Shown in pieces: positions 1 through 64,000 of a stretch of 64,000 nucleotides of DNA. The DNA is from Blastocystis hominis. Taxonomy: Eukaryota; Sar; Bigyra; Opalinata; Blastocystidae. Every line of letters begins with the position of its first letter. The stretch's first letter is position 1. Made by a program: the position numbers and the translations under genes. The notes under the pieces are model-generated. The model did no database searches, was not told the origin of the DNA, and was given only the letters and a program-made list of their open reading frames with translations. The DNA lies in contig NW_013171821.1 in NCBI RefSeq assembly GCF_000151665.1, positions 193,929 to 257,928 on the forward strand, given 5' to 3'.

Positions 1-2377
1 CGCCTGCTACCTGGCGCTTCCCCCGCGGGGAACCGTCGACGGCGTGGAGGTCGTGAAGAGCGAGCTGATCGAGCGGGAGGCTTCGCCTGCCGCCAAGGAG
101 CCGGTAGATTCCCGCGGGGACGTCGAGCGTAGTGGGTCGCGTGTTGCCGCTGCCGGCGGTGGTTTCACCGCGATTGTCTGCTCTTCAACGAGAAACTGGC
201 GCGCTTTTACCGCGGGACGCGCATCCTCTGCCCGCTCTGCGTCGCTGAAACGCCTCGAAGCGAGGTCCCGCGGGAATGTCGGCTCCCCCGAGCGACGGAT
301 TTCCCGCAAACTCCGCTCGGGCGTTTCATGGAGAAACGAATCGTGGAACGCGTGGAGCGGCAGAGGCGTTTCATCGCGGCGCAGAAACTGACCTCGGTGG
401 ATGAAACGCCCTTCGCGGGGGATCTGCACGTGCGCGTCATGTACGCGGAAGTCCCGATTTTTGGCATTTTGTGAGCGGTAGAAGACGACGATTCCCACGG
501 GGAAACGGTTCCAGTGGTACTTCCAGAACTTCGAGATTCCCGCGGAAATCTCGGCGTGGCAGAAATGCCTATGTCTGTTCCAAGTGATTCGCTCCCGCGG
601 TTCTGCTCACGGTTAGACGGTGGATTCGGTGGACCTTCTGCTGTTTGTTATGTATGTTACCGAGTGTCCCGATGAAACGCCCTGTAACGCCCACACGATT
701 TATGTTTCGTACCTGGACAGTGTTCCGTATCTCTTCCCGCCCAATTTCCGTCGCCTTGTCTATCAAGAATTCGTTCTCAGTTATCTCGAATATTCGCGGG
801 AAATCGGATTCCAGCGGGCGTTTCTCTGGGCGTGTCCGCCAACCGTGGGAGACGAGTACATCCTGTAGAACCGCGGGGAATCGGTCACTCGCAGACTCTC
901 CCACCCGCCCGAGCAGAAAATGCCGCGGGAATTGCCGCTTCTTCGCTGGTACCGCGAAATCGCCCAGGAGGGGAATTCCCGCGGGGTAATCTACGAATTG
1001 ACCAATCTGGTCGACGAGTGTCTCATGGGCCGCTACGAGAAATCGTGCCGATTTTTGGAATTTTTTAAAATCGAAGGTTTTCGGATACGGAAATCCTGCG
1101 CGCCCCGTGGTTCTGCGGCGATCATTGGGCCTCCACGATGGAATCCAAGTGTAACGATCTCTTCATGGCGGGCGAAACGCCCCTGGAGGAGGAAACGCCC
1201 TCCGATTCGTCGAATACAAGCCGGAAAACCGCGGAACGGCGCCGTTCCCGCGGGATTGTGAAGGGGAAATTGTTGACCAAAATGTACGATTTTTTGAAGG
1301 TGGGCGTTTCATTGGCCGAGGCTGAGGAACAGGAACAGAAATCACAATTAATGTTGTTGAAACTCCAGCCCACGTGTCATCTCTGCGGAGCCACGCTGAT
1401 TCCCGCGGGACGCCACTACCGACTCCCAGATTCTGCCGTGACGCCCACACACAGCATTCATTTCCGCGATTCTGAGTGCTATTGCGAGCATTGCGCGGAG
1501 AAACTCCCTCCCGAAACCCGCGGGAAACTCGAATTGGTGGAGGGAGTTTCCTCCCCACCGGGGGCAACCCAGGGAAATCAGGGAAATCAGGGAAATCAGG
1601 GAAACGTGGAAATTCCCTCGAAATTGTTCCGAAGTCGCCAGGGATTCCTCAACATCTGCCAAGAAAACCACCTCCATTTCCACGAAGTCGGTTTGGGCGG
1701 GAGATTGGATGTAGCTTCGCCACGCGCGGTACAGTTCCGCGGTTATTTTGTATCTCGCCCAGCATGACGACGATCTGCTCAGTGGCTGCTTCTGTAGCGA
1801 GGTAGAACCGCGGGGAGGGTTTCACCGCAGTGCAGGTCGCTGATATTCGCGGGGAATCGGTTCCACTGCGCGACGTGTCGGAATTTCAACCTGTGCGGCG
1901 ATTGCAATCTCTGGTTTCGTCATCCGCATCCGCTGATTCCCGTCGCCGTCGATTCGAACCGCCCCCTAAAAGGGGAAACGGGGAATTTGGAGCTCGCTTC
2001 CGCGGGGATGAGCAGGATGGAGAGTGATGGCGAGGTTTGCGGGAATGAGGGCGAACGGAGCGCCGCACACATCGTGGAATGTGCGGAGATGGAGGGAAAA
2101 GGCTGGAACCGCGGGGAATACAGCGATTTGGATGACATGCTGCTGCATGTTTTTTCTTGTCATCGTTCGGACTGCAAGCGGTCGAATTGCCCGCAGCTAA
2201 AGAAGCAGATTCTGCACGCATTGACGTGCTGCGTGGATAGTGAGGGTTAATGAAGGGTTGTGAGTAGATTGCGAGACGTGCGAAGGCGTGAAGCGACTGC
2301 TGGAAATCCACTCGGAGAGCTGCTTAAAGAAGGACTGTAAAGTGCCTTCTCTTTTGCCGTCGGTGCGAAATCAATGA
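1..2377 (+). CDS. CBP/p300-family histone acetyltransferase (KAT3), 5' truncated
   Basis: Lysine acetyltransferase acting on histones and other nuclear proteins as a coactivator. The gene runs in from the left edge. After splicing by eye the domain order is: PHD-like Cys/His segment (CRCRRWFHRDC near 150-180), KAT11 catalytic domain (TPLGRFMEKR; IYVSYLDSVPYLFPP near 690-740; WACPP near 830; APWFCGDHW near 1110-1130), ZZ finger (FHCATC, NLCGDC, HPHP near 1860-1935) and one TAZ-like zinc finger up to TGA at 2375-2377. This order matches p300/CBP and plant HAC proteins. Introns used: 104-132, 451-481, 584-616, 865-894, 1045-1076, 1687-1714, 1802-1830 and one near 2236-2265. TGTTTGTT lies at 2411. 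The palindrome CCGCGG is dense here. Family call is strong; the N-terminal part is outside the window and exact junctions are inferred. Confidence 0.9.
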
Positions 2378-2410
2378 ATGATAGAAATAACGGCTATTTT
2401 TGGCATTTTC

Positions 2411-2418
2411 TGTTTGTT
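2411..2418 (+). terminator. TGTTTGTT poly(A)-site element of the CBP/p300 gene
   Basis: Exact TGTTTGTT 34 bp after the encoded TGA. In Blastocystis this element lies just downstream of the cleavage site. The next gene (coatomer gamma) starts only 41 bp further on. Confidence 0.7.
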
Positions 2419-2458
2419 TCATAGATTCGTTCTCGTAAGAGATTGGATATTTTTAAAG

Positions 2459-5400
2459 ATGGATAATCAGACTCGGAAAGACAACCAAGACCAGGACCAG
2501 CCTGAATCTGTGTTGAACATCATCCGCAAGGAGTTTTTCGATTTGGGAGGGCACGACAAGGACGACGATTTAAAACGTTCGCTCTAGAAGCATGGTTTTG
2601 ATTCTATGTAGGCTCTCCGTTCTATGGACTCACAAAATCGGCCGTTCTGCAGGAATGCAGAGCCTTTAACAATCCAGACGTCGTAACCAACAAGCCGGAC
2701 TTGTGCTGCTTGCTCATGGCGAAAGTGCTCTATCTGGTGATTGTGGAGGGCGAAACCCTCACCAACAACGAAGTGAGTGACGTTTTCTTCGGCGCTACGA
2801 AGCTGTTCCAAAGCCAGGAGGTATTTTTCTCTCTCCCTATGACTCTGATTCGTTCTAGCCGAACCTGCGTCGCATGGCCTATCTGTTCATCAAAGAAATC
2901 GCCGAAAAGACCTCTGCGGAAGAAGTTATCATCATCGTGAGCACACTCCTCAAAGACCTCAACTCGGACAACGAACTCTTCCGAGCGAACAGTCTCCGCG
3001 TACTCTCCCGCATCCTCGACGTAGGATCGATCATGCCATCCTCCTCATCATCATTAGGCCTCGCTCCTCTCCCAAACCGAGCGTTACATCAAGCAAGCCA
3101 TCGTCCACAAAAACCCGATCGTCGCCTCCTCCGCCCTCCTCTGCGGCCTCTACCTGCTCAGCGTGAGTCCGGAGGCGATTCGTCGCTGGTCCAGCGAAAT
3201 CGGCCAATCGCTGAATTACGCCGACGAGATGGTCCAATACCACGGTTTTCTCCTCCTTTTCGCCATGAAACGCAACGACCGGCTCGCGCTCGCCAAGGTG
3301 GTTCCACGTTTCCACGATTAGGGGTAGTTGGTGGCGCAGCTGCAGCAGCGATTGCCGTCTTCGCCGTTGGCGGTCTGCCAGCTTCTTCGTGCCGCCATTT
3401 TGCTGCTTCGCGAAGATCCCGCGCAGGAGCTTCGCCCCGCGCTTTTTGACCTCCTTGTCAAATGTCTTCGCCACGCCAACGATGTCCCCGCGGTTCTCTC
3501 CTTCTCTCTAGATGGTCGCCTTCGAAGCTGCCCGCGCGTTTCTCCGTTTCCCCGATCTGACCGAGGCGGAGCTCTCCCCCGCGGTGAACATGCTGCAGAT
3601 CCAGCTGGGCTCGTCGCGCGCGGCGAACCGGTTTGCCGCGGTTCGGCTGCTGCACGAGTTGTCACGGCGGAATCCGGCGAGCGTGGCGAGCTGCAACGGG
3701 GATCTGGAGGTTTTGGCGGGCGACGCGAACCGGTCGATCGCGACGCTGGCGATCAGCACGCTGCTGCAGACCGTCGACGAGGCCCGGTATCCCCGCGGGG
3801 ACGCGCTGACCCATAGGATCGACGGCCTGCTGAAGCAGCTGAACGGGACAATGGCCGATCTGGACGACGAGTTCAAGCAGCTGCTGGTGCGGTCCTTGCT
3901 GAGCTTGACTGAGAAATTCCCGGAGAAGGTCTCGGCAATTCTCGCCTTCCTCGGCTCGCTGCTGCGCTGTGTAGGCGTCCCGCGGAGATGTGAGCGCTAG
4001 GAGGGGTCGGAGGCGCTGAAAACCGCGATTGTGGATACGCTGATCGCGATTATGCACGCGATTCCCGCGGCTATGGAGCCGGTTCTGCTGCAGCTCTGCG
4101 AGTGCATCGAGGACTGCGATTTCCCGCGGGTCATCATCCGCGTGCTGCACGTGTTATCCGCGGAAGGCGCCGCCGCGGTGGCGCCCGGGCGTTTCACGCG
4201 GTTTCTGTACAACCGCGTGATTTTGGAGGGAGCGGCGGTGCGCGCGGCGGCCATCCAGGCGCTCGGGCGTTTCGCCGAGAGGGTCCCCGCGGTGCGGCGC
4301 GGCGTGGAGACGCTGCTGCGCGGGAGTCTGAGCGACGAGAACGACGAAGCGCGGGAAAGAGCCGTTGCCGCGCTCGTGGCACTGCGGAATCTGGACGCGC
4401 AGAGAGGGGTAGAAACGGGGAAACCGGTCCAGTCTAGGAAGAAGGAGCAGCCGGAGACCGATCGGAGAAACTGGAGAAACCGGGGAAACTGGACGCGGGG
4501 AACCTGCGGGAGCGGCTGCTGGCGGCGCGCGAGCAGAACGTGGAAACCATCGATTTCGAGCATCTCCCCGCGGTAATCGCCAAGCCGCGTCGCGAGGAGG
4601 CGTCGGCGGCGGCGTGCTCTTCCCCGCGGGAGTCGTTGTCCGTCCCGCGGGAATCGTCGCAGAGCTGTGTGCTGGAGCAGGCGGAGTTCGCGGCGTTCGG
4701 GAGCGTGGTGCGGAGCAGTCCCGCGGTGCGTCTGACGGAGGCGGAGACGGAGTACGCGGTGAGCGTGCGGAAGCACGTGTTCGCTCGGCACGTGGTGCTG
4801 GAGTTCAGCGTGGAGAACACGATCGAAGGCCAGGTCATGACCGACGTGACCGTCCAGCTCGCTCTCCGCGACGGCGACGCCGCCTGCTGGACGCCGCTCC
4901 TCGCGCTCCCCGCGGCCACGATCCCCTGGGGCTGCGCGGGGACCTGCTTCGCGGCGCTGGGGTTCGATCCCGCGGGAGGCGTGCCCGAGGCGGCGTTCGG
5001 CGCGACGGTGAAGTTCGTGGCGAAGGACGTGGAGGAGGAGGAGCTGGACGACGTGGACGCGATCGAGGGCTTCGAGGAGGAGTATCCCGTCGAGGACGTG
5101 CTCCTGAGCTTCCCCGACTTCGTGGCCAGACCCGCGGTGAGCGACTTCCGAGCGGCGTGGAGCGAGGTCGGCGAGGCGCAGGGCGAGGCCGTGGAGAAGG
5201 TGACGCTGCCGTTCGAGGACGTGGAGACCGCGGTGAAGCAGATCGTGGAGGTGATGGGGCTCGCGCCCATGGAGGGAAGCGAGCGCGTGCCCATGGGGGT
5301 TGTCGTGCAGGAGGGATGTGACGTAGGCCACCAATCATACGCTGCTGCTCGCGGGACGCGTGCTGGGAGAGACGCTGGTGATGGCGCGGTGCCAAGTGAT

Positions 5401-5491
5401 TCTGAGCCAGCAGTACGGATGTGTGCTGAAGATTGCGGTGCGGAGCCAGGATCCCGAGCTGACGCAGACGGTGTTGTCGCTGGTGCAGTAG
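2459..5491 (+). CDS. COPG: Coatomer subunit gamma (COPI coat)
   Basis: Large adaptor-like subunit of the COPI vesicle coat (Golgi-to-ER and intra-Golgi traffic). After removing about nine introns of 28-37 nt (first one 2577-2611) the product follows the COPG family along its length: SPFYGLTKSAVLQE near the N-terminus, the HEAT-like trunk (ATKLFQSQE, RRMAYLFIKE, ERYIKQAIVHKNP, NRSIATLAI, CEFIEDCDF-type segment near 4100, RFLYNRVILE), an acidic linker with LPAVIAKPRR, then the appendage domain (AVRLTEAETEYAVSVRKHVF, HTLLLAGRVLGETLVM) to TAG at 5489-5491. ATG at 2459 is the first in frame. CCGCGG is frequent in exons and introns. An ordinary single gene; family call is certain, a few junctions could move by a codon. 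Confidence 0.93.
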
Positions 5492-5636
5492 AGAGAGGAA
5501 GGAGGAAGAAGAGGAGAATTGTTTCTTGTTTGTGTGAATAATAATCATAATAAAAGACATGGCTATGATGATCGCTTCTCTACTATTCTATTCCATTCTC
5601 CATTCGAAAAACAGTACAAAAAAACGCGCGTACTAC

Positions 5637-5644
5637 AACAAACA
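5637..5644 (-). terminator. TGTTTGTT element after the cysteine protease gene
   Basis: Reverse-strand TGTTTGTT beginning 9 bp after the protease stop codon, so the 3' UTR is only a few bases long. Confidence 0.7.
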
Positions 5645-5652
5645 TAAATCAC

Positions 5653-6609
5653 TTAGAAGACGGGATAGACAGAGCTGTAAGTAAGAGCGCAGCGACCCAT
5701 TCCGCCCACATCCTTCTCAATACGGCAGTAACCCTCTTCACCCCAGTCAGCACCCCAGGAGTTCTTGATGATCCAGTACTTCAGACCAGTCTCAGCATCC
5801 TTATCATAACCCACAGCCAGCACAGCGTGGTTGATGGACTCAGAGCATCTGGTGATAATACCCTTGTCGTAGAGCTGCATGGCAGTAGCATCGAGCACAA
5901 TGGACACGGGGGTCTTCGACACAGCAACAGCCAGAGAATCCTCATCACCAACAGGCAGCTGCACCTTGTCCACAGACTGCACAGCAACCTTGCAAGAAGA
6001 CTCCTTGCACTCAGCATCCACACCCTTGTAAGGATAATCCTCCTCAGTGCACAGACCGTGCTTGGTCACGTAATCGACAGCGCTCCAAGGCCAGCCTCCG
6101 CTGCAACCGAAGTTCTCGTACTCAGGATCACGAGCGCAATCAACCAGCTGCTGCTCAGAGAGAGAGACGAGGTTGCCGGTCTTCAGGAAGTAAGCTCCCT
6201 CAGTGGTTCCAGTAGTAGAGAAAGCCCAGCAGGATCCGCACATTCCCTGGTTCTTGACGGGGGTAACAGCTCCCTGTTCTCTCCAGTCGACGCGAGCAGG
6301 CACATCACCAACAAGAGTAGTCTGGCGGGTACCACGGGTCTTGGGATCCTTAGCGCATCCGCAGAACTTGTAAGCGAACTCCTCAGCACTCACATCAGCA
6401 AACTTGTTCACACCAAGGGTCCAGGGGAGGTTCTTAGCATTGTGCTCCTTGATCTTAAGGAGGTTGTCGTTGAAGACGCGCAGACGGTATCTGGCTTCCT
6501 CAGGAGCAGCATAGGTCTTTCCATACTTGCTCATGTAGCTAGTAAACTCGGAATTACGCAAGTTGACACTAAGGGCAACAGCGAAAAGAACAAAGAAAAT
6601 GGCCTTCAT
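5653..6609 (-). CDS. Papain-family cysteine protease (cathepsin L-like), secreted precursor
   Basis: Single-exon gene for a 318-residue preproenzyme of peptidase family C1A. A hydrophobic signal peptide covers residues 1-16. The inhibitory propeptide carries an ERFNIN-like stretch (about 38-58) and a GVNKFAD motif (66-72). The mature enzyme starts near residue 103 (VPARVDWREQGAVTPVKNQG). Catalytic residues are visible: Q121 (oxyanion), C127 in CGSCWAF, H261 in NHAVLAVGY, N283 in KNSWG; Cys pairs match the fold. Length is normal for cathepsin L. Likely lysosomal or secreted; secreted cysteine proteases are discussed as effectors in Blastocystis, but nothing here shows its target. Codon use is biased and CCGCGG is absent, unlike the neighbouring COPG gene. 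Confidence 0.96.
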   Translation of the reverse strand: MKAIFFVLFAVALSVNLRNSEFTSYMSKYGKTYAAPEEARYRLRVFNDNLLKIKEHNAKNLPWTLGVNKFADVSAEEFAYKFCGCAKDPKTRGTRQTTLVGDVPARVDWREQGAVTPVKNQGMCGSCWAFSTTGTTEGAYFLKTGNLVSLSEQQLVDCARDPEYENFGCSGGWPWSAVDYVTKHGLCTEEDYPYKGVDAECKESSCKVAVQSVDKVQLPVGDEDSLAVAVSKTPVSIVLDATAMQLYDKGIITRCSESINHAVLAVGYDKDAETGLKYWIIKNSWGADWGEEGYCRIEKDVGGMGRCALTYSSVYPVF

Positions 6610-6876
6610 AGCTTACAAAAATAATATGAGAGATGATAGATAATGACGCATGATGTCGCTCTATCAGATCATTGGATGAACCATTTTAATGTGTAGGGGG
6701 TGGTCATGAACACAAATCTTTTGTTCCGATTTTGTGTTTCATTTGTGGATCCTGTATATGATCGCTTAATTTTCTTTGAGATAATGTAGAAAATGCGATT
6801 TAGCTACCAGATATTATGGTTTCGATACTATTATGATCGAAACTTGGATCCGATCAATAGATGCGATATTACTTTA
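6610..6876. promoter_or_regulatory. Upstream region of the protease gene
   Basis: AT-rich intergenic stretch between the protease start and the end of the PIF1 gene. It must hold the protease promoter; I see no clear conserved element. The PIF1 poly(A) element sits at its right edge. Confidence 0.35.
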
Positions 6877-6884
6877 AACAAACA
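6877..6884 (-). terminator. TGTTTGTT element of the PIF1 gene
   Basis: Reverse-strand TGTTTGTT with the T of the cleavage position (6889) immediately after the TAG stop, spaced by four bases. Confidence 0.7.
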
Positions 6885-6889
6885 ACAAA

Positions 6890-9735
6890 CTAGGATGTTT
6901 TGAAATACTGTTGCTGTAAACCAGCAGCTAGACCTAGCAAAGAGTTTCCTTTGGTAGTGCTCTTGGTTGAAGAGGAAGTAAATAGACTAATAGGATTACT
7001 GGAAGATGGGGAGGTTTGAAAAGCAGATGTTGAATTGAACCTTGTGTGTTCTGTGTTTCTATATTGATTTTGCAAAATAGGAGAGGGTATACATTGTCGT
7101 GGTGTTGGATTTTCGAGGTTCGGTCGAGGAATTGCTTGTGGAGTAATTCCTTGCGAACTATAGGAGTTGGTGGAATTGTTGAGTTTAGGAGCTTGTGAAG
7201 ACCGCTGCTGCGCAGAGAATGACGCTTGGAACAGAGTGTTCAATGGAGTAATGTGGGGTCTTGGTTCTCTAGGAGGTCGGGGCTGATTCAAGGGATTAAA
7301 TGAATTGTTTATAGGATTTCTGGGAGGTCGGGGCTGATTCGAAGGATTGAATGAATTGCTTATAGGATTTCTGGGAGGTCGGGGCTGATTCGAAGGATTG
7401 AATGAATTATTTGTAGGATTTCTAGGAGGTCGGGGCTGATTCGAAGGATTGAATGAATTATTTGTAGGATTTCTAGGAGGTCGGGGCTGATTCAAGGGAT
7501 TGAATGAATTATTTGTAGGATTTCTAGGAGGTCGGGGCTGATTCAAGGGATTGAATGAATTATTTGTAGGATTTCTGGGAGGTCGGGGCTGATTCAAGGG
7601 ATTGAATGACCCATTCGCAGAATTGAATGGATTCGACGATTCCCTGTTCCCATCCACTTCCTTCCTCTTGTTTCCTCCCTCCCTTTCCGCCTCCTTTCCC
7701 TCCTCTCCTTCATTTCGCATCGCCTGCTGTCTGCTATACGACACATACTTCCTTCCCTGCGCCATCGCCGTATAGAACGCGATCACTCTACATGCCACCC
7801 TTCTCTCTCCCCCACTTCTTATTCGTCTTCACCTCGCTCTCTCGAAACCCCTTCACACACATCCGGTCCGACCGCACGCCTCGACTCAGCGCCACGTACG
7901 TCATCCCCGCTTCGAACACGCCCGTCAAATCCACTTCCAGCAGATCGATCGTCATGCCTTGCGATTTGTGGATCGAGATCCCCCATGCCTACGTTCAACC
8001 CTTCTCCCCAACGCTACCAGCTTCAATGGCAGCTGCTTCCGCGTTGCCACGACGTGTCCGCCCGATTCTAGCGAGAACTCCTGCATCTCCACCGTCTTCA
8101 CCAGCTCGCCCAGCGGCGTCGCGAAGGTCACGACGGGCAGACGCGGCTTGTCCTGCCCGCTGGACTTGAACGAAGTCACCACGCCGCGACATCCGTTCAC
8201 CAGGCCTTCGCCTACGGAAAGGTTCTTCACCAGCATGACTTGCGCGCCGCGCTTCAGCACCAGGCGAGAAGGCGCTTGGCAGCTCTTGCGCAGCTGGTAG
8301 CAGGCGCCTTCGTCGTCGCCCGAATCGATGCATACGTATTCGGTAGGAGGCGCGGGCAGAGCGTCGAGCTGCTGCTGGTTGTAATCGTCGACGTTGCGAT
8401 TGAAAGCGAAGAGTCTGAATGAAAAAAGAGACGAAATCCGACTTTGTACTCTGCACTGTCACTGTGCTTTCATCCTCTTCTTCTTCTTCTTCTTCTTCTT
8501 CTTCGTAGTCTGATTCCTCGATCACCTTTCGGTTCACTGGCTTCTCCTCCTTCTTCTTCGAAGCCACTGTCAACGGCTGAATCACATTCTGTTCCATCCT
8601 TCGAATCAACTGCAGCGAAGACGCGGACACTCTTCCCTACTCCTCACCTCGTTCTCCCTCCCCAACATATCGAACCTCGCGCAGAAGCGCCTGCAGCGCT
8701 GGATCCTTCTGCCGAAACACCTTCCGCATGATCATTGTGTGCTACGTGGAATCCTGCTTCCTCGCCTACCTCCACAACCGCGTTCCACCACCGCGCCTCA
8801 AAGCAGAAGATCACGCCGTTTCGTCCCAGTCCCACCGGAGGGAGCTGGAAGAAATCGCCGCAGAGAACCACTTGGATGCCTCCGAACGGCAGATCGTTGC
8901 AGCGAAGCACGCGCGCTGTGTACTCCAATGTGTCGAAGAGACGACCGTCCAGCATGGAGATCTCGTCGATGATCAGAACGCTGCAGGTTTTCCAGCGATC
9001 CACGGCGCCTTCGTTCTGGCGGATCTTCCGAAGTGTGTAGTTTAAATCCATCTCGGCAATGCCCAGACCCGCAAAGGAGTGAACGGTGATTCCTCCGATA
9101 TTGCAAGCGGCGATGCCCGTCGAAGCGGTCACGAACACTTTTTCCTTCCCCACCTGCTCTTGGAGCGCCTCAACAAGTGCTCGGAGCAGATAACTCTTTC
9201 CAGTACCCGCATCCCCTGTGAAAAACACATTCTACAAACTCGCGCAAAGGAAGAACGACTCACATATCCCTTCAGTACGACTTCGAAGATTTTCTTCTGT
9301 TCTTCCGATAGATTGGACCCGTAGTCACTTAGCAGAGTGCCGATTTCTCTAAAATAGCTCAACAAACAATACAACAAACCTTTCACTCTTCTCCTTATTC
9401 GAAATTGGATCGTCTATATTTTCTAGTCGCTTTTCGGGAAGTCGAAATCGTGTACTACACAATCGATTATACAAACAATCCATACTTTCCTTGTCTATAC
9501 GTAGAATTTCCTCTATATTGCCTCTTTCTTCCCGTTGGCGGCATTGCGTTGGATTGTCCCTGTGAAACCACTCGAATTGTTGGTTCGGCGCTCGATTGTC
9601 CAGAACTCCTGCAAGCAAGGCCGGACAATGCTCTAGAAATGTCCATAGCCAAAATCGGAGCGAGAGAAAGAAAACTATAAAAATGGTGGCAAAATTGAAA
9701 TCGCGATATTTGTATTTGTGCGCGATGTACAACAT
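6890..9735 (-). CDS. PIF1: PIF1-family 5'-3' DNA helicase with repeat tail
   Basis: Superfamily 1B helicase for genome or organelle DNA maintenance. Spliced order: LSEEQKKIF lead-in, Walker A GDAGTGKS (near 9205), TASTGIAA, Walker [21 protein letters not shown], then [29 protein letters not shown] and a final [15 protein letters not shown] that matches the PIF1 C-terminus. At least six introns, one only 26 nt (near 7796-7821). Unusual: an acidic run of Glu before the KRGAQV segment (8470-8510 region), and after the helicase core a tail with seven near-identical 17-residue units ([17 protein letters not shown]), then a Ser/Gln/Asn-rich end. TAG at 6890-6892. The start is uncertain: 9735 keeps one frame open, but an ATG near 9649 in another frame is also possible. 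Confidence 0.88.
7258..7612 (-). repeat. 51-bp minisatellite inside the PIF1 gene (7 copies)
   Basis: Seven tandem 51-bp units encode 17-residue repeats of type SFNP[LS]NQPRPPRN. Copies differ by a few bases, in blocks (PLNQ versus PSNQ units), suggesting recent expansion. Length is likely to vary between isolates. Confidence 0.9.
8473..8505 (-). repeat. TTC/GAA trinucleotide run encoding poly-Glu
   Basis: About ten GAA/GAG codons on the minus strand code an acidic run in the PIF1 protein between the Walker B half and the C-terminal helicase motifs. Confidence 0.8.
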
Positions 9736-9944
9736 AATTAAATGTGCAAAGTTCTCGAATTGACTGCATATTTGACAAAAGTGTGCTCAATGCCATTATT
9801 GCTTATGATACACAAAGTTTTCATAGAGGATCGACAGCTCGCTTTCTATTTTGTGAGAAATGTCTTGAATAGGGGTTGGGCGTTTCGTTGGGTTCTCTGA
9901 TTTCCCCAATTCTCCCATTCGCATCTCATATTTAGTTGTTTGAA

Positions 9945-10508
9945 ATGCTCGCTAACTTCGCTGTACGTTGCAGTGGAGGGGCTCTGATGTTTTAGAGACG
10001 TGCCTTCGCCACCGCTAAGCCCTACAGAATTCTGGGTATTCAGCAGATTGCTATTGGTGGAACCAGCAAGACTGCCCTCCAGAACTTGTGGATTGACATC
10101 TTCGGTCTCGAGAAGATCCACTCTTTCGAGGTGAGTGTTTTTGCGAGCAATGATCGCTAGTCCACCAAGGAGAACGTGAAGGAGGATATCCTGCGCTGCG
10201 GAAAGGGACCCATGGCCGTGGAGGTCGACATCATGGAGCCTTATGATCCTGCCAAGAGCCCCAAGGTGAACGTTCCCCCACTGAACCACATTGGTCTGTG
10301 GGTTGATGATCTGCCTGCCTGCGTGAAGTACCTCCAGGAGAAGGGCGTGCGTTTCACCCCTGGCGGTATTCGTAAGGGTGCTGCTGGTTACGATGTGACC
10401 TTCATCCATCCTAAGGGCAAGGAGCCCAACCCTCTGAGCGGAGAGGGAGTTCTGATTGAGCTGGTCCAGGCTCCTCAGAACGTGATTGACTACTATGAGA
10501 AGCTGTAA
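9945..10508 (+). CDS. VOC-fold (glyoxalase/methylmalonyl-CoA epimerase-like) enzyme with mitochondrial presequence
   Basis: Three exons (introns 9963-9995, 10131-10160). The protein starts [18 protein letters not shown], an Arg/Ala-rich presequence, then two vicinal-oxygen-chelate halves: [13 protein letters not shown] near the start, [21 protein letters not shown] and [10 protein letters not shown] near the end. The His/Glu positions fit the metal site of glyoxalase I and methylmalonyl-CoA epimerase. Overall wording, especially [14 protein letters not shown], is from memory closer to proteobacterial VOC proteins annotated as lactoylglutathione lyase than to animal epimerase, so the exact reaction is open. 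Blastocystis organelles are reported to run methylmalonyl-CoA steps, which would suit an epimerase. TAA at 10506-10508; strongly biased codons suggest high expression. Confidence 0.85.
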
Positions 10509-10570
10509 AGGAAAAGGTTTAATGCAAACAGAATCCATGTTTATTCTAAAACACTCGAAAGCACAACTAA

Positions 10571-12596
10571 CTAGGTGATTTTCAGCTCGCTGTCCGGTGT
10601 GTTGTCCGACAGAGCGTCCAAGAACTTGGGAGAGATCGTATTCGCTCGAAGCTCCGCAGGGTTGCCCATATGCTGCGAGTCCACGCTGTTCAAGTGCGGC
10701 GGGTCCGCGAAGCCCCTCATATCCGTCGTGGACCAAGGCTCGATATGTCCGTTCGAGAACTGCTGCATGTACGACGACTGCGTGGACGGCAAGTCCGTGG
10801 AATCAAAGGTCCCTACGCCTCATCCATCCCCCTCTGCCTCACATCGCTGCACACGGATGTTCATCCCCGGCTGGTCTACGTCTCAGATCCTTCCCTCGCC
10901 CCTACAATCCGTATCCGACTCCATCCACGCAGAGCTGAACGACTCCGCGGGGCCTGGAAGTGACTGGAGGCCACCGAACCCACCTCGATGGAACTCCGAG
11001 TCTTCCGGACGCAGCGGGATTTCGTTACTGAACCGTCTCCCAGCGCTTCCCGAGAGATTGGAGCCGGTCCGGTGGCCTGCTGAGGGATGAGCGACGATGC
11101 TGTGAGTAGATCGCGACGGCGAGGATGTCGACGAGGATGACGACGAGGGCGTCGACGAGGGCGTCATGAGCGGCACGTCCGACTTCGAGGGAGTTGGCGT
11201 CGGGATGGCTCCGATCACCACTACGGATCAGAGTCGGAGCGAACGATCACCGCAAGCGTCGCTCGAGGACGTGTCTGTATCCTGCAAGGGCTTGGTAGCG
11301 GAGAAACGGACAGAAAACACGGGCTGTACGGGCGCGCTGGACGAAGTCGTCTTGACCCTTTGCGTCACCTGGATTGCCTGTGAGGGCTGCGAAGACTGCG
11401 AAGGCTGCGCTGCGAAAGTTGGCTGAGCAGAATTGAAGGGGTGAGGAGTGCTGATAGAGACTTTGGATTGGTCGTTCTTTTCGTTCTTTTCGTTCTTTTC
11501 GATGGAATTGGCGCGCTCCTGCATCTCCTGCTCCTTCTTGGCCTTTTCTAACTGCATAAAGTGTGAGTATCTAGATGGTTGGGGGAGAAGGAAGCACACG
11601 TACGTCGTATTGCCTTCTATGTAGAGACGAATGTGGAAGATGAGCAGGTCCATCGTCAAATAAAGGACCATGATGTTCAGAATCAAGTATATGATGACAG
11701 CGACGAGGTAGCACACTGGCGAGAAATTTGACCAGAAAAGAGTTGCTACTAGAGTGGTCAGACACAGAGAAAGCGAGGTACAGAGTTTATCTATCAATTC
11801 TCCTTCCACAAAATAAAGGATTATTATGATGAAAGACACCACGATCAGAAAAAAGCAAAGAGCACAAAGAGATACTAGAATACAGAAGAAAGGTCTACAA
11901 CTCGAAGCATTCGTAAAAATGTACCTATAATTTCTTTTCCCAATACACGTATTTAACCATTTGCAGTGATGATCGAATTCTTCAACACACTTATTACAAG
12001 GAGAACAATGCTCTGTAGAAGATTTCACCCGTCTCCTACATAAATAGCAATAATGTCCACGTCCAATCTATTGCTCGTTCCAGACAGACTACCCTACATT
12101 GGTTTCTTTCATCGGGTCTGCAGGATCGATCCAGGTTGTCACAATTGCCGATATACCAACCACAATTTCTCCTATACTAGATACAACATAAAAGATAATA
12201 TTATAAGGCCATGGAAATAGCTGTCCAAAGAGAACAATGCCAAAAACCACAATAATAACGTATAATAGCCATGAGCACACTTGGTAAATGTGCCATGGCC
12301 ACTGAAAACCATTCTTCCGCGTCCTGGGAAGATTAGCACTACTTCTCAGCAAAGCGACTCATTACTACCTCATTAATAATACTACTTAATGGAAGCAATA
12401 ATTCCACTCCGAAAGTAATCAACAGACTCAAACATGAAGAAGGGATACAAATGGAAGCGATCGAAACTGGAATTCCAAAAATACGGCGTTGTCTGCTCCA
12501 AATCGGGAGAGACTGTCCTTGATTTGCCTCCCGATTGCATTCAATATGGATAAGAAGTGAAGAGGAATACGGGACTGAGTCCATTGATTCTGCCAT
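10571..12596 (-). CDS. DHHC palmitoyltransferase
   Basis: Protein S-acyltransferase of Golgi, endosome or plasma membrane. Exons join to: N-terminal region with two hydrophobic segments ([31 protein letters not shown]), Cys-rich domain [10 protein letters not shown]...[16 protein letters not shown], catalytic DHHC then [12 protein letters not shown] (near 11950), two more hydrophobic helices, a TTY-like motif after YIEGNTTY (across a 33-nt intron near 11571-11603), then a long Ser/Thr/Pro-rich cytosolic tail. At least seven introns of 28-33 nt. A 30-nt GT-AG stretch at about 11904-11933 keeps frame and might be exon. Start ATG 12596, stop TAG 10571-10573. The gene converges with the VOC gene 62 bp away. 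Confidence 0.9.
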
Positions 12597-12883
12597 TCTT
12601 TGTGTTCTGAATGGCCTAAGTTGTGCTTACAAAATGTGACACTTCAAACAATGTCTATCTTAAACAGAATAGAGAAAAGCCTTGTGGAAGTATTATGCAA
12701 TGACCCCATTCATTGAGGAGATATTAGGACAATGGTCCCGAACATAGTGCAGTCGTTTTCTCATTCCACATCCATTTAAAACACTGTCTGTAAATAGAAC
12801 AAGGTTTAATCAATTATACTCTACCCATTTCAACTTTATTCATATCGATTTGGACAGACTAAATTTTACTTTTCCTTAGAACG
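12597..12883. promoter_or_regulatory. Shared upstream region of the DHHC and ABCF1 genes
   Basis: 287 bp between two divergent start codons. AT-rich with no gene that I can support; it presumably serves as promoter in both directions. Confidence 0.4.
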
Positions 12884-15187
12884 ATGAGTGCTTATGTTGA
12901 TGTGGAAGACCAACACTGGGGAGGCGCTGCTCCTAGTCAATTCTCTTGTACTCAACGTCCTTGGAACAAGGATGATCCTGCGTGGATAAACAGCAAGGAT
13001 ATTGTGATTGAGGGCTTTAGCATCAATGCCAAGGGTAAACCCTTGTTTGAAAACGCAGATTTGAAGGTATGGGGTGTTTTCCGATTCTCACAAGCAGATC
13101 GTGTTTGGACGTCGTTATGGATTGATCGGACCGAATGGTCAGGGTAAGTCCACACTGTTGAAGATGATTGCTTGTCGCGAGCTTGCCATTCCTCCAAATA
13201 TTGACATTCTCTATGTCGAACAGGAAATCGAGGCCGATGAATCGACAGCCGTGGAAGCTGTGTTGAGTGCCGATACGAAACGTTTGTATCTTCTGAAGAG
13301 AGAAAAGGAGTTGCAGGAGTTGCTCGAACAAGAAAATGAGGACCATTCTGCTGATGAAGACGACGACGACGAGGAGAAGAAGGACTCGACAGAAAAGCTT
13401 GTACCCTCTATTTCTTCTCGTTCATAGCTAGTTGGAAGAATATCACGAAGTGCTCGACGAGATCAACATTCATGGTGTCTACAAGGCGGAGCCGCGTGCT
13501 CGCCGCATTCTCTCCGGTCTGGGATTCACCACGGAAATGCAGGACAAGCCAACCTCCTCCTTCTCCGGAGGTTGGCGCATGCGCATCAGTCTGGCGCGTG
13601 CTTTGTTCATGCAGCCGGACCTCCTTCTTCTGGATGAGCCTACGAACCACCTGGACCTGAACGCCGTGATCTGGCTGGACGGGTACCTTCAGACGTGGAA
13701 GAAAACGCTGCTGGTGGTCTCGCACGACCAAGAGTTCTTGAGCTCGGTGTGCCAGTACATCATCCATCTGAACAACAAAAAGCTGGACTACTACGTGGGC
13801 GACTACCCGTCCTTCAAGAAGATGCAGCAGCAGAAGCTCGCCGAGCAAATCAGAGCCTGGGAGAAGCAGCAGAAGCTCCTGAAGCAGCTCAAAACGACGG
13901 GCAAATCGAAATCCGCCGCGGAGGAGCAGGCGAAGCGGATGCGTCAGCGCGATCTGCGCAGCCAGGACAAGGGAATCAACGAGGATACCGTGCTGGAAGC
14001 CACGCAGCAGCTGCTGGAGCGTCCTCGCGAGTACACGGTGAAGTTCACGTTCCCGAAGGTCGGAGTGGAGGCGAGTTTTGAGCGTAGTGCACGGAGCTTT
14101 CGCCGCCCATCGTGTCCGTCGAGAACGTCACGTTCGGCTATTCGCCGGATCGGATTCTGCTGAAGAACGTGGACTTCGGTATCCACATGTCGTCGCGCGT
14201 GTCGATCGTGGGTCCGAACGGAATCGGAAAATCCACGCTGGTGAAGCTCATCGAGGGCGATCTGGTTCCTTTGAGCGGCGACATTCGACGCAACCAGAAG
14301 CTCCGAATCGGCAAGTACTCGCAGCACTTCGTGGACAAGGTGAGATTGGGGCGATGGGTCGAGGATAGCTGCCGATGGACGTGTCCCCCGTGGAGTATCT
14401 GCAGTCGCTCTACCCCACCATGAAATACCAAGACCGTTTGGTTTCTTGCTGCCTCGCTGATTGTAGTGCGAAATCTGCTGGGTCGGTACGGACTCGAAGG
14501 CCACGCGCACACCATCGCGATCCGGAACCTCTCGGGAGGACAGAAGGCGCGTGTGACCTTCGCGGAGATCTCGCTGAGCCAGCCGCACATCCTGCTCTTC
14601 GATGAGCCCACCAACCATTTGTAAAAACGCTCCTCTCGCTCGAGCGTAGAGATATCGAGTCGATCGATGCGCTCGGCGAGGCCATCAACGAGTTCGAGGG
14701 CGGCGTGGTGATTGTGAGCCACGACGCGCGGCTGCTCATGATGACCAACTGCGAAATGTGGCTGATGGACAACCAGACCGTGCATGCGATTGAAGGAGGG
14801 TACGAGGCCTATCGCGATTCCTTGCTCGAGAAGATGGAGTTTGTAGGAGAGAAGGGAGCCAGTGAGAGGTAGAGTGATGATGAAGACGAGCAGGAGAAGG
14901 AGGAAGAAGAGAAGGAGAAGGCCGCTGCGAGGGCGAAGAAAGGCAAAAATGAGGCTGCGGAAACGGCAGCAGAAGCGCCCAAAACGGACGCGGAGCTGGC
15001 TGCAGCCGCGTTCTCGGCGTTGATGGCGAATCAGGCGAAGGAGAAGGAGGAAAAGGAGAAGAAGAAGAAGCACCGATCGAAGAAAGAGGGAGAAGAGACG
15101 GAGGAGAAGAAACATCGACATCATCACTCGCATAAGGAGGAGGGAGAAGAGAGGAAACATCGGCATCATTCGAAGAAGAGTGAATAA
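12884..15187 (+). CDS. ABCF1: ABCF1 (ABC50)-type ATPase
   Basis: Soluble twin-ABC protein; in animals ABCF1 binds eIF2 and ribosomes and promotes initiation. ABC1: Walker [10 protein letters not shown], signature [17 protein letters not shown], Walker [16 protein letters not shown]-loop SHDQEF. ABC2: [42 protein letters not shown]. The inter-domain linker and the [19 protein letters not shown]-like and FTFP stretches fit ABCF1 better than ABCF2 or GCN20. Seven introns of 27-31 nt. Compared with human ABCF1 the long charged N-terminus that binds eIF2 is missing; instead there is a charged C-terminal tail rich in Lys/Glu and His. Stop TAA 15185-15187, with a TGTTTGTA variant just after. Confidence 0.92.
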
Positions 15188-15241
15188 GAAAACTGTTTGT
15201 AACAAAAACGAAAAAAAAAAGAAAAGCAAAACGGACATGAT

Positions 15242-15644
15242 CTACTCCTTGAAATAGCTGCTGAACGTGACGATATCTGGATGCTCCTTGAGAATACTTT
15301 CATCGATCGTGTCGGCATCGATAAGATCCTGAACACGTTCCAAATGGCCTATAAATGTAATAGTTCCGTCTTCTTTCTTAACAAAATATGCAGGATAGTC
15401 ACGGGAGCCTCCCTGCTTAGCTAAATTGAAGAGATTCCGTAAAACCAACTTGCAATGTCAAATAACTGATTACGGTGCTCTTTTTCTTCCAAAGCGGATC
15501 CATTCACTTCCTCATACTTGATCCCGTGCAATTTCATGTAAGCCTGAAAGTAACCATCCTTTTCGCAAATACCTTTGTCATGGCAATGAAATTCGTATGA
15601 CCACTGTTATATGTGGTGTACAAAATGATACAAACTGAAGACAT
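15242..15644 (-). CDS. SH3BGR-like / glutaredoxin-fold small protein
   Basis: Three exons (first intron 15544-15572, second near 15440-15468) encode about 115 residues: MSSVCIILYTTYNSGH, a helix, YEEVNGSALEEKEHRNQLF, then KQGGSRDYPAYFVKKEDGTI and FIGHLERVQDL. The thioredoxin-fold layout with a cis-Pro-like YPAYF strand resembles the SH3-binding glutamic-acid-rich protein family, which lacks the redox CxxC; none is seen here either. Function unknown; probably a cytosolic adaptor-like protein. Start ATG 15644 is 34 bp from the divergent neighbour. Confidence 0.7.
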
Positions 15645-15678
15645 GATATCAATCTGAATTTGACAAAACACACAAGAA
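15645..15678. promoter_or_regulatory. 34-bp gap between divergent genes
   Basis: Only 34 bp separate the two inferred start codons, so both promoters must overlap or extend into the transcribed regions. Confidence 0.35.
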
Positions 15679-16625
15679 ATGAATCAGAAACGGTTGAGGT
15701 TGTATATTATAGGATACGGCATTGTACTTTGTATTTCACTGTGGAAACTTGCAGTGTAACGCGAGATCATCCAATTCTATATAGATCACTTAACTGGATG
15801 CAGTATCTTGACCAATGGCAATTATCCAACATTTCTGTGGACTTGAGGAAACGGGTCGATCAATTGAGCAACACAAGTCTCTCAGAATTCCCAACTCACG
15901 AAGAAAAGGGAATGGATATCAATCTGGCCATAGTAGTAACGATATGGATTCGCTCATCCTATGATCCCAGTATTCAGAGCCGTCTAATACCGATAGTGTA
16001 GGTAATTGGTCATTGTTTGATTTAGAGAAGAGTTGAATGACGTATTATCTGACTATTTTTTGCTTATTCAATTTGCATATAATAATAATACAGCAGGCGA
16101 CATAAACCTTGATCCTCTTATCGAATCCAGATTTTTTACTCCAACTATGATAAACATCGAGCTAAATTGTACTCATTCACTGAATCGAATGTGTGTGAAT
16201 GAGTCGCAACTGCTGGTAACTATTGATGGAGGTATTAATAATGAAAGAAAAGTATCCTGAAACAAATAGCAACTACAATTCCATATTCTCGATCAGCTAT
16301 GGAATGCCATTATAAGAGGCAAATCTATAATCTTCTAGACTTGTTGGGTCGAGATGAAATATGTAGAAATGGTGAAGTGGAAAAGAAATTGATGTCGGCA
16401 ACAAGAATAAAGGACATCTATAGCTTACTATTACAATACGTTTATAGTTCAAATGAAGAGTGCCACTTATTCCAACCTTCCTTCACCTCGTTTGAGGTCT
16501 TGGCAGTGTAGAAACACACAAAGCTAATGAATAGTAGTGCCACGCCGTCCATCATGATTCTTACAACTCCCATAATTTCGTTCATTAAAAGTAGGAAGCG
16601 AAAGCAAGATAATCGGGAAAACTAA
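15679..16625 (+). CDS. Unrecognised membrane protein with N- and C-terminal hydrophobic segments
   Basis: Four short introns restore one frame from ATG 15679. The product starts with a basic stretch and a hydrophobic helix (IIGYGIVLCISLWKLAV), has a mostly polar middle with several Cys and Asn-linked glycosylation-type sites, and may end with a second hydrophobic stretch (SIMILTTPIISFI) followed by a basic tail before TAA 16623-16625. That topology would place the middle in the ER lumen, as in GPI-transamidase subunit PIG-S, but I see no clear PIG-S motif. If the last intron is not spliced, translation stops at TAG 16509-16511. AT-rich. Confidence 0.5.
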
Positions 16626-16999
16626 AAATGCATCTTTGTGAGTAGGCCATTCGAATATCATATGAAGCTATCATTGAAAAGTATTCATAATTTATGATAT
16701 TTGTAAAAACATTTGTTTCACAAAATACAAAATGCTATCAAAACTGTGAGAAAAAACAAAGAAAAGGATATACGTGCTTCAGCTATCAAGATTTCGAATG
16801 AAACGAACCAAAAAGAAGCATTCCAATTGGATCATAAAAATAAGCCAAGCAATTAACCCAATGATAATCCCTAATTCTGCATATTTAATATACAAAAGAT
16901 CATTATCATTTCCTATAATTCAAAGCAAATACTAATTGTACCTATTTTTTTGGAATTCCATAATTCTTCATATCACCTATTTCCTCTATTTCTGGCTCC
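16626..16999. other. Intergenic, AT-rich
   Basis: 374 bp between the membrane protein and mS35. On the minus strand a hydrophobic run can be read, but it would need exons overlapping the mS35 start and is not supported. Presumably holds the mS35 promoter. Confidence 0.4.
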
Positions 17000-18282
17000 A
17001 TGTTCAGAACCTGTGTCTTAAAATCATCTAGACAAATTTGGAGAGCAGTAGGACGCTCAGAAGCAGTTCTCTCTACGGGTGTCCGGTCTTTGTCGTGTGT
17101 TATTCGTATATTCTTAACAATTAGTTCTCTGCAAGGGCGTTCTGTGGTTGCAACAAATTTGCGTCCGATAACTCGTAAGTTCTCGTCCGTGAAGAAAATC
17201 ACACTGGTATGCTATTAATCTGCTTTGTATAATGGAAAGGGTTACCATCGGGATGATGAAAAGTTTGACACAAGAGCCTATGAGGAAGAGGCAGAGGAGA
17301 GAGAGGAATTGGAGGAATTGAAGGAGATGGAAGAAATGGAGGAGATGGAAGAGCGCAGAAGGGAAAGAAAAGAAAGGAAGGCTAGAAAAGCGAAGAAAGC
17401 CGCCGCTCTCGATCATGTCGAAGGAGAAACTGAAGATTTGCGGCTGGAAGATCTGGAATCGGGTGTAAAGAGCGAAGCTCAACTTGCTGACGACGCCTTG
17501 TTGGTAGGTTTTCCCATCATCTCGTCATGTAGGATGAAGAGGCCAATGAAGAACCTTTACGCGATGAGGATTACGACAGAGAAGCAGAGCTCGCCGCTGA
17601 AGAATCTGATGAAGACGAGGACGACGAGGACGGCGAGGAAGGCTTGTCGGATGACTCCGATCCCCTCGAAATCTACGCGCGAAACGAGTTTTACCCGGGT
17701 CTCTCCGACGAAGTCGTTTCCAAACTGCACTTCCCCGAAGAAACGCTCCCGGAGGACGCGTTTTTGGACGATCTTCCGATGCTGCCGAACCCCTACGATC
17801 ACAGCAGCGATCCGGACACCGAGCTGGACCCTTCAAAGCTTCGCGACAAGCCGTACATGTTCAACGACGCGCGCGTTTATCTGGAAACCCGCGAGTCGGT
17901 GGTTCCACGCACCTGGGAGGACGAAACGCTGGGACCGATCGAGGAGAATCGACGTGTGCGGCTGACGGTGCGCGTGCGAGAGTTGAAGCTCTCGGTGTAT
18001 GCGTCGCAGAAGCTGGTGCTGCTGGCAGGACCGCGGTACAACTTCAACAACGATGTGCTGACGCTGACGAGCGATCGGTATGAGACGAGGAAGCAGAACG
18101 GACGGTATCTGATGGATTTGCTGGAGAAGCTGGTGGAGGAGGCGAAGAAGGAGACGGAGATCCAGCAGAAGCCGAGGAGATTAGCGAAGAAACGCGGAAG
18201 GTACATTCCGTTCAATAAGAACATGCTGGGATCGGGTATGGTGAAGAAGCAGTACGAGGGAATGATTGTTGAGGACGAGTAA
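17000..18282 (+). CDS. MRPS35: Mitochondrial small-subunit ribosomal protein mS35
   Basis: Component of the organelle ribosome. N-terminus MFRTCVLKSSRQIWRAVGR is Arg-rich and lacks early acidic residues, as expected for a presequence; a 30-nt in-frame GT-AG block (about 17099-17128) is probably an intron, which removes a hydrophobic patch. Then comes a very acidic and basic low-complexity region (Glu/Lys-rich, then Asp/Glu-rich across two more introns, 17207-17239 and near 17503-17531). The conserved mS35 core is VRELKLSVYASQKLVLLAGP followed by RYNFNNDVLTLTSDRYETR and LMDLLEKLVEEAKK. TAA at 18280-18282, TGTTTGTT at 18299. Consistent with a translating mitochondrion-related organelle. The acidic insertion is unusual for this family. 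Confidence 0.85.
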
Positions 18283-18298
18283 TGTGCTTTTAATGGAT

Positions 18299-18306
18299 TG
18301 TTTGTT
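18299..18306 (+). terminator. TGTTTGTT element of the mS35 gene
   Basis: Exact element 17 bp after the TAA stop; a T lies exactly four bases before it. Confidence 0.7.
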
Positions 18307-18536
18307 ATATTATGATCAACCAATGGACTGCGGTATTATGGATATAAATGTGGAGAAGCTTAGGTCAATCAAGATGGAAAGACAAGCGAAATATATTATT
18401 ATTTCCAATTGAATGTAGCATTACACTGTGGGAGCGTATACATCGAAAATGATCACAAAAGAGATTTTATAGACGTGATTCAAAATAGCATCATTGTATA
18501 GTGTTTGTAAGAGAATACAATTTCTCTTTCTATTCG

Positions 18537-20023
18537 ATGCAAAAGATCGTTGATTTTATTAATTCTGCAATTGAGAACTATCAGTGTGATAGTTCCATCA
18601 TTCAAAATGTGCATGGATGTTTAAATAAGAATTGGAAGGTGGATGGCTGGATTTCACTCATATTGAGTAATAGAGAATATGTAGTATTAAAGTTTAATAA
18701 TGGAGTATTCATGAATCAAGGATTTGTGGTCAATGAGCAGAAAGTGTTGAAAGTGTTTGGAAATCATCAAATTGGTGCTATTTCATATAATGAAGAACAA
18801 TCCATAGAAGTAGTAGTAGAAGGAATAGTAGATTTGGATCATGGAACTCGATTTGAAGGATTGGTATTGGCTGAAGGCAAGTTTGGAATTCCATTTGGAT
18901 ATGGTGAAATGTATGATGATGATGGAATATTGGTGTACAAGGGCATAATGATCAATTGGAAACGATTTGGATATGGAACGAATTATCATAATAATGGTTT
19001 GATTGAATATGAAGGATATTGGTGTGATGATAAGCGATTTGGAAGAGGAATTGTATATGATCGATCAGGCATGTTAGTGAATGAATGCTTGTGGTATAAT
19101 GGAATTGAAAACGGCACTGATTATGAAGGAAATGGAAGCAAGCCAATGAATATTGAAATGAAACATATGAAACTGACTGTCAGTTATGTATTGGTTGATT
19201 GGGATGTTTCATTGTTGTATAATTTGAAATCAATCGAAATCGGTGATTATTGTTTTAAATCAGTGAAAACATTCAAAATCGATGGATTGAATCGATTGAA
19301 AACGATCAAAATCGGAAAGAAATCATTTAATCAGGATGGTTATTACAATGATGATGAGGAAGATGATGATAGGAGACGCAAATCGAAATCATTCCACATA
19401 TTGAATTGTAAATCATTAAAATCAATTCAAATTGGTAAATGGAGTTTCACCGGTTTTGGAGGAGACTTTGAATTGAAGAATCTACCAAAACTAAAATATA
19501 TTCAAATCGGTAAAAACAATTTCTGTTATAGTTCATTTGTGATTCGAGGTAAGAAATAATATGATATTGAATATTTGAATGATTAGATCTTCCAAATCTA
19601 AAATCCATTACATTAGGTAATTGGGCATTCAATGAATCCTTAACAACAATAATAGAAAGTATTGAATGAATTCGAATAGAATGATTGATCTGTAGATCTT
19701 CCATCATTACGATCCATAGAACTCGGTGATTTTACACTTCAAGGGAGAGAGGATCATGATTCAGCTTCATTGATAATGCGAAGTATGAATGAATTGATTC
19801 TAAATGATTTGGTTTGTAGATCTTCCAAAGCTGAAATTACTAACTTCTGTAGACTGTAGTTTTCAATATCCTCGTGTAGTGACATTGGAAAGTATTTCTG
19901 AATAATGAATATTGATAGTATTTAGATATTCCAAATCTTCAATATGTCAGGCTACCTTATTCATTCCAGATAGTTAATAATGCAGACATCATTGGTAACT
20001 ATTTGTATTATCAGTTGAAATAA
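18537..20023 (+). CDS. MORN-repeat plus BspA-like leucine-rich-repeat protein
   Basis: N-terminal half has MORN-type repeats (FGYGTNYHNNGLIEYEGYW, FGRGIVYDRSG). The C-terminal half has short LRRs of type LKSIEIGDYCF and LKTIKIGKKSF. The first exon ends near 19550. Four more exons then each begin with a [DN][LI]P[NSK]L motif, after introns of 34-38 nt, the first four all in phase 1 (about 19551-19587, 19660-19696, 19783-19819, 19891-19924). Ends TAA 20021-20023 if the final stretch is read through. The same architecture recurs at 32546-34181. AT-rich, with many Ile/Asn/Asp codons. The family is probably lineage-specific; function unknown, and MORN plus BspA-type LRR could serve membrane contact or ligand binding. 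Confidence 0.75.
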
Positions 20024-20164
20024 GATGTTTCTGAATTGCTCTATCAAACAGTCTATCACTTGAATTTTGAGGAATACAGTTGGATGGGTCGTTAATTCGA
20101 TAGTAATACCCCATTGGACTTGTAATGTTATGGATTACACAATATTTGTTTTCTTTCAATTCAC

Positions 20165-20290
20165 TAATGGTGGATCAATCGAAAATGGCAATTATGGTTT
20201 TGAATCAGTGAAACCAATCAAAATTGATGGATTGAATCGCTTGAAAACCATCATAATTGTAAAGAAGTCATCTACACAGGTTTATAAAAA
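20165..20290 (+). pseudogene. Broken copy of part of the MORN/LRR gene
   Basis: The stretch 20174-20281 matches 19229-19338 of the upstream gene at roughly four of five bases, keeping FESVKPIKIDGLNRLKTI where the parent has FKSVKTFKIDGLNRLKTI. The surrounding frame closes quickly and neither MORN repeats nor further LRR exons follow. Best read as a decayed tandem duplicate. Confidence 0.65.
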
Positions 20291-20299
20291 TAAGGATTA

Positions 20300-21526
20300 T
20301 ATTAACTAATTCTTATACTATATTCAAATAAACAAATAAAGGATGATGATTCAAAATATTTGAATTCCATCTAATAAAGAATGACAATTGATACAGCCAA
20401 TCAATAATATTGTATAGCCATAAATTGATAATGATAGATCTTCAATCATCATACTTTTGGCACAATCCACTTGGTTATTTATCATATATCATTGAGAGTT
20501 TAAATAGTGGTAATCACAAAAATATATGGGTGGTGAATCGATATATTATAATATCTATCCTTTTGGATATGATTCGTTATCAGCATTGCTACGATTAATC
20601 CAACATGAATACTGTGCATCTGTGTGTTAGTTTTCCATTAACTCCATATACAATTAAACATTTCTATTATTGTTATAATAAAAGCAATTCATCAATTGTG
20701 AATTCTTCAGTGTTATTTTATCTTATCTGTTTCTACTATCTCCTATTATTCTTTGACGATTCATATTTGTATGAATAGAGTTAACTGGAATAACAAGTCA
20801 AACCAAACCTTTCAAATCATTAATTTCACCATCAGTGAGGAATCACTTTTTCTCATTCAATTAGAAAGTTTTCAGTGTGAATAGCGGTATTTTATGCATA
20901 TCTTTCTCTGATGAATGATCCTATACACCATATTTTACACCCAATAATTCACGTGGATTTAAATCATTCTAAATGAGTAATTTTAGATATGGCCATACAT
21001 TCACAACAAATATTGAAAGCAATCTATGAGAAATAACGCAAATAAAAGTGTAATATAGTATCTATTTTTGCCTATACTATGTTATACTTGTGACATAAAA
21101 ACCTTCAAGATATTAGATGTCCCTATTCATCGTGTACACAATTAAGCAACATGATTTGTGTCGGGAAACATACCTTAAGCTAGGCATGAAACAAGCAAGA
21201 AGTTATCAAGGTTTTATCCCAGAATTCCTTTTATGGGATTCTATTTTGGGCACTAGAAGGTACAAATAGTTGTTCATGCATCCTATTTACCTATATTTTC
21301 AAATATAAAAACACTTTAGAATCACCATGACATCTCAATTGCACTTTCATTATTGTAAGTGTCTGGATTGCTTGTTTATTCTATTCAACCCATGACTTTG
21401 CTACGTTGCTCCATTGTTTTGGCATTCACTCTATTTCTGCTGTAAACTGTTAAATATCTCCATCCATCCCTTGATATTGAATTCCTCTAAATTAGCAACA
21501 ACGGTTTTACTCGCTAGTGAGGTTGT
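20300..21526. other. AT-rich stretch without a supportable gene
   Basis: About 1.2 kb downstream of the repeat-protein fragment. Only short, stop-ridden frames are present; a few resemble the Ile/Tyr/Asn-rich style of the MORN/LRR gene, so this may be more decayed gene material. I see no RNA gene or repeat structure. Confidence 0.4.
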
Positions 21527-21534
21527 AACAAACA
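21527..21534 (-). terminator. TGTTTGTT element creating a stop for the small gene
   Basis: Reverse-strand element; the T at 21539, first base of a TTT codon, lies four bases upstream, so polyadenylation there would give UAA. Confidence 0.65.
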
Positions 21535-21538
21535 TCAA

Positions 21539-21831
21539 AAAGCATAGAGTTCTGAATAATAGAACGGTAGAACGATTCCATGTGCTTTTTTCGCGAGGAA
21601 CGTGGAACAAACTGGAGAGAAGAGATTGTATTGGTAGCTTCTAAAGTAGATACAGGTACGGAACGATTGTGATATAAGGCAGGATCTATTTGTTTCATCG
21701 ATCCGGATTCGCGAAGAGAGTTTAAAATAGCATTGACCTCACTCTCTGGAATTTCACGCTTCTGCGATTTTTTACTAACACTAAATAAATACAGACTGTT
21801 CGATACGTGGATGGAGATGGTTGACTCTCAT
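21539..21831 (-). CDS. Small hypothetical protein, stop made by polyadenylation
   Basis: Two exons: MRVNHLHPRIEQS, a 31-nt intron (GT...AG, about 21762-21792), then about 75 codons starting KREIPESEVNAILNSL and ending YRSIIQNSML. The genomic frame runs on past a TGTTTGTT element, but cleavage after the T at 21539 gives UAA. Charged and helical in look, with no motif I recognise. The element geometry and the standard-size intron argue that it is real. Confidence 0.5.
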
Positions 21832-21875
21832 CGTTCACCTAGACTAACAAGCGAATAACCAAAAGAATACGATTT

Positions 21876-22179
21876 TTGTGTTATACAGTGTACAAAAGCT
21901 CGAATGATCCTGGATTCGATCTCTCTGAAGAGGAACAAACAAATTCGGCAAACTACGTAGATTGGCGTATTACACCAATTGCAAAGGACAATAGGATGAG
22001 CAACAAACAAGGGGAACGGACTACTAGCGGGACATTCCGTCTATTTGAAACTGAAGTTAGGAATACGCACTACTGCCTCGATTCTACAATATTAGTCCAC
22101 TGTAGCGATCCTTACTCTCCTTCCGCGTCCAAACTCAAAAACTGGTCAATTACCGCGCTCCATGGCTCCTTTTCCTTAA
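21876..22179 (+). CDS. Possible small gene, poorly supported
   Basis: An open stretch with two intron-like GT-AG blocks (about 21957-21986 and 22055-22094) can be spliced to SSNDPGFDLSEEEQTNSANY, a Ser/Thr-rich part and an end at TAA near 22179. There is no convincing start exon and no poly(A) element, and it lies antisense to nothing known. It could be chance. Confidence 0.2.
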
Positions 22180-22240
22180 ACGTGCATGCTACAGATAACC
22201 TGTATTTAAAAAAACAAGCATTCGAGAAAGGAGTTCATAA

Positions 22241-23812
22241 TTATGCCTTGTGCATCAGCTGTTCAATCAAACTCTTCATCGACAGAGTCGTACACACCAC
22301 CATAATGAACGTGGAGAAGATCAGGGTGGCCCAGTCCATGAGCTTAATTCCCCATGTGTTCACCTTCCTAAACACCCACAAATGCATCACCGCCGGGAAC
22401 ATAAACGTGGTAATGACATCGCTGAAGTTTCCGACGACGCTCAGAATATCCTCAAAGAAGGGCACGAAATAAGCGACCAGCGAGATGCACACAATCTCCA
22501 CGATTCGGAACACAATATACACAGGGTTGGTGATAAAGTACTTCCCCTTCGTGCAGGGGCCCCAGTGTCCCTCCACCATCTCGTTCACCGGCTCCATCCA
22601 CAGCGGGAACCCGCCGATCACCGTGATCACCATCAGCAGATTCACCGGGATCGCCAGCCACGTGCCGTCCGGCAGCGACTGCAGGATGTTGCCCTGCACG
22701 CCGTGCGCTAGGAGAGAGGACCGGGGAAACGGAGGTACGGCCGTTTTTGTAGATGAGGGCGATGAGGATGCCGACGACGGAGTAGAGCACGGCCATCAGG
22801 GAAATGGAGATACCCGTCGAGCGGACCACGGTTTTCTTGCAGTCGCGACGGAGGTATTTCTAGATGGGGAAACGGGGAAACGAGGAACGTATTGGGTGAG
22901 GAGGAAGAGGATGAAGCCCATGCAGTAGACGATGATGCCGAAGTTCTGGAGGAAGGCGGAGATGGAGCGCGGCCAGAGATCGCTCACCTCGAACTTGAAG
23001 GGATATTCGATGAAGCCGAAGCTGAAAGGGGAGAGGAAGGGAGAAACGAGGTACATGATCATGGCGAGGAAGCCGGCGGCGATGGCGTAGAGGCCGAGCG
23101 AGGAGACGGCGACGAGCATTCTGCGATGTGAATTTGAAATAAAAAGAGAAGGAACTTGGGGTCTTTCAGAAGACAGAGGAGGATGCAAAGCAGGGTCAGG
23201 ATCACTTGGGAGATCACGCGGCGCAGCTTGCGGTTGCTGCCGATCGGAATGGCTTCCAAGAAGTCCGTCATCACCACCATGGAACCGATGTTGGAGCCAT
23301 AGAGCGTGATGAGAGAGCACACGTAGTAGATCCAGTAACCGACGCTTCCCAACGCCTTGTATACAAGCTCTGCGTATGTGTTGTTGGTCATAATTTCTTT
23401 GTAGTCGTTCTTGGGGTTAAAGAGAGTAAGAGAGAAATCTTATACAGGATGATCCTCGATAATTTCCTTGTTCAGCTGAACGAGCTGCCAGGTGGCCAAA
23501 ATCATCATGCCGCAAACAACGACGAACAGAATAATTCCGCAAATAATACCAACCTACCAAGTCACAAATAGGCGATCTGCACATACCTGGCTGAATGCAA
23601 AAGGCAGGGCCAACGAACCCGTTCCTGCAATACCCTTCATCAGGTTGATGCAGAACTAGTGGATAAAAAATAGCGCATATTGCTACCTCAAGGGTGTTCA
23701 TCTTTCCCTTCTCATCGTCGATGTACTCCTGAGGAACGAGGACATTTTGCTCGGGCTCGTTGCTCATCAGGGGCTGAGCTAAAAGTTGATTGTTTTCACT
23801 CTCAGCACTCAT
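22241..23812 (-). CDS. Amino acid transporter of the AAAP (SLC36/SLC38-like) family
   Basis: Multi-pass proton- or sodium-coupled amino-acid carrier. Starts with a polar N-terminus (MSAESENNQLLAQPLMSNEP), then the family signature helix FCINLMKGIAGTGSLALPFA, further helices VGIICGIILFVVVCGMMILA, GYWIYYVCSLITLYGSNIGSM, VILTLLCILLCLLKDPK, ISAFLQNFGIIVYCMGF, GISISLMAVLYSVVGILIA, and a C-terminal half ending WATLIFSTFIMVVCTTLSM. About 10-11 helices. Seven introns of 29-36 nt join these segments; several introns carry a GTTTCCCCGTTTCCCC-like motif. Stop TAA next to 22241. Could sit in plasma membrane or lysosome; substrate not predictable. Confidence 0.87.
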
Positions 23813-24090
23813 AATTGCTTAATGCAATCTGTAGTATTCGATATTATTGAATATGCAAGTTTCATAAGTTTGTGCAGAATCGCGGGAATCAACCATACCT
23901 TTTGTTTACTTCCAATTCTTATTGGGGAAAAGACACTACGTCCATTCTAACATACACCCATTCATAATCAAGGTGGAACAATATTGTGTAACACCAATCG
24001 CCAAAGCTACAACACCATCTCTATTTGATTCAGAGTGCACAGTATCATCTCAAATCGGGTACCTATTTTAAATCAGAAATACTCTCAGGA
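23813..24090. promoter_or_regulatory. Shared upstream region of the transporter and Trm11 genes
   Basis: 278 bp between divergent starts, AT-rich, without a recognisable element. Confidence 0.35.
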
Positions 24091-25609
24091 ATGAAATACC
24101 TCATCCAATTTTCTCACTCGTACTTCCAATTTCGCATCCCTGAGCTAAACTCCTTGTTGGAGTTGAATGGACTTCAACCGAGTGACTGCTACAAAATGTT
24201 CGTAGCGAGGCGTTTATCTATAATACCACAGAGAAGACTATCACGAGGAATCACCGTTTTTAATCGTTTCTCTTCCCAGTGACGATGTTGCGAAGAAGGT
24301 GTCTATTTCCCAGATGCTTTGATTGAATAGATTGCATCCCGAGCGGTACTCATAAAAACGATTCAGGAATACTGGATGAATGCTCCCTCGTTTGAAAATT
24401 TGCTAGAGCGCATAGCATCCGTTTCCCAAGAGTTTTTGCCAAAGTGCTCCACAGTAGCAACCCATTCCAACGTTCATTTTCCAGAATCAAACCTCCTGGA
24501 AACTCGACGTTGATTCGTTCGGCAAAAGCATCTCCTCGACCGACCAAAAGAAATACATCCAGTCCGTCTTGGACAAAATCAACCTTCCAGGCCCCATCCA
24601 GATGAAGCATCCCGATCTGCTTCTCGTGCTCTCCTTCGACTGCGGCCACATCGGCGAAGGTCGTTCTCCCTCTCTCCGCTCACTCCAGAGATCAAGCAGG
24701 TCTACTTCGGCCGCTTCGTCGCCTCCGGACAACGCACGATTAACCGCGATTATGACCTGAAACGGCGCAAATACATCGGTCCGACCTCCACGTGCGCGGA
24801 ACTCTCCTTCCTCATGTCCAATCAGGTGCTCTCTCGCCCCGGCGCGGTGATGTGGGACTGTTTCGCGGGGACGGGCTCGCTGCTGGTGGCATCGACGGCG
24901 CATGGCAGTCATTGCATCGGCACGGACATCGATGTGCGCGTTTTGAAGGGCATCAAGAAGGGGAAGAAGGCGGAGTCGGTGCGAAGCAATTTTAGCCAGT
25001 ACGGATTGCGGTTCCCCGAGTTGGTGCGCGCCGATTTGTCCGCGTTGCCGCTGCGATTCCGCGGGTTGTATGCGGGTTTTTTGTGTGGTTATGAGCAGAA
25101 TCGACGGAATTCTGTGCGATCCGCCGTATGGAATCCGCGCGGGAGCGAGGAAAACATGCAGGTAGATGAGGCGCTGGAATGGGACGTAGCCGCGTGGGGG
25201 AGCATCCGCCGACGGAAATTCGCGAAGGACACATTCCCAGGACGGAAGTGTACGATCCGGATGATGTGATCGTGGATTTGCTGAATGTGGCTGCGAAAAC
25301 GCTCGTGCTGGGAGGAAGACTGGCTTATTTGCTGCCGACTTTTGGAGAGTAGGGAGATGGGGAGGGATGTGAGTGGAAGGCATGGAGAGAAGGAGGTGCC
25401 CGAACACCCGTGTTTGGAGCTTGTTTCGAACTCGGAAGAGAAGCTGCAGACACATGTGAGTCGAAGACTGGTGACGATGAAGAAGACGGCGGAATATGAA
25501 GAGAACAAGGAGGAGGAATACAAGGAATTTTGCAGAAAGTCCATCAAGCGGAATAACATTTCCTACGCGAATCTGAAGGAGTTTGTGTACAGTAAAAAGA
25601 AGGAAGAGT
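24091..25609 (+). CDS. TRMT11: tRNA guanosine-N2-methyltransferase Trm11, stop made by polyadenylation
   Basis: Catalytic subunit that methylates G10 of tRNA with partner Trm112. N-terminal part MKYLIQFSHSYFQFRIPEL and SPFLIVSLPSDDVAKK fits the THUMP/NFLD-like region. Then YFGRFVASGQR, the SAM site WDCFAGTGSLLVAS (near 24855-24900), GTDID, the catalytic DPPYGIR (assembled across a 31-nt intron near 25070-25100), VLGGRLAYLLP and HPCLELVSNSEEKL..SRRLVTM at the end, all diagnostic of Trm11. About seven introns of 28-34 nt. The frame runs on past the natural C-terminus; the T at 25609 (first base of TGG) is four bases before TGTTTGTT, so the mRNA would end ...KKKEE-UAA. Confidence 0.92.
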
Positions 25610-25613
25610 GGTA

Positions 25614-25621
25614 TGTTTGTT
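25614..25621 (+). terminator. TGTTTGTT element creating the Trm11 stop
   Basis: T(25609)-GGTA-TGTTTGTT. The genomic frame would otherwise continue to TAG at 25630-25632. Confidence 0.8.
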
Positions 25622-25739
25622 TGAATGAATAGCAGAAATAAACGCTGGAAGGGCGAAAATGTGAATTGGGACTTTGTCTGCCCAAATCCTTGACCCAATT
25701 CCAGATTGGCAGCTCTTACCAGATTTGCCAAATTGATCA

Positions 25740-28700
25740 ATGGGAAGAAGGGGTGACCTGTGGAGGTTTGTTATCCTCCTACTCGTTTTGGCCGAAATCA
25801 TCACTTGTCTCTCAGAAACAGAAATCAATGAAGGAGTAACTGTCGAAGGTGTTCTAGAAGGTGGCGGTGAGCAAGCCTACGTAATTTCTTCCTATACAGA
25901 TTGGCAGTACTACCAGTTCATTTTTATGGTGTCTCCGTACTTCTACATGAGTACTCAATAAATCTTTAGCGATGAAACGGACGAAACGGATCCGGTTGCA
26001 TCGGTGACTCTTTCTTGTAATGAAACGGAAAAGACAGAGTTTTATTTTGAAATTGCGGCTGATTGGAATAGGAACATCTATCCAGATTCGCTCCTAAGTC
26101 TATTTCACCGGGAAAGCATATGCAGACAGTCATATACACACATTCTGCTAAAAAGCCTTGTCACAACTGCAGCGTCGTATTCTTTAGTTGCACAGAGAAT
26201 GGATGGTTTGTATTTTTAGGATCGGTTCATCTGTAGACTCGCTGCTTTCCATGCAGATGAGCGACAGTGTCAATGGAACGATTTCTGGATACACTACAGA
26301 CAGCATTCTCACATACCGACTCTACGTATCTCTCCTTTCCCTTCCACCTCCCCATCTAGATTTCCAATTCCGAAAGCACCAACTCGGATAAAACCGAAGA
26401 GCGAAGCTGTCTGGTGGACATGATCCAGCTCACATTGGAGAGTCCTTCTCTTCCTTCCTTAGTCGGCTACGTGAGCACAAGTCCGCGTCCGCTGAGTCGC
26501 AACCGCGTCCCTCTCCGCCTCACCAGCAACTCCACGGCGTCCTTAGTGCTGGATCATTCGTCCTCCCTGTTTTCCACAAATCGGGACGTTTTTGTGTATC
26601 TCATCGTGGAAGAAGAAACGGCCTCGCTGATCCCCTACACGCTTACGTCGCAAGCCGCCTTCTCCTCGGTGCTGCGCCCCGATTCGCAAGGCCTTTTCGC
26701 GTTTTCAACAAGCGTCAACTGCAGCGCCGAATCCACGCCTCGCGACGACGTGATCGGGTATTTAATCCTCGACTTCTCCACAAAACTCCTCTTCGACTCC
26801 TTCTCGCTTCTCTTCTCCATCGATTCCTTCCAGGGCGACATCGAAGTCGCTCTCAGTGATCGGGTTTTTCTTCTTCTTTCTTCTCTCTCTCCAGACCTTC
26901 CGATCCGCTCTCGTCCAGTCCTCGCCGCACACCACCACCGGGCCCAACCCCTTCGGTTTCCACGTTTCCACGAATAGCTCGGTGTTCCAGCTGGGCCGGC
27001 CGCTCTATTTCCGCGTGCGTCCTCTCCCGACCGGCTCGCTTTCCTCCGCTTCGCCGTGCTATTTCAACGTCTCCATGCGTTTCCTCCACACAACCGCGGT
27101 TTTCTGCGCCCCTCACGACCAGCCCGTGTCCGTGGAAACGCCCGCTCGTCCCGCGGTTTCGTACCACGCGGTGTGGATCCCCAGCGACGATCTGGGCACC
27201 GTCTCGCGGGTGAATCTTCGGTTTTCGGAGGTAGCGTACGCGTGGAATTCGAATGGAACCGTGTGCTTCCCGCTCACCGTGTTCTACGGGTACTCCGAAA
27301 CCGCGGAACTGCTGAACATCGCGGATTCTGCCGTGGTGGAGTACACGGAATCCTTCTTCTACCAGCCGCTCATTTCCATCGCGATCGACCGGCATTCTGT
27401 CGGGTGTTTTCTGCTCATCGCCGTCCGCACGGAGGGCGTTTCGTCGTGGGTGTTCGAGGGCGGCGTGGCGATGACTCCGTTCTTGCTGACGCCGAGCAAT
27501 TCGATCAAAGGCTCGCTATCGTCGTATCGAAACGTCGTGCAGACGTACATCTTCCTCTACTCCACCGAGTACACCGCCATCACGCTCTCCGCCTCCAAAA
27601 CCTCCTCCGATTTCCGCTCTCTGTCTCCGTTTCCACGTTTCTCCAATCGTAGATCGATGTTCGTCGCGGTCGACGCGTACCCGTCGCCCTCTCGTTTCGA
27701 TTGGTCGAGCGAAACGCCCGCGAAGGCGAGTCCGCTGCAGGTGAACGTGACGATCGACCGAAGCCACGCGAAGTACTGCAACGAGTGCAAGTATTTCGTG
27801 ACGGTGATGCTCAACGGCTCGCTGGAGCTGAGCACGAACGCCTCGCAGCTGGCGATCGAGTTCGTCTGTCCGGGAGACGTGTGTTCGAACTGCAGCGAGG
27901 GTCGCGACCCGCTGCAGAACTGCCAGGAGTGTCTGGACGGGTTTTACGGGACCAACTGCAGTCCCTGCCGCGACTGCCACCACGGCGAATGCGCGGACGG
28001 GCTGTCGGGCGACGGGTCCTGCGTGTGCAGCACGGGGTTCTCCGCGTATTCCAACTGCACGGAGTGCAAAACGGGGTTCTTCGGGGAAACCTGCGCGGCC
28101 TGCGAGAGCTGCAATGAGCACGGAGACTGCCAGGACGGCCGGACGGGCGACGGATCGTGCGTGTGCGACGAGGGGTTCGACGCGGCGCAGCGATGCGGAG
28201 AATGCGTGGAGGGGCGGTTTGGGAGCGCGTGCAATGAGACGTGTCCCGGCGAAACCGCGGTGTGTAGAGTGAGGGGGTGGGGGTCGAGGATAGGCAGCGC
28301 GCACGGAGAGTGCGATGATGGAATGCTGGGAACGGGGCGATGCAAGTGCAGCGATGGATTTGTGGGGTTGAGTAGTGTTTTTTGGGAGAGGAATTTCGAA
28401 TAGAATGCGATACGTTGTACGAGGAAGATCGATGCATTCCGCATTGTTTTGAGGAGAACGGAGCGTGCGATGAAGGTAGAGCGCGCAGAGCGGCGTGAGT
28501 GTGTAGAGAAGGGAGTTTGCTTATGCTGGGACGGACATATGGGAGTCGATTGCAACTACTCCTTGGAAGAGAGCGTGAATTTGTATCTGTTTCTTGGAAT
28601 GATCGTGGTCGTTTCGATTATCTCGTTTTTCTTTATGTGGGGAAGCGGAGTGGAGTGCATGGTAGATTGCGCGTGAAGCAGCTCTCGAAGAAGGTGGAGA

Positions 28701-28771
28701 AGCAGCAGGTGCAGAGGCAGGTGGTGATTGACGAGAAGCGACGTTTTATTTCGTGGCGCGTGGTGAAATAA
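25740..28771 (+). CDS. Type I membrane protein with EGF-like repeats
   Basis: Signal peptide (WRFVILLLVLAEIITC), then about 650 residues of Ser/Thr-rich, N-glycosylation-site-rich extracellular sequence without a recognised fold. Next come Cys-rich EGF-like modules (27870-28560: C..C..CLDGFYGTNCSPC, GDGSCVCSTGF, CKTGFFGETC, GDGSCVCDEGF and others), one transmembrane helix (LYLFLGMIVVVSIISFFFMW) and a short basic, Gln-rich cytosolic tail to TAA 28769-28771. About ten introns of 28-39 nt restored the frame. Laminin/teneurin-like EGF spacing suggests an adhesion or sensing surface protein; no homolog recognised by name. Confidence 0.75.
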
Positions 28772-28830
28772 CGGTACTGTGCATCGTCGGATTTCTTTTA
28801 TGGAATACTCTTTTGCTTTTGGTTTTCTTT

Positions 28831-28902
28831 ATATATGTATGTATGTATGTATGTATATATGTATGTACATATACATGTACATACATATGTATATGTATAT
28901 GT
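28831..28902. repeat. TATG/TACA microsatellite
   Basis: Imperfect run of TATG and TATA tetramers between the EGF-protein and IMP4 genes. Confidence 0.9.
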
Positions 28903-29125
28903 GATAGTTTATGGGCTGTTTGTTCGAGAGAGAACGATTCTTGTATTTGCCATCAAGTTTTTTCGTATTTGGAGTGCGTTTTTTTCGATGTGATGAAGTC
29001 ATAATTGAATTTCTATCAATCCATTGAATCTGAATCTCTTTGTTTGCTTGTCCTCTGCCCAAAACATCTCTTCCTTATTGCCTCACCCCTTTTCCTTTTC
29101 CTTTCCTTTTCTGCTCCCCCTTTCA

Positions 29126-29172
29126 TTCATTCATCCATTGATTGATTGATTCATTCATTCATTCATTCATTC
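29126..29172. repeat. ATTC/TTGA tetranucleotide microsatellite
   Basis: Tandem CATT and GATT units just outside the IMP4 3' end. With 28831-28902 it occupies most of the 440-bp gap 28772-29214; nothing else is seen there. Confidence 0.9.
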
Positions 29173-29180
29173 AACAAACA
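29173..29180 (-). terminator. TGTTTGTT element of IMP4
   Basis: Exact reverse-strand element 34 bp after the TAA stop. Confidence 0.65.
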
Positions 29181-29214
29181 CCCTCCAAACCAATAAAAGA
29201 ACAACACTCTCCCC

Positions 29215-30209
29215 TTACTCCACCGACAACAATTTGTGCTTTCGACTTGTATTCGTATACTGGTGCAGGATCCATTCATTCTCCGCCTCCTCCTGATCCA
29301 CCGTGCCCAATCGGATCTGATACGGGCGTAACTCGAACCGCGGACCCACCTCCGTCAACGCGACCGTCTTATGATCCTCCTTCAAGTACGTGTGATGTCG
29401 GAAGGAAATGAAGTCACTACACTCAGAACCTCGCAGTAAACCGACTTTTGATTGGCGAACGTGAGGATTCGCTTGCTGTCGGGACGCGGCACGGGGAAGA
29501 GATGCTTCAAGATATTGGTGACTCGCTCGCCCAGCTTGGATGTGAGGTTGCTGAAGATCAAATGGGGATACGCCTCGCTCATCGTTCCCACGTTCTCGAT
29601 GTCGTGGCGCATCACCGTGTTGGTGATGCTGAAATAAGCGGTGGGACCGTACGGTAAATGACTCACAATTAAGGAGGTTGGCTCACCGCGGTGCTCATTT
29701 ACGATTACGATGTCCGTGAAGTTGTTGGCACGACATGCTTTCACCAACTAGGCGTGAGGCTTCTAGAATAGGCGAACTTCGTCCAACTTGGAAGCTCCTC
29801 GGTTAATTCGTTGCGAATTTGGAATGATAAGCTTTATTTCCTTGATGAACATTTTGAGTCGCGAACTCGGATCGCGCGATGTCGTAACGCACACCTTGGG
29901 GTCTTCGATTCCCGCCATAGCATATTCATCGTCTACATGCGTCTATCTCTGGATACCCCTTACAAATGCTTACTTTCATTTCCTTTGTGGTTTCATCTTC
30001 CATGTCAACTGTGTGCTTCAATTTTTCCGCCTCATATCGCAATTCCGTGGGAACTTTCTTCCCAGCTAAAACTAACACCCGCAACGAAATAGCCAACTCG
30101 CAAGAGCCTCACGCACCTTCATTTTCTTTTCATACTCCTCCTTCTTCTTTCCCTCCAGAGACTTTCGATACAGGTAGTCTCTACGCAAACGAATATCACG
30201 TCTAAGCAT
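29215..30209 (-). CDS. IMP4: U3 snoRNP protein IMP4 (Brix domain)
   Basis: Small-subunit processome factor that helps U3 snoRNA pair with pre-rRNA in the nucleolus. N-terminus [20 protein letters not shown] is the IMP4 hallmark. Then [26 protein letters not shown], the Brix core [78 protein letters not shown] (joined over a 29-nt intron), and [20 protein letters not shown] to TAA. Introns at about 29729-29758 and several further upstream. Length near 290 residues is normal. Confidence 0.94.
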
Positions 30210-30350
30210 CTTTCGTTATGAAAAACTAATAAAGCGACCACCGAGAAAGGGTTTTTGATTATGTACTGAAACTCCCGTTTTCAAAGCCATTTCTGCAACT
30301 ACATGTCGTAAAAACAAACACAACCAACTGAAACACGATTATTTAGAAAG

Positions 30351-30888
30351 TTACATTAGTTCTAGGAAACGGCGAGATACCAAACTTGCTTTGTTCTGGA
30401 AAAGGGTGCGGTGATACAATAACTTCGCGACATACACATCATCTCGTGACCTCAATGACGGAGATATCTCAACAATACGATAACGGGACTGGAGAAATGA
30501 GGAAGGCCTCATAGGCAGAGCGGCCTCGCTCTGCATCGAGCTACACAGAGAGCTCTTAGGAGAAACAGAAGATAGCTCCAAACTAGCATTGTCTTCTGAG
30601 TCTTTATTAGTGTTGCTCACAGCGGGAACGCCCTCCTGAGCTTCGACTTTTAAATTATCTTTCTTTTCATCATATGGATATTGATTAATTCGATCATTCT
30701 TTTCTATATGTTCATGGCATACAGAAAGGCTCACCATAGTACCGCCGTAACTGCCTATCTCGGCAGGTCTTGCATACAATACAATAACCAGATTTTGTGC
30801 GGTTTAAAAAATCTTCACTTGGCATATTCTTCCTACATTGCCTGCAATACTTAAGACTCCCATTCTTCAATTTATCCTCCTCCATCAT
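30351..30888 (-). CDS. Small protein with an N-terminal double CxxC motif
   Basis: Two exons joined by a 31-nt intron (about 30707-30737). N-terminus MMEEDKLKNG is followed by YCRQCRKNMPSEDFL and YCIVCKTCRDRQLRRYY, a compact zinc-ribbon-like Cys4 pattern followed by Arg, then a Ser/Glu-rich tail ending RRFLELM. A nuclear or regulatory zinc protein is plausible; no family recognised. TGTTTGTT follows near 30306-30313. Confidence 0.6.
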
Positions 30889-31177
30889 TTAAAATGGGTA
30901 AAAGAATAAATGACACAACCAATACCATACTAGTTCTGTTCATTCTATTGGATGCCCGTTGGAACATTATTATATTGTCATAACGCTTTTTCTTTTTATC
31001 GCATTGATTTTCTCTTTTACCATGTGTAACATGGCTACAATGAAATCTAGACTGAAATCTGTCATCTCCCGGCACAGTATTTTTTCTAGGAATTATCGAT
31101 CATTAAACCACTCTGAAGAATGGAAAGGAAGGTAACCTTACAGAAAAATCAAAAACAAGTTGACAGGGGAGCTGACC
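30889..31177. other. Intergenic between divergent genes
   Basis: Roughly 290 bp, AT-rich, without a supportable gene or repeat. Confidence 0.35.
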
Positions 31178-31815
31178 ATGATGCGCATAACGGTGTTTCT
31201 GGCGCAAAATATTACTATCAGGAAGTATGGAAACACCCAAATAGGGTTATTCGAAAGTACTTCTGTCTTGATTTCCGTTTTCGATAGATTATTGACCTAT
31301 ACCAATATATCCATATCCATAGTATTATGCATCTTATTTATATGTAGTTGTTCTGAGTTATTCTGAGCTTTAGATGTACTCCTCAAACTGCAACTCTCCG
31401 CCTTTACGACTTCCGTCGTACGGTTTATCCCATTTCCGTATTGTGTATGGTGGAGGTTCCAAGTCTAGAAGCAAAGAGATTGAACTTTACAAACTCTTGA
31501 ATTATGCAAGCATCGATAGGTGTTGCTTTCTAGTTTTCTTTTGTATTGTGGCCAGCACAGTAGTTTGCGTATTTTTGAGTCTCCGGAAATATTTGGTGCC
31601 TGCCACGGCTCTGTTTTGCGCGACCCTTTACCTCTCTTCCTATTACTTGGTCTCCGTTTCTGTAATATTGTGTGAAGTCGCTGAGTATTAGAGTTTTGGC
31701 TTGAATTTCCACGAGTCGTCCACCTATTCGGAAATGAAGCAACTCAGTGTAGCAATGTTGGTATTCGCGGTTGTTCACTACATTGCGATGTGTTTTGTCC
31801 CTGCTCGATATCGTT
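31178..31815 (+). CDS. Four-helix membrane protein, stop made by polyadenylation
   Basis: Six introns (31193-31221, 31257-31287, 31347-31373, 31438-31468, 31520-31555, 31677-31715) join seven exons into one frame: MMRITEVWKHPNRVIRKLL, helix ISISIVLCILFIC, LQLSAFTTSVVRFIPF, KEIELYKLLNYASID, helices VVCVFLSL, YLVPATALFCATLYLSSYYL, and LSVAMLVFAVVHYIAMCF. The frame then meets T(31815)-CATG-TGTTTGTT, giving ...ARYR-UAA. All intron sizes are typical and the hydrophobic pattern is continuous, so the model is good, but I recognise no family. Likely an ER or endomembrane protein. Confidence 0.65.
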
Positions 31816-31819
31816 CATG

Positions 31820-31827
31820 TGTTTGTT
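31820..31827 (+). terminator. TGTTTGTT element creating the membrane-protein stop
   Basis: T at 31815 is the first base of a TCA codon, with four bases between it and the element. Confidence 0.75.
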
Positions 31828-32545
31828 AGAATAAAACACAACCAGTTCACACTAAGTTTATTTATTAAACTTTAAAATGAAGGGTGTATATGCTATGAAT
31901 TGATCTCCTTTTGAGTGTTTCTGGAATGAGAGTTATAATGTTCCCAAGTACGATTCTAAAACGTTTTCGATTATTATTGTCGATTATAAAACGTGCATAG
32001 TACTTCCTAATTCTCTTCTTGTCAAACTTGTCATTCCTAAAAGCAAAAGGTATTATTTGCCTCGAAATCATATTTCTACACAATTTACGAATTTTAATCA
32101 GCTTTCAATTCAGCATAATTCCAAGATCCTTGGTCTTTCTCTCCTTTCAATTCTCTATAGGATCTACTCCATTCATTTTCAATAGAAAGACGATATCCAA
32201 TGTTTTCAAACGAATTTAATGTATCATTATGTGCTTGCCTTCTTTGCACCGTAAACACATCGTAGAATTATTGATTCATGGATTACAGTCCATTTGCATC
32301 ATGTTGATGCATATACACCCTTCCGTTTGTTCTTGTTCAAGAGTAGGAGGCATATTCGTGGATTCCGCATCCTCTACTCTTCTACAAGTCTCCGAACAGA
32401 GCAAACCTAACACTTATGACGGCTGCGTCAAATCCCTCGCTTACCAGCTGCCGAATTTGATTGGAGAACGAGAGTGACGATGTGTTTGCATCCTTCTTCA
32501 CATTCTTTGAATTATCGAATCATTTTTTTATTTTGCTAAAATCGG
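31828..32545. other. 718 bp without a supportable gene
   Basis: Mixed AT-rich sequence. On the minus strand (31865-32083) a basic stretch reading NDKFDKKRIRKYYARF is open but has no start exon that works; upstream frames contain in-frame TGA codons. Possibly a decayed or very fragmented gene. Confidence 0.35.
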
Positions 32546-34181
32546 ATGAAGAACAGCTATGGTTCGTCTCTGAGTGATAAATGTGAACAACGTCTCATTT
32601 CCTCTGTGTTACCTAAGAATCGCTTGAAACACAAAAATGCATATAAGTATCAATGTAGTCTGTACAAACGACTCATCGATGACGAGAGTGATCAATCTTC
32701 GTCAAGTAAGGATGACGAGCGTTTCTCTTTTCTAAATGACAGCTTGAGACGGGAACCCTCTTTGCGTCACGATATCCCAATGTATTATATAGTTCCAATT
32801 TGTAATGGTAAAAAGCAGGGATACGGTGAGATTCACTTTGGAGGGGAATATGATGCTCTTGTATATTCGACAAGCTGGATCAATGATATCCGATCCAATA
32901 AAGGTTTTGTGTACAATCGGATAACGAGCAAAGTTCTGTGTCTGGTCGACGACTGCGAAACCATTCTTTTCGATGAAACCAACTGTCCGCAATGGGAAAT
33001 ACTGGACAAGGACAATGGGGAGAGGTGGGAAGGACTGTCCTATCGTGGTTCGCCCTGCGGCCTTGGCGAGTATTACGATGAGAACAACTATCTCATCTAT
33101 CGTGGAATGTGCGTCGACTTCTATTGGGAGGGCTATGGACAGAGTTTCTTTCCTCGAACCGTAGGAAACAAGCCACAACTTGCAAGCGAGGGAATGTGGT
33201 GTCATGGCAATCTCTTGGGCATTGCCGATCGATTCGATCTGTTCGGCAACTCCCTGCTAAAAGGATTGCTGCTCAATCAAGAGATGTACGAATCCTCGCT
33301 GGTGATTCAGGGGAGCGATTTCTCGATGGCGAGTTGCTTTGTCGAAGAGCTTGTGGTGGCCAACAACTCGCTGAACACAATCCAGAGCATCAATTTGAGT
33401 GTGTTTTGTCTCCTACAACGCTTTATTGTTGGAGATAACTGCTGCAGGAAGTGCAAGCGCTTGCTGATCGCTCACAACAACGCCCTCACCACGACCATTA
33501 TCGGAAATTACTCCTTTACGACGCATGGAAACTCGCTCGAGCTTCTTCTGTCCGATTCGAACGCCATTCTGCGCAAACGAAAGGCCTTTTTGATTCGCGA
33601 TTTGCCTCGGCTTGAAATCTTGCAGATTGGCGTGGGATCATTCTCGGACTACTGCGAATTTTCTGTCACAGACGTTCCGCAACTCATCTCGATAGGAATT
33701 GGGAGAAGCGGGCAGCAGGAGAAGCAGATCGGGATTTCGTGTTGCTTCTTCTACTGCAGTCGTCTGTTTTTGAAAGAATTGCCGCAAATCAAGACGGTGA
33801 AGATCGGAGACTATTCGTTTTACCATACGAACTCTGTACTATTTTGTAACATGCCCAAACTATTGTTTATCATCGTTGGAAACGGATGTTTCTTCCGATC
33901 GCTCCATTACAAGGGAAGACTCGTATTGCAGAATCTCCCGTCGTTGGCAGCTTTTACGAGCCTAGAGCAATCTTTTGTGTCGATACACTCACTTACTATT
34001 AAGAGTACGCGCTTTTGGGTCCATTGATACTAGATGCTCCTTTGCTGAAGCTAAGGGTGGACGTCCTGAGCAGCTTCTGGTCGTTGCATCATCTAGAGTT
34101 GGAGAGTACGAAATTGAAGGTAGTTCTCAGGTAGATGTTCCCCAACGCATCTTCGATCAGTTTGAATCCTTGTGTCACTAA
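32546..34181 (+). CDS. MORN/BspA-like LRR protein, paralog of the gene at 18537
   Basis: Same plan as the 18.5-kb gene: polar N-terminus, MORN-like units (QGYGEIHFGGEYD, GLGEYYDENNYLIYRG, GYGQSFFP), the segment GMWCHGNLLGIADRFDLFGN, then LRRs with repeated IGDYSF/VGNGCFF and LPRLEIL, LPQIKTV, MPKLLFI starts. Intronless to about 33999; a 29-nt intron then leads to more repeat sequence, and the end is either TAA 34179-34181 after a 43-nt intron or a poly(A)-made stop. TTGTTTGTT follows. Higher GC than its paralog. Confidence 0.72.
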
Positions 34182-34274
34182 TTTGCGTTGTTTGTTATCA
34201 TAAGAGGATTGTTAAAAATAGGTTCTATTTTTCCACCTTTATAAAAACGTATTATTTAGACGTAATTAAGTACG

Positions 34275-34870
<596 letters not shown>

Positions 34871-35046
34871 ATTGAACATTGGGTTCGTAGGGGGAAGAAT
34901 CGAGATATGGTTAATTCTGTGGGTGAAGTAGTATGTTTTTTATGTGTAGTTTTTGGCTACGCATCACTGGTACGACAAAGGCATGCCCTAAAGGAAAAAA
35001 AAGTACTTGATCAATTTTCTTCTAAGTGTATTTGTTTAACATACAT

Positions 35047-37624
35047 TAATGGACGTCGAGGTAGAACTTCCTTCAGTGGGAAGGGTTGGCTTTTATAATG
35101 AAGGAAACAGTTGTTTTCTGAATGCAGCTTGTCAAGTATGCGTTTGCTTTTGAAACTTTACTAAAGTGTTTATTCCATATCCCGGAGCTAGCAGTTCTTA
35201 TTCTTACAGCAAAAAGCGGAGTTCTTGTATTGTTGTGGAGCCTCTTCGATTTTTAGGATAATTCTCTGTCTTCCGATGAGGAACTTATCCCTATTCTAGC
35301 AAAAATCATATCCGGGACATTCCAAACGCCAAACAAAGCTATCTATATATCTTCTATTTTTTCAGCACTTTCAGCACGGGTTCCTTATCTGTGTGATGGG
35401 ACCCAGCATGATTCCCATGAAGTTATCGTACTTCCGAATTGTGTGCTCGACTCTAGGCGTTTCTTTTGCAAGCCATCGAAGAGGAATTGCTCGGTGCCCG
35501 TGTTCCGGGCAGTCCAATCGACAACCTCTACGAAAACGCCTCACCACGGGAGTATCAGCTGTGGTGGGACCACTACAAGCGCTACAATCCGACCTCCATT
35601 ACCACACTTTTCTACGGCTACTCGATCACCTCCACACTCTGCTCGCATTGCCACGCCCACTTCTCTACGCTCTCCGCCTTCAACACGCTCCACATCCCCC
35701 TCCCCCTCACCCAAACGCGGTTAAACGTGAATCTTGTCCACCAGTTCCTGGACCTTCCTACCGGACACGTGAGTCTCCGAACCGAGCCAATCTCTGTCAA
35801 GGTGGGTCCCTCCGCCTCTCTACGCGACGTCCGCGCCGCCATCCTCGCTTCTCTCGCCTCGAACTCGAACACCAACACTCATAGTGATGAAAGCAAAGCC
35901 TGCTCTCTGGACATCGCGCTGCTCATCGGGACGTACGACCTCACCGCGCGGTCCATCGAGTCCTACAGCCTCGCCGCGCTCGACCAGCCCATCGACTCGC
36001 TCCAGAGCGACGGGCTGCGCAACTTCTTCCTCCTCGCCTACCCCGTACGTCGTCCGCGCGCGGAGTTCTCGGTAGATGCCCGCGCAGCCGGGGCCCGCCA
36101 ACCTCCTCACGCTCCACGTCGTCACCTACGCCGACCGCGTCAACTTCGACGTCGTGCCCTTCGTCTTCCGCTTCCCCGACCCCCAGCCCCACCGCATTCG
36201 CGCCCGCCTCGCCCTCTTTTCCCGCGGGATTCTGCAGGGAAACCACTTCCACGACCACGACCGCGGACCCAACGGATTCTACTGCGACGCGCCCGACGAC
36301 CACGTTTCTACGGTTTCTACGGTTTCTACGGTTTCTACGAGCAAAAGTGGAAGTGTCTCCAATGGACCCGATGGACCCGACGGACCTCTGGATTCCACGG
36401 TTTCTACGGTTTCCACGGATGGTTTGGCCAACCAAAGCGTTTCCGGCGGTTCCAAACCATCGAAACTGGGGAAACCGTGGAAACCCGGGAGCCCCCTCCA
36501 TTTCCCGTTCTTCTCGAAACCCCCCTCGGTTTCCCCAGTTTCCCCAGTTTCCCCGAATCCCCCGTTCCCCCATGAAGCCTTCGCGGGTCTTGACGATTCC
36601 CCGCGGTTCCCGCGGTCGGTGTATCTGGATTGGTCGATGGTGGGCGCGGGCGTTTCGCTGATCTCCTTCAACATGACGATCCGCCCCGCGGCTCCGCGGC
36701 GGGCGTTACGCGACGGTTTCTCGCTGGAGGAGGGTCTGCAGAGCGAAGCCACGGGGCAGAACGCGCGTCTGCTGGAGGCCTGCCGGGAGTGCGGCGAAAC
36801 CGCGGGGCTGTCGCAGTCGGTGCGGTTCGGCGCGTTGCCGCCGATTCTGGCGGTGCAGCTGGAGCGGTTCGACGTTTCCTTCGTGACGGCGCGCGTGGTG
36901 CGCGAGGGCAAACCGCGGAACGAGCCGCGGTACGTGCGTCGCAAGGTGGGCGACGCGGTAGCGTTCCCGACGCGCGGCCTGGATCTGCGGTCGTGGGCGG
37001 GGGACGAAGCAGCGGTCTACGACCTGGTGTGCGTGTGCAACCACAGCGGAACCGCGGACAGCGGACACTACTACGCGTACTGCTGCGACGAGATGGACGG
37101 AGAGCGGCGATGGTTCTCTTATAACGACGATCTCGTCGTGGAAATCGGGGAAACCGAGGTCGTAACGCCCGATGCGTATCTGCTGTTCTATCGGCGAACC
37201 GACTGCCAGCATGACGTGTATGCCGCCATGAAAGAGCTCGTCGCGCCGCTCCCTGCGCAGCCAGACCCCGTGTCGAACCGCGGGGAGCCGGAGATGGTGG
37301 AAATGGGGAAACCATTTTCGACGTATAGCGCTGCGCGGTCGGTGGGGGTGATTTCGTCGTTGATGTGCATCGAGGATATTCAAGGATATAAAAACATCGG
37401 AGGGAAGAACATGTCCAAGAAGAATCGGATGGTTTCGTGGAGACGAACCTCCCAGTCGATCGACCGGACGGACAGGCTGTCGCTGAAGACGGGGGAGGTG
37501 GTGATGAAGCCGGAATTGGAATCGGATGAGTGGAAGAAGTTTTGTGCGGATAAAAAGAAGCTAAAGAGTACGGTCTTGTATACGCTGGGAGGAATTGCGA
37601 TTCTGTGGATTTTGGTGATTCTTT
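35047..37624 (+). CDS. USP-type deubiquitinase with C-terminal membrane helix, stop made by polyadenylation
   Basis: Cysteine protease that removes ubiquitin. Cys box VGFYNEGNSCFLNAACQ (35080-35135), QHDSHEAFLLQAIEEEL after an intron near 35425-35459, then LFYGYSITSTLCSHC, FNTLHIPLPL, a long insert with low-complexity VSTVSTVS and PVSPVSP, the second half CRECGETAGLSQ, LPPILAVQLERFD, and the His box SGTADSGHYYAYC with WFSYNDDLV. Catalytic Cys and His are present. The C-terminus carries one hydrophobic helix (YTLGGIAILWILVIL) and then T(37624)-CAAT-TGTTTGTT, so the mRNA stop follows the helix directly. This predicts a tail-anchored USP facing the cytosol. Genomic frame continues to TGA 37663-37665. 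Confidence 0.9.
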
Positions 37625-37628
37625 CAAT

Positions 37629-37636
37629 TGTTTGTT
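37629..37636 (+). terminator. TGTTTGTT element creating the USP stop
   Basis: T at 37624 is the first base of a TCA codon in a frame that would otherwise run 13 more codons. Confidence 0.75.
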
Positions 37637-37755
37637 TTAGTTCTAAGCGTACAGTGGTTTGTTGATCATGAAGAATTGATTGGATTACTGTTTTTCTAAC
37701 TTTACGCTTTCTTGTCGCTCTTGCTCCATTTCATTGTCGTCTTTCGGGAATAGAC

Positions 37756-38983
37756 ATGGAGAGGCGTGAAAGGAAAATATTACCAAAGTTGAGAGCCAGC
37801 ACTTCCAAGCCATGTAAGAGTTGGGAATCGAATCGAACTCGTAGCGGAAGCCGTAAATATTTCAAAGTCAGCGTGGAACAGCTCATCGATTTTGAATGAC
37901 CAGAATACAGTGACAGCTCTATCATGCTTGCTAGAATTACAGAATGCTAAAAATATTGACACCAAGTTCGCCAAACAAGTGGGGCAAACACTTTCAGTTG
38001 AGTGAATGCTAGATTATGATGTCGGCGGACCCTTTCTACGATGCACCTATTACTGCTAAAGATCTACAAGGAACGAGAGCGGCTTTTATAGACATTATTC
38101 GGTCAATGCTCCAGCAGCACCAGCTCCTGTTACAGAAAAGCAAGAAACGAGAGAGAGTACAAGAAGAATCGTTCAGCAGTGATACTACTATAACCGAAAC
38201 CCTCGAGCCCATTTCCTTGCCTCCCAACCTCCATACTGAACTGCGAAGACATTCAAAGAGAACAGGGCCACTCGGGCGATCAACTCAGCGTAGTCTCCAT
38301 CTCTCCGAATCGCCATCCAGCACATCATCCAATTGTACTTCTTTCTCTTCTTTTCTCACCTTCAGCGCCTCGATTCGACAAATCCGAATCAGAAGATGAC
38401 CTTCCCTCCCTCCACGGCTCCTCTCTCCGCGCCACCAAGGACGAAATCATCGTGAACCGCGATTATTTTATCTTTCTCTTGGAGCATGTCAATGGCCGCG
38501 ATATCTCCAAGTATCTCACGCCTAAACACTGCCGTTTCCACCATTACCACCTGGATTCCACGGTTTCCCTATCCATTCCCGATCCGGCCACGCGCATCGC
38601 CAATTCCCTCCATCCCTCCAAACGCCAAATCGCCGTTTTGCGCGACCTCTACACGCAGCGCCTACTCGAAACACTGAAACACAATCCGAAACACAATCGA
38701 ATCCAGCCAATCAACGCAAGCGATTCCGATTCGGTTTCTCCTCCCCGCGGTTTTCCTCAACCTTCAGCACCGTTGTCTTCGCTCCCTCTTCCCTCCATCT
38801 CCTTGATGGGTTCCACGGTTTCCACGGTTTCCACGGTTTCCCCGTTTAAAGCGGTGCGAGTGGAGAAGCCGGCGCTGGCTTCGTATCCGACGCCGGAAGA
38901 GCTCGTCGAGCTGTTCAACCAGCAGCCCATCCCCATTCCACAGAAGCAGACGATCGAGCGAACGCAGACGACGCAAGCAGCGA

Positions 38984-39016
<33 letters not shown>

Positions 39017-39894
39017 TGCGATCGTCTGCATCATTCGTTTCATCGCAGCCCTCGACACAGCCCTCGACACAGCCGCAGGAAGCCAAGGCGGACGCGTGGA
39101 GCCCGTCGCTGGACAAAATGCTTCTGCAATTGTCGCGGCTGCACAGCCAGGATTGGGATTTTATCGCCGAAAGTACGCGTTGGAAGGGCGTGGCATGTAG
39201 TGCTGGGGTCGAAGACCCGCGAGCAGGTCAAACGGAGGTACGAGCAATTGATGGCAGAGAAAAAGGAAGCCGAAAATGGAGAAAATGGGGAAACGGAGGC
39301 GAGAAAAGAAAGGGAATGGCCGATTGGGCTACCGGATCGAAACGCTCCCGTTCTGCGAAGTTTGGGAGAGACACAATTAGACACAATGGAACACAAATTG
39401 GATGAAACGGTTCTGAAACTCAACGAATTCCGTGGAACACTCGTCAAAACCAAAACACAATCCCCTCTTCCCATCCCTTCCACGGTTTCCACGGTTTCCA
39501 CGGTTTCCACGGTTTCTCCAAATCCATCCAACGCGACCGGCTCAACGGAGGGTCGGCGAGGGCGGCGAAGCCGGAATTTGGCGGCAGAAGGAGGCCGTTC
39601 TCCCGCGGGGATCCTTTCTTCGTCCGTTTCAGCGGGCGGGAAATTGGGGACGCCGAGCGGCGGAGGGAAGCGAGGGAGCAAATCGACGGAGTCGTGGACG
39701 GGTTTGGAGGACGAAACGCTGCAAGTGCTGGCGCAGACGTTTCAGTTTAATTGGGAAGCGATCGCGAAGAGTAGGAAGAGAAGGAGAGAAATGAGGGGCA
39801 GAAATGGTGTATAAATCGGCGCTGCAGTGCGAGGAACGGTATGTGGAATTGGTGAAACAACGTGAGGAAAGAGTGTGGAATCAGTGGTCGTAAA
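37756..39894 (+). CDS. Nuclear protein with two SANT/Myb-like domains
   Basis: Five introns of about 28-33 nt. Charged N-terminus with coiled-coil character (MLQQHQLLLQKSKKRERV), then RATKDEIIVNRDYFIFLLEHVN, Ser-rich linkers with STVSTVSTVS and a poly-Ser run. SANT 1 is WSPSLDKMLLQLSRLHSQDW-FIAEMLGSKTREQVKRRYEQLM (joined by a 28-nt intron near 39172-39199). SANT 2 is SWTGLEDETLQVLAQTFQF-NWEAIAKMVYKSALQCEERY near the end. TAA 39892-39894. A tandem SANT arrangement after a long linker recalls chromatin-complex subunits such as EAF1, but no HSA domain is evident; assignment beyond SANT is open. Confidence 0.7.
38985..39017 (+). repeat. ATC/TCA trinucleotide run (poly-Ser)
   Basis: About ten TCA codons in the SANT-protein gene. 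Confidence 0.9.
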
Positions 39895-40071
39895 GGAATG
39901 GGAAATCGTCAAGTTTCAGCCACTCGATCGATCATTGAATGCTTTGTTGAGTGTTATTTTGCTTATTATATACTGCTACGGCTGCATATTTTATCGTTTC
40001 GATTTTCGTTTACTTTTACATCCTTCTTACTATTGATAGTGTTATTTTATTTTATTATATTTTATTTTATT

Positions 40072-40101
40072 ACATATACATATATATATATATATATATT
40101 T
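40072..40101. repeat. TA dinucleotide repeat
   Basis: Near-pure TA run in the gap between the SANT and cullin genes, flanked by TTTTA units from about 40040. The genomic frame of the cullin reads into it only if the poly(A)-made stop is ignored. Confidence 0.9.
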
Positions 40102-40135
40102 TTAATGGGGATTGTTTGTTGTACAACCTTTTTGC

Positions 40136-40143
40136 AAGAAACA
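40136..40143 (-). terminator. TGTTTCTT variant element creating the cullin stop
   Basis: T(40148)-GCAC-TGTTTCTT on the minus strand; the T starts a TGC codon right after the residues expected at a cullin C-terminus. Confidence 0.6.
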
Positions 40144-40147
40144 GTGC

Positions 40148-41993
40148 AAAACTGAAGCTCCAATAGCGCTGGATTGTCTTCTGCACGACTCAAATATTCG
40201 CCTTCTATCAAGTATTCGATCGCTTCTTTAAACGCCATTTCATTTACAATCGAAATATGCTTCTCCACATACTTCTGAATCGCTTTCTCGGAGACTCGTT
40301 TCTTCTTTTTCACGCATTGAATCGCCCACGATGCAATTCGATCCCGTTCATCCAGTAGACTATTATGCATTTCCTCCCTCTTCGTCTCTCCCAACGAAAT
40401 CCGGAACAAAAACGGCAACTCCACGTCTTCTTGTGGTGTTACAAACCGAATTCCATTCGCATCGGCTTCGCAACAAGTCAGCGACTCCACGATTCGTTTC
40501 GTTGTGTCCTCTTTAAACGGCGAGCGTCGCTTCAGTTCGCTCCACCCAATCCACTGGTTTGAATCAAACAGCATCAAAATCATTGCTTGAGCCGGGCAGC
40601 AGCGGATGATTCTCTTTCCATCCACCTCCAATTCCACCCGACCAAACTCTGATTGCATTTCATACACACGCGATTCTTCTCCATTATCCTTCGCTTCTCT
40701 TGTTTCCACGTTTGTTTCCACGTTTGTTTCCACGTTTGCTGGAATGATAAACTCTTCTTCGCCCACAAACGACGAAAACAATCGTCGATTCACACGACCG
40801 CGGCGAATCAGCAGCGTTTTAATCGCCGCGCACGTGCTCGCAGCCAACGGGGAACCGACCAAATGCAACTCCAGTTCCACGTTTAGATCGACGAAACTCC
40901 ATCGAATCAAGAAGAGTTTCATGTAAATTGCGTCATTGGAGAGAAGGCTGCGAAACGCCGCCGCGTAGTGAAGAACGGGAATCGACGCGTTTTCGCTGCA
41001 GAGAAGCGAATGCATCGTGAGCTGCGAAATCTCCTCGATTTTTGGAATTGCAACAATCGGACGAATGTCAAAATCGTCGAATTGCAGCGAATTCGATAGA
41101 AACTCCAATATTTTCTTCCCCGTTTCCACGATTTGAGGGTCGACCGAAATCTTGGTGATTTCTGGAATTTCGATGGGAGCGCACAAGTTCCAAAAGAATT
41201 CGGTGAGCGAAAGAACGAATGAATGAATGAAACTCTTGGAAAGGTTGGGCTTTAAATCGAGTAAAAGGGGAAACAAATTGGGGGATTCCCACGGGAATCC
41301 GTTCTTTTCAAGGTCTTCGATGAGGGGCTGCCAGTATAACGAAGTATAACGAGATCGCCAATCGATCATGGCTTGCTCGGTCAGAACGGAACTCCACCGA
41401 TTGAACGCCTGATCAATGGCTTGGAGGGAGGGATTCGATTCGAATTCGGAGAGGAAAGGATGGATGAGAAAAGAGTGCAAAATGTGAGTGCGATTGGTTG
41501 GGTCGATTGTTTGAAGCACACTGCGCAAGGCAGTAATTTCAGAGTCGTTTTGAGATTGACGGAGGGATTCCAAGATTGTATCTTGCTGAGGAACCAACAC
41601 TAATTCAAGGAAGAGAGAGTAGGCGATGGAATTGAACGTCTCTTGTGTTATAAAAGAAGGGATCTATAAGGGGTGAAACACGAATTCATAAAAATACAAC
41701 ACGAAAAAGCAGAGATGACAACAAACTCACAACGCGTGAATATCCTGGAAAATCGGATTGTGAATTGAGGCGAGTACAGAGCGTAGTCAAGCCTCCAAAC
41801 ACAGTCTCGAGAATCTTGTTAACTCTTCCATTTCGGATGCATTCGTCGCTACATCTACGACTAGAGAAAGTACAAGCAACATACAGTATAAAACTATAGT
41901 GCTCTTGAACTGATATGGGGTTTCCTTCAATCACGCTAGTAACAGTCCTCGATACACTCTCCAGCAGTTGTTTTTCTCGATTACTCGTTTTCA
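40148..41993 (-). CDS. Cullin-family ubiquitin ligase scaffold (divergent)
   Basis: Scaffold of a cullin-RING E3. Three exons (introns near 41686-41755, unusually about 67 nt, and 41861-41890). The cullin homology region ends ILMLFDSNQWIGWSELKRRS then FLFRISLGETKREEM. The C-terminal winged helix RIASWAIQCVKKKKRVSEKA and AFKEAIEYLIEGEYLSR is the neddylation-domain signature; the acceptor Lys lies within the KKKKR/VSEKAIQK stretch but is not certain. A linker carries three NVET repeats. With the UAA formed at 40148 the protein ends LLELQF, matching a normal cullin end. Which cullin class cannot be told; the N-terminal half is divergent. Confidence 0.82.
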
Positions 41994-41995
41994 TC

Positions 41996-42003
41996 AACAA
42001 ACA
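41996..42003 (-). terminator. TGTTTGTT element of the kinesin-like gene, next to the cullin start
   Basis: T(about 42008)-GGAG-TGTTTGTT. The last base of the element is about 2 bp from the cullin ATG. Confidence 0.75.
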
Positions 42004-42007
42004 CTCC

Positions 42008-43286
42008 AATTCTTAGTTTCATCTAACATTCTCCTCAACCTTCGAATCTCATCCTCATACGCATCCGCATCGTTTTCCATTAAAAACAGCTCGTTCTTCA
42101 GCTCCATAATCTGCTGCTGCATCTTGTTCTCCTTCCGTAAAATCGCTCGAAACAGCACGGAAACTTCGCTCATTTCCTTCGATTCCTCTGTCAAAATAAT
42201 GCTTGCGCTCGCTCGCGACTCCAGCAACGGCTGCATCAGCTTCGTGAGCGAGCAGCAAGCGAAATTCGGAGACGCTTTGCCTTGCGAGATGGTTTGCAAG
42301 AGCTCATGGAGCAGCTTCCACGATATATCGATTTTGTTGTCGTCATCCCGCATGGAAATCTTAAAGATGTTCATCGTCGGTTGATCTGCCGAGGAAAGAA
42401 AGACATGATGACCACCCACGGATGATGCGTTGCGAAGATATACGGAAAGCTGCTTTAATGAATCGATTTCGCCGGAGTACGACGTTGTGATGCCGTTCAC
42501 GTCGAAGAGCGATACAATGTCTCCCTTGATGCGTCGGATTCGGATTGTTTGCTCGATTAAATGTCGCCAAATGCGGATTCCGTCGTCGGGAGAGGAAGAA
42601 ACGATTATGATATTGCTAGCTTGGGATGTGCATGTAGAAAAGAAGCGATTTAAAAGTTTCCATTCAGATCGAAGAGGGATGCAAAAGTCAGCCAGTTTGC
42701 TATCTTCCGAATAGGAATAGATTCGGCTGTCATGAAACGATGCACAGACGGAACCAAACTGCTGTACGATCGCGGGGAGGGACGACGCACTTTCGTGGAG
42801 AATCGAAACGGAGTGTTGGATCTAATGTTTTGAACTCTGTCGTTGGAAATACGTGAGGAATTACCAGTTTATTTTCTTCTTTGACCTGATCCACCGCGCT
42901 TACCACCTCCTTTAACTGTGTTTTACACCGCGAGAGCTCTTCCTTGCACTTTAGAAGCAACACATGCTCCTTTGCCTCTCGCTCTTTCAATTGTTTGATT
43001 TCTTCTAAAAGACATTCTCGCTCTTTGTTCCACTCCTGCTTCTCGGCTTCGTACGGTTAAGTCTAGCCGTGTTCCACCTTTTCAAGGATATAAGAGATTC
43101 TTTTTCGCCTTTCAGCCTGTTTAGTTGCAAAGTAAAGTTTTTCCTACCGATTACAACTTGGACCGACGTCTATACACAAGAGAATCAACTACTAGGGGTA
43201 TTCGTGAGAGGACCTGATTTACGACGCCTGTGTGGTATTCAGCATCCTACGCGGTTGAAGTCCGGTTGTTCACCCCTTACGTTCAT
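42008..43286 (-). CDS. Coiled-coil protein with divergent kinesin-like C-terminal domain, stop made by polyadenylation
   Basis: Starts MNDAEYHTGVVNQVL (first intron 34 nt), then about 100 residues of coiled coil (KQEWNKERECLLEEIKQL, KEREAKEHVLLLKCKEEL). The C-terminal part follows the kinesin motor in outline: WKLLHELLQTISQGK, CCSLTKLMQPLLESRASASI and ILTEESKEMSEVSVLFRAI line up with kinesin helix 4 to the L12 region. The P-loop position reads IVSSSPDDGIRIWRHL, so the GQTGSGKT motif is missing. A final coiled coil leads to KN-UAA. Layout (coil then motor at the C-terminus) is kinesin-14-like; ATPase activity is doubtful. The kinesin link is by eye and moderate. Confidence 0.6.
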
Positions 43287-43310
43287 TATTCCAACAAAAA
43301 ACGAAAAAAA

Positions 43311-46300
43311 CTATACATTTTCGCGTTCATACCTGTGAAGCACCGTTCCCACATCGAACGGCAGCGACACATTTCCGGCCACACTCAGCAGCGTCTTCTC
43401 GTCCATCACATCCTTCCACAACTGTCGCTTGTCCGCATGACACGTAATGATCTTGATAAAGTTCTCGTAATCCGCCTTCACGAGCTCTCCGCGGAGTATC
43501 GTGCAGATGGCGAGGGCCACTCTATAAAACACGACCGTGCCGTCGATCAGGAAGAGATCCCAAATCGCGGTCGCGACTTCGATCGGCAAAACGCTCAAAA
43601 ACCCGCACTGCAGCCACTGAAAGAAGAAAATGTCCGTCTGCACGCCCAGCTGCTCCTTGTGCCGCGCCACCTCCGGACAGACCTTCTCCAAGCAGACATC
43701 GAAGAGGTGCGAGTACTTGCTGCGTGTCAAAAAAAAGCGCCGATTCTACGGGAGAAACTCCTCGTTCATCTGGAAATAGGCGAAGAAATGGCGGGAGACC
43801 AGGAGATTGGCGAGCGCGCAGAACAGCGCGAACTCGTCGGCGATGTACAGCGCGAGCAGCCCCGCGACGAAGCTCATTCCCTGCACGTACCCGAGATCGG
43901 GCCGGTAGATCGCGAAGATTTCGAGGCATTGCTGCAGCTTGCTGCGCAGCGCCGAGCCCACGCGGAACAGCTGCAGGGCGCTACAGTCCAGCGACTCCCC
44001 CGCGGGTACCCGAAGGTGCGCGACAGATCGACGCCGACGCCGCGGAGCGTCTGCTCGCGCCCGATGGTGACCGTGGAGTTCCCGCTCGGCTCGCGGTAGG
44101 CGTAGGCGATGGAGAGGCGATGGCGCTTCCAGTGCCGCTGGTACATGGAGTAGATCTCACGAGTCAAGTGCAGGGCGTTGCCGATTTGGTGGGACCACAG
44201 CTTCCCGCGCAGTTCGATGGGCAGGCCGCGCCGCCACTCCGCGGCCACCTGCGTGGTCAGGCCGTGCGTGAAATAATCGCGGGAGAGCTGCGAACGCCAG
44301 AGAACGAGGCGGGTTTGCTCCTCCAAGTCGAGCTGTCGGATCGTTTTGGTGTCTTTGAACCGCGGGAAATCCATCCATTTGGACGGGGCGGCTTCGGGGA
44401 GGGAAGTGGAGGCCTGCGAAGTGGCGGGCTCGCGAAGAAACACCAGCACGTCGTCCGCCGCGGCGATGGATCGAATGTGCGAGAGCGCGGGGTGTGGCAG
44501 AACCGCGGGACGCGGGACGCTTTCCACGGGGTCCGGCAGTCCGAAGCAATTTCCCGCGTTGCGGCCCCAGGCGATGCAGCGACCCAGCGTCGTCGCCAGC
44601 AGGCAATTGTGCGCCCCACACGCGATGGTTTCCACGGTTTCCCCGGTCTGGAGACAGGCGTTGAGATAGATCTGCGTGGGGAGATGCGAAATCAGAAGAT
44701 GATTGGCTGCGCCCTGCGGACTTGTAGAACCCAGCGGATCGCGGATCCCCAGCTCGCCGAAACTCCCGCAGCCCCAGGTGAACACGGAGCGATCCTTCGC
44801 GAGGAGCAGCGAGAAGCCGTCGCCGCAGCAGACCTGCTGGACTTGCAGAGAGGAGGGAAAGCCTGCGATCTGTCGCGGGGAGAGGAGCATTTCGCCGTCG
44901 TACGCGCCGCACTGGCCTTCGCGACTGCGTCCGCAGGCGAAGACGCCGCTTTGTTTGTGAACGAAGACGGAGAAGTGGGAGCCTGCGGCGATGTGTGTGC
45001 AGTTTTGAAAGCAAAGAACGGGCGTGTAGATGAACGAGAGCGAGCTCACGCCACAGGCGCCGCTTCGATTGTCGCCCCACGCATACACGGCGCCCGACTC
45101 GTCCAATGCGAGCGAGTGCGTCGACGACGTGGCGATCTGATCGAAAAAACCCGTCCAATCATACCATGACAATTCGTTTGTTCAACAAACTCGAAACCAA
45201 CATGGGCGTTTCGCAGCGATGCACGCTCTTCCCGACTCCCAGTTGCCCAAGCTGGTTGTCGCCCCACGCGTAGACCAATCCGCTGTCTAGCAGCACCAAA
45301 AAATGCCCGGAACCCATCGCGATCTGCTCGATTTGGCTTCGCTGCAGCGTTCGGCGAATGCACAGATACTGATTCAGCTGCGGATCGGCGAAGTTCTGCC
45401 CCGAGGCCTGCGTCGCGACGCGTTTGGAGACGTAGAGATCGCCCGTGCGAGTGAGATATCTGCGATGGACCCGAGAAAGCGATCAAAACCCGATCAGATC
45501 GGTGCTGCAGGCGAGCTTCGCGATGTCCACGTTGGCCAGCGAGGGGAGAGGCGCGAAGCTGGGACTCTGCAGGACTTCGACGGACGATTTGAGGTCTTGG
45601 TCGAACTGAAGCGAAGCGCCTTCGTCGATTTCATCGTTGTCGCTGCTGGAGCTCGATGATGGCGAGGTGAGCGGACTAAGCGGGGAGAAATCGGGGCTCT
45701 TCGCAGCTTCGAAACGATCACGAGCTAGCTGGAAAGCGAGTTTGGTGGAATCGTCGAGGGAGGAGCGAGAACAGAAGGCATCGAGAATGGACTGTGCTGA
45801 AAAAGGAAAGTGCATAGCGTACAGTGAAAGAGCCTGTGAGTTCGCCTAGAAACTCGGCGATTGCCTTGTCGGGAGAAGCGATGGCGTGGAGTTTCAATTC
45901 GAGATCGATAACCTGATTTAGAGCGGAGTTTTCATTGAGTGCGTCGTCCTGAATTTCGATGTCTTTGCGAGCCAAGTCCCAGGAACACTGAATTGCTGTT
46001 TTCCAGCCCTCGACCGAATCCTCGAAACGAGCTTTTAAAACGAAATCCACGTCCACCGATCGAACAGTGAAAATGCGGTTATCAGACGAACTGGAGTAAA
46101 TTCCGGTGCAATGACTCAGTTCCAGCATTCCGATCGGCGAATCTCTCTCACTCTTGTAGTGGAAGGAATCCTTGTAGTAGACAAGCACGGAAGCTCTGCG
46201 CATTATACAAACCGTCAACTCTCCACGTTAGCACGAAATATCGCTTTTTCCAGCGCTTCTTCTGGTTCAGAATAAGCAGCTCTCCGGAATCTATCGATTC

Positions 46301-46384
46301 ACCCCCATCAGCTCCCCTACATAAACTCTGGGACAATCCCAGTGTTTTCGATTCCTCCGGTGATAGACCCAAAGGACTATTCAT
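43311..46384 (-). CDS. PH-RCC1-TBC domain protein (putative Rab GAP)
   Basis: Three modules in one spliced frame. PH domain: ESIDSGELLILNQKKRWKKR then VLVYYKDSFHYKSERDSPIG and a closing W in EGWKTAIQCSW. RCC1-like repeats: MGSGHFLVLLDSGLVYAWGD, STHSLALDESGAVYAWGDNR, GDGFSLLLAKDRSVFTWGCG, AHNCLLATTLGRCIAWGR. TBC domain: GLPIELRGKLWSHQIGN, arginine finger in VDLSRTFG, glutamine finger in YRPDLGYVQGMSF, then FFFQWLQCGFLSVLPIEVA. Both catalytic fingers are present, so Rab-GTP hydrolysis is expected. Introns 28-31 nt. It starts 38 bp after the RRM gene's cleavage T and ends 24 bp before the next gene. Confidence 0.88.
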
Positions 46385-46409
46385 GTTGCACACCGACTCC
46401 AAGGTTTCA

Positions 46410-46417
46410 AACAAACA
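46410..46417 (-). terminator. TGTTTGTT element creating the RRM-protein stop
   Basis: T(46422)-GGAG-TGTTTGTT; the same nine bases as at the kinesin-like gene. The next start codon is 26 bp further on. Confidence 0.75.
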
Positions 46418-46421
46418 CTCC

Positions 46422-47924
46422 ATTCTAAGGTTCTATGAAACGTAAATCCGACCGAATTTCCCTCCGGTCCCGCCGCCACTCTCTGCATGGGCGTCTCCAC
46501 CGGCGCCGTCACATGCGGCAACTCGTTCACTCCAAAATCAGGACACGACATCATCCGCGGTCTTCTCTGCACGATTTCCTCCGTCTCCAAACCCAGTCCC
46601 GACACCGACGGCGCTCTCGACGCCCTGCCGCTCCGCGTCTGTCGTCCTCCCGCGCCTCCCGTCGCTCCGACGCCCGCCGTCGCGGCGGAAGGCGGCGTGG
46701 TGGAGATGAAAATGCTCTTCTCGTCGCCCTCGCCCTGCGTGTAGTGGCACAAACTCAGCTTCTCCGCGTACGTGAACACGATCGACTTCTCCAGCCTGCA
46801 TCTCACTCCTCCCTCTCGTCACTACGCCGAGAGATCGTTCGGAAACACCAGCGACGGCACCGGGCCGCGCGGGTTCTGCCCCACAAAACGCTCTTTGAAC
46901 TGCGTCAGCTGCTTCCAGAGCTGCTCCGCGACCGTAGACAGGAAAACCGGCTTGAACCCGCTCTCGAACTCGCGCTTATCCTGCTTTTTCTTGTACTCCA
47001 CTTCCAGCTTGGCGCCTGCGAACTGCTCGTCTTTGAGATAGCCCCAGGCCTGGATGGAACCGCGGGAAAAAGCGTACGATGCCGGCGTCTTCGATGTTGC
47101 GGTATTGAATGAAGACGGTGCCGGAGAACTCGCGCGCCTTGGAGTGCGGTTTGGTGGAGATGAAGGTGAAGGAGAGCGGGGAAATGGCTTGCTTTTTCTG
47201 AGAGTGAGAACAAAAAGAAGAAAAAGAAAAAAATACGATCCAGTCGAGGAATTGCGCATCGGATACGGTCAGAGGTACATTCTTTAAAACGAGGGTGGTC
47301 TGGAAAGAGAGGGGGATGGAGAGTGAGATACGCTGGTAGGCATTGTGCCTTTATCTTGGCCAGGCTCGATACGAAGCTCATCATCTCCGAAGGTGTAGGT
47401 TCCTAACTGAAGACACTCGTTATAGCCGATTTCCGATGTAAAAGTTACAAATCTGATCATGATACAGAAGGAAAGTGAGAACCCAAAGAGACGACCCTTT
47501 TCATTATAGCGCGGTTGGAAATCAATGCTTTTGATATCGGAGAACATGGAATTAAGCAGTTCGACAAATTTGGGTTTATCAAAGTTGGGACTAAAGTTCG
47601 ATACACGGATTCTAAAGATCTTGGATATTATCCACACAAGGAGGAGCTACTGGGCGTCTAGCCTCCAACTGAATGGAAAGCGATTGGGACCGTCGCCTGT
47701 TTTCTTTTCCGTTGGCAAACGAGCTACTGCGGGACCTATCCATCGGGATCCTTATCAATTCACACTACCTGCTGTTGTAAGAGCTCCCAGTTTCCAAGCT
47801 AGCAAAGCGAGATCCTCCTGAGGAGACATTCCTTGGACAGTAGCTTGGAGCCCTTGGATTCTATGCAATCACGTGAAAAAAGATTAGTAACAAATCGATG
47901 TTCCTTAACTTCTTCTGCGCTCAT
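46422..47924 (-). CDS. Two-RRM RNA-binding protein, stop made by polyadenylation
   Basis: N-terminus MSAEEVKEHRF then a Ser/Arg-rich region (SRSSSFANGKENRRRSQS). RRM1: FRIRVSNFSPNFDKPKFVEL with RLFGFVTFTSEIGYNE as RNP1 (across a 30-nt intron). RRM2: TTLVLKNVPLTVSDAQFLDW with FSGTVFIQYRNIEDAG as RNP1 and KLEVEYKKK at the end, a form seen in fungal PIN4-type RRMs. A Gly/Arg/Ser-rich tail follows after a 30-nt intron and ends ...TLE-UAA made at 46422. Six introns of about 28-38 nt. Probably mRNA regulation; target unknown. Confidence 0.8.
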
Positions 47925-47986
47925 CACAAAAAATAATCTGCCTTGTGGAAACAAACAAGAGGAATGCACTAAATAGAATACATATT

Positions 47987-48598
47987 TTACATCATCCAGT
48001 AACTATCATCGTTGGATGGAGGGGGAACACCGATCATTCCTGTCCGTTGCATTTGTTCCTGATAATTCAATGGATGTTCGTCTTCCATACATGAAGGTTG
48101 CTGCACCATTGGGGCTGAACCTGCCAGTGGAGGAAGAGAGTAAGAAATCGGACCAAGGTCCTCCAATTCATTTTCCGATTCTTCTTCCTTTGATACCGGC
48201 CCATGATAAATCGTTAGAGCGAGGTTGCGGTAATTCTCACTTTGCCTATACATTAGTCGACTCCAAAGAAAACCTACTTCTCTGCCTCTTCCTGCAGTTG
48301 GCGAATTGCAATTTCGGGCAGATCGGCAGGCTTCTGCCCAAAGGCCAAATATCGCACCACATTCTCTGGTAGCCTCTCCAGTTTGTCGCATCGCTGCTTC
48401 TTACTTAAACTAGGTTCTTCATTCTCAAAACCACGTTTCAGGGTAGGAACGGGAGTTAAAATATATCTGTCTGGAGGTAGAGGCGCGTCCGGACTTATCT
48501 TCTGTTTCTTTATCCAAACTCCGGGATCCTCATTGTCCTAAAGATAAGTTCACACCAAGCATATAACCTACCAATGCTGAATAATAATCTCTCTTCAT
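47987..48598 (-). CDS. Hypothetical acidic protein
   Basis: Three exons: MKRDYYSAL, 34-nt intron, then DNEDPGVWIKKQKISPDAPL, LKRGFENEEPSLSKKQR (nuclear-localisation-like), LPENVVRYLAFGQKPADLPE, a 32-nt intron (about 48256-48287), and an acidic Pro/Met-rich end to TAA 47987-47989. No family recognised; a nuclear regulator is possible. Confidence 0.6.
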
Positions 48599-49035
48599 TT
48601 ATGCAATTTTCATTAAAAAACAATTTAAGAAAGCCTTCTCTTTTCGAGAACCCTTTCCTTCCAGAACCCCGCGCGATTCATCTATTCTAGAACTGTATGT
48701 GTATAGTGAACGACTGATGAAGGGATTCTTGAATTTCGAAGAACGCAATCTTCGACAAGGACTTTAAACACGATCTTGAATACCAAGTAGTTTGCTTGCT
48801 TGGGAAAAGAGGGGATGGCAATAGGGAAAAGTGTGTATCGCAACCTTGGAAAAAAGTGTAATTCGTTGAAAACGGTAGCCACTTCGCAAATATCGAATCT
48901 ATTCTGGGAAGACGATTTATAATAAAATCATCGGCCGAATTGATTCGCGCAATGGTTCTCTTTTGCTCTTCTCTTTTTCTCCTTTTCAACTTTTCTAACA
49001 CACAGATTTGGTATTATTTTTTTAGACCTTCTGAC
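48599..49035. other. Intergenic, divergent promoters
   Basis: 437 bp between the hypothetical gene and the serine dehydratase; no gene supported, AT-rich toward the right end. Confidence 0.35.
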
Positions 49036-50674
49036 ATGGAAATCTCTACGAACGACCAGTACCACGACGAAAAAGAAAGGATTCCGCTATGGAACACAAA
49101 TTCCAAGGACAAGAGGGATACTACCTATATTAGAATCACTTCAAAAAAGGTAATTCTGCTTCTCACTGGATATATATAGGGAACAAGCCATCTTTTCTAC
49201 ACTTCTGTAACTCAAACCGATGGCATGCCTTCGCTGCGAGAGCTCTACAGGTACGGCCGTTTCGAATCGGTAATCGGATAGAATAGGGCACGGTCCATCC
49301 AGTTCCCACACGATGGGACCTTCTTTTGCTGCACAAGCGTTCAAAAAACTGTACGATGACAAAGCAGATCGTTACGAAGTCACTTTATATGGTTCTCTGG
49401 CTGCTACGGGAAAGGGACATATGACCGACGTGGCCATTGAGAACGAGTTGAAGCCCAAAAAAGTCACGTTCATCTGGAAGGCTAATGAAACATTAACCTT
49501 CCATGTGAACGGTATGACCCTCAAGGCCTTCCAAAACGACAAGGCAATCGGTCAGGAAACCTATTACTCGGTTGGAGGCGGAGCGATTATTGCCGATTCT
49601 AAGCTCGACAAACGCGAAGGCCCCTACCGCAAGACCTTCGATCCAGTGTACAAATACTCCACGATGAAGTCGGTCATGCGCTGGTGCCGCAAGACGGGCT
49701 ACAAGCTGAACGACTACGTCTACCAGAGCGAAGACGACGAGATTCACTCCTATCTTCTCGAGGTCTGGACCGCGATGAAGCGCTGCGTGGAGATCGGTCT
49801 GCAGGGCAAGGGCGTGCTCCCCGGCGGGCTCAATCTGCCCCGCAAGGCGCGGGACATGTACCGCGCGGCGGAGCGCAGCAGCAAGTTCATGAGCGTAGCG
49901 GCAGGGCGGCAGTCTCATCGCTAGGAGAACGCGTATCTCTTCGCGTACACGCTCGCCGTGTCGGAGAACGACGCGGGCGGGGAGACGGTGGTCACCGCTC
50001 CGACGTGCGGCGCGTGCGGCATCGTCCCTGGACTGCTCTATTATCTCCACAAGCACCAGCCCAGCATCACCGACGAGGACTGCATCGACGCTCTCGCCGT
50101 CGCTGGCGTCATCGGCAATCTCGCCAAGGTCAACGCGTCCATTTCGGGAGCCGAAGCGGGCTGTCAGGCCGAGGTGGGAACGGCCTGCGCGATGGCCGCG
50201 GGCGCGGCGTGCTTTCTGATGGGCGGAACGACGGAGCAGATCGAATACGCGGCGGGAATGGCGATCGAACACATGCTGGGATTGACGTGCGATCCGGTGA
50301 AGGGACTGGTGCAGGTGCCGTGCATCGAGCGGAACGCGATGGCGGCGACGCGGGCGCTGGAGTGCGCGCAGTACGCGCTGATGACGAACGCGTTCCACAT
50401 TATCTCGCTGGATGAAGTGCTGATGACGATGATCATGACCGGAGAGGACATCGAGGACACGCTGCGCGAAACGTCGAGGGCGGGGCTGGCGCAGACGTAC
50501 AATCTGGACGAGCTGGCGAAGAAGCAGCGGTTCGCGGAGCTGAAGAGAAGATGGCTGGGATTGCATAGGAAGGAAGGGATTAGCATGTTTTGGGGAACAC
50601 AGGGAGAGGAAGGCGGAGAATCGGAGAAGGAAGAGGGGGACATAGAGCACGAATCGGAAGTGGAATTAGAATGA
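49036..50674 (+). CDS. sdaA: Iron-sulfur L-serine dehydratase (bacterial SdaA type)
   Basis: Deaminates L-serine to pyruvate and ammonia. Single-chain enzyme with the beta domain first (IGHGPSSSHTMGPSFAAQAF, YGSLAATGKGHMTD) and the alpha domain after it (APTCGACGIVPGLLYYL, ISGAEAGCQAEVGTACAMAA, LTCDPVKGLVQVPCIERNAM). The three Cys of GCQ, TCDP and VPC are the [4Fe-4S] ligands of this family. Introns near 49151-49180, 49244-49283 and 49895-49924. N-terminal extension (MEISTNDQYHDEKERIPLWN) is not typical of bacteria and not a clear presequence. Acidic C-terminal tail runs into an AATG repeat that supplies the TGA. Oxygen-labile in bacteria, so suited to an anaerobe; likely acquired by gene transfer. 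Confidence 0.9.
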
Positions 50675-50746
50675 ATGAATGAATGAATGAATGAATGAAT
50701 GAATGAATGAATGAAAAGCTAAATGAATGAATGAATGAATGAATGA
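50671..50746. repeat. AATG tetranucleotide microsatellite
   Basis: About 15 tandem AATG units starting at the serine dehydratase stop codon, with one interruption near 50716. Confidence 0.95.
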
Positions 50747-50862
50747 TGGGATTGAACTGACTCTTCTCATCAATGGTTTTACATTCCTCTGTGTACTTTA
50801 ACTCGTTTTAAATATATTTATTTTTGTATATTTTTACTTTAATTCATAATGTTGTGTGTGTT

Positions 50863-50870
50863 TACAAACA
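50863..50870 (-). terminator. TGTTTGTA variant element creating a stop
   Basis: T(50875)-CTTC-TGTTTGTA on the minus strand; T is the first base of a TCT codon. Confidence 0.55.
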
Positions 50871-50874
50871 GAAG

Positions 50875-51757
50875 AAGGAAGCAGAACTTCGAGAAAGGAC
50901 TCATTGATGGCTCTCTGACACTCACTTGACAGAATATCGGCCAACGGACGAAGAATCAGAATCTACAAAATTAGTAAAGCAACAAGAATTAAAAACTACC
51001 GTGATGTTCTGCAGAATAGTTGACAAAATGAGATTCTCGGTGTGGGAAAGAGAAGGGAGCAATTCCTTCAAGTTTTCTAAAATACGAATAAACATATCAC
51101 AGCACGTAGCAATCACTTTCACAGCATGTAAATCGAAATTCTACATCAAACGAACCAACAGACACAAACTGTAGTATTCCTGCGCAAAAATACAAACTTT
51201 ATATTTCCGAGATGTTTGTAAATGTGGGGAAGCGTTAAATCATAATTTAATGTAATGTTCAAGTTCGGGTTCCATTCCACGATCTCACTCTACATTTCGA
51301 CTAGACCTCAACTTCTTACCACTTGAAGCGACTTCACTGCTTCCGGAGAAGAGATATAATCCACCTCACACAGAAATTGCTGAAGGAAATTTAGGCGATA
51401 TACTTGAGATCCATTGATCGGATAATCCGACGCAGTATAGGCAATATCCACAAGCGATCTCAACCTTTGCTTAACGGTGTTGAAAATCTTTACCGTTTCT
51501 GGTTCGACTCGCTAGAAAACTCATTTTGAATACATTTTGACGATAGTTTTACGGTTTCCAGAGCAAGTACATCAGGGATACAGAAACATGCCTTCGTATA
51601 CTTAAAACGTTCAATTAAAGAGTCAATCTTTTTTTCCATCCAAGAACAACGGATACGCTGTAAGCAGTTTTCGAATAATGACACGCGATAAAGGTTCAGG
51701 CGTATGAATTCCAAGAGGCACAAAGATCCTTCGCGTCTACCCAAATCAAAGGGCTAA
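50875..51757 (-). CDS. Hypothetical alpha-helical protein, 5' end uncertain
   Basis: Exons join to GSLCLLEFIRLNLYRVSLFE, WMEKKIDSLIERFKYTK, RVEPETVKIFNTVKQRL, then YRLNFLQQFLCEVDYISSPE, NPNLNITLNYDLTLPHIYKH, IATCCDMFIRILENLKELLP and LRPLADILSSECQRAINESF, ending FLEVLLP with a poly(A)-made UAA at 50875. Introns 30-43 nt. It reads as all-helical, like a tethering-complex or HEAT protein, but I recognise no family. The first exon opens at a splice acceptor near 51757 with no ATG before the divergent gene, so translation may start at ATG 51639 or in an unseen exon. Confidence 0.5.
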
Positions 51758-51825
51758 AATTTAAAAGGGGACGTTAACGGTTTTTCAAAATACTTTGTAA
51801 GAAAACGTAAAATCTGTAAAACCAG

Positions 51826-53889
51826 ATGGATGCTGCAAAGAAGGGCAATACAGAAGATTATCCTACAAAGAATTCCCAGGAATCACCGAGCTCGAACTTT
51901 GCCACACATCCTATCGTATGTCTATTATTATGATGACTATGGCTGTAGACGTCTTCCAGTTTACCGACAACTCCAAAACTATACGATCTGACAGAAAAGC
52001 CACTGAACCATTATTCCCCTAGCTACTTAAGCTCGGGGAAAGATTCATATATTAACGACCGATTTTCGTTGGCTTTCTTTTTCGATTTGACTTCTAGGAA
52101 CCAACTCCCTGGTTTATTCAATAACGAAGATATTTCTTACCCAAACATTCAGAGGCCGGCCTATCCTTTCTACCTGTCCCCTCTAAGTAAAGTAGTCGAC
52201 GAAAACGAAGATAATCGTTCTACTTGCCCACTCTATAGTGTATTTGTTGTTGTTTCTTTTGTTGAACCCAGAACCCACCAAGTAGTAGTATGCGCAGCGG
52301 ATATCGCATATTCCACCATCCCTCCGATGATTATTTAGACTTTTTCTCACCTCATTCTAACGCTATGAGTTTCGACTCATTTAAAGAACTCAACGACTCT
52401 AAGCAGATCATAGACCCTTCCACACCCTTTTTCTCTCTGGGATCGAATCCTCCTCTTTTTGATAAACTATACTATTCTCCCGCCATGTCTTGTAAAACCG
52501 ACTTAACTCCGTACTTCCTTCTCTCCCTCCCCTCATTCCCAGCCCTCCATGCGGCACGGACCCGACGCGATTTTCGCAAAGACGAATCGAGCTGCATCTC
52601 TCGCGGGAGGACTCCGAAAGCGACAAAGAAGGCATCAATCGGGACGTCCGCGACTCCTGGAGCCACCAAGCCAAAGACGGGCGCGTGGTCGCTCCGCCAC
52701 GCAGCGACGTGCGCATCACCGTGTTCCACTTGAGCGAAGATGGCGATCGGGACTCGGAAGGAGGCGGGAAGGACCCCGCGGCCCACCCGAGCGGCGCGTT
52801 TCAGTCTGTTCTCACTGCCCAGTCGACGCAGTCAGGCCGATCTGCTCCGCATGGAGCATCCAAGCGGCGCGAGCGCGAGCGTGAGCGCGACGCTGCAGGG
52901 GAGTACGATCTTCCTGCGCACCGCGAGCCCGACGTCTCTCCGACCCACAACCCAACGCACAGCCACGCGCCGGTCCAACCGCCCACTCACTCTCCCTATC
53001 CAAACCGCGAGCGACGGCGCGGCCGTGAGCGTTTACAACGCGGAGTGAGGCTGTAGAGGGGTCCGAAGGCAGCTCGGACGGAGACGCGTCCTTTCAGGAG
53101 AACGAGAGCGACGACGAGCTGCTGATCCCGCGCTACGGACCCTCCACGACGCGTTCGCGATCGCATTCACGCCGACAGGCAGCAGCGAAAGAGAAGAAAG
53201 CGGCGAAGAGCTCGGCGGGAGCCGGTGGAAGCGGAGGCGCCCGGCCGCTCGCGCGGTCCGTGTCGCAAGGGAAACGTTTTTTCTTTGAGGACGAGTCGAG
53301 CTGCTCGTCGAAAACGACGCGGCTTGGTAGCAGTGATCGGGGTTTGTCACGCGAAGAAGAGTCGTCTGGGCGTGTGCCGACGCGCGGTCCTGCAGGCTCC
53401 AGTTCCGACGGGTCGCCGCACGATCCCAACCATTCGGTTTCCCCGTTTCTCCTTTTTGAGGGTAGAAGCACACGTGCAATTGCCGGAAGTCGCGGTGTCT
53501 GAAGCTGTACTGCGAGTGTTTCGCGTCCGACGTGTTCTGCAATGGCTGTAACTGTGTCAACTGTAAAAATAACCCCGTATTTTGGCGGTGGTGCGGCGTG
53601 ACGCGCAGGAACATTTGAAAGAACGCGAGGAAGTGAAGCAGGCGCTGATCCAGCGCGATCCGCACGTGTTCGAGCCGCACGTGGTGTGGGACACGCCCGC
53701 GACGCGGACGAATTTGCGCGGCTGCAGGTGTCAGAAGACGCGATGTGTGAAGAAGTATTGCGACTGCTTCCAGAACGGGATTTGCTGCGGTCCGAACTGT
53801 CGGTGTGTGGTAGAAGTGGGGAGTGGAGTCGATCGTAGGACTGCAAAAACACGGAGGAAGCGGCATTGAATCGTGCGCTCAGCGCGTAG
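51826..53889 (+). CDS. LIN54/tesmin-type protein with two CXC zinc domains
   Basis: DNA-binding CXC (CRC) protein; relatives (LIN54, tesmin, plant TSO1) act in cell-cycle transcription complexes. After a Ser/Pro/Asn-rich N-terminal half and a charged His/Arg-rich middle, CXC1 is [33 protein letters not shown] (about 53462-53580). A linker of about 35 residues bears the RxxL-like [12 protein letters not shown]2 is [30 protein letters not shown], to TAG 53887-53889. All Cys of both motifs are present. Seven introns of 26-34 nt, one with GTTTCCCCGTTTCTCC. The DNA motif usually read is TTYGAA; that is family knowledge, not shown here. Confidence 0.88.
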
Positions 53890-53995
53890 GAGGAAGAGGA
53901 AGAGAAGGAGGGGACTGCGCGCTTGGGTGGGGAAGCGCTCGCTGGGATCGAGAACACAATGGAAGGGCGATTGGATTTTCGGGAAATCGCGAAGA

Positions 53996-54228
53996 GTTGA
54001 GTTGAGTTGAGTTGAATCGAATCGAATCGAATCGAATCGAATCGAATCGAAATCGAATCGAAATCGAATTGAGTTGAATCGAATCGAATTGAATTGAAAT
54101 TAAATCGAATCGAATTGAAATCGAAATCGAATCGAATTGAAGTTTAATCGAAATCGAAATTGAAGTTGAAGTTTAATCGAATCGAATCGAATCGAATCGA
54201 ATCGAATCGAATCGAATCAATGTTGAAG
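53996..54228. repeat. GAATC pentanucleotide repeat field
   Basis: About 230 bp of imperfect GAATC units with GAAATC, GAATT and GAGTT variants downstream of the CXC gene. Confidence 0.95.
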
Positions 54229-54778
54229 TCGATATGAATGTCATAATTGAAATCAAAACCTTTTGTGGTATTTAGTACGTACTAGTTTGTTATTATGGAA
54301 GCAAATGGTCTTAAACTCATAGTTTGAAGGTTTATGGAAACAATATTTTATCTTTTTTTGTTTGTATTTTATTAAAACTCATTGCTTGACTAATGCTTTC
54401 TTCGGATTGTTTGTGGAAACAATTACTTGATAGGAAGATGGAATTTATTGATTGTTAGTGTGCGTGGAAAAGGGACACGCACTCCAAAGACTACCACGAT
54501 CATATCCGCCCTTTACTCTCTATGTATAAATGATAATACTGTGAACAAATAGAGACTTATTCAACGTTAACCTATCATTCATTTGTTCTATTCTTTAATA
54601 GCACGTTGTAATGGTACCCTCACTCTATGTATGTAAACAATCCATCGTTTGTTTGGACTCAAAAGGGACTACTAGTGTCTAACCGACAATCTATTTTGAT
54701 GATGATCATCTTCTCCACTCCCTCTTAATTCCTTTTCTCGGATCTGCACCATCGCATAACACTCAATACAATTGCTAA
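54229..54778. other. AT-rich intergenic, no gene seen
   Basis: About 550 bp between the pentanucleotide field and the bHLH gene end. Short frames only. Confidence 0.4.
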
Positions 54779-54786
54779 AACAAACA
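54779..54786 (-). terminator. TGTTTGTT element of the bHLH gene
   Basis: T(54791)-GACT-TGTTTGTT where the T is the first base of the encoded TGA; cleavage there turns TGA into UAA. Confidence 0.7.
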
Positions 54787-54788
54787 AG

Positions 54789-56046
54789 TCAAACAAGCTT
54801 TTCCAACCCTGCACAATGTCCACCAATAGCATCACATTCCTCCATCCCAGACGCTCCAACCAGCTGCAACGGCGTGAAGGTAACAGCGATCTGGCAGTAG
54901 TACCCGTTCATATCCATCACATTTCCCATCGTAAGCAAGCACGGGAAGCGAATCTACCTCGCACGTCCCATCCATCCATACATTGCGCCGATCATTCGCC
55001 ACCGTGAGGTTAAACGATCGCACGGCGTGATGCGTGCTGTTCGCCAGCTGCCCCAACTCGCTCCACGCCTTCGACAAGTCGCTCACCACCACCAAATCCA
55101 GCAGCGTCAGCGCGTTTACCTCTTCGATCGTCGCGAATTGGAACAAACTACGGTCAACTCTCTCTCCCTCTGCGCCTACTGCATAAACGCCGAGTTCCCT
55201 TTCAACAGCTGCGCGCTCGGAAGATTCGCCACCACCGTCGCTACGTTGCTCTTCATCCACACATCTTTATAGTTCATCCCCGCGGAGATCGACAGCGTTT
55301 CGCTCCCCTCCGCCGTTTCGCTCGCTTTGGTCGACTCCTCCGGTTTGGGAGATTCTCTAGTTTCCCCTGTTTCCCCGGTTTGTTGGAGGGAGGAAGCGTT
55401 TTTGGCTCGTTCCTCGGCTTCGGCTTCTAAAATGCGTCGCATCAAACTGTGGCCTTTGTAGCGGTCTGGATCGCGCGAGCGCGTTGAAGAGGCAGCAGAG
55501 CGACGTTTGGACGTTGTGTCCGAGGAAGAGGACGAAGGGAGGGGTGATGGAGCAGAAGCAGAAGCAGAAGCAGAAGCAGGAGAGTGATTTATAGGAGGAT
55601 TGGAAGGAGGAATTTGAAATGGACTCGGACCATATTGAATAGGTTCAGACTCCTCTGAATCGGGAATTACTGCTTGATTGATAATTTTATCGATATCTTT
55701 ATTGAATGAATAACACATTTGCATACAGCCAAGGGAAGCAGTCAAACGATCGCGCTCACGGATGAGATCCTTCATATAATTTGCTACAGCCTCGATCGTG
55801 GATATTTTGTCCGATTTGAAATTCACGCCCGCTTCCTACTTTGAAGCAATGTGTTTCACTTGTACGGATAATATGCTTCGAAGCTCATCAATGTGACTAT
55901 TTATCGTTTTTATTCTTCTTTTCTCTGCCTCATTATGATATGCTCGTTTTCTTTGTTGGGACGCCGAATAGGACAAACTATTTCACCATAAACTGGAAAA
56001 ATAAAGAGTACGATGGTGGCGGCATTACAGGAAGAGGAGAACTCAT
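54789..56046 (-). CDS. Basic helix-loop-helix transcription factor
   Basis: MSSPLPVMPPPS, 34-nt intron, then a complete bHLH: basic region RKRAYHNEAEKRRIKTIN, helix 1 SHIDELRSIL, 30-nt intron in the loop, helix 2 VNFKSDKISTIEAVANYMKD, followed by a leucine-bearing LIRERDRLTASL. The His-Glu-Arg positions of the basic region predict E-box binding. A long Ser/Pro/Ala-rich linker (SASASASAP) and a conserved-looking C-terminal region (FQFATIEEVNALTLLDLVVV, HAVRSFNLTVANDRRN) follow. I chose the splice that ends at TGA 54789-54791 because TGTTTGTT follows at once; an alternative frame stops at 54832. The C-terminus could be a divergent PAS- or ACT-like sensor, unproven. Confidence 0.78.
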
Positions 56047-56148
56047 TTCTCTGAACTGAACGAATCGGGTATTCTGACTTCAATATCCAACACCTACTGA
56101 GGGTAAGCAACCTTTAATGCAGTCGAGAAAAGAGATAAATTAGATTCT

Positions 56149-56156
56149 AACAAACA
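56149..56156 (-). terminator. TGTTTGTT element of the MRG15 gene
   Basis: T(56161)-GACC-TGTTTGTT; the T is again the first base of the encoded TGA. Confidence 0.7.
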
Positions 56157-56158
56157 GG

Positions 56159-57165
56159 TCAAGCAAAAACCCAACTACTGCTGTACTGATCCATCGAAAG
56201 AAATATTTCCGAGTGGCTTTCCAAATATCTACTCTAAACCTCAAAATCGGAACGCACTTAAAAAGCTGATTCAACACTTCACAGATGATCACGGTTGTAT
56301 TCTCATTAATATCCGTATGCACCACCAACTGCGGGTATTGGACTATTTCGTAACGATTTCGCTCGCCTACACAGCAAACGAAGAAAATGCTCGGGTCCGT
56401 AGATCGCAGAGGGCGGCCGGAACTCCTTGTTGTGTAGAACGGAGCGGAGCTGCCGCACTTCCGGTTTGTATAAAAGACGGCCTGTGAAGAACTTGTCAAA
56501 GTATTGGAGAAGGGAGGAACAAACCACTTGCAGCTCATGCGATGGGGTTTCGACGGAGTGCATAAACTACAGATAGGTAGTAGGCTGAAATGAAAACGTC
56601 GTCGAGAACCTGAGACACGGAGGGAACGCGCGGGAGGGGGACATACTTCGATTCACACTCGATCGACTACCATTCAAAGAATGAGAAATCTAGCACAATC
56701 CAATCATTTACTAGAATCTTACAAAGTGAATGAGGGAGTTTTACGGGGATACGCGGCTCTGAGATTTCGCACTACCAATTCAAAAGATTTCGTTTGCATA
56801 CAAATGTCTGGCGTATATATCGCTGAACTGCAGATTTGTCTTGCTTTTTTGCAGGCTTTTTCACAACTTGAATCTGCTTCTTTTCCAAAGGAGTTTCTGG
56901 TTTTGTAGACTTGACTTCGGATTCTCTATTCTCTCCATGTGCTTCATTGTCACTTCGAATCTTGAGCCTGCTCGCGGGAACTAATTCATTCCACTTGTTG
57001 GACCATCCATTATAATGAACCATATATTCCTTGCTGTTTGTTTCCATATTAAACCGAACCTCGGTGACCTAGACCATGAGGAGCAAAAACAATTCTCACG
57101 ATTCCACTATAATATGCATTCTTATATTCGATGTAAACAGAGCTGTTTACTTCAAAATCGCTCAT
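56159..57165 (-). CDS. MRG15/Eaf3-like chromatin protein
   Basis: Reader subunit of NuA4-type acetyltransferase and Sin3-type deacetylase complexes. N-terminal chromodomain with barrel start MSDFEVNSSVYIEYKNAYYS and YMVHYNGWSNKWNELVPASR. Lys-rich linker. MRG domain: YVPLPRVPSVSQVLDDFMHS, SHELQVVCSSLLQYFDKFFT, LLYKPEVRQLRSVLHN, PPSAIYGPEHFLRLL, VLNQLFNRYLESHSEIFLSM to TGA 56159-56161. About eight introns of 25-34 nt; the end of the protein only matches the family when a 26-nt intron near 56229-56254 is removed. Start ATG 57165 lies 69 bp from the divergent transporter. Confidence 0.87.
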
Positions 57166-57234
57166 AGTTCGGAAAATAGGAAAAAGGGATCGATTTCTGT
57201 CATTCCAATGAATTTGGATTAAAAGAAATCTTCT
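57166..57234. promoter_or_regulatory. 69-bp gap between divergent MRG15 and SLC12 genes
   Basis: Very short shared upstream region; no motif evident. Confidence 0.35.
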
Positions 57235-60126
57235 ATGAATCGTGATTCTCTTCTTAAGCATAGTGATTTGGAGGAACAGATCAATCCTACCTTCCGAAGA
57301 ACAATTACAAACTTTGAATCGGAGGAAGGTCCGAAGAGTCACAACAAATTGCACCTGCTTAACGGTGTGGTTGTACCCTGTCTCCTCCACATGATGGGTA
57401 TTCTGTTTTTCCTCCAGATTCCACATGCAGTTGGGGAGACTGGCTGGTTAGCGACCTTTCTGTATCTTTTTTTTTGGGTTTCTGATGACATATAGAATGT
57501 TTATTGTGGGAGAATCCATGGCGCTCTTCACTGCCATGTCGCTGAGTGCTCTTTGTACCAATGGAAAGATGCGAGCTGGAGGTGCATATTACATGATTAG
57601 TCGCTCTCTGGGACCGGAGTTTGGAGGAGCGATGGCATGTCTGTTTTTCACCGCGTACGTCGTTGGGAGTACGTTCCACATTTCTGGTTTGCGTTCGGTA
57701 CTGGTGTAATGTAGGTGTCGTCGAGATTGTAATGAATACTTTTCTCTCCGACCATGATACCCAAGCCGTGCGTATCACCGTGGGAGCTGTAACTCTCCTC
57801 GTCGTAGCGATTGTGGCTATGATCGGAGCCGAGAATTACGGCAAGATCAATCGCTTCCTCTTCCTCGGCCAACTCGTCACCATCTGGCTGACCTTTGGCT
57901 GCATGCTCTTCCGCAAGGCTCCCTACGTACGTGTCTCCCTCTCTCTTTTATCCCCTCAGGAGCTCCCTCACGGCGGTCTTTTCACCGGATTCTCCTTCGC
58001 CACCTTCAAAGAGAACTTCATCCCGCCCACGCTGAATTCCTCCACGCTGCGCTCCGTCTTCGCCGTGATCTTCCCCGCCATGACCGGCATCATGGAGGGC
58101 GCCAATCTCTCCGGCGATCTCGAAAACCCGGGTCGCGACCTGGGTCGCGGCACGATCATCTCGGTCTGCACGTCGCTGACGCACTACACGCTGCTCTACA
58201 CGCTCTCCGCGTTCGTGTTCACGCACGACACGCTGGTGCAGAACACGGACGTCTTCCAGGACGTGGGGTTCTCGCCGTACATCGCCGTGGTGGGCATCTT
58301 CATCGTGGGATTCTCGTCCGCGCTGGGCTCGTTCATTGGAGGCGCGCGCGTGCTGCAGGCCCTGGCGCGCGACCGCGTGTTCTCGTTTTTGGGATGCTTC
58401 GGAAAGGGGTATGGGAAGGGCGACGAGCCGCGGATTGCGATCTTGCTGATGTTCTCGTTCTGTTTTGTCTGCTTGTTCATTGGAGGGCTCGAGGTAGGCA
58501 TGGAAGGGAGTTGCGAGGTAGACCATCGCGCCCATTATGACCAATTTCTTCTGTTTGTCGTACGCGCTGGTGAATCTCTCCGCGTTCGTTCTCCGCATCA
58601 CCGGGGCGCCGAACTACCGACCTCGCTTCAAGCTGTGCTCTTGGCAGGTTTCGCTCTCCGGCGCGCTGCTGAACTTCATCATCATGTTCTACATCAACTG
58701 GGCGTACGAGCCTCCGCCCTTCTTCATCCTCTTAGCAAGGCTCTCATTTCGGTGCTCGTGATGGTCGCCATCTTCATCTATCTGCTCTACACGACGCCTC
58801 GGCAGGAGTGGGGAGACATCTCGCAGTCGCTCATCTTCCACCAAGCCCGCAAAATGCTTCTGAAGCTCGATCTCGACAAGAACCATCCCAAATACTGGCG
58901 TCCGTCCATTCTTCTCTACGCACCCACGCCCGAAACCTTCCCGCTCATCGACTTCTGCAACGTTCTGAAGAAGGGCGGACTCTACGTCGTGGGCACCGTC
59001 TATCAGAAGGACTTGACGCAAGAAAACGACGAGTTCTACACGCTCGAGAACTTCTGGTCGTTCTTCATCGGCCACGTTCAAGCCGTCTTCGCTTTCTCAC
59101 GCGTAGTGCAACGTCAAGGCCTTCTCCATGGTGAGCTTCGCTCCTTCCGCGGCCGAAGGACTGCATAACATGGTCTCAACGTGTGGATTGGGTGCCCTTC
59201 GTCCCAACACCATCGTGATTCCGCTCGAGAAAGAGCGCTCCTACGGCGCTTCGTCCTCCGTGGAGATCCTGCATCGCCTCAAGGGCATGACGGATGTCGA
59301 TTTGCCGCTCGTATCGGTGGTAGGACGCGGGGAGAGGGGTTGATAGGAAGCCATTGCCGAGCCAGCTGAGCGATTCTGACTATTACGCATTGATTAACGA
59401 TGTGATGGTTCTGCAGCGAAACATCGTGATCGCCGCCAATTACGAGAAGATCCAGCCACATGGCACCGAGATCTGCTGGCCGGCGATGCGTGACAACTAC
59501 CCCAATCCGAAGGAGAACACGCTGGACATGGTGATCGTGGGCGACTGGGACTGGCACGTGGAGTTTTCGAGTCGTTTTGGAAGGGAGGAGTGACGGGTAG
59601 ATTATCTCTCCCTCATTATTCAGTACGGTTACATTATCCATCGAAACAAGAACTGGAGTCGATTCACGCTTCGACTCATCCAGATTCTCCCGGATCGAGA
59701 TCCGAATGAGGGTACAAGGCAGTGAATGCGGCATCATCATGTGTAGAGTTTACTGAGGAGTACGCTCGATTGAATGAAATGCTGGAGGAAGTCCGTGTGG
59801 AGGCGAAGACCATTGTGACTGGAATCCCTTCGAGTGCTTTTGACGAGTTCAAGAATCGCCCGGATTTCTGTAATTCCAAAAGTTGGGGCTTATTCGTAGC
59901 TTTCCATGTTTTGCCGTTTGATGTGGTGGCGAAGCTGCTGAATCCGCTGCTGAAGGAGCTTTGCCCGCACAGCCAGATGATTTTGATGAAACTGCACGCA
60001 CCCGATGGAGATCAGAGCGGTGCGGCAGAGTACATGAAACAATTACGAGCGTTGGTGAAAGATTTACCGCCAATATTGCTGATGAATACCAGTACGCACC
60101 TCCCTGTAATCACACGATATATCTAA
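57235..60126 (+). CDS. Cation-chloride cotransporter (SLC12 family)
   Basis: Electroneutral K/Na-Cl symporter. Cytosolic N-terminus, then LHLLNGVVVPCLLHMMGILFF (first helix), MRAGGAYYMISRSLGPEFGG (the diagnostic loop), TLLVVAIVAMIGAENYGKIN, FAVIFPAMTGIMEGANLSGD, YIAVVGIFIVGFSSALGSFI, RVLQALARDRVFSFL, helices near 58540-58790, and the long C-terminal SLC12 domain (KYWRPSILLYAPTPETFPLI, DMVIVGDWDWHVEF, LLMNTSTHLPVITRY). About 12 helices, about ten introns of 28-38 nt. TAA 60124-60126. Volume or chloride control at the plasma membrane is the family role; KCC versus CIP/SLC12A9-like class is not settled. Confidence 0.9.
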
Positions 60127-60297
60127 TTCATGTGTATCGCCTTGTTTGTGTTTTGTTTGAATCACAAGTGATAGTTGCGTAAATAACTCGGTCATCAATC
60201 TACCAGTCTATATCTATCTATACAAATATATCAACTTGATGTTGAAATTAGACGAAGCGAAGCAGATGACAAGCTGCTCTCTAGTTTCCAGATTCTG

Positions 60298-62575
<2,278 letters not shown>

Positions 62576-62825
62576 ATAATTTTCCAAAGTTTGTTAACAC
62601 TCAGTCTAAATTACGATACACCTAATCCCCATTCCTTCAAGCTGGCAATCTTTGCAGGATCGTCTAAAATGTGCTAGAATCGGGACTAGATTCTTGATAA
62701 AAACGATAAAAAAACGAGTTACTGGAGCAAGCTTGATAATCAAGCGAATTGAACCACTGTACAATTAACGGTACGGGATATCAAAGTGTAAGTCATATTA
62801 ATTTTAATACAAGTAAACCTCGAGA
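62576..62825. promoter_or_regulatory. Upstream region of actin
   Basis: 250 bp, AT-rich, no gene; must hold the actin promoter. Confidence 0.4.
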
Positions 62826-63956
62826 ATGGCTGAAGTGCAGTCTATTGTGATTGATAACGGTTCCGGTATGTGTAAGGCTGGATTTGCTGGAGATGATGCT
62901 CCTCGCGCTGTGTTCCCTTCGATTGTGGGACGTCCCAAGCATCCTGTGTACATGGTGGGTATGGAGAACAAGGATCACTTCGTTGGAGACGAAGCTGAGT
63001 CGAAGAGAGGAGTGCTGAATCTGAAGTACCCCATTGAGCACGGAATTGTGACTAACTGGGATGATATGGAGAAGATCTGGCACCACACCTTCTACAATGA
63101 GCTGCGTGTCGCTCCTGAGGAGCATCCTGTGCTTCTGACCGAGGCTCCTTTGAATCCTAAGGCGAACAGAGAGCGTATGACTCAGATTATGTTCGAGACG
63201 TTCAACGTGCCTGCCATGTACGTCCAGATTCAGGCTGTGCTGTCTCTGTACGCTTCGGGTCGTACCACTGGTTGCGTGATGGATTCCGGTGACGGTGTCT
63301 CGCACACTGTCCCCATTTACGAGGGTTATTCGCTGCCTCACTGCATTTTGCGTCTGGATCTGGCTGGTCGTGATCTGACCGAGTACATGCAGACTATCTT
63401 GTCTGAGCGTGGATACAGTCTGGTTTCTACTGCTGAGCGTGAAATTGTGCGCGACATGAAGGAGAAGCTGTGCTACGTGGCTCTGGACTTCGACAAGGAG
63501 ATGAAGCTTGCCGAGGAGTCTTCGGTGGTGGAGAAGTCGTACGAGATGCCCGATGGAAACATCGTGACCATTGGAAACGAGCGTTTCCGTGTGCCCGAGG
63601 CTCTGTTCAACCCTGCTATGCTGGGTAAGGAGCTTCGTCACGGAGGTGTGCACGATGCCACCTACTCGACCATCATGAAGTGCGATGTGGATATCCGTAA
63701 GGAGCTCTACAGCAACGTGGTCCTCTCTGGAGGTTCCACCATGTTCCCTGGAATTGGTGAGCGTATGCAGAAGGAGCTGCTGGCTCTGGCTCCTCCTAGC
63801 ATCAAGGTGAAGGTGCTGGCTTCTCCTGAGCGTAAGTACATGGTGTGGGTCGGAGGATCGCTGCTGGCTTGCCTGTCTTCCTTCCACAACATGTGGATTG
63901 CCAAGTCCGAGTACGACGAGGCTGGTCCTACCATTGTCCACAGAAAGTGCTTCTAA
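62826..63956 (+). CDS. ACT1: Actin
   Basis: Intronless 376-residue actin, full length. Nucleotide-binding motifs [20 protein letters not shown], phosphate loop 2 [13 protein letters not shown], and C-terminal IVHRKCF are intact. Oddities: [18 protein letters not shown] where most actins read WIGGSILASLSTFQQMWI, and [13 protein letters not shown] with changes in the DNase-binding region, so it is a somewhat divergent actin but still conventional rather than Arp-like. Codon use is the most biased in the window, consistent with very high expression. No CCGCGG. Confidence 0.98.
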
Positions 63957-64000
63957 GCTTCTCAATTGCATGTGTAGTTTGTATTCTACTCAGGGTTGTT

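What the first reader, a model, noticed from the sequence alone, without database searches (positions are those of the whole stretch)
25601..25632. Stop codons missing from the genome and predicted to be made by polyadenylation
In Trm11 the frame passes the family C-terminus, but T(25609)-GGTA-TGTTTGTT lies there, with T at codon position 1. The same arrangement, T in codon position 1 and four bases before the element, occurs at 21539, 31815, 37624, about 42008 and 46422, and with one-base element variants at 40148 (TGTTTCTT) and 50875 (TGTTTGTA). Chance would put T in position 1 in only one third of cases. The phenomenon is established for Blastocystis; the gene list here is from sequence reading.
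Basis: partly seen in the sequence, partly recalled or inferred. Interest (0 to 1): 0.85.

Follow-up and report, generated by a model that had tools for sequence, protein, structure and literature searches.

The report
Stop codons finished by poly(A) tails
In this gut protist some genes end in a bare T that becomes a stop codon only when the cell adds the poly(A) tail; this was already described in this same genome, and the gene list given here is mostly sound.

Summary
In detail: all eight named T's lie five bases before TGTTTGTT or a one-base variant, as first base of a codon in an open frame. The window is Blastocystis subtype 7, the genome in which Klimes et al. 2014 reported stop codons made by polyadenylation from ESTs. 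Five sites (25609 Trm11, 37624 ubiquitin protease, 40148 cullin-like, 42008, 46422) have homology or coding support; 21539, 31815 and 50875 stay unproven. Strongest tests: two ubiquitin-protease relatives end exactly where the made stop would fall; the cullin-like protein then ends level with CUL4B; in 264 kb, coding frames reaching the element unstopped end in a completable T or TA in 15 of 16 cases, against 6 of 66 at permuted elements. No transcripts could be examined. 'Passes the family C-terminus' is wrong for Trm11: relatives run longer. The phenomenon is already known. One side result I did not find in print: 44 back-to-back elements (TGTTTGTT-N0-2-AACAAACA), 2.1 expected, many with poly(A)-made stops beside them.

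The parts
24479..25608 (+). Trm11 (tRNA guanine-10 N2-methyltransferase), C-terminal part of the gene; introns 24660-24688, 25065-25095, 25162-25189, 25349-25379
   Evidence: exons joined; homologues
25609..25621 (+). predicted last base of the Trm11 mRNA (T25609, first base of TGG), 4-base spacer GGTA, element TGTTTGTT 25614-25621; encoded TAG at 25630-25632
   Evidence: relatives
36076..37623 (+). last large exon of a ubiquitin carboxyl-terminal hydrolase (USP) gene
   Evidence: PF00443; P0130-P0133
37624..37636 (+). T37624, spacer CAAT, element TGTTTGTT 37629-37636
   Evidence: relatives P0132 and P0133 end at the residue before it
40149..41663 (-). cullin-like gene, open frame of 505 codons before the site
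   Evidence: PF10557 Cullin_Nedd8 E 3.8e-5, below curated cut-off, to profile end; CUL4 chains
40136..40148 (-). T40148, spacer GCAC, variant element TGTTTCTT
   Evidence: C-terminus level with CUL4B
42009..42821 (-). open frame of 271 codons; a RabGAP-TBC match lies upstream at about 43480-43700, perhaps the same gene
41996..42008 (-). T42008, spacer GGAG, element TGTTTGTT
   Evidence: coding score positive
46423..46818 (-). open frame of 132 codons, no family found
46410..46422 (-). T46422, spacer GGAG, element TGTTTGTT
   Evidence: coding score positive
21527..21539 (-). candidate: T21539, spacer TTGA, element TGTTTGTT
   Evidence: frame not proven
31815..31827 (+). candidate: T31815, spacer CATG, element TGTTTGTT
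   Evidence: frame not proven
50863..50875 (-). candidate: T50875, spacer TCTT, variant element TGTTTGTA
   Evidence: frame not proven
   Evidence: 54 codons open, coding score negative
54779..54791 (-). T54791 also begins an encoded TGA; polyadenylation there would only turn UGA into UAA

Best explanation
These are nuclear genes of Blastocystis subtype 7 whose pre-mRNA is cut directly after a U that is the first base of a codon. The place of the cut is set by a GU-rich downstream element, UGUUUGUU, four bases further on. Poly(A) addition turns the U into UAA, and translation ends there. Shown here: the sequence arrangement, its excess over chance, its dependence on the reading frame, and agreement with relatives' C-termini at 37624, 40148 and (one relative) 25609. 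Shown in the literature for this genome: poly(A) starts there in ESTs of hundreds of genes. Inferred for the genes in this window: cleavage and adenylation at the named T's.
For: Element 23 times against 2.29 expected. Genome-wide, after removal of (TGTT)n array members, T at -5 in 3,524 of 6,458 elements. Frame dependence. USP: P0132 (77% identical) and P0133 (57%) end exactly at the residue before T37624. Trm11: P0123 (82%) ends exactly at the residue before T25609, and P0122 and P0129 continue only with element-coded CVVC and CDVC. Cullin-like: query residue 499 aligns with 720 of 726 in CUL4B chain 4a0l_E and the made stop follows residue 505, six residues later in both; CUL3 chain 8h34_M aligns 494 with 757 of 768, eleven later in both. 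Literature: PMC4159000, PMC5608401 (passages), PMC4360255 (passages and section 8). In ST7, changing the legumain element together with two upstream T's cut reporter expression 324-fold (PMC6395660, passages).
Against: No transcript or peptide was examined. P0131 (85%) shares not only element-coded SIVC but also KRTV beyond the site with the window, as if the read-through were kept; close kinship explains it equally well. Trm11 relatives P0007 and P0020 have C-termini 21 and 34 residues longer by my count. The cullin match is weak (Pfam below cut-off, phmmer E 0.0078) and that gene's coding score is negative, -8.2; TGTTTCTT as a class shows T at -5 in only 9 of 28. Three of the eight sites have no support for the frame. 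Whether the C-termini of P0123, P0132 and P0133 are true encoded stops was not checked in DNA.
Confidence: 0.92

Rival explanations
1. Ordinary stop codons: the genes read on to the next encoded stop, 4 to 28 codons further, and the element lies inside the coding region by chance or acts elsewhere.
For: An encoded stop does follow in each frame, after 4 to 28 codons at the eight sites. P0131 shares KRTV with the window beyond the site.
Against: Relatives P0132, P0133 and P0123 end exactly before the T. 15 of 16 unstopped coding frames end in a completable T or TA at the element, against 6 of 66 at permuted elements. Poly(A) after the U is documented in this genome.
Confidence: 0.04
2. A small intron spans the site and the true terminal exon lies beyond, as the database model assumes for the USP gene and as GT...AG pairs allow for Trm11.
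For: The NCBI model P0130 (tail AILGLLIMKN) is reproduced exactly by an intron 37605-37654. For Trm11 an intron 25608-25635 of 28 nt would give a 19-residue tail ENKRWKGENVNWDFVCPNP after the last shared KKKE; other Trm11 introns here are 28-31 nt, and relatives have longer tails.
Against: P0131 and P0132 keep ILWILV/WILVVL-type sequence colinear through the supposed donor, and P0133 LLCILVLT, against the USP intron. False introns of this kind were described by Klimes et al.. Published ST7 introns centre on 31 nt (median; PMC3129679, passages), so 22-25 nt is short and 50 nt long, though 28 nt is not excluded. P0123 ends exactly at the Trm11 site.
Confidence: 0.04
3. The T at -5 is only a cleavage preference (cutting after U) with no bearing on the reading frame; some T's fall in phase 1 by chance.
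For: U is the commonest base at the poly(A) attachment position in B. hominis overall (PMC4360255 section 8). Sites classed as having an encoded stop also carry T at -5 in 8 of 20 (my count).
Against: T sites are phase-biased (22/12/5), non-T sites are not (8/11/8); 14 of 15 created-class sites are T|AA. A mild preference may exist as well; the two do not exclude each other.
Confidence: 0.03

Closest known systems
Polyadenylation-made termination codons in nuclear genes of Blastocystis (Klimes et al. 2014, PMC4159000; PMC5608401)
   Same: Same genome as far as can be told, same element, same four-base spacing, same U-to-UAA completion
   Different: Nothing in kind. Whether these particular genes are among the published 372 was not checked, since the supplement could not be read
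Incomplete stop codons completed by polyadenylation in animal mitochondria (as cited in PMC4159000)
   Same: The tail supplies one or two A's of UAA
   Different: Mitochondrial genes and a different processing apparatus (the latter recalled); here nuclear genes with a fixed downstream element
PAY*: Tyr-to-stop conversion by alternative polyadenylation in mammals (as cited in PMC4159000)
   Same: A nuclear mRNA is cut inside a codon and the tail makes UAA
   Different: PAY* gives an alternative, shortened protein; here it is the only end proposed for the gene

Membership tests
Blastocystis genes with polyadenylation-made stops | Nuclear gene of Blastocystis | tested here: met
Subtype 7 inferred from this and genome size; no rRNA barcode obtained
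Blastocystis genes with polyadenylation-made stops | TGTTTGTT or close variant exactly four bases after the last mRNA base | tested here: met
   8 of 8 sites, two with one substitution
Blastocystis genes with polyadenylation-made stops | The gene's frame reaches the site without a stop and ends in T, TA or TG | tested here: met
   For 25609, 37624, 40148 by homology, 42008 and 46422 by coding score
Blastocystis genes with polyadenylation-made stops | Same feature at 21539, 31815, 50875 | tested here: inconclusive
   Frame open, but no homology and negative coding score
Blastocystis genes with polyadenylation-made stops | Protein C-terminus agrees with relatives | tested here: met
   USP and cullin-like; for Trm11 one relative agrees and two are longer; not tested for the other five
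Blastocystis genes with polyadenylation-made stops | Poly(A) begins directly after the T in transcripts, without other 3' ends | not testable with these tools
   No ESTs or reads held; reported for 372 of 2,419 genes of this genome in PMC4159000

The most novel reading that the evidence does not exclude
Back-to-back poly(A) elements (TGTTTGTT, 0-2 bases, AACAAACA) form a distinct two-way 3'-end module shared by convergent genes. One near-palindrome of 16-18 bp places both cleavages, and on one or both sides it also makes the stop codon, so that two coding ends can lie about 24-26 bases apart.
Probability: 0.2. Interest if true: 0.5.

Novelty: already known. Interest (0 to 1): 0.3.

Why it matters
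Gene models from Blastocystis, in databases and metagenomes, carry wrong C-termini wherever this happens. The window shows one database model that is reproduced by a 50-nt false intron, and relatives' C-termini offer a way to check cases without RNA. Genome-wide, the excess of T at -5 suggests made stops at roughly a quarter to a third of exact elements (an estimate), nearer the 26% reported for subtype 1 than the 15% from subtype 7 ESTs. The back-to-back elements, if a real module, would make shared two-way 3'-end formation testable in a protist that can be transfected.

Tried and rejected
Pfam scans used wrong frames for minus-strand genes (I changed the low coordinate, which does not move the frame); redone. 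T at -5 was first counted with (TGTT)n arrays, which inflate it; arrays were subtracted. The coding model, trained on long ORFs, converged on a GC3-rich class (0.77), so many genes stay unclassified: 63 of 99 sites, and the cullin-like gene scores negative. C13:161191, first seen as an exception, is better explained by an encoded stop 24 bases upstream; C13:11864 remains a frame that reads through. An rRNA search for a subtype barcode did not complete. P0127 looks chimeric, and P0121 (98% identical) is too close to inform. My first script for the Trm11 intron rival had wrong boundaries; corrected.

Full report
WHAT IS THERE. At 25609, 21539, 31815, 37624, 42008 and 46422 a T is followed by four bases and TGTTTGTT; at 40148 and 50875 by TGTTTCTT and TGTTTGTA. 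In each case the frame with T as first codon base is open upstream, for 29 to 516 codons. The 8-mer occurs 23 times in the window, 2.29 being expected from shuffles. The organism is Blastocystis, almost certainly subtype 7: the window lies in an 18,707,701-base assembly on a contig of 485,911 bases, the length listed for the contig of the 99% identical 'Blastocystis hominis' protein P0130; the published ST7 genome has 18.8 Mb (PMC3129679, passages).

MORE THAN CHANCE. T stands at -5 in 15 of 23 and 53 of 91 sites. Genome-wide there are 7,304 elements, 4,298 of them with T at -5. Removing array members, 846 and 774, leaves 3,524 of 6,458 (54.6%). Reading frame matters: T sites (n=54) have frames open at least 50 codons in phases 1/2/3 = 22/12/5, non-T sites (n=45) 8/11/8. 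With a codon-usage model trained on long ORFs, 36 of 99 sites could be classified: 14 end T|AA, 1 TA|A, 20 have an encoded stop within 100 bases upstream, 1 reads through. At permutations of the 8-mer, 112 of 706 were classified: 6 completable, 46 encoded, 60 reading through. Completable against reading through is 15:1 versus 6:60, Fisher p 8e-11. The model favours GC3-rich genes, I chose the score threshold, and related genes in duplicated blocks were not removed from these counts.

GENE BY GENE. Trm11 (25609): exons joined over introns of 28, 29, 31 and 31 nt give a clear Trm11. The last exon has close relatives. P0123 (82%) ends with SKKKAI exactly where the window has SKKKEE before T25609; P0122 and P0129 run on as EECVVC and EECDVC, residues that an element at the same place would encode. 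An intron 25608-25635 of 28 nt is possible on paper. USP (37624): P0132 (77%) and P0133 (57%) end exactly at the residue before T37624; P0131 (85%) runs through with SIVC and shares KRTV beyond. The NCBI model P0130 ends AILGLLIMKN, which I reproduce by assuming an intron 37605-37654 that removes the element; the relatives are colinear there and contradict it. Cullin-like gene (40148): the ORF has a neddylation-domain match (PF10557, E 3.8e-5, below the curated cut-off, reaching the profile end). Residue 499 aligns with residue 720 of the 726-residue CUL4B chain, and the made stop falls after residue 505, so both end six residues later (weak match, E 0.0078); reading through would add 28 residues. 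Its coding score is negative. At 42008 and 46422 the frames are long and score as coding. 21539, 31815, 50875 and the unlisted 637 have negative coding scores and no family hit that fixes the frame. At 54791 and 56161 the T also begins an encoded TGA.

MECHANISM. The simplest account is that of Klimes et al. 2014 (PMC4159000, parts 1 and 2 of 3 read): a conserved UGUUUGUU element directs cleavage four bases upstream, and the tail completes the stop. They report 372 of 2,419 EST-mapped genes. PMC5608401 (passages) gives 1,693 genes (26%) in subtype 1. Reporter work in subtype 7 shows a 324-fold loss of expression when the legumain element is changed together with two upstream T's (PMC6395660, passages). 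PMC4360255 (passages and section 8) reports U at the attachment position and no predominance of A after it. All this fits. Cleavage at the window's own sites is inferred.

HOW MANY. If sites without a made stop carry T at -5 in 30-40% of cases (an assumption; positions -9 to -6 have T in 35-41 of 99), the genome-wide 54.6% implies that 24-35% of exact elements make a stop, some 1,570-2,270 sites. This is an estimate from sequence and covers only exact elements.

SIDE RESULT. TGTTTGTT followed after 0-2 bases by AACAAACA occurs at 44 places (8, 17 and 19 for spacing 0, 1, 2), 2.1 being expected from element density. Spacing 0-10 gives 62 places, spacing 11-40 only 34 including repeated-array counts, about 21 being expected at 0.71 per spacing, and the opposite order within 0-10 gives 3. 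I read the flanks of all 44 (39 in C13). After dropping three copies, 82 sides: 25 T|AA, 1 TG|A, 17 encoded stop, 39 unclassified, none classed as reading through; both sides T|AA in 4 of 41 pairs. With up to two mismatches in the partner, 20 of 94 non-array elements in 264 kb have one within 0-3 bases, about 3 being expected; 10 of the 20 are the two sides of five exact pairs. This may be the limit of gene packing or a two-way 3'-end module. I did not find it in the parts read of PMC4159000, in the passages of PMC5608401 ('convergent' and 'palindrom' do not occur there), or in the listings of two searches.

VERDICT. The kind is already known, as far as can be told in this very genome. Five of eight sites are well supported and three remain candidates.

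Noticed in passing
Genome-wide, 44 places listed; in the fetched C13 stretch at C13:1015987, 1054072, 1077250, 1085898, 1161196: Back-to-back poly(A) elements TGTTTGTT-N0-2-AACAAACA, about 20 times more than element density predicts, often with made stops on one or both sides.
   Followed up: partly
window 37605-37654: The NCBI USP model P0130 is reproduced exactly by a 50-nt intron that removes the poly(A) element, a false intron of the kind Klimes et al. describe.
   Followed up: yes
25 T|AA sides of the back-to-back elements; genome-wide TGNNNTGTTTGTT: The four-base spacer is not random: G directly after the T in 18 of 25 and A in none of 25; genome-wide G follows the T in 1,573 of 3,524 non-array T sites.
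   Followed up: partly
window 25609, 31815, 37624, 42008, 46422, 50875: In-frame read-through of T-NNNN-TGTTTGTT always gives x-x-Val-Cys, so wrongly extended database proteins should carry VC as third and fourth residue past the true end.
   Followed up: no
Genome-wide, e.g. G000:C1:492208-492239 and C1:751396-751435: Arrays of TGTT repeats: 846 overlapping occurrences of TGTTTGTTTGTT. Whether they act as poly(A) elements is unknown.
   Followed up: no
window 31815 with 31831-31838: The candidate at 31815 has a degenerate reverse partner (two mismatches, spacing 3) directly after its element.
   Followed up: no
protein P0127: A metagenome ORF joins an N-terminus flagged PF04616 to the Trm11 C-terminus; probably a chimeric assembly.
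   Followed up: no
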